NCBI GenBank assembly: GCA_033030425.1
Contig: JAUFSD010000018.1
Span: 930,001-994,000, forward strand
Source of the DNA: Verpa conica
Lineage: Eukaryota; Ascomycota; Pezizomycetes; Pezizales; Morchellaceae
Direction of reading: 5' to 3'
DNA: 64,000 nucleotides
Within the stretch, counting starts at the first letter, position 1. Each line of letters opens with the position of its first letter. Made by a program: the position numbers and the translations under genes. Shown in pieces: positions 1-64,000 of this stretch. The notes below the pieces were generated by a model. That model made no database searches and had not been told where the DNA came from. It saw only the letters and a list, made by a program, of their open reading frames with translations.

Positions 1-980
1 CCAGAGTGACACATGGTGTGGGAATCCCATCGATTAGATAACTCCAGAATACCAGAGCCTATTCAGGGTGAAAGACACTATGTATTCCTCCCAAGAACCC
101 CGCTATACTCTTCCACCGCTAATAAACTATAAGGACCTCTGATATCAACTGAATATCATCATCGAGATCCTCCCCCTCTCCCAAAAGCACCCAGCCAAGG
201 ATCACAAGCCCAAGTAGGAGGAAAACATTCCTGTTCCATAGTCCGGTGAAGCTACCCCTTTGTACGGCCCAAATCGTGTGGCCAGGTTTCTAGTCTTTTT
301 CATATTCCGTTATATGTTGGGCCGCTACTTTAGGGGGGGGCAGCATCTTCTACCGGATTATGTGATACTGTTTGCAGAAGATTGCTGTCTGCATTTATGA
401 TCCTAGGATAGTTGTGGATCTGGTGCAGTCTATACCCGGGGTCCAGCGAAAGCTTCAATTATGCTTTGTTTTGCGATCCGGAGATGCACCAGCAAGTAAT
501 TCTTATTGCTGACCCAAAATTTAGATACATAAATACCCAGAGCCCACCGGAAGCTTCAATTGTGTTCCGGTTTGTCATTTGGAGATAAATTGGCAGCCGG
601 AAATCAGATTAATTAGCAACCTAAGTCTGAAACTCGAACGCGGGTGTGGAAAACCTACATCGAAGATGACCTTCTTGCAGAAAGACTACCTAAATTCCTT
701 CTATCTAGAAGAAAGTCAGATATTTCTAGACAATAGCAATTAATACGGTATTATAAGGGACCGGAACGCCAGCGAACCAGTTTTATACCCTTTAATCCAC
801 GCTTTAAGGAGGATAATGGGTTTCTCGATAGACTTCCACTACACTGTAGGAAGAGGGCATCGATAGCCGGGAGAACCATGTATTATCAAAAACCCCTACC
901 TGGAGGAGACCTAGATACTTTAGGATAATGGGAGTTTGTATCCGGCAAGGTGTTAGAAACGGGAGGCGGAAAATCTTCCT
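1..980. other. Gene-free left edge with decayed repeats
   Basis: No convincing coding region is visible. Two related stretches near 445-500 and 545-600 share a motif of the type GAAGCTTCAATTxTG followed by a TTTG and GGAGAT segment, so this part looks like the worn beginning of the tandem-repeat field that follows. No gene, RNA or transposon ends were recognised. Confidence 0.5.
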
Positions 981-2175
981 GGCTGAACTTTTGACCCAAA
1001 CACGAGTGGATTCAACTAATGCTAGACCCCGACTTAAATCAAAGGATCAATAGCATGAAGCAATTGATTTTTCTTGGGGATATTTAACTCAAATACGAGT
1101 GGGTTTAACTAATTACTGCATACTTGTTCGGACAAAGTAATATTTTCAGTCTCAGGATATTAGAAGTAAATTTTTCTTAGGGATTAACCCAAACACGAGC
1201 AGTTCTAATTAGCTAATTATTCTCCACAATCTAGATCAAGAGACAACCGACAGGAAGCAATGAACTTTGTTTGGAGATGGTTTAACCCAAACACGAGTGG
1301 GTATAATTGATTACTACTCCCCAGTTTAGATCAAGGGACAACCAGCAGAAGCCAATGAACTTTGGATGGAGATGATTTAAATCACCATCCTTAGATCAAA
1401 GGACAACCAGCAGAAACCAATGAACTTTGGATGGAGATGATTTAAATCAACCATCCTTAGATCAAGGGACAACCAGCAGAAACCAATGAACTTTGGGTGG
1501 AGATGTTTTAAATCAACCATCCTTAGCTTTAGCGAATAGCTGCGTCCCGACTTAAACCAAGTTGATACCGGCAGCTGCCGGAAACAGGTCGATTTTCCTC
1601 AGAGACTTTTTGACCCAAGCACGAGTAGGTCTATTTTATAGCTGCATCCCGGCATAAGCCAAGGGATACAACTATAACGGGAAGCGAGAGAATCCTCCGG
1701 AGGATTTTTGAATACGAGGGTTTATGTTTAGCTGTGTCCTGAATAAGCTAAATGTCACCGGTAGCAGGGAGAGGACTTCTTACCAACAGCAGGCAACAAG
1801 AGAGCTGCTTGAGGGGTTTTAGCCTAGATGCGAGGGTTTTATGTTCAGCTGTGTCCCTGAATTAGCTAAATGTCACCGGTAGTGGGGAGAGGACTTCTTA
1901 CCAACACCAGGAAAAAGAGAGCTGTTTGAGGGGTTTTTGGCCCAGACACGAGTGGGTTTATGTTTAGCTATGCCACGGGATAAGCTGGGGAGTACCGGCA
2001 GAGGAAACGAGAGAATTTCTTACCAACAGGAAAGTAGGGAATAGCTAAATTCCCCTCATCCCATCTATGGCAAGCACCGTAACATTGGCACGAGACCAGA
2101 GGAACACAGCAGGAAGCGAGAGACAATGTGGAGATGTTTTGCCCCAGGCATGAGGGGGCCTAAAACATCTCCAAG
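980..2175. repeat. Degenerate tandem array, unit about 65-120 bp
   Basis: About ten diverged units recur head to tail. Each begins with a segment like CCCAAACACGAGTGGGTTT, followed by a purine-rich stretch with GGGACAACCAGCAG or ACCGGTAGxxGGGAGAGGA. Clear starts lie near 986, 1086, 1186, 1280, 1610, 1705, 1815 and 1930. Between about 1320 and 1520 a shorter unit of about 65 bp is repeated three times almost unchanged. No reading frame runs through the array. It could be a satellite or the remains of a repeat-bearing element. Confidence 0.75.
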
Positions 2176-4645
2176 CCAGCAGACGGCACCCGAATCCCAA
2201 AGGATTCTCCGAAAACCTTTCAACACTACTTTAAGTTAGGGGTACTATTGGTAACCAGGGGTAAAAAGAGTATCTGCTTGGGAACTTACAATCTCAATTT
2301 GAGCGGGTTAAGTATGGCCATCGAACCCCCTGGAATTAGATGGAATTCCAGCAGGAAGAACAGAGAACCGTCGAGCAAGGCGCAAACAAACACCAATGTG
2401 TTTGCGAAATGGGATCACAGAAGGCAAATGCCTCTGTTCCCAATCCAAGAACTACTACATTACAAGGAAAGGAAACGGAAAAGGCTAGACCTTCCACCTG
2501 ATGACCGAATGGCCCCTCGTTGTTATTCGGCCTTTTCTTTTTCGGTTTGGGGGGTTTCCTACGTGTTCTGCCAGCAGAATCTACACTGAGTGTTAGAACT
2601 CCTTCAAATCAGAGAGGAAAGGTGAAATGAGAAAGACTTACCTATGGACTGTTTACCACACGTATATCGATAGCGGCCAGTAGAGAAAGTCTCATCACTT
2701 GGATAAGAACCTTCGCCTACGGCTCTAGGCAAAGGCTAATAGACCCTTGAGAGTCTGTTGGCCATTAAGGGAAAGGGGAGGTCGAGGTAAATATAGGGCC
2801 GGAGGGTGCACCCATAGATTACTTGCTGGATCGATGGTAGACACCTGTAGGTAGAGTTTGTGGTGTAAGGAAAAAGAAAAAGGAATGATGGGTGGGGTGC
2901 GGAAGTATGTGGGTGTGCAGGAGGTAGAAGGAAGGGTTCTTACGGCACATCAGATTTTTGTGTTGGGTGGGGTAAAGACCGTGTACAAGAGTCTGGTTAC
3001 TATCTATCCGATAGGCGGAGTAAAGGTGTGAAAGACCAGCCACTCAAAAAACAATCACCAGGCACTTTCTTCTCCTTGGGGATACACACCAATCAGAAAA
3101 ATAAACTCAAGCTGCCTTGAAGGCAAGATGGGCCACCGGAAAACAACATTACAAAGCCCAGAGGATATTCTATCCAACGCGGTGCAAAAGATACAAATAA
3201 AGGCCACCAGCAGTTACTTTACAGAGAAATCATCTATTCATGCATTTATGATTACAACAGCAAACAAGTCAAAATATGGGAGACAAAAGTGTGACTCAAA
3301 TTTAACTCAGATAAAAACCTTTGTTTATGTATTTTAAAGAGGGGCAGATAGCCAATACGGGGCACCGAAGGAGATTAGAGGGTGGTTTTTACATACGCTA
3401 GAACTACGGGCCAGGACAAACCAATCACGGCAGAGACCGCCAACAAGCACAAACATGATAGTATTTACGTCCCGCCTGTCCAACACAGCGGCAAAGCAAC
3501 GGCAGCACCCATCAGAAATTATATCCGCAGCAACCCCTGAATATTCATCTATCCTCAATGCACAAGATAATCAGTTCTTACGAAAATTCAGCAGCAGACG
3601 TATTTACAGCCATCACCATGATTCTAGGCATTGTAGGCATCTTCTAGTTTGCAGGGTATAGGGGGTGGAGGATCAACTTTGGAAAGAAGCCTACATGAAA
3701 ATTCTGAGAGTGTGATTGTGGGAAAATAGTGGGGTTCTGTCCTAAAGAGATAAAGACAAAAGATGGGCAAGCCCCGGTTTCAAGAACAGTAAGTGTAAAA
3801 GTTTAATTTACAGTCACAGTGGGAGGCTACGGAGATAATTACCCCTTTCCCACTATTACATGTATTCTTCTTCGCGAGACATGGGTATTTGAGATCATGG
3901 ATTATCACTCGCTGGTATTGAGGGCATTTTTTACGGTAATTCCCAATGCATTTACTCAATTAAGCGAGAGAAATACTAATGATTCTATTTAGAGAGACTT
4001 AGAGACGGTGGTACATCTATGATTATACGAGAATTTGGCTTTGCAAATCTATCAAATTACTGGAAAATAAAGATACGAAAGTGGAATATAGTTGGTGGCC
4101 CCAGCGACCCGAAGCCCACAATGCGCCCAACCCGTTGCCTAACAGGCGTGGCTTAGTAACCTTCCTCCATAAACACAAAATAACCCTTTAATCTCACCCT
4201 ATACCAGGTCTAAAACCAGTATTAAATATGGCGATTACGTGTATTTTCCCGTTGCAATCTATCTATATGGCTTCAATTGCCACCAACCGCAATTATCTAT
4301 ATTTATAGCTATAGTTTGATACCTGGAAGTACATGTTTCTTTGTTCGTTTATTTTAATTCTGGATGTAGCAATTATCAACAGAGTATATCAGAGCCCCCA
4401 CAAAACCTATCATGCAACCGCTTATATCATATACCCGGAGCATAGGAATACATTTCGCTCTATCTGTTTCCATCTACACCTCCGCTACGTAAACCCCGCA
4501 AAACGTAAAAAGCTTATTCCAGGCTAGTCAAATGGGCCAAATCATCTTTCCTACTACCAATGCTTCTCTCCCTCACCTCGATCCCAGGTCCAACAGGCCG
4601 TGATGCTCTATGCAACGGGAACACCTATTCACGGCAATCAGCCAC
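2176..4645. other. Gene-poor interval with no supported gene
   Basis: Only short open frames occur here (under 115 codons), none with a recognisable domain, codon signature or splice structure. A hydrophobic stretch readable on the plus strand around 3558-3640 (FTAITMILGIVGIF, then a stop) is discussed as a possible decayed relative of the small transmembrane family, but it is too weak to annotate as a gene. The remainder is AT-rich spacer. Confidence 0.4.
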
Positions 4646-4996
4646 CTACTCCAGTTCCCCCCAGTCTTCATCCCATCCCATTTTCACGCCCTCTTTCCAC
4701 CCCTCCACACACTTATGCTGCCCTCGCTTCTGACGTAACCGTGGGGAATTTAAACTCCATACCCTAGTTCCCCCCCAACCCCACCTAAATGCGACCTCAT
4801 GAGCAAACAGCTCCCCGAAACCAAGCATTAGACCGTTAATAAACGGCAAAACAAGGTTTATCGCAGCGGTTCTTAAAAGTGAGACTATTGTTGGCGGGCG
4901 GTAAAGAACAACCGGTGACGAAGACTCGGACGAGCCCGCTTCGGAGCGCGGGATATTCGCCGAAGCGAAGGACGAGGAGGGAGAAGGGTCAGACAT
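4646..4996 (-). CDS. MIM1: Mitochondrial outer-membrane import factor Mim1 (Tom13 family)
   Basis: This 116-residue protein matches the fungal Mim1/Tom13 family. Mim1 works with Mim2 in the mitochondrial outer membrane to insert alpha-helical outer-membrane proteins, including TOM receptors. The Ser-rich N-terminus (residues 1-30) leads into the family core at about 38-75 (SLLRTAAINLVLPFINGLML, then GFGELFAHEVAFRWGW). A single transmembrane helix lies at about 46-64 with small-residue spacing (G55, G59, G61) of the type used for helix packing and self-assembly. The charged C-terminus is variable, as is usual. There is no intron, and the ATG at 4996 is the only reasonable start. It is transcribed divergently from the gene at 5624. 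Mim1 is restricted to fungi, so this is a taxonomic marker. The residues after RWGW (about 76-116) are less certain because they are weakly conserved. Confidence 0.88.
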   Translation of the reverse strand: MSDPSPSSSFASANIPRSEAGSSESSSPVVLYRPPTIVSLLRTAAINLVLPFINGLMLGFGELFAHEVAFRWGWGGTRVWSLNSPRLRQKRGQHKCVEGWKEGVKMGWDEDWGELE

Positions 4997-5623
4997 TGTG
5001 TTTTGCTACGGGTGTGAATCTCGAATCCGGTACTGTGGTGGGGTGACGTTGTAGGTGGGGGGTTACCCGGTCTGTGCTGCGCTGGCGAGGTGACGTATTA
5101 GAGGGGGGGTCACGGTGATGTTGTCACGCGTGACGGCGCCGGATGCATCTGATGGTGATGCACTGCAGGTAATCCCGAGTGCATAGAGTGGTCTACATAG
5201 TACATAAGGAGTGCATTTCCAATGAAATATCTCATACAAATTGAATGAAAAAGTTTTCCGTGTATGTGTGCATGTATGTACATTTAGGATCCCCATCGCG
5301 TTCCAGGTCCAGCATCGGCTGCCGATTGTAGTCCCCGGTTGTGTTTCAACTTCCGCATTCGTGTTTCCACAGAAGATCCAGAAAAGACCAGCGGAGACTG
5401 GTGATATCCCTGATATCCCTGCGATTGTTGGGCCTGCAATCACCCCACACTTTTTGGTGTCTTATCCTGATCCTCCCGGGGTTGACAATCCCTTGGCTGC
5501 GGACCTTTAAACCGACCCCTTCGCTCCCCTCAACACCCTCAGCCTTTTAACCACAACACCAACACAATAAAAGACTCTACTCAACTTCAACCAGGCTTCC
5601 TTCAACAGGTACCACAAGAAACA
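4997..5623. promoter_or_regulatory. Divergent intergenic region between Mim1 and the 5624 gene
   Basis: These 627 bp separate two genes reading away from each other, so both promoters should lie here. A pyrimidine-rich CAAC/CTC leader (about 5510-5620) directly precedes the ATG at 5624. No unambiguous TATA box was chosen. Open frames crossing this segment lack any family signature. Confidence 0.5.
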
Positions 5624-6514
5624 ATGGCCTCCACCTCTAGCAGTGACAAGTCTACTCCTCAGTCCCAACAAACTTCACCCCCTCCTTCGGATCTCTTCCA
5701 CTCCATTCGTCGCTTCACAGACCACCATATTGCATCGGTCCTCCATAGCCTTATCGGCCTCCCTACCATGCTCCCCCCTTCTAATACATGGATAATGGAC
5801 GAAGAGGACGCTCCACGTCCCAAATCTGCTACCCCACCCGACACCCCGGCTAGCAGCGGCGTTGTCGCGGCAACCAACGAGCTAATCAATAACTCGGTGT
5901 CTACACCACCACCACCGTCCCAGTCTACCAGAGGGCGAATGGCAGAGTACTCACTCCTTTCTGACCCCCGTAACAGCATTTTTCGCCCAGAAGAGGAAGA
6001 GAGGCTAGGTCAGGTGTGGAGACAGATGAGTGCACTACATAGAGACTTTGCAGCGCCATTCTTTGGTGGAGATGTCTGGGGAACGGGTATGGGCAAGGGG
6101 TGGGACACAATGAGTATTAAGCCGTTGTTTTGGACCGTGGGGATGGTCGGTGATGGCAAAAGGCTGGGTATCTTAAGGAGGACCGGAGAGGAGAAGGAGG
6201 GAGAGGGGAGGGAGGAGAGTGTAGAGACGGAAATGGATGCTTATAATATTGTTGCGCCCCCGACATCTTCTAGGACCTTCTTACAAACTAGCTCAACCTC
6301 TGCTGCGTTTGGGTCTGGACAGAACACAGAGGACCCGGCGAAGCCGAAAGTAGTAGCAACGGTGGCAACTACTCACTCTTATACTGGTCCGGATGGAGTG
6401 ACGAGAACTACATACGTACTCAAGAAACGCTTCACAGACGGCAGCGAGGAACGTGTGGAGGAGAATAGTACCAGTGCTGCCGATAGAGGGATGAGGCGGA
6501 TCAGCGAGAACTAA
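5624..6514 (+). CDS. Conserved fungal hypothetical protein (296 aa)
   Basis: This is a single-exon protein of 296 residues. The N-terminus is low-complexity (Ser/Thr/Pro-rich, including runs of prolines near residues 95-98). The middle (about 120-185) carries a more ordered Trp- and Phe-containing segment with the pattern FFGGDVWGTG. The C-terminal part holds a compact motif, YTGPDGVTRTTYVLKKRF followed by TDGSEERVEEN (about 250-282). Similar 'hPDG(S/V)TTxxVLKKRFxDGxEE' tails occur in uncharacterised fungal proteins, some thought to be mitochondrial; this is recollection of a pattern, not a verified hit. The start sits after a typical pyrimidine-rich leader (ACAAGAAACA then ATG). No transmembrane helix or catalytic motif was seen, and I do not assign a function. 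Confidence 0.75.
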   Translation: MASTSSSDKSTPQSQQTSPPPSDLFHSIRRFTDHHIASVLHSLIGLPTMLPPSNTWIMDEEDAPRPKSATPPDTPASSGVVAATNELINNSVSTPPPPSQSTRGRMAEYSLLSDPRNSIFRPEEEERLGQVWRQMSALHRDFAAPFFGGDVWGTGMGKGWDTMSIKPLFWTVGMVGDGKRLGILRRTGEEKEGEGREESVETEMDAYNIVAPPTSSRTFLQTSSTSAAFGSGQNTEDPAKPKVVATVATTHSYTGPDGVTRTTYVLKKRFTDGSEERVEENSTSAADRGMRRISEN

Positions 6515-7376
6515 AAAAAAATATGAATAACTGTAATCAATAGGTTCCTGGTGAACATTTTTTTTTTCATTGGGCTTTCTTTTTCTTTCCCTCTTTTACA
6601 GTCTTATGGTGATTGATGGGGTCGGTTTTATCCCCTGGTGCTGGCTGTTGGCTTTTCCTTTTCCTTTTTTCCTTTCTCTTTACCAGTTCTCTTTTGTTGA
6701 TTTATTCTGCTGAGTAGGATGTTTTTTGTATCACATTTTACTCTATATCTTACGATCCACCAATCTAGCGTTGTCTGCTTGGGCTGAGGGGTACACATGA
6801 TACGATACACAAAATATTTGTTTTTGGGCATGCAAAGATGGGGTGGGAACCGGCGTTCTTTTTAAGGGTTTTTTGTTTTTCTTGTATGACCTATGTGCTA
6901 TTGGGCGATTGTGTAGGGTATTTGGCTTTTATATTAGCTTATATTATGACTATGCATAGAGCAGGAGATATGTGAGGCGATTTAAGTGCGGAAGGGGGGA
7001 TTAAGTAATGAAGATCTGCGGTTTCCTTCCTGCAAGTGGTTGATCATAAGGTGGTCATAATGCGTCACTCGGGTTTGCTAAGCTATAAGTAATCACTAGG
7101 TACCTTAGAGCTATGTACTTTAGCCGCTAATAATGTGCCTCAAATACATGTACATACATGTATCCAATGCTAGCCAGAAGTACATGTCGAATAAAAGAAG
7201 ATTGAATGAGCCTAATGAATGTTCTGAATAGAGAAGTACCAGCAGACAATAGTCTACCCCCACCGTAAAGGACCATCCAGACCCTCCGAAATTCATAAGC
7301 CTAGTAAATCCATTTTTCACCCTACTATCCCCCCCCCTCCACGACTTCTTTTTTTGAGATTGGTTGAAGGACCGCT
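6515..7376. other. Convergent intergenic spacer
   Basis: This spacer separates the plus-strand 296-aa gene from the minus-strand TPR gene, so it holds both 3' ends. T-rich runs at about 6558-6600 and 6640-6680 fit a 3' UTR or termination zone for the plus-strand gene. No further gene is supported. Confidence 0.5.
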
Positions 7377-9242
7377 TTACTCAAGGTGGCTCTTGGTCTC
7401 GGCAACACAACGCGCAGATTCCAACGTGGATGGATGGTCCTTCCCTAGTTCTTTCTCCCTCCCCTTCAACGCCCGCTGATGGAAATCCAGAGCCGCCGGA
7501 TATCTTTCCTGCAGGTAAAATATCGTTGCCATATTACTGACGGTATCGAGTGTGTCTGGATGCCCCCTAACCAGTGTTCTCTCCCTGCCGACTAAAGCTT
7601 TCCTATACCACTCGAGCGCCTTATCGAACTTCTCTTCCTTCTGGCAGACAGCTCCGAGGCTATCGTAGCAGGATATCATGCTGTTTAAAGTTGCAAGGGT
7701 TTCCGGGTTTTTCTTCCCCAGTGTCTTCTCTTTCACGTATAATACACGATTATACCATTCGAGTGCTTCCTCGAATCGACTCTGCTTATTGAGGAGGTCG
7801 GCGATGTTGCCAGTGGTCTCAGTTACGGATTTGTGCTCTTTGCCGAATATCTTCTCAAGGCCGGCCAAAGCTCGTCTATAGTGACTCAGGGCCTCCTCGT
7901 ATTCTCCCTCGTGGTATAGAACAAGGCCAATGCTGTTGAGGACCTGGGGGGTACGCATACCCTCCGCCCCGTTTGTCTTCTCGTAACTAGAGAGTGCCTT
8001 TCTATACCACTCGAGTGCGTCCCCATACTTCTTTTGACTATCGTGGATCATGCCAATGGTGTTGAAGACAGTAGGAGTGACCAAGTCGTCTTTTCCGTTC
8101 TGGATGGCCAGTATACGCTCACAGCGCTTGAGAGCATCGTCGTAGTCTTTTTTATACCACATGACGGTGGCCATGTTACTGAGGACCAAGAGGGTGAGTG
8201 GATGCTCCTTTCCAAAGCCGTTTTCGTGGCCAGTAAGCGATATATTATACCACTCGAGGGCTTCATCGTATTTCCCCTCATCCTGGAGAACAGTCGCGAC
8301 TCCGTTGGTAGCGGTAAGGGCTACAAGACTCCCTTGCTCTGTTTTCTGCCCCGGCTCAGTCCCAGTGCTAGATATCACCCGGGTGAAGCATTTAATAGCC
8401 TCGTCGTATTTCTCTTGGATCTTGAGGACCTCGGCTATGCTACAGACAACTTGAAGAGTGACTGGATGGTTCTTCCCAAACTCTCGTAGTGATTCCAGAC
8501 CTGCCAGCCCTCGTCTATACCACACAAGTGCCTCGTCATATTTATACTGATCCATAAAGAGCTCGCCGATATAGTTGATAGCGTCAAGAGTTTCTTTCCC
8601 CGGCTTCGCACCCCCACCGGTAACAACCCGCTTAAAGCACTGCAGCGACTCATCGTATCTTTTCAACCCCCGCAGAGCCACGCCTATATTCTTGACAACC
8701 TGAAGAGTAGTAGGATGCTGCTTCCCGAACTGCCGCAACGACTCATACCCCGCCAATGCCCTCTTATGCCACTCAAGAGCCTCCTCATGCCTATCCTGGT
8801 CCTCGAAGAGACTCCCAATATCGTCAATAGTAACAAGAGTCTCCGGATTCTCCTTCTTCGCCTGCTTCTTTGGTTTCTTCTCTTTACCGGCCAGCACCCG
8901 CTTATAGCACTCCAATGCCTCGTCGTACCTCTTCAACCGCTGAAGTACCGCAGCTATGTTTCCAACAACTATAAGTGTGCTATCGTTATCCTCCCCCGAT
9001 TTCCGCAATGACTCTGTCCTTGCCAAAGCGAGCTTATGCCATTCGAGCGCCTCAACATAGTCATCTTTTTCGCCGAAGAGCTCTGCGATGTTGTGGATGA
9101 TCATGATGGTGTAGGGGTGTGCCTCCCCTAGTGATTTCTCACGCTTGGATAGTTCTTGTTTTAGGCACTTTAGCGCTTCATCGTATTGACCACGGGTTTT
9201 GTATAACGCAACTATGTTGTCGACGTCGGTGATTGAGTCCAT
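7377..9242 (-). CDS. TPR-repeat protein 1 (kinesin-light-chain-like repeats, 621 aa)
   Basis: The protein is almost wholly tandem 42-residue tetratricopeptide repeats of the TPR_10/TPR_12 (kinesin light chain) type, with the core YDEALEWYKRAL followed by (G/A)xExxLGKEHPxTL and then a helix containing N(I/M)A. About 13 repeats can be counted. The frame stays open upstream to 9485, but I chose the ATG at 9242 (MDSITDVDNI) because the upstream 81 codons are low-complexity and lack TPR character. There is no signal peptide, membrane segment or nucleotide-binding domain. In fungi such repeats are often the ligand-binding part of NLR-like proteins, but no NB-ARC or NACHT lies upstream here. The C-terminal repeat (ALDFHQRALKGR...GKDHPS) is nearly the same as in the neighbour at 10060-11535, so the two genes are tandem paralogues. 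The partner is unknown. Confidence 0.85.
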   Translation of the reverse strand: MDSITDVDNIVALYKTRGQYDEALKCLKQELSKREKSLGEAHPYTIMIIHNIAELFGEKDDYVEALEWHKLALARTESLRKSGEDNDSTLIVVGNIAAVLQRLKRYDEALECYKRVLAGKEKKPKKQAKKENPETLVTIDDIGSLFEDQDRHEEALEWHKRALAGYESLRQFGKQHPTTLQVVKNIGVALRGLKRYDESLQCFKRVVTGGGAKPGKETLDAINYIGELFMDQYKYDEALVWYRRGLAGLESLREFGKNHPVTLQVVCSIAEVLKIQEKYDEAIKCFTRVISSTGTEPGQKTEQGSLVALTATNGVATVLQDEGKYDEALEWYNISLTGHENGFGKEHPLTLLVLSNMATVMWYKKDYDDALKRCERILAIQNGKDDLVTPTVFNTIGMIHDSQKKYGDALEWYRKALSSYEKTNGAEGMRTPQVLNSIGLVLYHEGEYEEALSHYRRALAGLEKIFGKEHKSVTETTGNIADLLNKQSRFEEALEWYNRVLYVKEKTLGKKNPETLATLNSMISCYDSLGAVCQKEEKFDKALEWYRKALVGRERTLVRGHPDTLDTVSNMATIFYLQERYPAALDFHQRALKGREKELGKDHPSTLESARCVAETKSHLE

Positions 9243-10059
9243 GGTTGCGCTCCCCCCTAGAGGTAGTTTAGTTTTTGTTTTTTTAATTTTAATTTTATTA
9301 AAGTTACTGGGTAAATAGTTATTACCATTCACTGAGCTGAAGAGGGTTTCTAGGTGGCAGATGGAGATAAGGCTTGAGTGTGCGGGGAGGGTAAATAGGT
9401 TGTTGGGGTCGCTTAATGGGGAATGATTGGCGCGATAGACCTGTTGGCGCGTCTGCTGCTTTACTGCTTGTAGGCTAGGTATCAAGGTTACTGTAGTGCG
9501 AGCATCTTACAGAACTGTTGTGTTTAATTCGATCACTCGGAATTTTAGTCTGTTATCAGGTTGTCACTCCGCGTGTTGAGTATTCCTTTGGGAAACTCTT
9601 TATGACACATTCACTCATCTTTCTTTGATGGCAATCTTGATGCATTCGATTGTATGTGCAAAATAACCGGGTGGGGCTCATAGCGTATCACTCGGCCCTT
9701 CTCAGCCAAACCCCCTCGATTAGTCGCGTATGTAACTGGAGGCTATAACGATATATGCCAAAAATTCACGCTCAAATCTGTTAATAAAAATAAAAATACA
9801 TAACGCAGTTCAAGCGGTATCAAACCATAAATGCAAATAACCAGTACTCCACTCTCCCTCCCACATGCTATTCCCCATTCTTTCACAGGCTCCCTAGTTC
9901 CCTCACTTTCTCTGAGTCCTCCCACACTCACTAGGAATACTTATACCTTAAGTCATAAAATAATAAAGAAAATTCGTCAAATAAGCTAAAAAGAAACTTG
10001 CCTGCAAGCGTAAAAGTAAACGATAAGACTTCCAACCACCATAAAGAGTAACCCAAACC
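9243..10059. other. Spacer between the two TPR genes
   Basis: This interval carries the upstream region of TPR gene 1 and the 3' flank of TPR gene 2. A T/A-rich stretch at about 9270-9300 lies just upstream of the chosen ATG. The in-frame extension of TPR gene 1 (9243-9485) is treated as 5' leader. No other gene is supported. Confidence 0.45.
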
Positions 10060-11535
10060 TCACCCAGAGCTCCAATATACCTGATAAGTACATTTCTGCC
10101 ATGTATCCTGCGCATCACCTTGGCTAAAAGGAAATGGATTACTTCCCGAGACCCCAAAACCCTTCTCAATATGGCTTTTAGCATCAGCAACGTAAAGCGC
10201 AGACTGTAACGCAGACGGGTGATCCTTCCCCAATGCCTTCACCCTCCCCTTCAACGCTCTCTGGTGAAAGTCAAGAGCCGCCCTATATCTCTCCTGCTGG
10301 TCAAAAATAGCCGCCATTTTACTCACGGTGTCGAGTGTTTCAGGGTGCCCCCTCCCTAGCGTCCTTTCCCTACTAGTCAAAGCCTTTCTATACCACTCGA
10401 GCGCCTTGTCGAAGTTTTTCTCCTTATCGAACGGGGCCGCAAAGTGATCATAGAGGGGTATCATTTTACTGATGACGGCGAGGGTGTCTGGGTGCTCTTT
10501 TCCTAGGAGCTTTTCTCTCCCAGTTAATGCACGATTATACCATTCGAGTGCCTCTTCGTAGCGGTGCTGTTTATTAAAGATATTGCCGATGTTGTAAACG
10601 GTGACAAGCGTGTCGCGGTGTCCTACACCGAGTGCCCTCTCTTTCCCGGCCAAAGCCTTCATATACCATTCAAGTGCCTTATCAAACCCCTCTTGCTTAT
10701 CGAGGGGGGCTGTGAGGCCATCGTAGCAGAGAACCATGTCACTGACCATTGCAAGTGTTTCCGGGTGCTCCTTCCCTAGAGCCTTCTCTTTCCCAGCCAA
10801 TGCACGCTTATACCATTCGAGAGCCTCCGCGTACCGATTCTGTTTCCTGAAAACATTACCGATGCTGGCGACCGTCTCGATTGTAGAGAGATGCTCCGAC
10901 TTCCCCGGTATCTTTCCGAACCCGACCAACGCCCGTTTATAATACTTCAAAGCCTCTGCGTACTTCCCATGATGGTACAGAACATCGCCAATAGTGTTAA
11001 CAAACTCAAGTGTCTCCACATTATCCCTCCCAAGCGCCCTCTCAAAACTACCCAAGACTCTTCCATGCCACTCAATTGTCTTTTCATAGTTTCCCTGGAG
11101 ATGATAAACCCCAGCCATGATGGTGCTAACTGTTATAACAAGCGGGTGGTCCCTCCCCAATCTGCCAACATCCAACACCCGCTTACAGCACTTGAGCGCC
11201 TCATCATACTTCTCCTGAAACCGGTAAGCGGTGGCCATGTTTGTAACAACAACCAGAGTGCTCTCGTTGTCTTTTCCGAATAGCTTTTCGTGCCCGGTTA
11301 GAGACCGTCGGTACCATACAAGTGCTTCTCTGTGTTTCCCTTGGTCTTGGAGGATGTTGGCGATTTTGTCGACGGTGATGATTGTTCGGCGGTTCTCTCT
11401 CCCGGGTGCCTCTTTTGGCTCGGATTCGAATGCGGAGAGAAGGTATTTGTAGCCTTGGATTGCTTCGTCGGAGCGTCCTTGGCTGTGCAGTTTTTTGGCC
11501 ATCAGGTCGATGGTGAAGAGGGTGAAGGGGTCCAT
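10060..11535 (-). CDS. TPR-repeat protein 2 (491 aa), tandem paralogue
   Basis: The protein contains about ten 42-residue kinesin-light-chain-type TPRs, with the core RYEEALEWYKRAL followed by GKEHPETL. The start is the ATG at 11535 (MDPFTLFTIDLMAKKL). A consistent 5' UTR intron lies directly upstream (minus-strand donor GTGAGT at 11598, acceptor CACAG ending at 11544, 55 nt), which argues against the ATG six codons further upstream. Its last two repeats match those of TPR gene 1 closely, including a KSH(I/L)E ending. This copy reads on for about 37 residues without repeat character, so it differs from gene 1 at the C-terminus. No effector, kinase, NB-ARC or membrane domain is attached. A scaffold or recognition role is an inference from the family. 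Confidence 0.84.
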   Translation of the reverse strand: MDPFTLFTIDLMAKKLHSQGRSDEAIQGYKYLLSAFESEPKEAPGRENRRTIITVDKIANILQDQGKHREALVWYRRSLTGHEKLFGKDNESTLVVVTNMATAYRFQEKYDEALKCCKRVLDVGRLGRDHPLVITVSTIMAGVYHLQGNYEKTIEWHGRVLGSFERALGRDNVETLEFVNTIGDVLYHHGKYAEALKYYKRALVGFGKIPGKSEHLSTIETVASIGNVFRKQNRYAEALEWYKRALAGKEKALGKEHPETLAMVSDMVLCYDGLTAPLDKQEGFDKALEWYMKALAGKERALGVGHRDTLVTVYNIGNIFNKQHRYEEALEWYNRALTGREKLLGKEHPDTLAVISKMIPLYDHFAAPFDKEKNFDKALEWYRKALTSRERTLGRGHPETLDTVSKMAAIFDQQERYRAALDFHQRALKGRVKALGKDHPSALQSALYVADAKSHIEKGFGVSGSNPFPFSQGDAQDTWQKCTYQVYWSSG

Positions 11536-11599
11536 GTTGAGGCCTGTGAGCAAACTGTATTAGTGTTTGCAGTATTGTTGAAGTTATTTCATACTCACC

Positions 11600-12308
11600 T
11601 GCTTGGCTATTGGGATTGAGAGGATATATTCTAATAGGTCTTTAGGCTTCAAGTCTCGATAAAGGTAGGGGGGGGATCTCCTCGGGAAAGAGCCTATATT
11701 CTAGTGTGGAATAAAAACATGGGCTGCCTGATTTCTTAGCATGGCTTGCCTTGTTTGTGAGCGTGACAGATAGTTTCTCTATTATTAACTTGCATCACCA
11801 CAAACTTACAGGTAATTGTCTCGGAAGCCTTGCTGTGAATTACTTAATTGGTTAGTCAGCGGGAGGTATGGATATCACCTAATGATTTTATCACATCTTT
11901 TTGTATGCAAAGGTGAAAAACACTCCATTCTACAAAATAAGTTATTTCCAAATTCGATTGACGTTACATTTATTAGCCTTTCAAAGCATATATCTGCCAT
12001 TCCGATCCTCAGACAATCTTTATGTTTTAGAGCTCGACGGGACGCTTATTGATATAAATACATTACTACACCTAGAAATACCCACCTCCTACCAAGCTTA
12101 TCTTTTGCTACTCTAGTGATATCAATATTCTAAACGGGGCTTATACGCCCAATTCATGGTGGCTGCTGTTAGACTGTGGGGTGCATCTCGATCTTACCGA
12201 CGTAGCACAAGGCCGGACCTCGGCAACCCTGAGTTATTGGACCTCTCAATAACACCATGACATATAACCCCCCCAATACCCCACAATATTCTCCCTCTAG
12301 AATAAGCC
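11600..12308. other. Divergent spacer between TPR gene 2 and the CoA-transferase gene
   Basis: These roughly 700 bp should hold both upstream regions. The distal untranslated exon of TPR gene 2 lies at its left edge (the donor at 11598 follows CCAAGCAG). Nothing else was recognised; small open frames at 11816-12116 have no support. Confidence 0.4.
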
Positions 12309-13536
12309 ATGACTACTCCACTCCCACTCACAGGAATTCGCGTCATTGAGTTCGCCGGTCTTGCTCCTGGGTTTGTATCCCTCTCCTAGAGCTCCTGTCC
12401 TAACTTCACTAACCCCCCACCACAGCCCATTCTGCGGGAAGCTCCTAGCCGACTATGGAGCCTCCGTACTCCGGATCGACCGCCACGACCTCCCGCCACA
12501 CCCTACCCCGGACCTCCTCGCATCAAACAAGCGTTCCCTCGCCGTGGACCTAAAATCCCGCCGGGGTGTCTCACTCGTCCAGAAACTACTACAACACGCA
12601 GATGTCCTAATCGACCCATTCCGCCCCGGAGCTCTCGAAAAGCTCGGACTAGGACCCGAGGTAGTCTGCAAGAAGAACGAGAAGCTTGTGTATGCACGCC
12701 TAACAGGATTCCGGCGAGATGGGAAATACTCCACCATGGCCGGTCACGATATCAACTACCTTGCTGTATCTGGAGCTCTCTCGCTCCTCGGCCGCGCAGA
12801 CGAGCCTCCTAGTCCGCCGGCAAACATCTTGGCTGATTTCGCTGGCGGTGGCGCGATTGCCTTTCTTGGTATTCTGTTGGCGCTTCTCTCTCGACACGGC
12901 TCTGGGAAGGGTCAGGTTGTTGAAGCTAATATGGTGGATGGGTCGGCGTATTTAACCGTGTTTCCGCGGTTCTTGCTCAAGACGCCAATGTGGAATCAAC
13001 CGAGGGGCCAGAATTTGCTGGATGGGGGGTCCCCGTTTTATGGGACGTATCGGACGAAGGACGGTGAGTATATGGCTGTGGGGGCGCTAGAACCACAGTT
13101 TTATAAGGCTCTTGTGAAGTTGCTGTTTGCAGATTCTGGGTCGGTTGCCGAGGGAGGTCTTCCTGATAGAAATAATAAGCGCAATTGGCAAGCTCTCAGG
13201 AAGCTGTTTGAGAAGAGGTTTTTGGAGAAGACGCGACGGGAGTGGGAGAATGTGTTTGATGGGACGGATGCATGTGTTACCCCGGTGTTGACACATGCTG
13301 AGTTAGAGAAGAGTGGGTTTGAGCAGAGGCCTGCGGTTACATTGACGGCTTCAACGCCTCCGGCTACGGTATCGAAGAGCAAAAGTGAGGGTTGGACGGG
13401 AAAGGCGCTGAAGCCTGGTGAGGGTGGAAGAGAGGCGTTGAAAGAATGGTGGGGTTGGGAAGAGGGGGTTGAATGGATGGCTGGTGATAGAGGGTTTGAG
13501 AGTATTGGGGAAGGGAAAATTCCAGCGAAATTGTGA
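12309..13536 (+). CDS. Alpha-methylacyl-CoA racemase-type CoA transferase family III protein, peroxisomal
   Basis: There are two exons: 12309-12370 and 12426-13536, joined across a 55-nt intron (donor GTTTGT, acceptor CACAG), giving 390 aa. The join restores the family N-terminus ([20 protein letters not shown]). Members of the CaiB/baiF class III family with this signature are alpha-methylacyl-CoA racemases, which invert the 2-methyl centre of branched acyl-CoAs so that beta-oxidation can proceed. The expected active-site residues are visible: His in AGHDINY (about H128), Asp in LADFAGGG (about D158) and Glu in VGALEPQFY (about E243). The protein ends in Ala-Lys-Leu, a PTS1-type peroxisomal signal, which agrees with the enzyme's known location. 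It is slightly longer than bacterial relatives. An AMACR-like formyl or succinyl CoA transferase is the main alternative, but the GHDINY signature favours racemase. Confidence 0.88.
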
Positions 13537-14591
13537 CATAATAGATAGTAATTTCAAGACATGTTTATAGTATGCTCTAAGTGTTACCAGCAGACACAGC
13601 GAATGATACCTAACCGCCAGGAATAAAATAGCGAGTGAAGAACCGTGATTAAGATAATTGGCTGGCTATAATACTTGGCTGTAGCAAACAGGAAGTACCA
13701 TCAGGGTGTTTCCTTACACTAGATATTCTATTCACATACCTTACTCCTAGTTGCGAGGTACTAAGGCTAAAGCCCCCTATAGAAACATCTGTCTCCAGAG
13801 CCATAGAAGCATAAGTACCACATAACACTTGATATACGGTACAGGAAGTCGGGATATTTTTGGTCTAGTATTGATGTGGTGTTCTAGAGAATGCTAGATT
13901 AAGTCAGCTGTGTTATAGGAACTCTTGGCTAGGCCGGTAGCACTGGCAGCTTAAACTCATATTTCTCAAAAAATATAGTAGTAAAAGCGCCCCTCTATCC
14001 GCCATTATATTCACCTAAAACCAAGATGTATTCTACCATGAAATGATACCCTAGCGTAGTGGCAACTGCCACCCTCTAGATAAGCAGAAAGATATGATAC
14101 TAAATAGTCACCAACGAGACTAACACGTTTTTTATACTAAGGTGGTACACCACGACTGAGATTACCAACATGATGATATGATTAACCAAAAGAATCTAGG
14201 ATGATCTGGAATTTGCTGAGTAATCAAAAGATAAGATCAAGTAATTTATTATATTAGCCAAGCGTATTTCTCATAGTAATCATCACCTACGTCACATAGT
14301 ATATTACAGAAACGATGCGTGAAAGTTCATTACTACACTTACCGATTTTTTTGCGCTATTGCAATTAAGTATCTTGGAGGCGCAGGTATCATACTTTAAT
14401 GTTAACGTACTTATCCTAACTCACATAGCATCTGATTCTTGACCTAGTATCCTCAAGAAATCATATATAAAATCCCTCATACAGAAAAGAGGTACCACAT
14501 TAGCAAGATCAATAGCACTACAATCGCTTCCCAGGGCAAATAAAGCACAGAAAAAAAACTACTAAAAAGAAAGAGCTAGAAAAAAAACACA
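13537..14591. other. Convergent AT-rich spacer
   Basis: This spacer lies between the 3' ends of the CoA-transferase gene and the small secreted-protein gene. It is AT-rich with no open frame of note, and I saw no repeats with clear ends. Confidence 0.45.
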
Positions 14592-15020
14592 TCAAAAACG
14601 ATTCCCCTTATACATTACATCTCTCGCAACAACCACATACCCCCTCTCTACATCGCCCCCCAAGTAGGCCTCTCCAGAGACCTCTGCACTGCCTTCACAC
14701 TTCTTCAGTATACTCTGAACACCATTCTTAATATCCTCACAGGACAAGACGATTCCGCCTTTGCCGATGCCTTTGAGGCCAGGACATACACGGATCGCAG
14801 CTTTCCCGAAGGTTACAAAGTCTTTGGTACATCCAGAACCCTCGGGTATTCTTGGAGGGTTTGAGGAGCAGGTTGTGAGAAGTTTCGAGAGAGCTGATTC
14901 GACGTCTACTCTAGGAGGGGAATATCCGTGGTCTACAGGGCAGTTGCGGGAGGTGGGAGCTGCGAGGGTGGAGGTGAACGTGAGTGTGAGTATGAGTGAG
15001 AAGAGAGTGAGAGGATTCAT
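14592..15020 (-). CDS. Small secreted six-cysteine protein (142 aa)
   Basis: The N-terminus is a clear secretory signal peptide (MNPLTLFSLILTLTFTSTLA, predicted cleavage after residue 20). The mature chain has about 122 residues with exactly six cysteines (about C27, C51, C64, C79, C94, C108), enough for three disulfide bonds, and no transmembrane or GPI-type tail. The region around residues 92-122 (SCEDIKNGVQSILKKCEG) followed by a Gly-rich strand resembles small secreted fungal proteins in general, but I cannot place it in a named family. It is single-exon with the ATG at 15020, isolated by more than 1 kb on both sides. Small size, secretion, even cysteine number and a repeat-rich neighbourhood fit an effector-like or surface protein; that role is inference. 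Confidence 0.7.
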   Translation of the reverse strand: MNPLTLFSLILTLTFTSTLAAPTSRNCPVDHGYSPPRVDVESALSKLLTTCSSNPPRIPEGSGCTKDFVTFGKAAIRVCPGLKGIGKGGIVLSCEDIKNGVQSILKKCEGSAEVSGEAYLGGDVERGYVVVARDVMYKGNRF

Positions 15021-18000
15021 TTTGTTGATTATGTTGGTGGTATTAATTATAGTGGTTCAAGAAAGTGGTGGTTAAAAGCAGAAGCAGTGACAGGTTTTGT
15101 AATACTAAATAGTTCTAGAAAGGAGAGACACTGATAGCGTGGAAATATATACGGCTGGAAGGTTGGCGCTTCATTTGAATAATCTCAAGTTCTATGGAGG
15201 CTTACCGGCATTTAATTTACGATGCGGTAGACAAAGGGCGGTTATTTGAAATTAGCAGTACTTCATTGAAACGCATGGAATACTATAGAGCTTAAGACTT
15301 ATTCCCGCTGTTATCTTTTATACACTTGAACCTGGTGTTTTATATACCTTTTTCCATAGTCACTACCAGAATTAACTCTTCTAGTTTATATAGTACTACT
15401 TATATCTACTTTGCTTAAGCGATAGACGCTAAATCTTACTTGTAAGCGAGACTAATGTATCACCCACTAATAACGAATCGAACTTGAAATCCGGTAATTA
15501 TTAGCGCCTCACATATCACTAAAGGACCAGAGGTACGCAGTGATAAACTTTATATCTAAAAGCAGATTTTACGTTAAAGAGGGGGTCTTGAAACCGGTTA
15601 CTGACTTGCTAGCCCGGCTATACTGCGGCAGCTAAGCCTATCATGACGGCGCAGCATATAACGTGCAACCCACAACAGCGTACAAGATTCAGATCTCCGC
15701 ACCGAGCGATCTCTGCACGGAAATATTAAATGTGAAACTATTATCTTCCCTGCCACTATAAAGAGGGGGGAAATATGTGTGCATTACTATACGTATTTCC
15801 TAAAACTTGATCGGGTACGCTTTCTAAAAATATTGACACAACGATCGAGATAGCCATCACATGCCCTACCATCCAGGGTGCTGGAAGGTCAGGGCAAAGC
15901 CAATGGAAGCTTTCGGCTCAACTTTACTCTCAAGGCACAGTGGGGGTTGGGCTTTTCTTGCACAACATTGAGAAACTATTCTATAAGGTTAGCGCAATTT
16001 TCCCATCAATGCAGAGTTACTACTCAACCGCGCCTTACTATACCGGAACTAAGTATTACGGATCCCTAGGTGTCTCATAAAGAATACCAAAAACCCTCCC
16101 TCTGTCCTGAAACCCCAACTTTGTGTCATATACAACTGTTATGGGGCTAAGACACCTCAAAAACTGCTACCTTTCAACCTGCACAACTCCCCATAAGGTG
16201 TATATTCATGAGTTTTATACTAATAGAACCCTTAGAAAGATTAAAGTTCTTAAATGTTTTCAATGGGAATTGTGTCGAGGACAGCTGTGTGAATATAGGG
16301 GGTTTTTCGAGGGTCTCTTGGCATCTCAATAGTGATTTAGCATTCGGGTGCCGCTGCGGCCAAAAAAAAAAGCTTGTGTTACGTTGTATTGGACCAATGA
16401 ATCTTGCGTCATTTCACCCCGGCTTACCGAGATCCCGCAGCGATGCGCGGGCCAGCGCACGGGCACGAGACATCTAATTTCCACAAGCTTATCCCCCATG
16501 AGCAGAATAATGATGAATAATACACTAGGCTAGATCATTGTTTCAGAAAGGCAAGATCTCTAAAGGGTACTAAAGATCACTAGATCCCCTAAGACCGCTG
16601 TTGTGATCGAGTAAAGTTATCAAAACGTACAAAGGGGTTTTTTCCCCATGTCAATGCGCAAGTTCCTACGAGACAAGCATTCTCTTTTTTCTCGACTGCG
16701 CCCCTAATCACAATCCAGCCCTTATCAGATATCTTTGTAAGCCCCTTTAGACGGGACTTTCCTCCACGATACCTATTTACTAAATAAGACATTACTTCAC
16801 TGACGAGCCTGCCACAGTGCTAGTACAGCACAACGAGTACAAAAAATGCATCACGATAAATAGTGCCAATGGGGAAACGCAGCTAACAAACGGGGGCTAC
16901 GCGGTGCATAATACGTTAGTAAGGAACATAACGTCAAACAATCTGTAACATCTAAATATACAGGATACCAAGAAGAATCACGCCCTATGCTAGCTCTCTA
17001 GTTGTTTCGAAACCTCTTCTAGATACTATATATGTAGGGCCCATAACACTAACACTATACGTAACGGAGGCCCCAGCTAGTCAAGTGGAGAAGCAGGGGA
17101 CTGCGAAAGGAGAAAAAAGAAAGAAAAAAAGCCGGCCCACACCCCGTCCACTGCACATGCATCTACTCATGGTTACAAGACGCTCTCGAAATGGCCTGCT
17201 ATTGCATATCATACAAAATTGTAGGCTTGGCATAATTTTTGTATGGATGCAATAGCAGGCCGTTCCGGAAACTTCTTGCAATTACACGTAGTACTGTATC
17301 ACACCCACCCTATTCACTACGTACTACACTCATAGCGCACTTCATCTACTAAAACACGCTACGATTGCCATACTACTTCCTGTAGAAGTGGCCGTCCAGT
17401 AAACGAAAATACTTATAAGAAATCTCTCTACATGCCTCTATCGTGTATATTGTTCTTCATAGCGTGACGTGATCTAAATGCCATTCCCTTGTCACGGCAC
17501 GTTATCTGCTACTTGATCTGGTTGCCTAAACAAAGCAGGGGTACCCTTCAAACGACCTTCTACTATGGGATATCACCAACTGCTTTGCGAATACACGCGG
17601 TCTGTGTCACATTAGCAGCCTCAGATTTATAGGCAGAGCTGCAAGAAGCGCTCACAGCCGCATAGAATATGTATAACTCGGCTAATTCCAACTTATATAT
17701 AGTAGTTTTTGTCACATTAATCCTTGGGTATACCTAGAGTATACCACCCTCACCACTTTTTGCATAGCTTTTATGCAAGTCTATGAGGTCACCTGTGGAA
17801 TATATTACGACTATAGATTCGTTGATTCGTTGATTCATCGCCTCGCGCCTAAGGCAATGGTAGCATTGAAAAATATCAAAACGGAAGAAATTCCGTTTAC
17901 ACACCCTCCTAGAGGATATCAATTATAGTACGCAGAATCTTGCTTGAAGGTGGTAGCAGAGTGAGTCACCGTAAATACGGTTTAAAAAAGAATATGGTCT

Positions 18001-18443
18001 TATAGGGGGTCAAGACTGCCCTAGTTACTAGAGTTCAATTCTAATGGGACTCAGTATGGAAACTAGATTTTGAAAATTTATGGGGTTAGATTTTCGATTC
18101 GTTATAGCAAGGTTTAAGCTTGCTAGGGTTCACTTTAGGCACTGCATACCCGCTATTGCTCGTCGCCAGCCCCATTATCCGCAGCAGACTAGGCTGAGAC
18201 ATGTACATACCAACAACCCAAACGGGAGCCAAAAAAGCCCCCCCCAGGGGGCAGAGTTAAAATTTGATGTATGAACTCTTGAGTAGATATAAACTCACCT
18301 TGCGAACCTACTAGCTAGCCTTTCAGAACAGAACAGAAAAAAAGATACAGTCGACACACAAACGATCAAGAACCCCCCCTTCACCTAGAACAAGAGTTCT
18401 CTTTACTATACGCAACAACCAACCAACTAACTACAACTCAATC
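15021..18443. other. Long gene-free AT-rich interval (3.4 kb)
   Basis: There is no reading frame longer than about 90 codons and nothing with domain similarity. The interval includes one long inverted repeat (17193-17261, listed separately). The CA-rich leader directly before 18444 is the likely 5' UTR of the next gene. Confidence 0.5.
17193..17261. repeat. Inverted repeat, arms about 28 bp
   Basis: The left arm GGCCTGCTATTGCAT plus ATACAAAATT is mirrored by ATTTTTGTATGGATGCAATAGCAGGCC, separated by a loop of about 13 bp. There are only one or two mismatches. It could be a solo foldback MITE or a paired-terminus remnant. No target-site duplication was identified with confidence. Confidence 0.75.
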
Positions 18444-19712
18444 ATGGCCGGACTCTGGGGAACTTGTGGAAAATGGGTAGAAGAAGTAGCCAAGACCTCG
18501 CGCCGAGTTTCTGGGTTGTTCATGCCGACTATCGACCAAGAAACACCTAACCAAACCAACGAGAGCATTGGGAGTCCCGAATCCAGCCGTAGTAGCTTTT
18601 CCGATAAATCCGACAATGGCTTCGACAATATCTCTGTATCCAGCTGCACAAGTATTTCCAGCTACGGCGGTGATGTCGACAAACCCAGCAGTACTAGCAC
18701 ATCCAACGTGCCTGAGAATTCTGGAGCCGTTATCTTGTTTACCGGTACAAACACCTCTGATCAACTCGAAACCACCGACGATACTGCAGATTCAAGAATG
18801 GCGTGCATTCCCTACCAACCCACACATTCTGGCTCGGTCGTGAGGCACGGCACTCCCTACCAGTCAGGCAGTGCTGGTGCTGTTGTCAGAACCTCTCCTC
18901 CCTCCCAGTCTACGTATGCCGGCGGCGCCATCAGATTCGCCTCTAGAAGCCCTTCTAATGTACCAAAAAATGTCACTCGTCCGAGGCCCAGCATTACCAA
19001 CGAATCCTACGCAAGTTCTTCTAATGTCACTCGTCCGAGACTCAGCATTACCAACGAATCCTACACAAATTCTTCTAATGTACCAAAAAATGTCACCCGT
19101 CCGAGACTCATCATTACCAACAAATCCTACGATACCGACGAGAATTCCGAGAATGATTACTCTCAATCCGATGCTAGCAGTCCCGATGATAATGGCACTT
19201 TCAAAATCTCAAGTATCGGCGACCAGGTTTTTGCAAAGAATAGCGGAATAGTAGAATGGTACCAGGTGCATAGTCCAGGCAGACGGGGGATAATATCCAT
19301 TGGCCCTTCAAATTACCGCAAATACCGTATTGAGGCCTTTAAAAAATGCAAATGCCCTATTTCTAAAGATATGAAAGAAATAAGCGGTCGGGAAGAGGAA
19401 TCAACGACACTTCGTCCTGGCGAGGACCTCGAGATTCTTGGAGTTGCGTTCGCGGATAATGAGGGGATAGGGCCTAAGGTCTTGAAACCTGATGGTCGGC
19501 TTAGCGAAGTGAGGAAGATTATGTTCCTTGTTAATATTCGCTGGCCGGATGGAGAAATTACTTGGGAAACTGCATCGAAAGCGCGCAAGTACCTCGGGAT
19601 GATACGCACAAAACCAACCCCAGATGAAACCCTCTATAGAGCTGCGTTACACTATGAAAAGCGCTCGGACAAGTTTATGGATAAAAATCCTGAGTGGTGC
19701 TACGATGTATAG
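18444..19712 (+). CDS. Ser-rich orphan protein with internal repeats (422 aa)
   Basis: This is a single-exon protein of 422 residues. Residues 1-245 are Ser/Thr/Asn-rich and probably disordered. Within them, at about 170-232, a unit of about 24-30 residues with the core NVTRPRLSITNESY occurs three times and is nearly identical at DNA level (18956-19130); two copies also carry the insert PKN. Residues about 250-422 look globular and charged, with VFAKNSGIVEWYQV, a two-cysteine KCKC segment, and a segment like FLVNIRWPDGEITWETASKA, which faintly recalls a chromo-like 'W..G..TWE' pattern (weak). There is no signal peptide or transmembrane helix. The ATG follows a long CA-rich leader. I do not recognise the family. 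It probably acts inside the cell, and the repeat number may vary between strains. Confidence 0.65.
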   Translation: MAGLWGTCGKWVEEVAKTSRRVSGLFMPTIDQETPNQTNESIGSPESSRSSFSDKSDNGFDNISVSSCTSISSYGGDVDKPSSTSTSNVPENSGAVILFTGTNTSDQLETTDDTADSRMACIPYQPTHSGSVVRHGTPYQSGSAGAVVRTSPPSQSTYAGGAIRFASRSPSNVPKNVTRPRPSITNESYASSSNVTRPRLSITNESYTNSSNVPKNVTRPRLIITNKSYDTDENSENDYSQSDASSPDDNGTFKISSIGDQVFAKNSGIVEWYQVHSPGRRGIISIGPSNYRKYRIEAFKKCKCPISKDMKEISGREEESTTLRPGEDLEILGVAFADNEGIGPKVLKPDGRLSEVRKIMFLVNIRWPDGEITWETASKARKYLGMIRTKPTPDETLYRAALHYEKRSDKFMDKNPEWCYDV

Positions 19713-22527
19713 CACTCTGAATAGGGAATTATATTGCATTTCTTTAGTCTTTTCATTTCTGAATTTATGATCTGAGTTTTCTTGTGGATTATCTTTTTTT
19801 TTCTTTTCTTTTTTTTTTTTTCCTGGTGTTTCTTCGGGGGGATCTTGTTCTAGCGGTTTCTATCTGTATGGTTTAATGTCCTTTTCTCTGTTTCTTTTGT
19901 AAATTTTTTCTATCTACATATAGGTGTTGGATGTCATAGCAGTTTTTAGTTATACTTTAGGGTTTACGTACGCGGTGTTTTTGCAAATGGGTGCATGTAT
20001 TATAAGAAGTTCAAATGAATTCATATGAGCACAAGGACCCTCCTCTCCCCCTTACTTTCCTTGTTCTTACTGGCTCATGTACCATACTACATTCAGCCGA
20101 AGGGTTATACATAGCATAAAACGAAGACTGCATAAGGGGGTGGTGAAGACAAAACTACATAGCACCCATGTCTAACCCCGGAGCATAGACAGATATGGAG
20201 GTAGATCGATACTCATGTAATTGTGAGACCAGACGCTATCAGGTGGGGGAGCGGGACGGGCCGATGACAGCTAGCCAATCTGCTGAAACAAAGATCTGGA
20301 CCGGTAGCAACCGCGCCCCACAATGCAATAAATTAATCCCCCCCCCTCGCTAAACCTTCCAATCATTGAAATAAAACGATGGTAGACTGCTAAGCCCTAG
20401 TTGGGGCTTATTACTATAAAAGATTTCTAGCGTTTAAGCTAGTTGCTACCGGTGCCAAACCCTTTCGAATTTCCCAATAGGGGACGCAGAGATTTTACTG
20501 ATCCTGGTAGAGGTAAGGAGGGGATGATAATAGGTTAGAGGTGAGGTTTTCATCGGGTATAGAGATCTGAATCTATGTGCTGTATATAGTATAATCGCCC
20601 TGTAAGAATATGGTTTTTGTGCAATATCATATTCTTATAGAGCAGTTATTCTTATAGGAAAGCACTGGTGCACATAAAATAATCCTTGTCTAGGTCGGAC
20701 TACATATTCTTATAGGGCGAATATTCTTATAGCTCGAATTTTTATAGGGCGATTGTACTGTAGTATAAGAATTTTATTAAAATTTCAATGAGCAGCTGAA
20801 AATATTCTTATATCATCGCCATGACCGTTGACTTAGTGTTTGCAACCAGCCTGCCTGAGTAGCATTTGTGGGTCTCCGGTTCTTGAAGGCTGATATATCC
20901 TACCGTGACCATAGCAGAAGTTTCAGAGTCATATCATAGTAGAGACGCCCTCGGGGGTCAGGCACAACAGTAGGGGAGCTGCTCTGCTTAGGCTCTAATG
21001 TGGGATATATATGCCCAGCTTCAAGATTCGCGTTGGCTTCAACGGCTATTGAATAGACTGTAGCCTGGTCTAGGAAGTCTACTTTGTATAAGTAACTTTC
21101 TGAACCCGCTAGGCGTTTAGGCGAGGCTATATAATAAGGTGCTGTGCTTGGATTAAGATGTCACCTGACATAGTGGGTCATGTGTGTACTAGGTAGAAGT
21201 GAAGAATTCCCTCATTAGTAGGTTTAGGAGGAGGTCATAGGTAGCTGCTGCCTGGACTAGGCAGTTGCAGTAACTGCGTGTTTTGTAACTTGCGAGTGCT
21301 TGAACGTGACGCTATCAGAGTATGACTGTGTCGAGTGACCAACTGTGCTACATGATAGGAGGGTAACTGGAGAAAACTTACCCTGCAAACACTAGCCAAG
21401 CCGGGACTTCTGCCCTGGGACCTGCTCATATGACTTGGGCAAATACATACTATTCTCGAGTACACGTGCACTACTCCCAGCTCCGATTCTCTATCTGTAC
21501 TCTATTACAGTGACCTGTAGCATTGGGGTTTCATTACCAATATAATTGGTATGGAGTGTTTACACTTGTTGCTGCATGAGGTATATACTAATCTAGACCG
21601 TTTTTACCCGCTGCGCCACGGTCATAAAGACAATAGGTGTGGCAAACCCGTGACCTCCATGCTCAGCCCTCTTCAAGGCCGGAGACACGTGGGCGATACA
21701 TTCGCCTACGTTGAATAGGCGTTAATGCATACAACATGTAGGTACATTTTTATTTTGCAACTCAGGCGTATGATAGGAATTCTCGACTGACCGGGCTGGG
21801 GTCTACCGGCAGACAGCAGGAATCATTCTCGAGAATAAGAATCTGCAGTTTTGAGTTTTCGGATGATCATCAGGACGCGTCCTTCCTGACGTGGGGGGGG
21901 CGCTAGGACCTTTGGGTGAGATCGACATTCCCGTTGCAGTCAACAGCACACCTATTTTGGACGCAGCGGTGTGTTTGTGTGGCTGGAAGAGGGTGGTTCC
22001 GCCAAGAGTTGTCGTTAGGTCCTCTAGACCTTCCAGAAAATCGGTCCCAACCTGAAGAGCCTCCTCTGTCAGGAACACCACCACAGAAAAGCCACCGCTA
22101 CCCAAGCACAGCTATCTCGACGTCGTAAGCCCTGAAGTGCCCCAGCGAGAACCTCTACCCCCATCAACCATCAACCACCAACAATAATCATCAAGCAATC
22201 ACGGATACGACACTCTGGCCTGTGCAGAATAGGGGATCTCATCTAAACGACTCCACTTCTCCTGGGTTCTCTTCCTCTGGGAATCCACCACCCACCAACT
22301 ACCCAACCACCCGCCCACCCCTTGTGCACAGCGAAGCTTGTGAGAGACACACCCATCCAAGGTCAACCCTTCTAATATCATCACGGGCATCGACTATCGA
22401 ATTCTATACATCCTTTTGTTTGTTCCGCTGGATCGGCTCTCAGTCAGATACCTCTTTCATCACTAGCTGTTGGAGTTATATTTAGCTCTTCCATCTCCTT
22501 CATATACTCTACGTTCTAAGTACAACC
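19713..22527. other. Gene-free interval with one MITE (2.8 kb)
   Basis: T-rich sequence at 19730-19920 suits the 3' end of the orphan gene. A CTATAAGAAT-type MITE lies at 20587-20760 (separate entry). The right part (about 22100-22527) is CA/CT-rich and probably the long 5' leader of the 5-phosphatase gene. No other gene is supported. Confidence 0.5.
20587..20760. mobile_element. MITE, CTATAAGAAT type, TA target site
   Basis: The right end reads inward as TA then CAGTACAATCGCCCTATAAA, and the left end reads TA then TAGTATAATCGCCCTGTAAG, giving terminal inverted repeats of about 25 bp flanked by TA on both sides. The interior repeats ATTCTTATAG several times in both orientations. CAGT ends with TA duplications are those of the Tc1/mariner/pogo superfamily. 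There is no transposase frame, so it is non-autonomous. Confidence 0.7.
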
Positions 22528-25500
22528 ATGCAAGAAAACGCCGAAGATGATACACCACCCGTGAGATCCTCCTCTCCAAGTCCTGCGACACACATTTGAT
22601 TGTTTCAATTTACTTCCTACCCCAGCATCTTGCTAACTAACCGTTGCTAGGCCTCCGTTTCCTCGCTGCGCTCACGGTTTGAGCAAATGACTTCTTCTAA
22701 ACTACACCAATCCGCAGCCTCCGAAGCACCGAAACCACTCAGACCTGCACACACAGGAACCGACCCATTTAGGGAACCCCACGAAAGTAGCTTCTCGGCA
22801 CGAGCATCCCTCGATATTCCCCGTGAACTCTACTCTGGTAGCTCTACCGCACCTCGAGGTGGCCCCGTGAAGAAGTCCTACCGCGAATATCTCTCTGCGA
22901 CAGTCCCCAGCCGACTGGGTAGCCCTCGCCAGCGACCACTATCAATGCACAGTACCTTCTCGCCGCCGCCGCGCTCACCTCCGACATTTCGTGTGGAATC
23001 GCCAAGATGTTCCTTAAACCCACTAAACTTAGATGCCCGGGATATTTCTCCGGAACGACCAGTACCCGCATCCGCGATCCTACATACGCCGTCGCCTAAT
23101 TCTAATACGAGCTATAAAATTCCAAGCCGTGGGAGTACCCCCTCGCCTAATAATGAGAAGCGCGCTCCGCCCCCACCCCCGGTGACTTCGGTAAGGCTCG
23201 TGCGACCGACACCGGCGGCATCCTGTTTTGATGATCAGCCGAATTTCGATCGGAGGCCTAGTCTGCCGAATAATGTAGCGGTGAGACGAGCGCCGCTGAG
23301 CCCAGCCCTACAGGTTCTGCAGGATTATCCAGTGGGAACTGAGATAATTGCTCCCCCGATCCCAGCAAGAGCATCCAAGCCGAAGATTGGTAGTAAGCCC
23401 TCGATACCTCCGAAAAATACAAGGCCAGAATTCGCCGCTGCTGCTTTGGCGGCGCCGACAACTTCTTCAGAGGAACGAGTATCGCCATTTAGCACACCTC
23501 CGTCGAGCGCCAACAATTCACCAAGTAGATCCGATAATGAGTCGACTTCACGGCCAAAGATACAGGGAACTATTACCACCAACCTTGCACACTTTGCACC
23601 CCCGCCAGTAAATCGTAATACTCCGAATATTAATGCCGCCCGTGAGAGGAATGGGATTGATGCACGAGTGAGCAAACCGGCACCCCCACCCCCGCCGAGG
23701 ATGTCGAGGGAAGAGGTTAGGCCGCGAATGAAGTTTGAAGACTCTCTCCGGGGACAGCGGACATCATTGGATGAGGCGGGTTTGAGACCGGATTTGCCGC
23801 CAAGGCCAAACGGAGGTATGATTGGTGGGATCAAGGCCAGGGTTCCAAGCTTGAGGGGACGAAGCTATTCGCCACCTCGAGTACATGCTGAGCCTGCTAC
23901 TCAAGAGCGACCTGTACCTACGCAATCAACCTTTCTTCCTCCACCACAAAGACTTGGAGCTAAGAATCAGTCACCTACGCGGCAGTTATCACTTGCTAAC
24001 AGGGCTTCCCTCGGAGGTCCAACTACAAGTACTGACGATATGTATACGGACGATTCGGATGAGGGGACTGACGACCAATCTGCGCTGAGTGAGTATCCGG
24101 ATTCCTCACAAGCAAATAGGAGACTTCCATGCTTTAAGAGTGGGGTTCGGGAGATCCTGTGTAAGTCTGATGTTCGGTTATTTGCTGTGTGTGGACAGTA
24201 CGTATGCACAGCTAGCCACACAACAAACGTTTGGAACATAGAGTCAGGGAATTGCATAATGTCACTCAACCATAGCGAAGGTACACGGATAACAGCAATC
24301 GCTTTTAAGCCTTCGGTAAGAGTTCAAGACGAGGGTCGACAACTGTGGCTTGGGACCTCACATGGCGAGTTGCTAGAAGTGGATATTCCTAGTCAACGGA
24401 TAGTTGATTCCCGGACAAGTGCACACATCAAGAAGGAGGTTGTCCAGATCCATCGCTGCGGGTATGAACTATGGACGCTTGATGAAGGTGGGAAGCTACA
24501 GGTGTGGGCGCCGGATTTGAATGGTGTACCAAACCTGAAGAATTCACCAACGACTTTTAGGATCCCGAATAAGTATACATTCTCACTCGTTGTTGATGGG
24601 TTGTTGTGGGTTGGCGCAGGGAAGACGGTACATGTGTATCAACCTAGTACAGATTCGAATATACCTTTCAACCTGACAGCACGACCATTAGCGCCTACCA
24701 AACCGACTGGCGATATTACCTGTGGAGCGGTGGTGAATAGTGAGCCAGATAAAGTCTATTTTGGGCACTCCGATGGAAAAGTATCAATCTATTCACGATC
24801 TCAGCTTATATGCACAGATGTTATCGGAATTTCACTATACAAGATCAACTCGATGAGTGGTGTTGGAGATTATCTATGGGCTGGGTTTAAAACAGGGATG
24901 ATCTACGTCTATGATGTCCGCTCGAAGCCATGGCGGGTCTTAAAAGATTGGAAGTGCGTAAATGGGCCAGTAGTAGAAGTCATCGCCGATCGGACAAGTA
25001 TCTGGAAAACTGGCCGTCTTCAGGTCTTGTCACTTGGTGTGGATAATGTTATCCGACTTTGGGATGGAATGTTGGAGGATGATTGGCTGGAAGGAGAGAT
25101 GCAGAAGCGCGATGTCGAGTTCTGTTCTTTCCGTGAGATGAAGGCTCTAATCTGTACCTGGAATGCCGGCGCCAGTAAACCACAGGACCTGCTCAAAGGC
25201 GAGGACGATAGAGTGTTTTTAGAAAATGTCCTGAGTAGCGTTGACTCTCCTGACATCATCGTTTTCGGGTTTCAAGAACTTGTTGATTTAGAGAACAAAA
25301 AACTCACCGCAAAAACTCTACTTAAAGGTGGGAAAAAGAAAAAAGCAGCGGACCGCCAGGAACACATGTCCCATCAGTACCGTCTTTGGCAACAGCAACT
25401 CACCAAGTCAATTGAAACCTATATGCCCCGCGACCAACCCTATGTCCTCCTACACGCGGCAAACCTTGTCGGTTTATTCACCTGCATCTTCGTTAAATCT

Positions 25501-26410
25501 GCTGAACGCCACTCTATCCGAAATGTTTGTGCATCAACCGTCAAGTGTGGTCTTGGGGGCTTCCATGGGAATAAAGGTGCCCTTATCATACGTTTCTTAC
25601 TCGACGATTCTTCTCTTTGTTTTATCAATTGTCATCTTGCAGCTGGCCAATCTCATACTATATCCCGCAATAACGATATCGCGGCTATCCTCGAATCTTC
25701 TAGTCTACCAGCGGAACCGAGTGCTACAGCTAGAACTGATATCTTCGTCGGTGGTGGAGACGGGAGCATGATTCTTGACCATGAGATCTGTATCCTCAAT
25801 GGGGACCTCAACTACCGCATCGACATGCATCGCGACAGTGTAATCCACAAATCTAAAAACAATGAACTCGCTTCACTCCTAGAACGAGACCAACTCCTCA
25901 TGGAGCGTAAGCGAAACCCTGGTTTCCGGTTACGTGCATTTAACGAATCTCCAATAACCTTCCGCCCGACGTATAAATACGATGTTGGAACCGATACCTA
26001 TGATTCTTCCGAGAAGAAGCGGGCTCCAGCTTGGTGCGATAGGTTACTATATAGAGGGTTAGGCAAAGTGAAGCAGTTGGAGTATAGGCGGTGGGAGGTG
26101 AGGGCGAGTGACCATAGGCCAGTCACGGGTGTATTTGCGTTGAGGTTGAAGACAGTGGATCAGACGCTGAGGAAGAAAGTATGGAAGAAATGCTGTGATA
26201 GATATGAGGAGGTGAGGAGTAGGCATGTTTGGGAGGCTAAGTATGTATACTCCATCTAGACGAAGCGACACTTGGAAGCTAACATAGTTTTGCTATAGGA
26301 TGGACTTTCTAGTAAATGTATGCGGGTATGCTGTTGAGGACGCTCAACGGACGTTGGGCAAGGAGGAGGGGATGGTGGATGCTGTTGAGAGTTTGCAGGC
26401 TGGGCTATAG
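22528..26410 (+). CDS. WD40-type inositol polyphosphate 5-phosphatase (1244 aa)
   Basis: There are three exons: 22528-22560, 22651-26240 and 26299-26410. Intron 1 has a GCTAAC branch site and TAG acceptor; intron 2 has GTATGT and ends CTATAG. All joins keep frame, giving 1244 aa. Residues 1-480 are Pro/Ser-rich and disordered (runs such as PPPPPPR). About 490-830 is a WD40-like propeller (VWNIESGNCIMSLNHS; LWVGAGKTVHVY; VIRLWDGML). About 838-1170 is the endonuclease/exonuclease/phosphatase-fold 5-phosphatase: CTWNAGA, GFQELVD, NGDLNYRI (about 1060), PAWCDRLLYRG (about 1137) and SDHRPV (about 1163). It should remove the 5-phosphate from PI(4,5)P2, PIP3 or soluble inositol phosphates. The WD40 plus 5-phosphatase order resembles plant FRA3/5PTase12-14 and conserved fungal proteins. 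Without exon 3 the C-terminus would be misread after KYVYSI. Confidence 0.92.
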
Positions 26411-27551
26411 TTGCTTACGGTGTTGACAGGTCATCATCTACCAGAATGCGGTGGGAGTTGCGGGTGTATGTGTAATAATTTCTTTTTACTTCTTATTTCG
26501 TGTGCAATTCTTGTTACGCAGGTTTATACAAGGGGAGTTGGAGTCTATTATCATAGCTATTATCTTTTTTTGTTTGGGTTCGTGAAGCGAGTTAATGGGC
26601 GCGTATTCAAGGTTTTTTGTTTTTTTTTACATTTTTGGCTCTAGGGAATTGTTGCGAGGGGATCTGAGAGTGGCATTTGTGAGAAGGAGATGAGTACATA
26701 AATAAGATTGCTTAACATATCACCTTTTGCTCTTACGAACTTGGGTGCGGTTAATAGCTGTAAGGGTCTAGGCCTGCTTTTCAAAGTTCTGTTGGGTATT
26801 ATTAATTAGTGGGTTTCGGGTAGAGTGGTTAATTTGAATAGTTTCTTTGTAGCCTTTGTGATAGGTAATTAGTGGTAATGATAATAGAATCAACATTTTG
26901 TCTTAAGTGCAAGTGACATATCATGAAGTTAATTACTTTGCTTTTTAACGTCCGGTGGCTCTACAATCATATAAAATAGGGAATTTTTTCGGTGTGGAAG
27001 TTTCTATGGGGGCTCACTAGATAGTTCTCTAGACTATTTTTTTATAAATTAGAACTGTGAGGTGGATGTCTGGTTCTAGATTCTTATTGGTCTGGTCTTC
27101 TAGCCTGCTATCCCTAATTAGGTAGCGAGTGATCTGCCATGAAGCATACTCAGAGTAGCATGTTTCAAGTGGCTTTGGATCACTCAGAGTAAGCTTGAGC
27201 ACAGACTTTGCTGCAAGGGTTAGATAAACATCAACTCTGCGGTACCGAGATCGCCTCGGGAGTGTGTCGCGTAGATCATACGTCACATAACTGTTGTAAG
27301 ATCTACGTCACCACACCCAACACCACGGCAATGATATTTCTTATTACGCCCCAGGACTTCCCTAAATAAAAAAGAGACCAGATTATAATGGATCCCCAGA
27401 AATCTCGTCTACTATTAAAACTCTGGAGCCGATCCTACACAAGCTTTAAGTCTCTACAGCTGCTTCCACGTACCCTGTAACTAGAGCCCACCCATTAATC
27501 TGACCTTTATAACGTCTAACAACCTATAGATATTTCTCAACTACTTCCCCA
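26411..27551. other. Intergenic spacer (1.1 kb)
   Basis: This contains the 3' flank of the 5-phosphatase gene (T-rich at 26560-26640) and the upstream region of the GFA gene. A minus-strand frame of 85 codons at 27029-27286 has no recognisable content and is not called. Confidence 0.45.
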
Positions 27552-28288
27552 ATGTCCAACGAATCAGAAAAACATGAAAATTCACACGATACCAGCGATA
27601 TGTCACCCTCCAATAAACAACAAGTCCATCGCAATCGGATGAACCGTCCCCCTTACTCCCTCGACCCCGATTCGCCACCTTTCAAAGCCCTCTACGATGG
27701 CTCCTGCTTCTGCAAGAAGGTCAAATTCCAGATATCCCGAGAGAAGCCACTACAAGCAAAGTTCTGCCATTGTGGTGGATGCCAACTCTTACACGGAGCA
27801 CCATTCCAATGGGTACGCTTTTTGCGCCTAAGCAGGGAATATTAATATTAATAGTAATAGCTAACATCCAGGGGGGCACACAGGCGGCGATATTCAACAA
27901 AGAAGATGTCCACTTCACGCAAGGGGAGGAACAGTTGATATATTGGAATTCACCGGAGAAGAGCCAGGAGTATATTCTCCCGTGTAAGGTGTCTTGTAAG
28001 ACTTGTAGAACGCCGATTATGGATGAAGGGAGGAATATGTTATTGCTTTTCCCGACGTTGATTCATTTTAAGGATGCGAAGCATAAGAGGATGTTTCACC
28101 CTAGGTATGTGTGGTTTCAGGATGCGTGGAGTCAGTGCTGACTGTGGTGAGCTCATAGTTGTCATATATTTTATTCGAGGAGGGCGATTGATGTGCCGGA
28201 TGGGTTACCGAAGTGGACTGAGCATAAGGATTCTAGTGAGTTGATGCCGGAGACGATGGTTGAGGAGCATGGAGAGACGAATATTTGA
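27552..28288 (+). CDS. GFA / CENP-V family zinc protein (203 aa)
   Basis: There are three exons: 27552-27812, 27884-28104 and 28159-28288 (introns of 71 and 54 nt, GTACGC..CACAG and GTATGT..CATAG). The three-exon join is needed to get the complete fold. The family is the GFA (glutathione-dependent formaldehyde-activating) fold, a beta-sandwich that binds zinc through clustered cysteines. Visible ligands are GSCFCKKV, CHCGGC and CKTCRTP. The C-terminal exon gives the typical ending CHIFYSRRAIDVPDGLPKWT. The first cluster is followed by the usual long hydrophilic segment. True formaldehyde activation is proven only for a few bacterial members; fungal paralogues are mostly uncharacterised and some act in secondary metabolism or detoxification. 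The leader before the GFA core (residues 1-45) is hydrophilic, and no organelle signal is obvious. Confidence 0.88.
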
Positions 28289-28831
28289 AATGGGGCTGTA
28301 GTTAAGGGGAATAATAAATCAATCACATCGTAGGTTTATTCATTAAGAATAGTGCTAGGAGTATCTCTTATATAAATTTAGCGTTTCTGGGATAGAGATA
28401 TTACTAAACAAGCTTTATATGCATGACATAGCGGGCAGACAAGGGTCACGTATAAGGGGGCACAGGAAAACGCGGGGTACTCGTGCTGATAACGTCAGCT
28501 TACATTCTCACCTTAAAACCAATTCGAAGCGGTCTTTACATCTGTCGCATAGTTCAAATAGCCTCTAATTAACTCCAAGGCCACCTTCCTCTCAAACATC
28601 TACGCATCCTAGGTCATCTACATCGCACATATTGGTTAGTTCTCAACTCATTAAATAACATCTAGTTTTCAGTTTAACTTACAAAGTATTAGATGTAAAA
28701 CGTCGTTCTTGGAATATTTCTCAGCACTAGTGTAACTGGGATCGTATCGAGGAAACCACTGCGCATCTAGGGACCATCCCACCACGAGCCTACGAGTATA
28801 TTTTAAAACCCTTGTGATAAGGACACCTAGA
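28289..28831. other. Intergenic spacer (540 bp)
   Basis: This spacer lies between the GFA gene and the racemase-like gene, both on the plus strand, so it holds a 3' end and a promoter. No motif stands out. Confidence 0.4.
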
Positions 28832-29536
28832 ATGAAAGTTTTAGGGCTTATTGGCAGGATAAGCTGGGAATCGACAGTCATCTATTACCAGCTTGTCAAC
28901 CGTCGAGTACGCGAGAAATTAGGAGGATTGAATTCCTCTCGATGTATCATCTACTCTTTCGATTTTGCAGAAATCGAAGCCTTGCAAGTAGCAGGCAATT
29001 GGGATCAAGCAGCAATCTTGATGGGGGAGGCAGCTGCTAGTCTCAAGGATGGTGGTGCCGAAGGCATCGTCATTTACGCCAACACGATGCATAAACTAGT
29101 GATCGCAGTTGAGTTAAGCGGCGGGTTACCTCTCATTCATATTGTCGATTCAGCGGCGGAGCGAATAAAGCAAGGAGAATTTAGTCGGGTGGGGTTATTA
29201 GGTACGCGCTACACTATAGAGGAGGATTTCTACAAGAAGCGTCTCGTCGAGAAATACGGCTTTGAAGTAATTATCCCTGAGGGATCGGATCGAACTACCG
29301 TTCACGATATCATCTATGATGAGTTATGCCATGGTGTTACCACGGAGAAATCTCATGGGGCCTATATTGAGGTCGTTAATCGGCTTGTGAAGGTCGGGGC
29401 CGAGTGTATAATTCTGGGGTGTACTGAGATAGGCCTTCTGCTTAAGAGCGATGATATAGAATTGCCTTTGTTCGATACGGCAGCTATTCATGCTGAAGTA
29501 GCAGCGGACTGGGCGATGTATACTTCTGAGAGTTAG
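28832..29536 (+). CDS. Aspartate/glutamate racemase family protein with altered catalytic site (234 aa)
   Basis: The 234-residue, intronless protein matches the aspartate racemase/YgeA-type family along its whole length (LIGRISWESTVIYYQ, GGLNSSRCI, NTMHKL, GLLGTRYT, ILGCTEIGLLL). These enzymes invert the alpha-carbon of amino acids with a pair of cysteines. The C-terminal cysteine is present (about C197 in ILGCTE). The N-terminal one is not: where the family has C-T-N-T-M-H-K, this protein has Y-A-N-T-M-H-K (about Y82). The usual GGMSWEST loop reads GRISWEST. The start is the ATG at 28832, which begins directly at the family N-terminus. The family is mainly bacterial, so the gene may have come by transfer. 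With one catalytic cysteine missing it may be inactive, act by a one-base mechanism, or be decaying, although the frame is intact. Confidence 0.85.
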   Translation: MKVLGLIGRISWESTVIYYQLVNRRVREKLGGLNSSRCIIYSFDFAEIEALQVAGNWDQAAILMGEAAASLKDGGAEGIVIYANTMHKLVIAVELSGGLPLIHIVDSAAERIKQGEFSRVGLLGTRYTIEEDFYKKRLVEKYGFEVIIPEGSDRTTVHDIIYDELCHGVTTEKSHGAYIEVVNRLVKVGAECIILGCTEIGLLLKSDDIELPLFDTAAIHAEVAADWAMYTSES

Positions 29537-31860
29537 GGTATTGAAGTCCTACTATGTATCGACTTGTTAAGATCTTATGCGTGGTGTTGGCTATAGGAAG
29601 GGGAAGGTTAGAGGATACTAGTTTTAAGCTCATATTCCCTCTTCGTACTTCATTCTCGCTTTGTCAAATTTGTAATTAGCCATAGAAAATGATGTGATCC
29701 CCACCTCATTAGTTTCTGTTAGACACCCTAACCCTATTTTATTATCTCGACTTTATATGAGCCGTAAGTATCCAATTTTCCGGATCGGGATTATAAAAAC
29801 TTTCCATATCTGAGTAATTAAGCCAGGAGTTTATTCTTCGCCAATATTCCCTCGTGCCCGATATTGGAAACACTATTCGACGATTTCTCTAGACTTTGAT
29901 CTTAGTATGTAGCATTCCTCGATCTGTCGGGTGTTTTTTTTCGTAAATGAATACGAGAATATTTAGCGCATCCAGTCATTTAAAATTTAAAGTTGGTGTT
30001 TTCCTCCTTATTCTTCAGCTGTAGATCCTAGAAATGTGCGTACTGTGTACTACCTTAAAGACGGTGTTAATTTGACCGAATAACCCGAGAAACAAGCCAT
30101 ATACACCCTCACAGAAATCCTTTAGTAAAGGACATGTCCCCCTGTACGTCTAGTACAAGTAAACCGGAGTATCCCTTCTAGTCCTCGTATACATATACCT
30201 AATTGTCCGATTTTGAGCGATTTTGTAACTTCCCTTGCGGGCACAGCATGTTGCTTGGGACCGACTAAAAGTTGTAATTTATTGAGGCTAGCTCCGGCTC
30301 CGTGATCGGCGCTTACTAGGCCATAGGCTGTATTGGGTTTTGTGTTTCCATTAATTAACCTTATTAATTAGGAAGAAAGGGATTTAGTTTCGGTAACACC
30401 TATTGTTACTACCGAGCTTAACACTTTAAAAATCCAATCTTGTAAGTATGTCGGACTTCTTGCTTAGTCGAAGGGTCTGTTCGTACGGCGACATACAGGG
30501 CTATATCTCCAACAAGTTGGAATATATTCCCTCACTGGACCAGTTCTCAAATTAGGGTCTATCAGCTGAACAAAAATTCATTGAAAACAGTAGGTTTAGG
30601 AATTCACCTTTTCAGCGTAGAAAAAAAGCTCTCTATCGAAGCTGCCTTCCTATTCTGTTTATATCCTTGTGTAACCGAGTGGTCCTGTGGGGGAAGTACG
30701 ATCCATGCAAGATCGATGATCACATAGCCAACTGCGTTGCTGGGTTTGAAATGCTAGTAGATTTTTCCGCGCTTTCAGATGCTGAGTAGATCAGTGCATG
30801 TCCTCTCTTGGGTGGGGTTTGTAGCTACTGGCCGCTCCTGCATAACTCTGTGAGCCGGGTAATGGCTAGTCGGGTAATGGCTAGTGCGAGAGAAAGCTGC
30901 CGATTGTGAGTAGTGAGATTGTCCGTACTGGTGGCTTTATCTAGTGTGCGTTATACACCTATCGTAATTCTATTGCTGTTGTTTGTAAGGTAGGCATATA
31001 TGTACCTTTAGAGCGTGGACGGATATCGCTAAGCATGGTAAGGAAGGCGTGGGCACCATTATGGGCTGATTAGACTAATAAAACGAAACAAGACCTTTAG
31101 TTCTAGGAAGAGGTTATTGACGAAGTATTGAATTTGGTAGCCCTTTATCTTGGGTAGATGTCAGCTAGTTTTAATTGTAGATTGGCAAAGATGGCATCAA
31201 AGACCTTGCTAACAAAAAAATGGTTTATATTATTGCTGCACTCTTATAATTTCATATCTCTGATAGAATAGAGAAAAAAAATAAAATTTTCTCCAGTTAA
31301 ATCCTCGAATGGTATTAAAGCGAGCTGGTTAAGATTGGTGTTGAGAGTAACTTGTCGAAACTGAGGGAAGACGACTAACCCCAAAAGTAATAGTCGGGTT
31401 GATATAAAAGGCAGAATGATTAGGGAGTTTACTTGTCGAATTGTGAGTCTGTGGAAAACCCAGAGTTCTCCTGGAACTATCTGCTATGTTCCTGCGCTAA
31501 AGAGTCGAGTATCGTCCGTGATGGTAACACTACCTGCTATAACAGCCGCCTTCACGGAACGTTCGATACTTACTCCCGCTGCAATGATAGGATCGTGTTG
31601 CCTTGCCTGGGATTGATGAGTCTGTAATTTCGGTTTATTAAATTGTTGGATTACAAAGTATATGGTGCGATCAGGTGGACTAAGAGAGGCGGAGGTAGCG
31701 CTAGAAATTAAGGAATGAGGGGTTGCCTATAATTTAGATGGGGGAAGGGCTTTCAGGATGGCGGAAGAACGGGTGGGACAACTAGCGAAACCCGGTGGGG
31801 AGACTGACAGCTTTGTTGGAGATGCCGACGGATAATCAGACAGTTCTGTTCTGGGGAATG

Positions 31861-31898
31861 GTGCGCAGCAAAAGCAACCATTGGGGCTGGGCACGGGA
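31861..31898. repeat. Dispersed repeat fragment shared with 63203-63253
   Basis: The stretch CAGCAAAAGCAACCATTGGG plus GCTGGGCACG is found again, in opposite orientation, near the right end of the window, where it forms part of a hairpin. This identifies a dispersed repeat, possibly a terminus of a mobile element. The limits of this copy are unclear. Confidence 0.55.
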
Positions 31899-32746
31899 CT
31901 AGGGGATGGCTGATACCAGGGAAATACGGAAATAAGATTCGAAGTACCTTACAGTAAGTATGAAGATAGCTGCATAGTATGGCCTCTGTTGAAAATGGCA
32001 ATTCGGCATCAGGTGCGCATGATGTTGTGGGGGTTAGGGTTCGGAGGTTTTTGCGGGGAACGGGCCTATACTCCTAAGGCATAATTTAATGTATATCTGC
32101 CGATACAAATCCACCAGACGACATAACCGCATGCAGGTGTAGATATAAGCATTCTCTATATTAATTCACGGCTTGGTAGTATTATTATTCCGTCTTGCAA
32201 AAGTGAAATCAACCTCAACTGATACAAGCATTCCTTAGCTATCTACTTTCAGTATATTGCTTTTCGTTTAAATGTCAGGCCTCTATATGTTTCATTGCTT
32301 CCGGAAGCCTGGCCCTGGAAATCCGGGAAGGAGTTAATTTAGTACCGGGGCGGAGGCAGCCGTACCCCGCATCAACTCCGTAGTCCCGAAGAATTTATTG
32401 AGCTCATCGCTGCACAAATCCCAAATCCCAGGGAGGTTTCTCAGCCTAAAGCCGCTGATCCATGCAGGAACAGTAGCCGTTCATTTCTCACAATGTCTGA
32501 TGTTTCTGGCCCACGCTTTCTTACACTCTTTCTTAAACTAGTCTATTCTTCTTGCTTGCTTGCGACCGGAAAGAAACTGAGATATCCGTGCTAGAGCCCT
32601 AAGAAGGTACAATTGAGCTGATTAAATAGATTATTCTACAAGGTTTTTATATTCAGCCGTCGAGATCACCCCTGTTTGTTCATATGATAAACTACATGGA
32701 TTAGGTTCTGTGCAACCCCTTCCAAACTTCCGGATATCCCAGTCAT

Positions 32747-32763
32747 TTCCGCTCAGAGCGGAA
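32747..32763. promoter_or_regulatory. Perfect 17-bp palindrome with CCG(N7)CGG, upstream of the GH5 cellulase
   Basis: TTCCGCTCAGAGCGGAA is a perfect palindrome around a central A, 161 bp before the start codon of the cellulase gene. Paired CGG triplets are the recognition pattern of Zn2Cys6 fungal regulators, here in the everted arrangement CCG-N7-CGG. That it is an operator is inference from position and symmetry. Confidence 0.4.
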
Positions 32764-32836
32764 TACTGCGATTCAGACCTCAAGTGGCATTGCCACGGAG
32801 ATCTTGCCATTGAGTATCTTACTATTGAATGAGTAC

Positions 32837-32847
32837 TATAATAAAAG
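32837..32847 (+). promoter_or_regulatory. TATA-like element of the GH5 cellulase gene
   Basis: TATAATAAAAG lies 77 bp upstream of the ATG at 32924, a reasonable spacing for a TATA box plus a short leader. Inducible, highly expressed fungal cellulase genes often have such boxes. Confidence 0.45.
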
Positions 32848-32923
32848 GCAAAGGCCCTTCCTGCCTTCGTTCCCTACACTCCAACCAAAGCTAATCTCGA
32901 ATTGATTCTGAGAAACGCTTACA

Positions 32924-35276
32924 ATGAAGCTACTTTCATTTGCCTTGATTGCAGCTCTGCCTGCTGCCCTTGCCCAGCAGACGGCGTATGGACAGTGTAA
33001 GTTATCAATTTATTCTCACAGTAACGAACCTCAAAGCTCAGACTGACATTTACAAACTTTAGGTGGTGGTCTTAATTGGGACGGAGCGACGACATGCGTA
33101 AGTGGCTTTGTTTGCACAGTTGGAAATCCCTGTAAGTTGAGATCAATCACTCTGGTGTGAGCTTCAATCGCTAATGATGTAACAGATTACTCGCAATGCT
33201 TGCCAGGAACTGCTTCAACAACCTCATCTACCACCTCGGCTACTGCCTCTAGGTCTAGCTCTACTACCTTGGTTACTACTACTACCGCTACTACTACTGG
33301 TAGTAGTAGTGTGGTGACAAGCAGTTCTACAGTATCCGCTTGCCCTACAGCGTTTACACCAATTACCGCTTCAGCATTCATTGCAAATATGAATCCTGGA
33401 ATAAATTTGGGCAATACTCTAGATGCTATCCCAGACGAAACAAGTTGGGGAAATGGCCTTACACAAGCCTCATACTTCGATGATGTGAAAGCAAAAGGAT
33501 TTAAAGGAGTTAGAATTCCAGGTTTGAGACCCTTCTTACAATTCATTAGTTTATGGTCTAATGCATGGACCAGTGACTTGGACCGCCCATTTTTCTACCG
33601 GGTCTCCATCATGGACCGTCACCCCAGCCTGGATGGACAGAGTCGAAACCGTTGTAGATTGGGCATTGGCTCGTGGTCTCTATGTCATTATCAATGTCCA
33701 TCATGACTCCTGGCAGTGGGCTGATTTCTCGGCTTCTGGAGCCAATGTCACGATGATTGAGGAGAAATTCACCAGCGTGTGGGCTCAGATTGGTGCGAGA
33801 TTCAAGTGCAAGTCTTCATTCCTCGCATTCGAGTCACTCAACGAACCAGTTGGAACTACTGCGGAGCATGGTGCAGAACTCAACAAGCTCAATGGTATAT
33901 TCTTGAAGACAATTAGAGATGCCGGTGGATATAACGCGCAACGTGTTGTCACCCTAGTCGGACTTGGAGAAGATAGCGTTAAGACCTCGCAATGGTTTGT
34001 GTTCCCCGCGGGCTATGAAAGTCAGCCATGGGCCCTCCAGTACCACTACTACTCACCATGTAAGCGCTCTGAAAAAAACCTTAATGAAAGAATTCCACAA
34101 CTTTTTTGGTTGCTTACTGGTGTTAGACATGTTCACCTTTGGGGCATGGGGCGCCACCACCTGGGGCTCTGATGCGGACAAGGCCGCATTGGAAGCAGAT
34201 ATTGCGGGCATGAGGGCTAACTTCACTAATGTGCCATTGATAATTGGAGAGTGGAATGCCTTTTCGTTTAACACAGAACCGGCTGCCAGATGGAAGTACT
34301 ATGACCATTTTATCAAAACAGCAAAGAAGTACAACACTGCCACAGTTCTCTGGGTTGGTGGATTGGGTATGGGCCTATATATATTGCCTCACTTTTTTTT
34401 TACTCATGCTAAGTCTATTATATAGATGATCTGGATCGTAATACCCATGTCTGGCGGAATCCCGTCGATGTCGATATCATAATAAAGGGAACTGCAGGGG
34501 CTACAAACTCACTCCCAGATAGCACTGTTGATATTTCAGCTACCACTCAGTTTTCCTCGGCGTTCATTTTCCACAAGGTCGGAGATGCTGTATCTGCACA
34601 AACCCTTCCGTTCATTTTTAACGGAAACACCGTCTCATCCATTGTATCAACAACTAAAACACTCGTCGTTGGCACTGATTATTCAGTATCAGGAGCGAAC
34701 ATCGTATTTACCACTACCTACCTGTCGACCTTATACTCGTCCACTGCTGCCGCTGGTGTTAAAGATACTTTGACTGTTAACTTCTCTGCCGGCGCTGCCT
34801 CGCAGATTTTGGTTGTGCAATGGGACGCTCCTACACTGACTACAACAACCTCGAAGGCAGCGTCCGGTACGGATCTTTATATTCCTATTACCTGGAAGGG
34901 CTGGAACCACGTGGCAGCTGTTAAGGCTGTGAAGGCGGATGGAACTTACCTCTTTGACGACTGGACAGTCTATTTGCCATCTCTGCAGCAAGCACGTATC
35001 GTAAGTTATCCTACTTAATCATGAGGTAGAAAAGGTCTAGTTGGTTAATTTTAAATCTTAGACATACGGCCAATACGGATGGGATGCAAGCAATGTGATC
35101 CTCTGGCAGGCTGTTTCAAACGCAGTTGTATCTGCAGGGCAGGCGACAACATTCACATTTGAGGTGAGTTTCTAGTGAACGTGTGCCGAGATATTCAAAT
35201 AGTTTGAAACTAATGTTGCAAATAGTTCTTCCCCCGAGTGGCAGGAAATTCTGCGACCTATACTTTAACCGTCTAG
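32924..35276 (+). CDS. Secreted multidomain cellulase: CBM1 - GH5 - X2 - CBM46-like (643 aa)
   Basis: There are eight exons: 32924-32996, 33063-33131, 33186-33521, 33574-34059, 34127-34366, 34426-35000, 35062-35163 and 35226-35276. All joins are in frame, giving 643 aa. A signal peptide (residues 1-17, ending ALA) precedes a fungal CBM1 cellulose-binding domain (YGQCGGLNWDGATTC...NPYYSQCL, about 22-54) and a Ser/Thr-rich linker. The GH5 (endo-beta-1,4-glucanase-type) catalytic domain spans about 105-410: GINLGNTLDA, VHHDSW, acid/base Glu in SLNEPVG (about E250), nucleophile Glu in IIGEWNAF (about E363). It is followed by an X2-type Ig-like module (about 415-520; LVVGTDYSVSGANIVF, DTLTVNFSAGA) and a CBM46-like module (IPITWKGWNHVAAVKAVKAD...). 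The GH5-X2-CBM46 order is known from bacterial GH5_4 cellulases; an added fungal CBM1 is notable. It should cut cellulose or mixed glucans outside the cell. Confidence 0.93.
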
Positions 35277-36192
35277 TTTGTTTCAAACTATACTTTCCTA
35301 AGGATCTGTAGTATTATGAGGTGTGATGGAAAAATTTGTACGTATAGGAGCTAGAAGAGAGAGGTATATAATTATTATCTCTTGATTTATCTTTTGTGGT
35401 ATCCCTACGTGAGAATCTGTAGCGATGCGGATAACGTGGTAAATCTCTATTTATTCAAAACTTTTAGAATCTTTGGTGAGTTCAGGCAGAAAATATGACA
35501 TAATACGTAGAATATACGTATTTGTAAGCTTAAGTATATATATGCCTGGATATATACATTGTATGAATCTTGGCAGATCATGCGGTATCACTCGGTTTTG
35601 ATCAATTATCAATTCCAGAGTTAGATCCTAGTTTGTATCTATCTAAAGAAGCCAATTAGTTGATTTGTTTTTTAATAATAAGTTAGGACTGAAAGGGGAG
35701 TAGATTGATCGTGTAACTAGGATATATATAGTAAATAATCCTAGTCAATCTTATGCTCGGCTAGCTTATTAGACAAGATATCTCACCAAAAGTGTAAAAA
35801 TTGCTAGGTAATTATAAGGTAGACAAAGACTAGTTACCTTCTCCTTTATAATCCTGAGACGCCTCTCCCGGTCCCCGATTTGGAACTTCCCTCTCGAGGT
35901 GCTGGATTGTGTGATGCAAGTATTACCGCTAATTATTTCTACGCTTATAAAATAATAGTGCATCCACCGAAACTAGTTAACAGTAAAGAATAACTTTTAT
36001 AGGACCCTTGCATAGGACCCTTACCTTGGAGATGCACCCGATGTATAGGGTCCGTCGGCAATAGCCAATGAAATATGAGCATCAAAGTAGGCTGAGGGGC
36101 CGGGTAACCCTCATCAAACCTGTATTGCGCCTCTCATAGACCTGTTTTACGGCCTCCCGTAGCCCTGTTGTGCTACTGCTAGGACGAGAGCC
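35277..36192. other. Intergenic spacer (0.9 kb)
   Basis: The 3' flank of the cellulase gene and the upstream region of the F-box gene. AT-rich with no supported gene; a minus-strand frame of 64 codons at 35769-35963 has no signature. Confidence 0.4.
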
Positions 36193-37248
36193 ATGTCGCA
36201 TCAAAGCGATATCATTCGAGAGCTTTCCTACCATCGTCTTGATTTTGATAAAGCTGTTATTCATATCCAGCCTCATGAACAAGTCCCCGCTCCCGGCTAC
36301 TCTCGCCTTGAGAAATGTCCAACCCAAAGCCTGGGAGTACTTGACCAGCTCCCGCTTGAGATTCTCCACGAAACATATCGCTACTTGGATATCCAAACAC
36401 TAATTAACCTTCGCTCGGCCAACTCTCTAGCCAAAGAGACTGTTGATTCCATGCCAGAATATCGCCATACAATGACAAATGCGGCTAGTACTCTTCAGGC
36501 AGTCCTCAAAGTTGGTGTTGCGTCACACTTCACCATGACCGAACTTTTCTCCGTTTTATGCACCCAAACTTGCACTATCTGCAAAAGCTTTGGAGCTTTC
36601 CTATTTATACCATCGTTTTCTCGCTGCTGTTTCGACTGCATCAAAGAATCGGCGGAACTCTGCCCAATAAAGCTTTCAGTTGCCAAGGCTTGCTTTGGCC
36701 TAAACGACAGTACCCTGAAAAGAGTAGTCCCTATTGTGCGTACACTACCTGGGGTCTATTCCTTACAGAAAAACTCTCGTTCAATCCGGTACAGCTTAGT
36801 GGCCAAGTCAAGGGCTAAAGCAGCCGGAATTGCACTCCACAATGGGGAACAGCCAATGCGGGATTATGTAGAGGCAAAGAGACTAGGTCCATACCGACAA
36901 CGCCGAAGACCTCCTTTTGCGAGACTAGAAGACCGCGTGCACAGGTCTATGGTCGTCACACCAATCCCGTTTTTCGATCGTTCTACGAGTAAAGTCCAAA
37001 CCGGGGTATCATGCAAAGGTTGTCATGTTGGAATTAAGCGCGGTTCACAGATGTTCATGTGGTACGAGGCTGCTTTCAAACGGCGGGATAAAGTATATTC
37101 TGAAGAGGGGTTCTTAAAGCATTTTACAGAATGCAAAGAATCCCAAGATCTTTGGAAATCAATCAAAGAAGGCACATCAAAAATAGAAGATACCGATTTT
37201 ACGCGCAGAAACCGCTGGATAGAACAGAGTCGAGGAGAGATTCTGTAA
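36193..37248 (+). CDS. F-box protein with Cys-rich region (351 aa)
   Basis: This is a single exon of 351 residues. An F-box lies at about 49-92 (LDQLPLEILHETYRYLDIQT, then LINLRSANS), the module that binds Skp1 and places a protein in an SCF ubiquitin ligase. It is followed by a helical stretch and a cysteine cluster at about 117-150 (CTQTCTICKSFGAFLF, then RCCFDC) typical of a large fungal F-box family in which a short zinc-binding element follows the box. A second group (VSCKGCHVGIKRG ... FLKHFTECKE, about 274-315) may bind another metal. The substrate cannot be inferred. These genes multiply and diverge quickly in ascomycetes. No intron is needed. Confidence 0.85.
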   Translation: MSHQSDIIRELSYHRLDFDKAVIHIQPHEQVPAPGYSRLEKCPTQSLGVLDQLPLEILHETYRYLDIQTLINLRSANSLAKETVDSMPEYRHTMTNAASTLQAVLKVGVASHFTMTELFSVLCTQTCTICKSFGAFLFIPSFSRCCFDCIKESAELCPIKLSVAKACFGLNDSTLKRVVPIVRTLPGVYSLQKNSRSIRYSLVAKSRAKAAGIALHNGEQPMRDYVEAKRLGPYRQRRRPPFARLEDRVHRSMVVTPIPFFDRSTSKVQTGVSCKGCHVGIKRGSQMFMWYEAAFKRRDKVYSEEGFLKHFTECKESQDLWKSIKEGTSKIEDTDFTRRNRWIEQSRGEIL

Positions 37249-37583
37249 TTTAATAGTATTTTTATAGGAGGTCTTTGCCCCCTAAGCTAGGTTTTCATTT
37301 TATGTTTTTCGGGGATCTAGGGTATTATTGTTATTTTATTTTCTCGTTTTTTTTGTGGGTTGTTTTTCATCTATATTACTTTATGCATCCCAGGTCATCT
37401 ATTCAGATCCAATTTTCCTATTTCATTTCATACACTTGTTATTACCTATGTACCACAGAACACTTCAGAAAAGAACTAGGGTATCCGTATCAGGTGACTT
37501 CCTATGACCTAGGAGTCAATGATTGAAATTACATGATCAATTTTATAAAGAGACTTTTACTCACTAAGACTATGTGTGCTATA

Positions 37584-37626
37584 GACTGAATCCTCGGTAT
37601 ATAGTTTCTATACCGAGGATTCAGTC
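37584..37626. repeat. Perfect 18-bp hairpin
   Basis: GACTGAATCCTCGGTATA (37584-37601) is followed by a 7-base loop and its exact complement (37609-37626). The stem is perfect, which is unexpected in worn AT-rich spacer. It follows the F-box gene by about 340 bp, too far for an obvious terminator. It may be a recent foldback element or a structured transcript. Confidence 0.8.
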
Positions 37627-37915
37627 AATATATCTCTTGTGAATAGTGGCTTCATGGCTCTTGGGTAAGGCGCTCTTAAAGATACTAGCTCAAACACACT
37701 ATGGTACTTCATACATGTAAATGTAGTAATTGTATTTCTTAGGTTTGCATAAAGGGGAAGCCACAGTATCTATCAAAGAGGTAAAAAATTACTACTTTTA
37801 AGATGTAGTGATATAGCTACATGTATATCAATAACTCTTATGGGGAGTGCCAATACTAAGTTATTACGTAAGCATAAGTTGAGTCGCTCTGCCAAAATAA
37901 GCCGCCCATCACCTT

Positions 37916-37963
37916 CTATAAGAATATACTAAAGTGCTAGAAGTTTTAGGAATATTCTTATAG
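37916..37963. repeat. Short CTATAAGAATAT inverted repeat (MITE remnant)
   Basis: CTATAAGAATAT (37916-37927) and ATATTCTTATAG (37952-37963) form 12-bp arms around a 24-bp spacer. The same arm sequence recurs in the MITEs at 20587-20760 and 55518-55708, so this is probably the core of a decayed member that has lost its CAGT termini. Confidence 0.6.
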
Positions 37964-38512
37964 AGTATTGATTTTAGTTAATTAAGCAACCATAGAGCCA
38001 TTATATATACTATCGACCTGGAGCTGTCTCGTGCTGTGGCACCAGACTAGTGGTTAGGGTTATTAGCTAGATAGGTCACCGTTGTGGACCCAGTCTTCAA
38101 CCAATGTATATGATCATCATTGTGCTTGTCGGTAAGTCATCTTGATTTGTCCGCGATCAGTCATCAGAACACTTCGAGCATTCACAGTGCCCAGTCCATA
38201 TCACGTGGCGCCAAGGATCCCGCCCCACTTTAAAATTTAGAGGCATAGCTACATGTAATCTCCTAAATTGTGTATGTATACCACTAGGTGAATTTCAACT
38301 ACATTCTTAGTTTGCTATTGATTCTTAGATAATGACTGTATTTATCTTATTCCATCATCACGTTACAAAAGACTCAGAAAAACCTTAGGAAAGCCCACTA
38401 AATACGTTAAGAAACAGTAGCACGCTAAAAGGAGCGAGAAAATCCAGATAAGTAGAAAACCCCAACAACATCAAACTCCCCAAGAGCCATGGGCCGAACT
38501 GCCCTCACTAGG

Positions 38513-39008
38513 TCATGGATGATGCCGAATATTATATACCGTAACGGTGGTAGTGGTAGTGGTAGTGGTGGTAGTAGTATTCCTGTACACCGCATCGGCT
38601 CCCCAAGGGTATTGTATGTTATACATAGGGTATGTAACAAGTCGGTTGTCCTCTCCACTCTTGTATCCATCCTAATACATTTGTGAATAAAAGTCAGTAA
38701 TAATAATAAATTGAGATAAAAGGCCCTTAGAAATTCACATTGTCTCTTAGATGAGGGATTACCGTTATCTTTCGCCTCTTCCAAAACTTCCAGCCCTTAA
38801 AGAGAGCTAAGATAGCAGCAATAGCGCTAACAGTCCCGATAAGCACCCCAAATATACCAAAGAAATCGGCGTTCTTAGTATTAGACCCCAAAGTACCTGG
38901 AGCTGTTGTATCTCGCTTGGTGAGTGTGTTTAGAGTTGGTAGCCATCGATACTGGTTTGTGACTTCGGAATTAGAAATAGGGCGTGGTTGCGAGGTTTCT
39001 CTATCCAT
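38513..39008 (-). CDS. Small single-TM protein, divergent family member (134 aa)
   Basis: There are two exons on the minus strand: 39008-38763 and 38671-38513. The 91-nt phase-0 intron (GTAATC..ATTAG) lies right after the basic cluster, as in the cluster at 52-63 kb. Exon 1 gives a polar N-terminus, LTKRDTTAPGTLGSN matching the (L)IKRDxP...LGSN pattern of the family, a transmembrane helix at about 49-70 and the basic stop WKFWKRRK. Exon 2 (52 aa) differs: it has an eleven-threonine run encoded by an ACT/ACC microsatellite, then VTVYNIRHHP and a stop, and lacks the VQI core. It is therefore an outlier or early branch. It lies alone, about 14 kb from the cluster, on the opposite strand. The second exon is inferred from splice sites and an open phase-0 frame only. 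Confidence 0.6.
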
Positions 39009-41845
39009 CTGCTTCTGTCAAACTGTGCTCCGACTTCTACCTCTAGGTCCTTCAATGGTAAATTCAAGATGATGCCGTTGCGCTAGACAGATGATGTCTA
39101 GGGTAAGTATAATACTATATAGTTTCAGGTGTAATGAAGAAGATTCGGTGTTAAATTTCTCGTTGCGGGGTAGAATAAAGGGGACATTAGTACTGAAGGC
39201 CTTATATATGTACTGCTAGCAGATCCAAGCAAGGCTGCTATTACTTGGGGCTAATTCCTTTTCGCTCTCCGTGTCCTTAAATCGACTATCATGACAATGA
39301 CCGTGATTTTAATTTGAACTGTTCCCGCAGTGTTAGCGTGGCTACGCTGACACCAACAAGTACAAAAGAGTATTTGTTGACGGCCACCTATGGCCAAGAC
39401 ATTGTCACTACGCAAGAGATCTCAAACCTACCCGAACATTTAGATTGGACTTAAGTAAATCTCCCACAACCCCCACCCCAAAATCTTGACACAAAGTCAC
39501 ACTAAGCTTATAGCCACTATAGCCCCTGGGGATTCTATAAATAAAATTATCTTTCTTATAGCTATTGTGGTTGTGGAGTAAAACTTGCTCAAAGATGCTT
39601 TTGCATATAAAATGTGGTTGCAACGCAAATGTTCGGGTACAGTCGTTCACCCGGTGACGACGAGTACCGTCTGGCAACGAACAAGGGGGTTTGGAGCCAA
39701 TAGGCGACAAAGTATCTCCTCAGCTTGGCTTTTTTCTTTGCTTACATTATACTAGATATGACCCCTGTTCGTCGCCAGGCGGTACTCGTCGTCACCGGGT
39801 GAACGACTGTAGTTTTGCTAACGTATAATACATAGTTACCGATTGGCTAGTCACCCGTCTCAAATTACGCATAACCACCAGCCGACCAACGTAAATGGCT
39901 GTCTAGATGTCCCATCCCTTTTAAGATATGGGCCTTCTACACAGTAAAAAGCAATCTTCTTTCTCGTATAGGGTACCGTTGTGATATACCTTCTAGAGTA
40001 TCCCCTTGATAAATATCAGCAAGGAAAAACTGTATTCAAGCATATGATTCGGTAGAACGCCGCCCCGCGTCCGGCCCCTCACACTCCTGCATTTCTCGCC
40101 CTAACCTTGTTACTATCGAAAAAATTCTTCCTAGGAGGGCTTAACACAGATCACTTACTAATACATTCGCTACTCTAATTCTAATTCTACTTATACTTAC
40201 CCTTCTTTTCCGTATAAAGTGTTGGAGTGCGGCCGACCCATATGAGGTCATAGGCATATAGAGCATATGAGGTCGGGCTTACCCTCCAGGCGAATTACCG
40301 AATTGCCCCCACCCATACTTTCAAATAAAGCAAGTAGATACGCGCGGTCGAATCCAGTACTTTCCTACCCTCGAATAGTTGCTTATATAATCTGACAACC
40401 TACTTCTCATAATTCCCGTCGGTTGAGTCCCTCGGTATTATCTTGGGGGGAATACGTAGGAAGAATTGGGATGCCCCTAATCCGCTATTCTATAAAGGCA
40501 CAAATCTCATTTCAAAACCTTTTATATCTAGGAGCCATAGGTCAATTTGATCTGATTAACGGAAGAAGTCGAGGGTGAAGTTTGATGTGATGCTGATGAC
40601 GTCAAGGAATTTACGACGGCTTAGATCACTCAATAGCCGGTAAAATCATATTATTTCTAGGTATTTAGTAAGGTATAAAAATTGGGAGGGTTCCCCTTAT
40701 AAAGCTCTAGGGTGAAATCTTTAAGTATTGTAGGGGATAAAAGTACTCAGTCTCCTATAATATAATAAAATCGCTGAAATATCAATGATAATATGATGAA
40801 AATCTATAATCTGAGTGAGTTCATTTGCACAGCTATTACTGGACAAGGATCTAACAGCTTAAGAGGTCAATACTCAGGCAACTAGATGATTGAAATTATC
40901 AATAGATATGAACAAAAAAAAAGTACGGCTCCAAGAGCCAGTGGCCAGCCTTTTCATACCTGGCTGACCGGTGGTATCGCCAAAACTTCCCCAGACAAGA
41001 GCGTGGTAGGCACTATTGCCTATAAATATCTGTGAAAGTAAATAGGGGGTCGAAGCACCAAAGGAAATGAAGGGCCAGGTAAAATTCTCGGAGGAAATAA
41101 AAGATACGTTGCGGGCTGGTGATCAACAATAAGGTCTCAGCCGCCTCTGGGGAGATTCAAGGGAGTATGGGGACGAAAGAAATTCAGAGGGATCACTTTC
41201 TAGAGGAGTTGGAAAAAGAACCTAGAAAGACTTCAGATGTCTACAACAGAGTTTCGATTGTGTAAAGCTTAGGATCTCATCGTCTCGTTTGGAGCAAACA
41301 TCGCTGCAGTGATAGTTACTGTTGAAGCAATAAATAGATAGATCACAGACAAGAAGGGTTTCTCCTTTTTCCGTATTTTAAGAAGCGTATCAGGAAGTCT
41401 GAAACTTGTCCCCATATTATGATACTCATAGACGAGGTTGAAAATTATCACTTACTAGAATCAAACTAGTCTATAGAGATGGAAGTGTATCCTCAATGGC
41501 CTTAGGTGGGTTATCAGCCTCTCTGATTAATTCCAACCCTGTTTAATGTAGCCTTATCTCCTCCAGCCTTGTTTACATTCCAGTAGTGTTGACATGTAAC
41601 CTGGAATGTAGTTCTGGCACTTAACAAAAACCAATTTCCCAGCCCAAAGCAACCGAAAAAAACCAAATCCCAACCATCCCAGATTCTTAATCTCATTCCA
41701 TTCTTCGATAGAGATGAGAGCCGGAAAAGATTATCGAAGTAGTAATTAAATATCGTGACATCTGCAACCATATGATCCCCCACAACAACACCTTCTCGCA
41801 ACCCACACTCTTTATAAAACTAACTACTAACCAGTAGAGCCAACA
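39009..41845. other. Gene-free AT-rich interval with one MITE (2.8 kb)
   Basis: Only short frames occur. A 60-codon minus-strand frame at 41269-41451 with one hydrophobic stretch and a 95-codon frame at 41514-41801 have no family signature and are not called. A CAGTCGTTCAC MITE lies at 39640-39809. Confidence 0.45.
39640..39809. mobile_element. MITE with CAGTCGTTCAC termini, TA target site
   Basis: The left end CAGTCGTTCACCCGGTGACG and the right end (its inverse, CGTCACCGGGTGAACGACTG) form terminal inverted repeats of about 50 bp with few mismatches. TA flanks both ends (39638-39639 and 39810-39811). At 170 bp it cannot encode a transposase. CAGT termini and TA duplication place it with Tc1/mariner-type elements. 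A second copy is nested at 58639-59055. Confidence 0.85.
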
Positions 41846-42658
41846 ATGAGCCGTGTATTCTTCATCGTAAAGCTATGTATCGGCTTCCTCCTTCCATCCG
41901 CAATCTACTCTATGGGTGTCCAGATATACCTCCTATCCACACACCAGCTCGACTTCATGATAAAACCCAATAGCGCACTACTGCTTACCACCGTAAAAAT
42001 CCCCTCTTTTGTTGTTTTTCTGCACAAACTAACATCTCCGCCTATAGTCAATTTTGACAATTATCTTCTTCCTTTGTTGGGTACTAGCCCGTAGCAATGG
42101 TCCCATCCGCCCGCCCTCGTCCGGTAAAAAAATAACATTCATGTTCTCCCTCGTTAGCACAATCCTCTGGCTCGCATCTCTGTGGACCGGGATGAGTGTA
42201 GCAGCCCACCAAATGTCTTGTCGCGAAGGGGCATCACCAGAGATAGAGAATGTGACACCAATTATGCCGTGGAGTGATGGATTACCGTGCAGGTTGCATC
42301 GTGTCGGCGTTGCCTTTTCGGCTATTGGACTGTAAGATCCTTCCTTCCTTATTGTGTTTTTAATTTACGCGCGTTTCGGTTTCTGATATTATTACTGCTA
42401 TGTAGTCTATCGTCTCTTATAATATTGGCCTCAATGATCGAGATCTCCGACCGGCCATTCGGGGGAGTGAGTATAGATGCGACGATATCATGGACTGCGG
42501 AGAAGTTCAGAGAGGCGTTGTTGGACTTAACGACGCAGGAGAAGAGTAGTAGCTTTACGAAGGAGTTGTTGGCGGATCGATCTCGTGCCCCTGCGCCTCC
42601 GCCGGCGGCTACTGTGCAGGATTTTATCGATCACGAAAGAGATGGAGAGATGGATTAG
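41846..42658 (+). CDS. Four-TM MARVEL-like membrane protein (227 aa)
   Basis: There are three exons: 41846-41992, 42048-42331 and 42406-42658 (introns 55 and 74 nt, GTAAAA..TATAG and GTAAGA..TGTAG), giving 227 aa. Four hydrophobic segments are visible: about 5-31 (FFIVKLCIGFLLPSAIYSMG), 50-63 (SILTIIFFLCWVLA), 79-101 (FMFSLVSTILWLASLWTG) and 133-155 (VGVAFSAIGL then LSSLIILASM). A short N-terminus, a Cys-containing loop (MSCREG ... LPCRLHR) before the last helix and a long acidic, Pro-rich tail follow the layout of fungal MARVEL-like tetraspan proteins, which sit in the plasma membrane or vesicles. I saw no strict family signature, so the assignment rests on topology and exon joins. Confidence 0.68.
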
Positions 42659-43492
42659 ATATGATTTTGGGCGGTGGTTAGTGGAATGTTATGTATTGAG
42701 GTGGGTCTTGGAGTAAGGGTATTTCAAGGGGTTCTGGGCGTATTTTGTGGAGAAAGTGGTAGATAATAACTAGATATATGGGTTCTCTATCTATCCTAGA
42801 GGAGCAAGTGGGAGCTCCCTGGTTTCATTATACTATGCCACTGGTATTAAATGGGATTTTGACATATACCATACTACAAAGTCATGGTCATGGTGGGTTT
42901 TAAGGATAGTGTCGTATGAGATATGAGTGAGAAAGACATTAGAGATTTTTTTAGAATTGTGTAGGGTGTATGATTGTCCGTATGAGAGTATTGAGTTCAC
43001 TCGAGTCATGGTTCATGACTTAATTTATCCCTGCTTGCTGCTCATATGATCTAGCGCTATTAGTAAGACCTCGGGTTTACAACTACATACAAGTATGATA
43101 TCGGAACCTCTACCATAGATAGATGAGGAAGCCGTAAACCACCAGCTCACACTCTGAACTATGAGTTAACACTGAGAAAGGTTCCGATTCTTATCCGTCT
43201 ATTATTTCGCTAAACCAGCCTGGAACAAAAAAACCGAAGAACAAGTTTACAAAACAATTCCATCACCCCCCCCCTCAAGCCCAAAAGAACCCCCCATGTA
43301 ACCAGCCTGTGAGTTAAACCACTGAAAGACCCCCAAAAGAAGCATCAAAACCATCCGTCCGAAAAAAAATACCAAATTTATCACGCAGGGGGAAATTTTA
43401 AAGCTTTTTTTATTCAGTAAAACACAATATTACTCCACGAAGAAATTTTAGCCTCTCCCCTTTTTTTTCTTTCATCTCTTCGCCCTACATAT
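42659..43492. other. Convergent spacer (0.8 kb)
   Basis: The region between the 3' ends of the tetraspan gene and eIF3f. It is AT-rich with C-runs near 43266. No gene is supported. Confidence 0.45.
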
Positions 43493-44807
43493 TTATTTCC
43501 CCCCAGCAGTCGCTGTTGCCGCGGTTGGAACAGCAATAATACCAGTTGACGCAGTCAAGTTCGCTAGTTTGTTTGACAGGTCGATCTGGGTACGGATAGT
43601 GTTTGCAAGGTAAGAGATAAGGAGAACGTCTTGGATATGAGTGTTGAACATGCGTTCTACATCTGAAGCGGATACCTTAGGGGCGAGAGCAAGGGTATTC
43701 ATGAGGAATTTACCAATGGCAGTGGAGCCTTCGGTTTCACCATCCTGTTTTGCATAGGACTTGTCAGCCTCCTCCAGAGCTAAGGGTAAAGAAGCCGGGT
43801 GAGGTTCCATGATACTTAAACAAGGAGAGGCAAACTAACAATAACTTTTGTAACATAGTCACTAACACGGTCCAGCATGCCAATCACATCTTCAATCGCC
43901 CTCTCAAGCGCATGGATATCCGTCATCACGCCAACAGTCCTATCTTCATTATTCTTGGCTCCAGCAACGAGTTCTAATCCACTGCGGTCGCTATCATTGT
44001 ATCGGATCTCGTAAGGTACAGGGACGAACAAACATGAATCCGCGATACGGTCCTGATTGACACCAACTGCAGAGGAAATATATGTTCGGATAGCAATATC
44101 TTTTCCAGGTACCGTAGACATCGTTAGGTGCACGGCGGGGTGGGGAAAGGTGCCTTCACCATTTGAGGCATAGAAGTTTTGGATGAGGGCGGAGAATGTG
44201 TTGAGTTCGGGGGAGGTTGCGTACCTGGAGTGATATCAAAGCTGTTTGTTAGTAGGGGTAAGAGGAAACAGACGAAAGTACTAAAAAGGTTCATACCATC
44301 CAACAAGAACTTCTTTGGGGTTTGCTTTCAGGTGTAGACCAAGCATAGTCTTGTGGTAGTCCATGTCTACCTCAACCTGGATCCCATATACACCCCCGGT
44401 CAGCCCATTTCCCCACCTTTACGTATCCCCACCTTTACGTATCCCCAACTCCATTATAGCACGCACCTGTTCTTGACTCTCGTTGTGGCCAACAGCAAAG
44501 CAATTCCTGATCTCAACCTCACTTCCATCTTCACTCCTGACACCTAGTAAAGTTCCGATCACTCTCTCCTGGTCTGCGTTCCGTCTTAACGAGTGATCAA
44601 GGATCGAAAAAAGAGCCTGCCCCCCAATACGTCCAAATCAGTATAACCACTCCCTACACATCCTTTCCCTCTCCCTGAAATCAATCACGAAGAACTGACT
44701 TGTGCATGAATCTGAACATTCAACGGCCCAGTCGTGGCATGAGCAGGCGGGACATTGACAACCGGAAGAGGCCTAGCGAGATGGATGTAGGAGTCCTGAT
44801 CGGTCAT
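43493..44807 (-). CDS. eIF3f: Translation initiation factor eIF3 subunit f (about 333 aa)
   Basis: Minus-strand exons are 44807-44700, 44616-44467, 44376-44297, 44224-43840 and about 43771-43493. The protein matches eIF3f, an MPN-domain subunit of the eIF3 complex that helps recruit the 40S ribosome. Landmarks are [20 protein letters not shown], the MPN core [48 protein letters not shown] and [15 protein letters not shown]. No HxH...D metalloprotease set is present, as expected for this non-catalytic MPN subunit. Intron 2 contains a direct duplication of GGGGATACGTAAAGGT. The last acceptor is uncertain: donor GTTAGT at 43839 is clear, but the TTAG nearer the consensus would shift frame, so I used the AG ending at 43772, which restores [15 protein letters not shown]. 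Confidence 0.9.
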
Positions 44808-45708
44808 GTTGGGCAACTTGATGATTCGGTGTTTCCGCGGGGATCTGGGGTATGTAGGTAGATCTATTTATTCAGTTGGAGATTGGTTTGGAGGGGTCGT
44901 TTATCGATGGCGCGGGGCAGCTTGGTCGTTGAGCGCAACGAACTAAAGTTTCTTTGGTTTTTTCGTGCGGAAGGGTGGAAGTCTTGGCAGGGTAAACCCT
45001 ACCCTAAAGAGTGCTCTTTTTCATATGAGTGAACAGAATCCCAACGAACTTGGGAGAGGGGACTCTGTGTGCATTTGTGCAGCTACAGAAGACCTATTAG
45101 AAGACTAGAATAGGTTTCAGAAATTGTAAAAAAAGTGTTTTAAATCACTTAGGCAGAGAGATTTAACTTGGCACCTACCACTTCTTTATCTTATCTGATG
45201 GTTAGAATCTAATACCATGAAGTACGCTAACCTCTTTTGGCTTCTGTAATAATTCACTACATGGGCAGCCTGGGGGGTCAATGGAAGCTGATCGGTACTC
45301 TCAGGTACTGAGAACCCTATAATCTTAATCCCAAGAATTTACACTCTTCAAGCCTCTGTTAATGCCGTTCTAAATAGATGTATGTACTAAAGTGATCGGA
45401 CGCCACTATCGATAGGCGAAGTGTGGCTTATTAATGGTTGGCTCCCAGTGGACTGTTGCCTGAACGCACCTACCTCGCATCAACAGCAAAGCAATTGACA
45501 ACTCCACACTTATCTACCCCGCAGTCGATATTTTGCAAGGAAAAAAAAATCGACAATCCGAGGCGAGCAAGAGGAATTCAATAATCAAACATCTGTTGCT
45601 GCCAACGTCAAAGCTGTGAGTAGTAGATCAAATTGGAGATGAACAAGATAGCTTCTCGCTAACTTTCACATTGTATTAGCAAGCCAGCTTTGTACGATCG
45701 ACTCCAGG
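44808..45708. promoter_or_regulatory. Divergent intergenic region between eIF3f and the DDX60-like gene
   Basis: These 900 bp separate two genes reading apart, so both promoters should lie here. There is an A-rich run at 45541-45550. No clear TATA box or binding motif was chosen, and no coding region was seen. Confidence 0.45.
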
Positions 45709-48700
45709 ATGGAGACTCTTTCAATCAATGACTCACCAGACCAGGGGCCCATGAATAAATGGTACTCCTCTCTTCGGCACCGTGAGGTCGATGTGGTCGG
45801 AGGTTACGCAGGAGCGGAATTCTTCATCGTCGAAGGGGACTCTTTACTCAGATGGGCATTCTCAGACAGTCGAATCGACTTCGATGAGGGGTTTCAATTA
45901 CTGCATGCAGTGTTCGTCGTAGAAGGGTTTCTGGAGCGTTTAAGAGGGAGACGGTGCAATTTTGCTGTGGTGTTCTTCGACGGTCTGCTCAAACTACTCT
46001 CTGCTGAAATTTCCGACCCATCTTATCTATCCATGGGATGTCCTTGATAAATTGTGAGAGAAATTGTGGGCTAAAAGAGGAGTTCCTATAGCTTTTGAAA
46101 CCACATGCGTACCAACAACGAGAGCGAACAATGCATGGAAATACCGGTTTGCCAGATCGGCTATTGTGGAACATTTGCTGAAGGTAGGTATCGAGGACGG
46201 GTTTGTGTCGAGGTTTAAGAGCCCCGAGGATGCAGGCTTCCAACGGTATCTAGCAGAGAGGAGACCTTATTTCGTCATGTGCCACGACGGAGCGGATATT
46301 GACATCAGTGAAGGGAGTGATGCCATATCAGTACAGGAGCCTCAGCTAGCTGCATTGGAAAGATTGAAGAATTGGGTCGATATGGGATTGAATCTTGTAT
46401 TAATCAACGATTGCAGGTTTATGGATAGCAAGGTGCAATTCCTCCAAGCAAGACCCACTCCAAAGTTAATCTTTTACACTAATCTTCATGCCCGTTAGAT
46501 ATTCTCTACTGTTCTTCAAGCAAGGCACACGCTCGAACCCAAATTCCTTTTGACAGATGTCTCAGATAATGAGTCACCAGAAACAGAGCAAAAGGAAAAG
46601 CTTGTTTTACCGGAGCTTAGCTCAGCCCGGGAACGCCTATCAGTAGCTGCAGTTTCAAGGGCCCTCAAACAGGAACACTCCGAAGGACAGCAGGAGTACC
46701 TACATAGTATATTCCTACTACATACAGCACTTCTATCTCACCTCTCACTCGCACAGCGCTGCTTTCCTCTCCCCGAAAAAGCAAAATCAGGACCAGAGCT
46801 CCACAAGTTTCTGCAACGCATCACCGCAATCTCACAGGAGCTCCTGCAGGCCAATGAAGTGTCATTCGAGGATGCAAAGCATGATATCTGCGATTTCATC
46901 GATGGAAGACTACTATTAAAGCTTATGCTATTAACACCAGACCCAATTTCCGACCCTGTAAAAGAAACCTTTTCTAAGCTCTCTTCCGAAGTTCATCGCC
47001 TTACCAATATAACCCTCAACTTCCCAGAGCTCACCGGTACCGAAACCGTTGTTATCCCAGACGTATCTCCCGAGGTAGAACCAGCCGAAGACACAGTATC
47101 CGTAGATGGCTCTGCAACAGAAGGCTCCACCACCGAGGTCGCATCGACAACCTACTCAAACTCCTCTACCGCAACACTAACTCCCCGCCATACAACTATT
47201 CTTCCCTTCAACAACCCCATATTCGACCCATATCTGTCAGAAATCAAACTCCCGCTCGACGTCTCCACCCAAGATGACGATGAGGGCAAAACAGATGCCG
47301 AGATCCAGGTCCCGCGTGAAACCCAAACCTGGCAGTACACGAAAAAGTCTACCACGGCTGTACCCGTCAGGGCGCCTAAGAAGCCTTCTTTAGGTGTTGG
47401 TAGACTCGGGAAGGTCGTAGCATCAACCGGAAAAGGGCAGCAGGGTGATAAGCTTGAGAAACGGGTCGCTGGGAGGGCTCGAAGATCAGAACAACAATAC
47501 TCCAACCAGATGAACCGATACGCAGCGTCACTCACAGACTCTACAGACGGTAGTATCAACCCGAAACTTATCGTCGCGGAAGAGAAGGGGAAGAAAAAGG
47601 AGGTCAAAGGAGCTGAGAATACAGCCTCGGAGAAATCTGAGCCCTCGGAAAAGCCCGCAAAAGGTGGAAAGAAGGTTCCTGGAAAGAAAGAAGCTATTCC
47701 CGCGAAAGGAAAGGCCGGTGCAAAGGAAACAGCTGCGCCTAAAGGCAAGGCGACAGGAAAACTCTCAGCTGCTGAGATTATTCGCCAGAATAACTCTGCA
47801 AAGAAGGCTGGCAAAGAGGCAAAGCTGCAAGACCTCTGGAATAATTTCTTCAGAGACCTGAAGAAAATGGCCGATGACGAGGAGGCAATAGGCAGATTAG
47901 ATATATGGCTGAAGGAAACACAAAAAACCATGTCGGCTGGCGTGGCAGAGAATCTAGAGTGGCCGTTCATCGAGGCTGAAGGGCGTTTGTACAAACTTCA
48001 ACTCTTGCAGCGCATCTGGACCGGATTCTGTCGTCGAGGCGAGCAGAAGCTAGGATATACGGTCACCGCGGTCCTGTTCGACGAAGCCCGCAAGGTCCTA
48101 TCATCTGTGGGGCTAACACAGAAAGTCCAAACTATCATCCAGAACATCTTTGAATCTCTCGGGATTGCTATGCCACCGGGAAAACCACTCAAAACACTTC
48201 CTGATCGCAAACTTGGGAATTTCTTTGACGCTACCTGGAATGGGAAAATCGAGTCTCCAGATATTAAGCTTGGCATGTCTAGCGAGGAGTTCCAGCTGCT
48301 ATATTGTGGACCTTGGATGGACCGTAATATGGACTCCGCTCCTGACCCACGTGTTCCCTTTGAGCCTGATGGTTGGCAGAGGAAGGTGTTGGATGAGCTG
48401 GACAGTGATAATTCGGCGCTCGTGGTTGCTCCAACTTCTGCGGGTAAAACGTTTATTGCATTTTACGCGATGGAGAAGGTATTAAAGGAGGGCGATGATG
48501 GTATCTTGGTTTATGTTGCGCCTACTAAAGCGCTGGTATGTTATTCCTTACACAATTTCATAGATTATCACTCGAAACTAATACCTAGCCTTAGGTAAAT
48601 CAAATTGCCGCTGAGGTTATTTCCCGATTCAAGAAGAACTACCGCTACGCTGGAAAGTTTGTGTGGGCGATCGCCACTCGAGAGTACACCATGAACAAGC

Positions 48701-51396
48701 CCAAAGAATGTCAAATCCTAATCACAGTCCCCCATGTCCTCCAAGCCATGCTTATGTCACCTACAAACGCCGTTACTTGGACACCCCGTATCAAACGCAT
48801 TATTTTCGACGAAGTTCACTCTATTGGTAATGCCGAAGACGGCGCAATCTGGGAACAGCTCTTGCTATTGTCTCCATGCCCTATTGTTGCCTTGTCTGCT
48901 ACAGTTGGAAATGCAGAGGAATTCTCGGCGTGGCTCAGGGCGACACAGAGCGTTCAAAATGTGAAACTCAATATGGTACAACATCCGCATAGGTATTCGG
49001 ACCTCCGCAAGTTTATATACATCCCAGAGAAAAATAAAGTTACAACATTCGATGGGCTTGCGAGGACGTCGAGGTTTAAGACTTTGGAGTTTGGAGATGG
49101 AATGTTAGGGGTACACCCGATTACTGCACTTATGAATGCGAAAATTGAAATGCAGGATGATCTAGCGCTTGAACCAAGAGATTGTCTACAACTTTATTGG
49201 GCACTTTTGAAAGCCCAGACAGAACAGTTCCCTGTACCTGAGGAACTTGATTATAAGAAGGTTTTTGGAACGAAGGGTGGCGTGATTAAGAAGAAAGATG
49301 TAGTGCAATGGGAGGAGTCATTGAAGGAGGTCGTGAAGGCTTGGATGAAGGATAAATCATCACCTTTTACGAAAGTCGCTGAGATTCTGGGTAGCGAGAA
49401 GGCTGGGGAGGAAAACGGTTCTAATACTGAGGCTGAAAATAGAGAAACTGAAGTTGTGAATGCTGAAATTGATACGGTAATTGAGAAGGATGCCTACCTA
49501 CACCAGACTACACTCCAACTTCTACAGTCCCTTCACAACTCAAACGCACTACCAGCAATTCTCTTCAACTACAGTCGTGAATCCTGCGAGGGTCTTTGCG
49601 GAACTCTCTGCGACCAACTTGAGGCTGCGGAAACGAAATGGAGGGAGACAAATCCAAAGTGGACTAGCACCGTCAAAGCCTGGGAAGCATACATGGCGAA
49701 CAAGAGTGCGCGTGGATCAAAAGTTCAAAAGATTGCGAAACCAGAAGCAGGGCAGTCCAAGAATGATATGATTAGAGATGCGGGCGAACTTGAGGGGAGC
49801 TACTTGGATCGTTTCGATCCAAAGTACCCAAGTGCTGAGTTTTCGTTTGCGGATACCCGAAAGCAAGGGAATGCGGAACTGGAGAATGATATCAATGATT
49901 TGATTAAATGGGGGACTACACCTATGTTGGTAAACGCTTTCAAGAGGGGTATTGGTGTTCATCATAGTGGTTTGAACAGGTAAGTGCAACTCTTAGTATA
50001 GGTAGCTTTATTTTTATTGATTTTGTTGTACAGAAAATATCGTCAAGCAGTTGAAATGTTGTTCCGGAAAGGATATCTCCGCGTTGTTATCGCTACAGGG
50101 ACGCTTTCTCTTGGTGTTAATATGCCAACACGTACTACTGTATTTGCTGGAGACTCTATCGATCTTACTACGCTCAATTACCGCCAAGCGTCTGGTCGTG
50201 CTGGTCGTCGTGGTTTTGATAATATCGGAAATGTCGTGTTCCATGGGTTCTCACTAGACAGAATTAACCGCCTGATATCATCCAAACTCCCACCTCTCCT
50301 TGGCCACTTCCCGATTAGCGCATCACTAGTACTACGCATGTTCATCCTATTACATTTATCTAAGGAGTCTAACCACGCAAAGCACACGATTAACAGTCTA
50401 CTCACCCAGAATCAGCTTGTTCTTGGTGGAAACGCACCCAAGGAACAAGTGCTTCACCACCTCCGCTTCTCAATCGAATTTCTACGAAAACTGAAACTCA
50501 TTAGCTCTACGGGAATGCCGCTGAACTTTGCAGGGCTGACAAGTCATCTTTACTATACCGAAGACGCCGCTTTCGCACTACATACACTATTGTGTAGCGG
50601 GTATCTTCAGGAGCTCTGTAGAGATATCTACGAGAAGCCTGAGGAAACCTGTCAGGACCTTTTACTAGTGATGGCAAATCTCTTTGTGCGTATCAAGAGG
50701 CGTCCCGGAACAAAAGCACTCCCACCAATGCCACCCCGAGCTGCGCAGGTTCTAAAGAAACAAAACGATGATACCCTAAAGACATATACCACCTATGTTG
50801 AGACTTTCGCAAAGGAGTATTACAAAAACCCGGAAGACACTCTACCACTCTCAAACCTCCATTGTGGTAATAAAGATGAGACAACATCTGTCGGTCCCGT
50901 AGCACGTTCGGCCTTTGTAGCGCTTTCGGGCCACACAGATTCCTTCGCATCTATCGGTGACCTAGCTACATCTGTCCGTGCTGGAATTCTCCCTGAAGGC
51001 GCATCGATTCCCCATATTCCAATTGGAAATGAAGGGACACTAAACGGGTATCTTTGTGATTTCTACAGGCATGGCGATGTAGTTAGACTAGAGACGGAGA
51101 ACGGAATTCGTCCAAGCGTGGTCTGGTTTGTACTGAAGGATTTCTCTGACGTACTTACGGCTGTGGTTCCCGGCTTGGTATCGTTCTTGAAGGATGGACC
51201 TGGCGCGTACTACGACCTTAGTGGAGGCCGTGGCGACGAAAAAGGCGATCTTGAGGAGATTGAAGCTGTTAATGAGGAGGCTGAGGGAGAGGAAGAGGAG
51301 ATGATTAAAAAGAGTGAAGGATTTGGAAAAGTGCTAAAAGCGTTCAAGTTGTTGAGGAAGACGTTTGAGGAGAAGTTTGTGGTGATGTGGGCTTAA
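45709..51396 (+). CDS. DDX60-like Ski2-family DExH helicase (1811 aa)
   Basis: There are five exons: 45709-45982, 46059-46493, 46557-48535, 48595-49979 and 50034-51396, all in frame, 1811 aa. The N-terminus (AEFFIVEGDSLLRWAF) has the PIN-like start of fungal DDX60-like proteins. Residues about 390-620 include a Lys/Ala-rich low-complexity linker. The helicase core follows: Walker A APTSAGKT (about 864), DEVH box IIFDEVHS (about 968), SAT motif ALSATVGN (about 995), IATGTLSLGVNMPTRT and ASGRAGRRG (about 1410). The last matches Ski2/Mtr4-like helicases. Human DDX60 is an antiviral RNA-binding factor; fungal relatives are little studied and probably act in RNA surveillance. The first intron (45983-46058, donor GTCTGC) is weak but is the only one that removes both an in-frame TGA and a frame change; residues after FFD then read EKLWAKRG. 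Confidence 0.88.
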
Positions 51397-52003
51397 GCTT
51401 GTGGTACTATTGTGGAAAAGACGGGATTTTGTAGCGTTATTTTTTTCATTGCTTTGGGCATCCACAACCGTTAATTGATTTATCGCTCATCTTTATTTGC
51501 TTCCCAAGAAGGATAGTTATCTACTACACCTGAATATATCTCTTGAGACGTGAGAATCCCATATTAATCGAGATATCACGTGGTAAGTTCGTGTTAATAT
51601 GAACAAAACCTAACCTGGTCTAGCTCACTTTGCCAGGGGAAATTAGGAGCTACTATCAAGTCATCCTCGGACTTCTTTCGTCATGAGTATATAAATACAC
51701 TATATAGCACAGCTTATATGGGTTCTACTTAGACTTCGGAAGATCTTGAAGTAGGACTTACGGGGTTCTTGATTGGGAATATCTCTAGAATCGAACTCGC
51801 TTGGCACATACCCAAAAACAGACTAGCATTATAGCCAGTTCCTTTGTGCGGGCGCATAACTACCAAGTACCAAATGAGCCCAATAAAGTATGGGGCGTCA
51901 AACATGTTAAAAATTAACTCTCTTACTGGTGGTAAAAGTATAGACTAACATACTAGAATACAGTATAAAACCAGGCCACCTGTCTAGAATATTGTAGAGG
52001 GAC
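51397..52003. other. Spacer downstream of the helicase gene
   Basis: AT-rich DNA forming the 3' flank of the DDX60-like gene and leading into a block of MITEs. No gene or clear repeat was recognised. Confidence 0.4.
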
Positions 52004-52233
52004 AAAAATAACCGTGGATTCGCATAGCAACCAAGTTGAGCCTCATTGTCGCCCAACAGTCCTTTCTCATGAACACAACTCACTCAATATCTAGGATACA
52101 TATATATGAGATTTATTTGTTTACAGCTTCTGTATTTTGGTCTCATGCTCTTATTAGTAGTTGTGGAGTAGTACTCATTGGGCTCTTCCTCTACTAGTAA
52201 TATTGGTTGCTATGTGAATCCGTGGTTATTTTT
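52004..52233. mobile_element. MITE with 31-bp terminal inverted repeats
   Basis: AAAAATAACCGTGGATTCGC at 52004 onward (31-bp arm to 52034) is mirrored at 52203-52233 (TTGGTTGCTATGTGAATCCG then TGGTTATTTTT), with only a few mismatches. The 230-bp element carries no coding capacity. It touches the next MITE at 52240 almost end to end. No second copy was seen in this window. Confidence 0.8.
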
Positions 52234-52239
52234 GGAGAA

Positions 52240-52602
52240 AACCTTCTCAATGCCAGCACACTAGCCACAACACCTTTACAATACCCTCCAACACCAGGCA
52301 TAATCAGAGACATGGAACCTCTGCCCAAGGCAGCCTTTTGAGCGCATTCTACCCACTCTAGCCTAAGATTTAGGATAAAAAAATATAAATTAGATGAATA
52401 AAAGAATAAAATCTAGTGATAAGAGTGTGTACTCTACAATATTTTATTTAAACCTGACTAGAGCAGCCAAAGTGCACTGGTATGCTCAAGAAGTTACTTT
52501 GCCTAGTGGAAAATAGGGGAGGACAATGTGTGTCTTAGAGGTTTCTGGTGTTGGAGGGTATTCTAAAGGTGTTGTGGCTAGTGTGCTGGCATCGGAAAGG
52601 TT
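52240..52602. mobile_element. MITE with about 56-bp terminal inverted repeats, copy 1
   Basis: The arm at 52240-52295 (core TGCCAGCACACTAGCCACAA) is the inverse of 52547-52602 (core TTGTGGCTAGTGTGCTGGCA), with a few mismatches. The interior, around 52300-52520, is AT-rich and is shared with copy 2 at 58615-59425, for example the AGTGTGTAC and CAATATTTTATTTAA segments. At 363 bp it is non-autonomous. Copy 1 ends about 270 bp upstream of a small TM gene. Confidence 0.85.
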
Positions 52603-52870
52603 TTCCCGTGCTCTCCCGTTCCGGTATTCATAATTAGTTTCCCCCTCTGAAAAGTGAGATCGGCCCCAATTGACACAGGTCAATAAACCTAACCCTAACA
52701 CGAATAAAGCTGATCGAGTAAACCTCCAATACCTTACACGTTCCAACCTACAAAAAAAAAGGTCCTACACCCTCTACTATCCTAATATTCCCGATATCCT
52801 ACAACCCAGAAAACCTCCACACGCACCTACACCTCCCATACCCCCTAGTGCAGCATTGCTTACATAGAAA

Positions 52871-53301
52871 ATGCCCATCCGGGGAACACAAGTAATGACA
52901 CTGATCAAACGGGATCCAACACCGACAGCCTCTGACACCTTAAGTCCCAGCAGCAACAGTAACGATGACTTTACAATTACCGGTACTACACTTGCAGCGG
53001 TTTCTGTTGTGGTTGCTATCTTAACGCTTTTCAATACCTGGAACCTGTTGAAGTACTGCAGAAGGCGGAGATCGAGAACAAACATCGTAAGCCCACTAGT
53101 CTCCAGTAATTATCTAACAGATCATTCTATAGAAAACTTTGGGTTTTTTTCACTAATCATCGCGGGATACAGGACCGACTCAACGCCATGGAACCGAGTT
53201 TTCCGGCAGAGCAAATGCAACGTTATTATCACATAGAGAGCAGAATAAACGTACAAATCAATCATAACACCATCATCAATAACCTCACATACCCTCAGTA
53301 G
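52871..53301 (+). CDS. Small single-TM protein, cluster copy 1 (114 aa)
   Basis: There are two exons, 52871-53086 and 53173-53301, with an 86-nt phase-0 intron (GTAAGC..TACAG). Exon 1 (72 aa): MPIRGTQVMTLIKRDP, a Ser/Asn-rich spacer, FTITGTTLAAVSVVVAILTL starting the transmembrane helix (about 37-58), then NTWNLLKYC and a basic cluster RRRRSR. The positive charges suggest a cytosolic C-terminus and an N-terminus on the far side; there is no signal peptide. The juxtamembrane Cys of KYC is a candidate lipidation site (inference). Exon 2 (42 aa): DRLNAMEPSF, then MQRYYHIESRINVQINHNTI. It is shorter than in the sister copies, ending soon after the VQI core. Function unknown; I do not recognise the family. 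The exon assignment is supported by conservation of exon 2 among the copies. Confidence 0.75.
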
Positions 53302-53993
53302 AATACTACAACTTCGTAAACGATAAACCTATAAGTGCACGACAACATGGCCTATAAAATAGAGGCACGACTTCCCAGTTAGGTTATATTTATAGCAAAA
53401 TACACCATCTTTGGCTATATTAGTTTTCCTAGGGTGGGAATCTGTCGTAGCACAGTTGGGTTCTTTCTTAGTTATCAAAAGTATGTATGTTCGCATTTAT
53501 GAAAGACGCATGTATGGAAATTAAATTATACGTCTTTTTCAGAAAGCTTCTCTCAGAGTCCCGTTTTCCTGATAGGCTTTATGAACTTCCCATCATAGGA
53601 AATAAAAATTAGACAGCCAGTTGAGCTCTTAAGACCGGTTCATCTAGAGGGAAAAACTATGGTGGGCGCAGTCGACCGAGGGAATTATGGTATGACAGGA
53701 GCGCAGCGTTTGCCAATGCCTTGCGAAAACACGAGAAAATGCCATGATGTTGCTGAGGATATACCCTGTCTCCCCACAATTAGTTAGGGCACGCCAACAT
53801 CATAATTTATCACTCTTGAATAGTCAGTATCGTCCGAGTTTCAACCTATAGTATACTGTCGATGCCCTCGTCTATACATTCTTATACCTTTAAAAACTCT
53901 TAATTTTACACCCTAAACCCTGCATCCTATAAAGGCCACAATTTCTTTACATTCTCCACGTCTTCCATCTCATCCACGTTGTCAAAGTAGAGC
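53302..53993. other. Spacer between cluster copy 1 and a truncated copy
   Basis: AT-rich DNA with no gene. Its right end (about 53900-53990) resembles the leader of the copy at 61478, including CATCCTATAAA and a CT-rich stretch ending CATCTCAT, so homology with the family begins upstream of the coding start. Confidence 0.5.
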
Positions 53994-54060
53994 ATGCCAA
54001 TCTCAACGAAACAACCGCCAGTAAGCTCTGAAAGCTTATATTTTATTAGTATCAATAGTA
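53994..54060 (+). pseudogene. Truncated small-TM family copy, interrupted by palindromic repeat
   Basis: The leader and first codons match the copy at 61478 (MPISTKQPPV, then SSESLYFISINSSD), corresponding to the N-terminal region just before the transmembrane helix. Homology stops at about 54060, where the G-rich palindromic repeat block begins; no transmembrane exon, splice site or exon 2 follows. It is a 5' fragment disrupted by insertion or rearrangement. Confidence 0.6.
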
Positions 54061-54067
54061 GCGATAC

Positions 54068-54895
54068 CCTGCCTGGGGGATGCTTCCTATCGGGGACAAC
54101 CCTACCCGTTGGGGTATGTATGTTCTGGCCCGTTGGGGGGACCTGCCTATCGGGGGGACGTCCCCCCAACGGGCCAGCCTGGGAGCGGACAGGTAGGCAT
54201 CCCCTGAATGGGCTACCTGTTGGAGGGATACCAGTGTCCCTCATATGGGTAGGTGATAAATCATGGCTCAATTAATACAGGCATACCCTAAATAAATTAA
54301 GTTAGTGGTTAGAAGATATTGGCCTATCTTGAGATGTTTGGGGAATTTTATTTTATTTTTATACCATGAATTGTTGTCCCTGAAGACTCTTATATTGTAG
54401 GTACTTTTTATAGCAAAAAATAGTTATATATTATCTGATAAACATGGGTGCTTTATAAGCAATGTACTTGGTAAAATAGCAATGTACTAGGGTAAAGTAG
54501 CAACCTAGTAGGACAAAATAGCTGTCTACCCATTCAGGGGACGCAGTGTGTCCCTCCAATGGGTAGCCCATTGAGGGGATGCCCTATAAAACTGATTTAT
54601 TGCTACCCATTGGGGGGATATCCCTCCAACAGGCCGGCCCGTTCAGGGGACGTCCCCCCGATAGGCAGCGTCCCCCGAACGGGCCAGAACATGTACATCT
54701 CATATCTCCCATACGGATAAGGCAATAAATAAGATGACTCCATTGATACAGGTACACTATAAAAATAGGGATGAGATCTAGAATATATGAGCCTGTCTCT
54801 AATTTTTACCTTTATTCATTGTGCTTTTATACCATGTATTATTTTATCCGTGAGAGGTTTATGTTCTAGGTATTTTTGATAGCTAGAAATACTAT
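54068..54895. repeat. Degenerate direct duplication built on G-rich palindromes
   Basis: Two clusters, 54068-54245 and 54526-54690, are built from pieces such as CCCGTTGGGGGGACGTCCCC and CCTATCGGGGGGACGTCCCC, many of them palindromic (GGGGACGTCCCC). Each is followed by similar flanks (a CATATxxGxTAxGxxATAAAT-type segment, then TTTATACCATG), so the whole unit of about 480 bp is duplicated in tandem and then diverged. A related CAAGGGATGTCCCC piece occurs near 55147. No coding capacity. Confidence 0.65.
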
Positions 54896-55517
54896 ATAAA
54901 CTAGCGGAACTCATAATAGCGCTAAGACGTCCAAACAAAGTGTGGCTAGATAATCTTACTGTAAATAGTTTGGCAGTATTGTCTTTGCCACTCGCTATAG
55001 ACTTCGCTCGCGTTTCTTTGCTCGCTTGGGGATAAAAACTACCTTTGCTAGTTAGGTACTACGCCACTTCCTATTTCAACCTCTTAGCATCATTACAAGT
55101 CTCCCTAGTTTACTCTATGCGGTAGGTATTTGCATGTCATTACCCATACAAGGGATGTCCCCAACCGGTCAGAACAAACACATTTTTGGCAACCGAGTGG
55201 GGACCCTTTATGATTGATCAACTGGCGTCTCCCTTAGCGGAGGGCTTATAACAAAGTAGATATAAAAATAATTGACTGTTAAAGTAACTCTATAATTTAT
55301 AGCTTTGCGTAGAAGCTTAACAGGGTACTAATTAAGCTCTCCTCCGAAGTAGTTAGGAGGATACGTTAATTAGGACAGGTAGTATTAATACTTTAAGAGC
55401 GCTATTAATTCTCCTAGCTAGGGACAAATAGAAGATGCTCCTTTGGCCATTCCGTACTACCTGAGTAACCCTCATACCTTTTCTGATAATGGGATATAAG
55501 ATATAAGAATCTCTATA

Positions 55518-55708
55518 CAGTAGAAGCTCTCTATAAGAATACGTTCGGGACCGAGAATTTATGAGAATATTCTTATAGAGAAAGTATCCTAACCCAATAG
55601 GGTTATTTTAGGCGGAATACTTGCCAAATGTCGCCTAGTGCGGCTCTTCTTGGAGTTTTCTAATAAGAATATTCTTATAGAGAGTATTCTTATAGAGGGC
55701 TTCTACTG
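55518..55708. mobile_element. MITE with CAGTAGAAGC termini, pogo-like, TA target site
   Basis: The left end CAGTAGAAGCTCTCTATAAG is mirrored by the right end CTATAGAGGGCTTCTACTG-type sequence; TA flanks both sides (55516-55517, 55709-55710). Sub-terminal ATTCTTATAGAG repeats and the ACGTTCGGGACCG segment are typical of pogo/Tigger-derived MITEs. At 191 bp it is non-autonomous. Confidence 0.82.
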
Positions 55709-57217
55709 TATACTAATAAAGAAATCAAACCTAGCCCAGTCAATCTACCTAACCGAGCCGATCCTACCCAATTAATACCGCTAAAACGTATCGTTTCGTA
55801 ACTGTATTTCTCCTAAGGCCCAAGCGAATATTATATATCTTACTCGATCCCCCAGACCCCTACACACGCGCCTACCCCAAAATCACAGATCCGCGCTATA
55901 GTTATATGACTCTATTAGTTATAACTAGCTTAAACTATATAGTGAACGGCACCTATAGTAGGAAACCTACCAAGGAAAATAAAAGGCCGACAAGGCTGAT
56001 ATTCGGCAACTCAAAGCAGAGCCTAGCCGAATATTTTTGACTGAACGGGAAGAAAAGAAACACGGGCGGCCTAGGTCATGAAAGGCAAAATGGAAAAAGA
56101 CTCAAGTAATTGGTGGGCAGACTCGGTTGTTGTTTCATTTATAAACACATGTTCCGCTTATTAATCATCATCATACAGGTAAACCGAATAAAGTAATTTA
56201 GCTTCTCACTATATTTAATAAAACCCTGAGGGCGGCCGGTTCTCCATACAGTGTTTAACTAGGAAGGCGTGGCACCCTCAAAGAATACGCCCCAAGCAAG
56301 TGACAAGTCCGCGGGTATTCTAGGTCTCTGAGCTTGACTCGTCTGATCCACTTGCAGCCTTGCTAGTTATTTCCTGTGCAATTTCAGCAGCATATACACG
56401 TGAAGAATCGATTTTCTAGGCTCGGCGGAGGGGGGGGGAAGGCTTCTTTGACACAGTGCGGTAAAGAAGGATAAAAAAGAAAAATGATTTGGGTGACAAG
56501 GGGAGGGAAAAGAAAAAGTCGGCGTTGTTTATCGGGGGATAATATTGGTCCGCGAGACCAGGTATGTACATACATACCCAGCGATAAGGTGTGTCAACGG
56601 TGGCGGAGCACTTACGCATTTTCTTTATACCAAGTGATTTTATTGGTTTTTTTTATACTAAGAACTTATCTGCTTGGAAGTGCGCCGCGATGCGAACAGC
56701 GAACGAGCAAACCTTTACTATACCATGAAAAACAGTACCATGACATACCATGACTAACGAACATCACTACAACACAATTACCAGCTGGCAGAGTACTTGC
56801 AGATATTTGCTAGAAATTGAAAACTTATATTTGAAAGAACTAGAGATAACTCAGAAGGGGTTAGTTGTTGTGCTTAGCAAGTAAGCGGGGGTTATGGCAA
56901 GACGTTCGTACCTATGTACAATGAAGAACAGGCTAATTATTAGTGTACTATACAGAATGGGATAAGTATTTCTCAGGGCTCATTAATTATCATAGGTATA
57001 GGTGATAGTAAAAAATTAAAAGAATTAAGGGAATCTGAGAGAGGCCTTAATAGACCTCCCTTATTTTTTGCGACCGTAAAATCTTTATTATTTTCATATT
57101 TACTTTAAGTACTGTATCGCTTTGGTGCCGGGGTTTGATTGTCATGGTATGTCATAACAATCGGGAGAGGTTCAGAGCACCTGAAGAGGAATTAGGCGAA
57201 GTTGAGTCTCCCAAAGA

Positions 57218-57475
57218 GGTTGTCTGTTCACCCCCCTGCCAGTGCCAGTCGAGCCCCAAAGCGTTGTCTGCCCCCCCCTGCCCGTTGTCTGTTCACCCCT
57301 GCCCGTTGTCTGTTCACCCCTGCCCGTTGTCTGTTCACCCCCCCCACCAGTTCAGTCTCCGTTTTCTGTTAACTCCACCCCCACCAATTAAGTCCCCGTT
57401 TTCTGTTCACCCCCCCTGCCAGTGCCAGTTGAGCCCCAAAGGGGTTGTCTGTTCACCCTCCCTGCCAGTGCCGCT
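57218..57475. repeat. Pyrimidine-strand minisatellite, unit about 21 bp
   Basis: The unit CCGTTGTCTGTTCACCCCTG recurs head to tail, cleanest at 57280-57340, then in variant longer units with TGCCAGTGCCAG and GAGCCCCAAAG spacers. The plus strand is C/T-rich. An open frame through it (57135-57485) reads as CPLSVHP repeats, an effect of the repeat period, not evidence of a gene. Confidence 0.8.
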
Positions 57476-57689
57476 ACAGGGATAGGTCTTGGCCTACATA
57501 ACTGGTACCCAACGTAACATATTGTACCATTGTTCCGTATAATATTTTTCCCCCAGCGCGTACCTTAATTACACTTCTTACCTTCCAAAATTTTACACCT
57601 TCAGCTCTATCGACAAACAAAATCCCTACATCTTCTATACACTCGACATTCTTTACACGCCTACGCGCAACGCCCACTATTACTGAAAG

Positions 57690-58187
57690 ATGCCCATCCC
57701 AGGAATAGAAGCAAAAACACTCATAAAAAGGAACCCACCGGGAGCCTCTGAAGACTTGAGCCCTAGCAGCAGCAGCAGTAGCAGTAGCACCAACAGTAAT
57801 AATGCTTTTACTATTACTGGTACAGCCCTTGCCGCAGTTGCTGTTGTGGTTGCCATTTTAACACTTTTCGGTACCTTCAATCTGCTGAAGTACTGTAAGA
57901 AGAGGAGGCAGAGATCGAGAGTCAACGCCGTAAGTTTTCTTATCTTAAAGATTTCCAACAGGATATTCTATAGAAAGCTTTACAGTATTTGTACGTCTTG
58001 CTAATATTACTAACTACTAAAGAACTGGTCCGTTGGCATTACAGGGCCGAGCCCATTCTTTGCCGCAGAACGAGCCCAACGCCACTATCATACCGAGAGC
58101 GGAGGAATAAACGTACAAATCAGCTATAACAATACAATCGTACTCGTAAACACTAGACAGAATATAAGAGCAGCTTCGCTAGCTTAA
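57690..58187 (+). CDS. Small single-TM protein, cluster copy 2 (134 aa)
   Basis: There are two exons, 57690-57929 and 58023-58187 (93-nt phase-0 intron, GTAAGT..CTAAAG). Exon 1 (80 aa): MPIPGIEAKTLIKRNPPG, a spacer with an eight-serine run encoded by an AGC/AGT repeat, FTITGTALAAVAVVVAILTL (helix about 41-62), FNLLKYC and basic KKRRQRSR. Exon 2 (54 aa): NWSVGITGPSP, then QRHYHTESGGINVQISYNNT, then IVLVNTRQN. Its exon 2 is exactly 55 codons with the stop, the same length as in copy 62601, and they agree strongly after the intron, which is good evidence that both exons are real. The VQI core (about 111-113) with Asn at 117 is described as a possible RHIM-like element. Function unknown. Confidence 0.8.
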
Positions 58188-58614
58188 TACTTATATCACG
58201 AGTTCTGAATTTGCTACATTATCTTCTGTGGGAGATCTGCCCATTCTACCCGAAGATAGCTATCGGCATCACGAGTAGTACATATAATTATCTTTACGTG
58301 TTTGTTTAGTTTAGTGGTGTTTATGTACCGGTCAAATAAGGTTAACTTTTTTCTTTTGTATTGGTGAGGGGCGTCAAGTAATTGCGTGTATACTCTCGCA
58401 AGAAAGCTTTATTTCAAGGAGTTTCAGTTCCTTTTTTACAAAATATAAGCTTCATAAGTTTACATCCGTCATTCTACCTTCCGTTGTGTACTTTATGAGG
58501 CTATTATTTCCTCTAAAGAATACTATCCAAGACGTGGAGGCCCGGATTGGGCTTGTAATATCGCCCTATAGAGGCTTGGCCCATAACAGAACTGGGGCCT
58601 GATTATGAGGATGA
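58188..58614. other. Spacer after cluster copy 2
   Basis: AT-rich DNA between the stop of copy 2 and the nested MITE pair. Nothing was recognised. Confidence 0.4.
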
Positions 58615-58638
58615 AACCTTTCCAATGCCAGAATACTA

Positions 58639-59055
58639 CAGTCGTTCACGGCCGGACGGTGGACACGGTCGCACGGCGGACAGGGGTCATGCTTGGCGCG
58701 GACTATGGATAGGGTACCTAAAAAGATTGCCTGAAGGGGCTCAAAACTTACAGAATAAGCCAAAAAATTTGGCTACTTCTATGCCCCAAATAACACCACA
58801 AGTACCCCATCAATAGTCCTCCCAGTACCCTAACAATAGTCCTTCTGGTACCTTATCAATAGTCCGGCATAGTCTGACGTATCCTACCAATAGTCCGACA
58901 CCCATCAATAGTCCAGTACCCTATCAATAGTCCGGTACCCCATCAGTAATTCGGTACCCCCTCGATAGTCCTTTGAGTACCCTCTCGATAGTCCTGCCAA
59001 GCCCATAGCCCTGTCCGCCATCAGACCGTGTCCGCCGTCACCCCGTGAACGACTG
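58639..59055. mobile_element. Nested CAGTCGTTCAC MITE, TA target site
   Basis: CAGTCGTTCACGGCCGGACG at the left and the inverted form (CGTGAACGACTG) at the right define the ends, with TA at 58637-58638 and 59056-59057. Arms extend about 45 bp (GTGGACACGGTC against GACCGTGTCCGCC). The 417-bp element is longer than its relative at 39640 because it carries a minisatellite (58806-58990). No transposase frame. Confidence 0.83.
58806..58990. repeat. Minisatellite inside the nested MITE
   Basis: Units of about 18-22 bp of the form ATCAATAGTCCGGTACCCC repeat about nine times with variation (AGTCC and GTACC are constant landmarks). The array lies wholly inside the 58639-59055 element and explains its greater length than the 170-bp relative. 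Confidence 0.75.
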
Positions 59056-59425
59056 TAGTCACAATACCCTCCACCAAGCATAATCAGAGACACAGAAACC
59101 TCTGCCCAAGACACAGCCTTTAAAGCGTATTCTATCACTCTAGCCTAGGGTTCAGGATAACATAAAATATAAATTAGATAAATAAATAAAAGAATAAAAT
59201 TCAGTGCTAGGAGTGTGTACAGCTGGGACTCTACAGTATTTTATTTAAGTCTGACTAAAGTAGCTAAAGTGCGTTGGTATGCTCAAAAGGTTACCTTGTC
59301 TAGTAGAAAATAGGGGTTACCCTATTGTAGGGCCATGCGCGTTCTAGATAGAGATTCCTAGTTTTTTTTGGTGCTGGAGGGTATTCTAAAGGTGTTGTGG
59401 CTAGTGTGCCGGCATTGGAAAGGCT

Positions 59426-60215
59426 TTCTCGGCTTCCTCTTTCTCAGGTTTTTTTGTGGTATGGAACGAGTGAAAGTGCCAAGAAATAACCCTAGAGCGA
59501 TTGATTTCACGCACGAGTGGTAAAAAGCCTACTATCGAGCACGGCGCCAGATCGAACGCTTGGAAGGTGTGGAGTGAGGCTTGGGGATTCTGTGGGTTCT
59601 TGACAGAGCAATGACGACTGGCGAGCCCTTGTACAGCGTACGGTAAAAAAGATCGAGAAACCAGGGTCTGTTACCAGGGTATTTTGGCCAATCCTATTAC
59701 TAGAATCTTTGCCAAAAACCTAAAGAACGAATAGGAACGCTGATTCTCGTGTCTGGCGTTTCTAGATCCTTTTTACCGTTCGCTGTAATGCGCAACGAGG
59801 GTGATCTGTCTGGATGACCCAGTAAAAACTCTGAAGCGAGGTCTTGTTGGAGGTGGAGGCTATGCTTCGATCTATTCGCTGAGAGATAAATCTGTCGTCT
59901 GGGCATTACTTCAGCGAGTAGAGATAGAAAATTCCGCCAAGAAAAACTAAACTTAACCCATTGTCCTGTGGCCCATTGCCACGCCACGGCCAGATTAGAC
60001 CGCTTGATCACTGCCCACACTGAACCCCACGATTCACAGGAAATCACTCGGTGGGTTACTATACTTCCCTCCTCCTCACTTTCAACACATTACACCACCA
60101 GCGCTCCTACCGACAAATAACCCTTAGGTCCTTTGAAATTTCCTACAAACACTACACCCACAAAACACCACGTTACTTCACAATACCCTCTACGTACATC
60201 CCAACCCTAGAAAAA
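59426..60215. other. Spacer and leader of cluster copy 3
   Basis: No gene. The stretch at 60100-60215 is CA/CT-rich and is the leader of the next member. An open frame extends upstream of 60216 in the same phase to 60051, but the family N-terminus and the ATG at 60216 favour the later start. Confidence 0.45.
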
Positions 60216-60673
60216 ATGGCTACAACGTCCACGGGGCTAGACCTAGAATCGACAGGCTCTGATAGTTTACATTCCAGAAGCAGCAGCAACGGTAGCGACG
60301 GCTTTACAATTACTGGCACCACCCTTGCAGCAGTTTCTGTTGTGGTTGCTATCTTGACGCTTTTCAATACTTGGAACCTGTTAAAGTACTGTAGGAGGCG
60401 GAGACTGAGGATTAACACCGTAAGTTCCCTAGTACCCCGTAACCATCTGACAGGTCTATAGAACACCCTACGATACTTCCGAACTGGTAGAATACTGCTA
60501 ACAGCTGGATATAGAACCGATTCGACACCGACTCTATGGAGCCTGGCTCTCTGGCGGCGGAAATGCAACGTTATTATCACACCGAGAACGGAATAAACGT
60601 ACAAATAAACATCATCAACGGTCTCGTGCGCCCTGGGCAGAATAACCCCGTAAGAGCGATATACAATAATTAG
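60216..60673 (+). CDS. Small single-TM protein, cluster copy 3 (120 aa)
   Basis: There are two exons, 60216-60419 and 60515-60673 (95-nt phase-0 intron, GTAAGT..TATAG). Exon 1 (68 aa) has a different first stretch (MATTSTGLDLESTGSD) in place of the usual IPG..IKRDP, then the invariant FTITGTTLAAVSVVVAILTL (helix about 31-54), NTWNLLKYC and RRRRLR. Exon 2 (52 aa): NRFDTDSMEPG, MQRYYHTENGINVQINIING, then LVRPGQNNPVRAIYNN. The transmembrane and VQI sections are the best conserved, the extreme ends the least. The helix and intron position agree with the copies at 52871, 57690 and 62601. The start is less certain than in the others because an in-frame extension exists. Function unknown. Confidence 0.76.
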
Positions 60674-61477
60674 TATAAAATAACTAGTAAACACTATACT
60701 GATTACGGAATCGGTAAGTTTTGGGTAGGCGGCCACAAGGCGGCTCTGGGAAAGAAGGATGGAAAAGCCTTGGTGTGTTTTGAATGATCTCCCTGATTGG
60801 GTAACACTCGTTTGTCGGTTGGGTATGCCACCCTCCCAGCCACAGTTCTATTTGAAGTATTTTTTGTGGGGGTACATGCGAAATATTGATATGTAAAGTC
60901 ACTCTAAGTATGAGTATAGTTAAATTGTTTCTTTTGTCTTGGTTATTGGAATTATCTTTTTAAACCCATGGGAGCTCGTTGGTATAACATATATTTATGA
61001 ATGTATGTTCTTCAAAGGTCATTATCCCAATTGATCCCATGGGCTTTATAAGCTATAAATGTAAATAAAATCGAATATTTATGAATCTCGCATATGAAGA
61101 TTAAAAAGGTTACTTGTTTATTATAGTCCCAAAGATCATGAGTTTGTTAAGTTCTTAGTACTACTTAGCTATATAAGCTTTGAGGCTCGGTGTTTAGCTT
61201 ATCTAGCCTAAAGTGAAAGTTAGGGTGGCACCTCGGGTGACCCGAACTCTGAAGCGAGGTCGATTGGAGTCTCGGAAGGCGTGCGCTTCTAGGTCTTTGG
61301 GTAAGAAATTGATATGATCATTACAACTCTTAATTTATAGTATGCCCTTAACACTCACGTCAACAAATCCTTGCACCTCAACGAACTCGAAATTTATACA
61401 TACCCTATATTCTACATCCCGTATCCCCCATCCTATAAAAGTCCCACTTTTTCTACATACTCCGTGTCTCCCATCTC
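60674..61477. other. Spacer between cluster copy 3 and the degenerate copy
   Basis: AT-rich DNA. The right end carries a leader like that of other members, with CATCCTATAAAAG (61430-61442), a TATA-like box about 40 bp before the expected start. Confidence 0.45.
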
Positions 61478-61864
61478 ATATCAATCCCAGGGGTGGATTC
61501 CCCTGTCAAACAAGATCCACTACCAGTAACCTCTAAAATTTTAGACCCCATCAGTAGCAATAGTAGTAGCGGCTTTATTACTGCTAATACCGTCCTTGCA
61601 ATAGTTGCTGTTGTTTCTATTTTGACTCTTTTTAGCACCTGCAATCTATCAAAACACTGTAAGAGGCGGAGATCGAGAGCCTATACCGTAAGTCCTCTAG
61701 ATTTCAGCAACTATCTAGCAGATTGTGCCATAGAATATTTGGGATGGCACATCTTGCTGGAATTATACAGCAACTACTAACTATTATAGAATCATTTCAA
61801 CACCGACCATACGGAGTATCACGACCCGGTTATTTTTTATAAACAAATATACCATGTTATTTAG
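61478..61864 (+). pseudogene. Small single-TM family copy, degenerate (start lost, exon 2 eroded)
   Basis: Exon 1 (to 61687) clearly belongs to the family: SSNSSSGFITANTVLAIVAV, VSILTLFSTCNLSKHC, KRRRSR, then GTAAGT at the usual phase-0 position. The intron runs to 61789 (TTATAG) and a short second exon to a stop at 61862-61864 begins NHFNTDHTEYHD, like NRFDTD in copy 3, but loses the QR[HY]YH and VQI parts. At the place of the family ATG the codon is ATA (61478), and the only alternative in frame is a GTG at 61493. I therefore treat it as a decaying copy, though use of a non-ATG start cannot be excluded. Confidence 0.68.
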
Positions 61865-62600
61865 CTAATTGATATATCTTAGCGTACATATTTAGCTTAA
61901 ATTTGATGCTTGACGGATGAAAAATTAAGTATACTATCAATGATACGTTCTTATCAAGCAGCTAGATTTATATTCTCCCAAGAAAAACTTTATCTCACGA
62001 GACTTTATTTCCTCAAACTTTGTCCGTTGTAAATGTATCTAGAAATATTGCGAGCCATATTCGCGTAGCGATGATGAAGACTCCCTCTTGTGTATGATTA
62101 CAAAAGGCTTGGCGCTGATTGTTTAGTGACGACGACCTGATCTACTCCTCAATTATCCACTCCAACATCCACCACGGTTAAAATTTCTGTGAGGCGGATT
62201 TGTTAAATCCTCACTCTTCCCAGTTATTGTCCCAGCGCCGAGGAAGGGAATCGACTGGCCCTCTGTTTGGACCGAATAGCGCCACAGCTGCGGGTCGTCT
62301 GCAGGAGTCGGGAATAGTCTTGGCCTGCAGCAGCGCCTCCAGCGTCACTGTCCCACCACCGGTCATCGTTCGTTTAAGCCCACATACTTGGCTCAAAATG
62401 GCACTGAAAGCACCAGCTATCACTCATTACCTCTCCCTTTCCCCCCGCCTCCGTCCCCAAAATCTCCTTACACCCTCATCTCCCATCAGCAAACAAAATT
62501 CCTACAGTATCTATAGCCTCTACAAACCCTACATTTCATAAAAATCCCCCACGTTCTTCACACCTAAAATCCTCTATATCGTCTGTACTGTCACAAGAAC
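61865..62600. other. Spacer before cluster copy 4
   Basis: No gene. An open frame at 62200-62541 is followed by a CT-rich leader ending just before 62601; it has no signature of its own and is taken as upstream sequence. Confidence 0.4.
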
Positions 62601-63098
62601 ATGCTCCTTCCAGGAATAGAAGAAAAAAAGTCCATCAAGCGGGACTCACCATCAACACCCCCTGGAATCTTGGGCTCTAACAGCAACGGTGCCGATGGAT
62701 ATACAATTACCGGCACCGTCCTTGCAGCAGTTGCTGTTGTGGTTGCCATTTTGACGCTTTTCAGTACTTGGAATCTGTTGAGGTACTGTACGTGGAGGCG
62801 GCGACGGAGGTCAAGAGTCAACGACGTAAGTCCTCTAGCCCTCAAAAACTATTCAATAGGCTATCCTATACGAAAACTTGAAGCCTTTACATGTCTTACT
62901 ATAGCAGTGCTAATCATTACCACAAACTAACAGAACCGATCTAGTGTCGATACTACAGGGCCAAATCCACTCTTCCCTACAGGACAAATTCAACGTCACT
63001 ACCACGCTGAGAACGGAGGAATAAGCGTGCAAGTTAACTACAGCAATACGATCGTACTTGTATACCCTAGACAGAACATGACGCTGGGTTCGGACTAA
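62601..63098 (+). CDS. Small single-TM protein, cluster copy 4 (129 aa)
   Basis: There are two exons, 62601-62825 and 62934-63098 (108-nt phase-0 intron, GTAAGT..TAACAG). Exon 1 (75 aa): MLLPGIEEKKSIKRDSP, TPPGILGSNSNGADG, then YTITGTVLAAVAVVVAILTL (helix about 34-58), TWNLLRYC and a strongly basic RRRRRSR. Exon 2 (54 aa): NRSSVDTTGPNPLF, QRHYHAENGGISVQVNYSNT, then IVLVYPRQNMTLGSD. The VQV core lies at about 107-109 with Asn at 113. Its N-terminus shares LGSN with the outlier at 38513, so this may be the copy closest to it. The stop codon overlaps a CGGACTAATTTGTCCG palindrome that is repeated 47 bp further on, so the 3' end may be shaped by a repeat. Confidence 0.8.
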
Positions 63099-63202
63099 TT
63101 TGTCCGACTTCTCGGTGATTTGGCTTATTACATGATCGGACTAATTTGTCCGGCTCCAATGTTTCGGGTTATCACGTGATAGGATAACCCACCAGTGGTA
63201 AT

Positions 63203-63253
63203 CTGTGCCCAGCCCAATGGTTGCTTTTGCTACGTTGGGGCTGGGCACGAGAC
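63203..63253. repeat. Hairpin with dispersed-repeat core
   Basis: GTGCCCAGCCCAA and TTGGGGCTGGGCAC form the stem around a loop containing TGGTTGCTTTTGCTACG. The loop-plus-arm sequence occurs inverted at 31861-31898, marking a dispersed repeat. Confidence 0.7.
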
Positions 63254-63795
63254 TACCCAGTTGGGGTTTTTTTATTTAACAAGGTATAATGTTCTCTTAG
63301 CGTATGTATTTGTCTTGGCGCATGCAGTTTTTTCTTTTGTCATTATGATTATGAGAGGGGTGTACACTCTTCTAAGACCTTTAGCTCAAAGGGTTTATTT
63401 CTTAAGCATATAAATTTTCATATTCTATTTCCACTCTTTTTTATGTCTTTTATGAGTCTGTCGTTTTTTCCCTTTGTGTTTTAAGTGTGTTAGCTATGGT
63501 GCGGAGGCCACAATCGGGTATGTTATAAAATTTAGGTAACTGATCGGGTATGGGGGGCTTAAAGCAGCAGATGAAGCCGTTTAATCTGATAGTTGATCGT
63601 GTGGGGAAGGGGTAGGATCATATGAATATATATGAGCACCAGGGCGTATCGTTAGTCTGTAGCCCTTCCTACAATATGAGTGTAACCTCAAAAAAGCAGG
63701 GACAGTGTACTATAATTTCTTCTTACGTTCAACTTCGAGTTCCTCCCCCAAGTACTCCCATATGCCGCGTGCTAAAGAGGTACCGTACCATATGA

Positions 63796-63995
63796 ATTCG
63801 AAAGAACCGCCCGGGCGGATGCTTTCGAATCCTAGCGGGAGAGCTATGGTGACTTATGTGTCTTTGCTAGATAAGCCTATACAATTGATCTCCTAGTTAA
63901 CCTTTGCCACTTAACACTATAGATCTCTCTATATTGAGTATATACGCCTCCTCTACATGGATTCGAAAGAATCCGCCCGGGCGGTTCTTTTGGAT
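63796..63995. mobile_element. Possible MITE with near-palindromic termini, at the window edge
   Basis: The segment at 63796-63830 (ATTCGAAAGAACCGCCCGGG..., ending CTTTCGAAT) and the segment at 63961-63995 are inverse copies of one another, each centred on the palindrome CCGCCCGGGCGG. They could be the two ends of a short element of about 200 bp or part of something longer that continues past the window. Confidence 0.5.
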
Positions 63996-64000
63996 TACTA

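What the first reader, a model, noticed from the sequence alone, without database searches (positions are those of the whole stretch)
52871..63098. Unrecognised cluster of two-exon genes for tiny single-pass membrane proteins
Four intact copies (52871, 57690, 60216, 62601) and two degenerate copies (53994, 61478) lie head to tail on the plus strand within 10 kb. All intact copies have the same plan: polar N-terminus, near-invariant helix (F/Y-TITGTxLAAVxVVVAILTL), KYC or RYC, basic cluster, phase-0 intron, then a 42-54 residue tail with QR[HY]YHxE...GIxVQ[IV]. Exon 2 was found only by splicing; its conservation across copies, and the equal 55-codon length in two, supports real selected genes. 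Basic residues after the helix predict a cytosolic tail. Multi-copy, fast-diverging ends and repeat-rich surroundings are typical of accessory functions such as self/non-self recognition or defence, but that role is inference.
Basis: partly seen in the sequence, partly recalled or inferred. Interest (0 to 1): 0.88.

Follow-up and report, generated by a model that had tools for sequence, protein, structure and literature searches.

The report
Truffle-clade family of tiny membrane proteins
A fungus, probably of the truffle and cup-fungus group, carries an undescribed family of about twenty tiny genes, each making a one-helix membrane protein whose inner tail resembles the sticky signalling motifs that trigger cell death in other fungi, although no matching receptor has been found.

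Summary
Four intact two-exon genes and two broken copies lie head to tail at 52871-63098. They are real genes: introns are GT-AG and phase 0, synonymous changes dominate, and one paralogue elsewhere lacks the intron with its frame kept. The array runs on to two more copies beyond the window. A diverged member lies in the window at 39008-38513 (-). Others sit on C1, C2, C3, C5, C11 and C16: 21 loci with both parts. Relatives exist in Choiromyces venosus (Pezizales). The 16 proteins tested are predicted N-out/C-in. Pfam shows no family above cut-off.

New here: the cytosolic tail carries an [N/S/T]-phi-Q-phi core (16 of 21 tails; about 1 expected after shuffling). It resembles the G-phi-Q-phi-G core of fungal PP and animal RHIM amyloid signalling motifs, without the glycine before it. 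Best guess: membrane-anchored proteins that cluster through this tail, perhaps damaging the membrane. Against it: no receptor with the motif was found (NLR N-termini were only partly readable), every member is at least 55 kb from any detected NLR domain, and amyloid formation is untested. The gene family is solid; the function is inference.

The parts
52871..53086 (+). copy 1, exon 1: polar N-terminus, membrane helix, KYC and basic cluster (72 codons)
53087..53172 (+). copy 1, phase-0 intron (GTAAGC...TACAG)
53173..53301 (+). copy 1, exon 2: cytosolic tail with RINVQINHN core (42 aa + stop)
53891..53973 (+). upstream block shared with the block before 61478 (72% identical), probably promoter
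   Evidence: promoter role is inference
53994..54068 (+). truncated copy: start and about 25 codons, then unrelated GC-rich inverted-repeat DNA
57690..57929 (+). copy 2, exon 1 (80 codons)
57930..58022 (+). copy 2, phase-0 intron (GTAAGT...TAAAG)
   Evidence: acceptor chosen by the conserved frame
58023..58187 (+). copy 2, exon 2: tail with GGINVQISYNN core (54 aa + stop)
60216..60419 (+). copy 3, exon 1 (68 codons)
60420..60514 (+). copy 3, phase-0 intron (GTAAGT...TATAG)
60515..60673 (+). copy 3, exon 2: tail with GINVQINIIN core (52 aa + stop)
61478..61850 (+). pseudogene copy: no start codon, degraded helix and tail; end approximate
62601..62825 (+). copy 4, exon 1 (75 codons)
62826..62933 (+). 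copy 4, phase-0 intron (GTAAGT...AACAG)
62934..63098 (+). copy 4, exon 2: tail with GGISVQVNYSN core (54 aa + stop)
38513..38671 (-). diverged member, exon 2 (tail with YNIQY and a T-run); intron 38672-38762

Best explanation
This is a multigene family, so far seen only in this fungus, in Choiromyces (Pezizales) and in one unnamed 1.8-kb contig, of small membrane proteins (92-151 aa in the 15 own-genome proteins measured). A short, variable, polar N-terminus should face outward. One hydrophobic helix crosses the membrane and is followed by a basic stretch. A separate exon supplies a cytosolic tail whose most constant part is an [N/S/T]-phi-Q-phi beta strand with N/T/S-rich neighbours. Inferred mechanism: the tail works like the PP/RHIM class of amyloid signalling motifs. 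Seeding by a matching tail, on another paralogue or on a receptor still to be found, would stack the tails in the cytosol and cluster the attached helices, perturbing the membrane or building a signalling platform, most likely in regulated cell death or non-self response. Shown: gene structure (from sequence, no transcripts), selection, family size, predicted topology, conserved core. Inferred: amyloid assembly, clustering, death or defence role.
For: GT-AG, phase-0 intron directly after the basic cluster in 20 of 20 intron-bearing models; an intronless paralogue reading in one frame. dN/dS below 1 in every pair of seven copies that gave a value. One helix with 0-1 K/R before and 4-9 after in 16 of 16 proteins. 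Core [NST]-phi-Q-phi in 16 of 21 tails versus mean 1.04 and maximum 6 in 5000 shuffles, and 7 of 10 with one tail per clade (mean 0.54, maximum 5). The 12 diverged own-genome members were found by search hits lying wholly or mostly in the helix exon, and 9 of 12 of their tails carry the core. PP/RHIM core is G-phi-Q-phi-G, with N/Q conserved (PMC7885112, passages). Membrane part first and motif last is the order in HET-S and HELLP (same passages).
Against: Tail-bearing queries of the whole genome gave no convincing hit outside the family (one chance-level hit, E 2.55, in a 681-aa frame was not pursued), nor did a strict DNA pattern. All 21 members are at least 55 kb from each of 79 NACHT/NB-ARC hits, while known effectors and receptors are often neighbours (PMC9815663, passage). 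The glycine before the core is absent; the Pfam RHIM model does not match. HeLo and HeLo-like domains already exist, within 1.5 kb of 23 of 79 NLR domains. AlphaFold2 gives the Choiromyces tail no strand and low confidence. Four own-genome tails and the Choiromyces tail lack the exact core. One-per-clade beta alternation is only weakly above shuffles (p 0.017). The core was defined after looking; I chose exon-2 frames in diverged members by eye.
Confidence: 0.33

Rival explanations
1. Ordinary lineage-specific small membrane proteins. The tail core is a short linear motif for sorting or for binding one folded partner, and nothing polymerises.
For: No partner carrying the same motif found; no NLR linkage; strong purifying selection on the helix fits a housekeeping-like membrane role; no strand in the model of the Choiromyces tail.
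Against: Several arrays, pseudogenes and fast-changing ends are unusual for a housekeeping gene; the core alternates polar and hydrophobic residues, as amyloid signalling motifs do.
Confidence: 0.32
2. Surface or hyphal-fusion recognition factors: the variable polar N-terminus is the recognised part and the tail only transmits or anchors.
For: Predicted N-out topology. N-termini diverge faster than the helix: dN/dS 0.51, 0.54, 0.51 and 0.24 in the four pairs printed, against 0.00, 0.29, 0.18 and 0.14 for the helix of the same pairs.
Against: N-termini are short (4 to 51 residues before the helix) and low in complexity; the tail core is kept in most members while the N-termini differ.
Confidence: 0.14
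3. Membrane-permeabilising small proteins (holin- or viroporin-like) that act by expression level alone; the LFKGWKxWKK stretch binds membrane and the tail is a brake.
For: Small size, conserved helix with spaced small residues and W/K-rich edge.
Against: Many paralogues kept under purifying selection; no toxicity data; the conserved core in a separate exon needs its own reason.
Confidence: 0.1
4. Repeated non-coding segment or chance open frames.
For: Repeat-rich surroundings; no transcript data were available.
Against: 10 synonymous against 0 non-synonymous changes in the helix of copies 1 and 3, conserved splice layout, homologues in Choiromyces.
Confidence: 0.01

Closest known systems
PP/RHIM amyloid signalling motifs (HELLP-PNT1 of Podospora anserina; RIPK1/RIPK3)
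   Same: phi-Q-phi core, N/S/T-rich neighbourhood; for HELLP also the C-terminal position behind a membrane-active part
   Different: N/S/T in place of the G before the core (and N or S after it in 9 of 16 tails); no HeLo-like domain; permanent membrane helix; no NLR partner or neighbour found; Pfam RHIM does not match
HET-S / HeLo-domain effectors with HRAM motifs
   Same: N-terminal membrane part plus C-terminal assembly motif, in principle
   Different: No HeLo domain matched in the small proteins scanned; HeLo and HeLo-like hits on the same contigs are at least 105 kb away
NLR N-terminal motifs NLR19 (genus Tuber) and NLR34 (Ascomycota) of PMC9815663
   Same: Found in related fungi (NLR19 in Tuber) and listed in that paper's table with 0 effector proteins
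   Different: Their sequences are in figures and supplements I could not read; a match is only a lead
Hypothetical proteins L873DRAFT_1809446 and L873DRAFT_1100779 of Choiromyces venosus
   Same: Same plan: helix with ALFKGWKFWK, basic stretch, N/T-rich tail (VNTFNTTINNQINSY)
   Different: Tail core is NNQI rather than N-phi-Q-phi

Membership tests
PP/RHIM amyloid signalling motif | G-phi-Q-phi-G core | tested here: not met
   Core is [NST]-phi-Q-phi, followed by N or S in 9 of the 16 own-genome tails that have it, by other residues in 7, never by G. Pfam RHIM PF12721: two sub-threshold hits in the genome, neither in this family
PP/RHIM amyloid signalling motif | forms self-seeding fibrils | not testable with these tools
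   Needs peptide and in vivo work; only pattern tests were run
PP/RHIM amyloid signalling motif | same motif at the N-terminus of a receptor, often a neighbouring NLR | tested here: not met
   No convincing non-family hit with tail-bearing queries; none of 82 strict pattern hits lies within 4.7 kb of an NLR domain start; all 21 members at least 55 kb from an NLR domain. Upstream regions were read for only 18 NB-ARC and 6 of 61 NACHT hits, and a motif of low identity would be missed
HeLo / HeLo-like cell-death effectors | HeLo (PF14479) or HeLo-like (PF17111, named PigL_N in the library) domain | tested here: not met
   No such match in Pfam scans of eleven proteins; genome hits lie elsewhere
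Single-pass N-out/C-in membrane protein | one hydrophobic span without cleavable signal, positive charge on the C-terminal side | tested here: met
   16 of 16 proteins by hydropathy and charge count; signal cleavage not tested
This family (helix exon + phase-0 intron + tail exon) | common gene structure | tested here: met
   20 of 20 intron-bearing models; one member, C16:444096, intronless in frame

The most novel reading that the evidence does not exclude
A minimal class of amyloid-controlled membrane effector: one permanent membrane helix plus a new amyloid signalling motif family ([N/S/T]-phi-Q-phi, related to PP/RHIM by function or descent), expanded in Pezizales and possibly the missing effector partners of truffle NLR motifs that have none.
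Probability: 0.22. Interest if true: 0.82.

Novelty: new variant of a known kind. Interest (0 to 1): 0.55.

Why it matters
Twenty-one loci in one genome encode a family that Pfam did not recognise and that intron-blind gene calling reads wrongly (P0002 seems to run into the intron). If the tail polymerises, it would show that a bare membrane helix plus a short motif is enough for amyloid-controlled signalling, and it would suggest effectors for truffle NLR motifs that lack one. If not, it is still a clean example of a fast-evolving, lineage-restricted small-membrane-protein family.

Tried and rejected
Rejected: non-coding repeat. Rejected: relation to Pfam families by weak hits (Plasmodium Vir, AGH, Trp_oprn_chp, DUF3318, SLATT_fungal and others, all below cut-off). 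Rejected: CAG|GGC acceptor in copy 2 (frame shift). Not supported: NLR partner with the same motif. Led nowhere: single-copy protein search with copy 2; AlphaFold2 of the Choiromyces relative, mean pLDDT 54, helix 26-62 and a low-confidence helix 84-97 in the tail; paper searches (listings only) for small transmembrane, Choiromyces, Pezizales or amyloid-signalling proteins, whose listed titles and abstracts show no description of this family. Rows dropped before counts: C8:1777679 (judged by eye a generic mucin-like protein), C16:1133242 (E 2.55, not looked into), C19:18424, C16:1443723 and C25:838440 (helix-like hit, tail not modelled), C16:446260 and C3:2222756 (tail exon only), and the two broken window copies. 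C16:444096 (intronless) is among the 21 loci but not among the 21 tails; P0001 is the 21st tail there, P0003 was not scored. C18:995386 is counted although its tail stops early. An earlier run with 22 tails gave the same picture for alternation. Papers: PMC9815663 (one section and passages), PMC7885112, PMC12881547, PMC12261475 and PMC4986451 (passages only).
Full report
What is there. The window is C18:930001-994000 of a 45.8-Mb assembly in 25 contigs. The array continues past the window's end with copies at C18:995386, whose tail stops early, and C18:997445, intact. Translated searches of the whole genome gave more members: three on C16 (444096, 449557, 451262), and twelve diverged ones on C18 (inside the window, 39008-38513, minus strand), C1 (two), C2, C3 (three), C5 (three) and C11 (two). 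That makes 21 loci with a helix part and a tail part. The tool calls its counts lower bounds. Hits with only one part, or doubtful ones, were left out (listed under tried and rejected).

Are they genes? In 20 of 20 intron-bearing models the intron begins GT, ends AG, is phase 0 and follows directly on the basic cluster (14 models, 6). Most donors are GTA-type; C5:959768 has GTCAGT and copy 2 has the acceptor AAG. I picked splice sites by eye to keep the conserved frame, so the phase is partly by construction; that a GT in phase 0 follows the basic cluster in each is not. The member at C16:444096 has no intron and reads from helix to tail in one open frame, which supports the splice model independently. 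Among seven copies (the four intact window copies, C18:995386, C18:997445 and C16:449557), dN/dS for exon 1 is 0.18-0.55 in 21 of 21 pairs, and for exon 2 0.17-0.68 in the 15 of 21 pairs that gave a value; many dS values are above 1, so the ratios are rough. For the 32-codon helix region, copies 1 and 3 differ by 10 synonymous and 0 non-synonymous changes. Between those two copies exons are 75-76% identical over aligned bases, the intron 68% and the flanks 43-45%. No transcript data were available.

What do they encode? Each of 16 proteins tested (14 models, the intronless one and Choiromyces P0001) has one hydrophobic span with 0-1 K/R in the 15 residues before it and 4-9 in the 20 after, so the short polar N-terminus should lie outside and the tail in the cytosol. 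The helix and its edge are the most conserved part: G.V....AI...LALFKGWK.WK in diverged members, [FY]TITGT.LAAV.VVVAILTLF.T[WF]NLL[KR]YC in the window cluster. Pfam has nothing above cut-off for eleven members and relatives.

Relatives elsewhere. An alignment search of 5.8 billion proteins gave two hits: a 127-aa hypothetical protein of Choiromyces venosus (E 3.0e-9) and an unnamed 128-aa prediction on a 1.8-kb contig (source 'lgn', E 6.8e-9) that seems to run into the intron. The Choiromyces protein found a second paralogue at 88% identity. Choiromyces is in Tuberaceae, Pezizales. The window's fungus is therefore probably a member of Pezizales; the species was not identified.

The tail. Window copies share RINVQINHN, GGINVQISYNN, GINVQINIIN and GGISVQVNYSN. 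The diverged members were drawn in by search hits lying wholly or mostly in the helix exon, yet nine of their twelve tails read NINIQIYS, NLNIQVFP, NLSIQVFS, NLNIQFIQ, SFNIQIHA, HITIQMNS, TTNIQMNT, NNNIQLNS and YNIQYPW. The core [NST]-phi-Q-phi occurs in 16 of 21 tails (20 from this genome, one Choiromyces), against a mean of 1.04 and a maximum of 6 in 5000 composition-keeping shuffles, and in 7 of 10 when one tail per clade is used (mean 0.54, maximum 5). Longest polar/hydrophobic alternation is also above shuffles: 6.38 against 5.07, 0 of 2000 shuffles; one per clade 6.1 against 5.05, p = 0.017. The core was defined after looking, the paralogues are related, and I picked exon-2 frames in the diverged members. 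The tails of C2, of both C11 members and of the early-stopping 995386, and the Choiromyces tail, lack the exact core; the C11 tails have YHISI instead. The residue after the core is N or S in 9 of 16.

Mechanism. Fungal PP motifs and animal RHIMs share the core G-phi-Q-phi-G, PP motifs with flanking N residues, and PP motifs sit at the C-terminus of cell-death proteins such as HELLP that move to the cell membrane region (PMC7885112, passages; PMC12881547, passages). The present tails have the same phi-Q-phi centred on Q, with N/S/T before it, and often N or S after it, where PP has G. I therefore propose that the tail is an assembly motif that works like PP/RHIM, and that its stacking clusters the attached helices. 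This is inference. The family fails the membership test for PP/RHIM on the glycines and on the Pfam RHIM model.

Results against it. A receptor carrying the same motif should exist. Tail-bearing queries against the whole genome gave no convincing hit outside the family. One chance-level hit, C16:1133242 in a 681-aa frame (E 2.55), was not looked into. The strict DNA pattern for N-[IV]-Q-[IV]-[NS] gave 82 hits against 62 for the reversed control; three are window copies of the family, and none lies within 4.7 kb of an NLR domain start (the nearest, C20:973064 on the minus strand, is downstream of a plus-strand NACHT). Upstream regions of 18 NB-ARC hits and 6 of 61 NACHT hits were read. A profile of the tail motif found nothing convincing in the 18 and in one of the six; the other five were read by eye. 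Many show a frame that by recall resembles the SesB-type hydrolase domain. All 21 members are 55 kb or more from the nearest of 79 NACHT/NB-ARC hits (some NACHT hits are below the curated cut-off). The genome has 62 matches to PF17111 (HeLo-like in PMC9815663, PigL_N in the library) and 16 to HeLo, within 1.5 kb of 23 of 79 NLR domains, so cell-death domains built into or next to NLRs are already present. AlphaFold2 of the Choiromyces protein shows only the helix with moderate confidence.

Known work. Wojciechowski and co-workers (PMC9815663, one section and passages) list NLR N-terminal amyloid-like motifs with no known effector, among them one restricted to Tuber (NLR19) and one in Ascomycota (NLR34), found together in five Tuber melanosporum sequences. 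The motif sequences were not readable here, so a link is only a lead. The listings of my paper searches show no description of this protein family.

Verdict. Real, undescribed, lineage-restricted gene family: near certain on sequence evidence. Amyloid-like assembly through the tail: plausible, about one in three. Role in cell death or non-self response: lower, inferred from resemblance and from array-type evolution.

Noticed in passing
window 7377-11559 (-): Two neighbouring proteins made almost wholly of TPR_10/TPR_12 repeats (709- and 499-aa open frames), of a kind that fungal NLRs carry at the C-terminus, but without a nucleotide-binding domain in the same open frame.
   Followed up: no
window 52237-52605 and 59369-59430: 61-nt inverted repeat (93% complementary, 247 nt apart) with a third copy 7 kb away: looks like a small inverted-repeat transposon (MITE) between the genes.
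   Followed up: no
window 54072-54696: GC-rich inverted-repeat block directly after the truncated copy; nearly the same sequence follows the C5:1886287 member (L081), so a dispersed repeat sits next to two family members.
   Followed up: no
window 57221-57480 and 58780-59000: Runs of short imperfect repeats (CCCCTGCCCGTTGTCTGTTCA-like; ATCAATAGTCC-like) between copies.
   Followed up: no
G000 C16:451262 (-), L027: One member's tail appears by eye to carry the tail motif twice (RNFQIRYSTTI and LTTINDIYV), like the repeated motifs of some amyloid effectors.
   Followed up: partly
exon 2 of C3:2227315, C3:2225181, C5:959768, C1:272489 and window copies 1 and 3: These 6 of 20 tails share a second piece near the start of exon 2: SMESG, SIESG or AMESG in the four diverged members, AMEPS and SMEPG in the two window copies.
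   Followed up: partly
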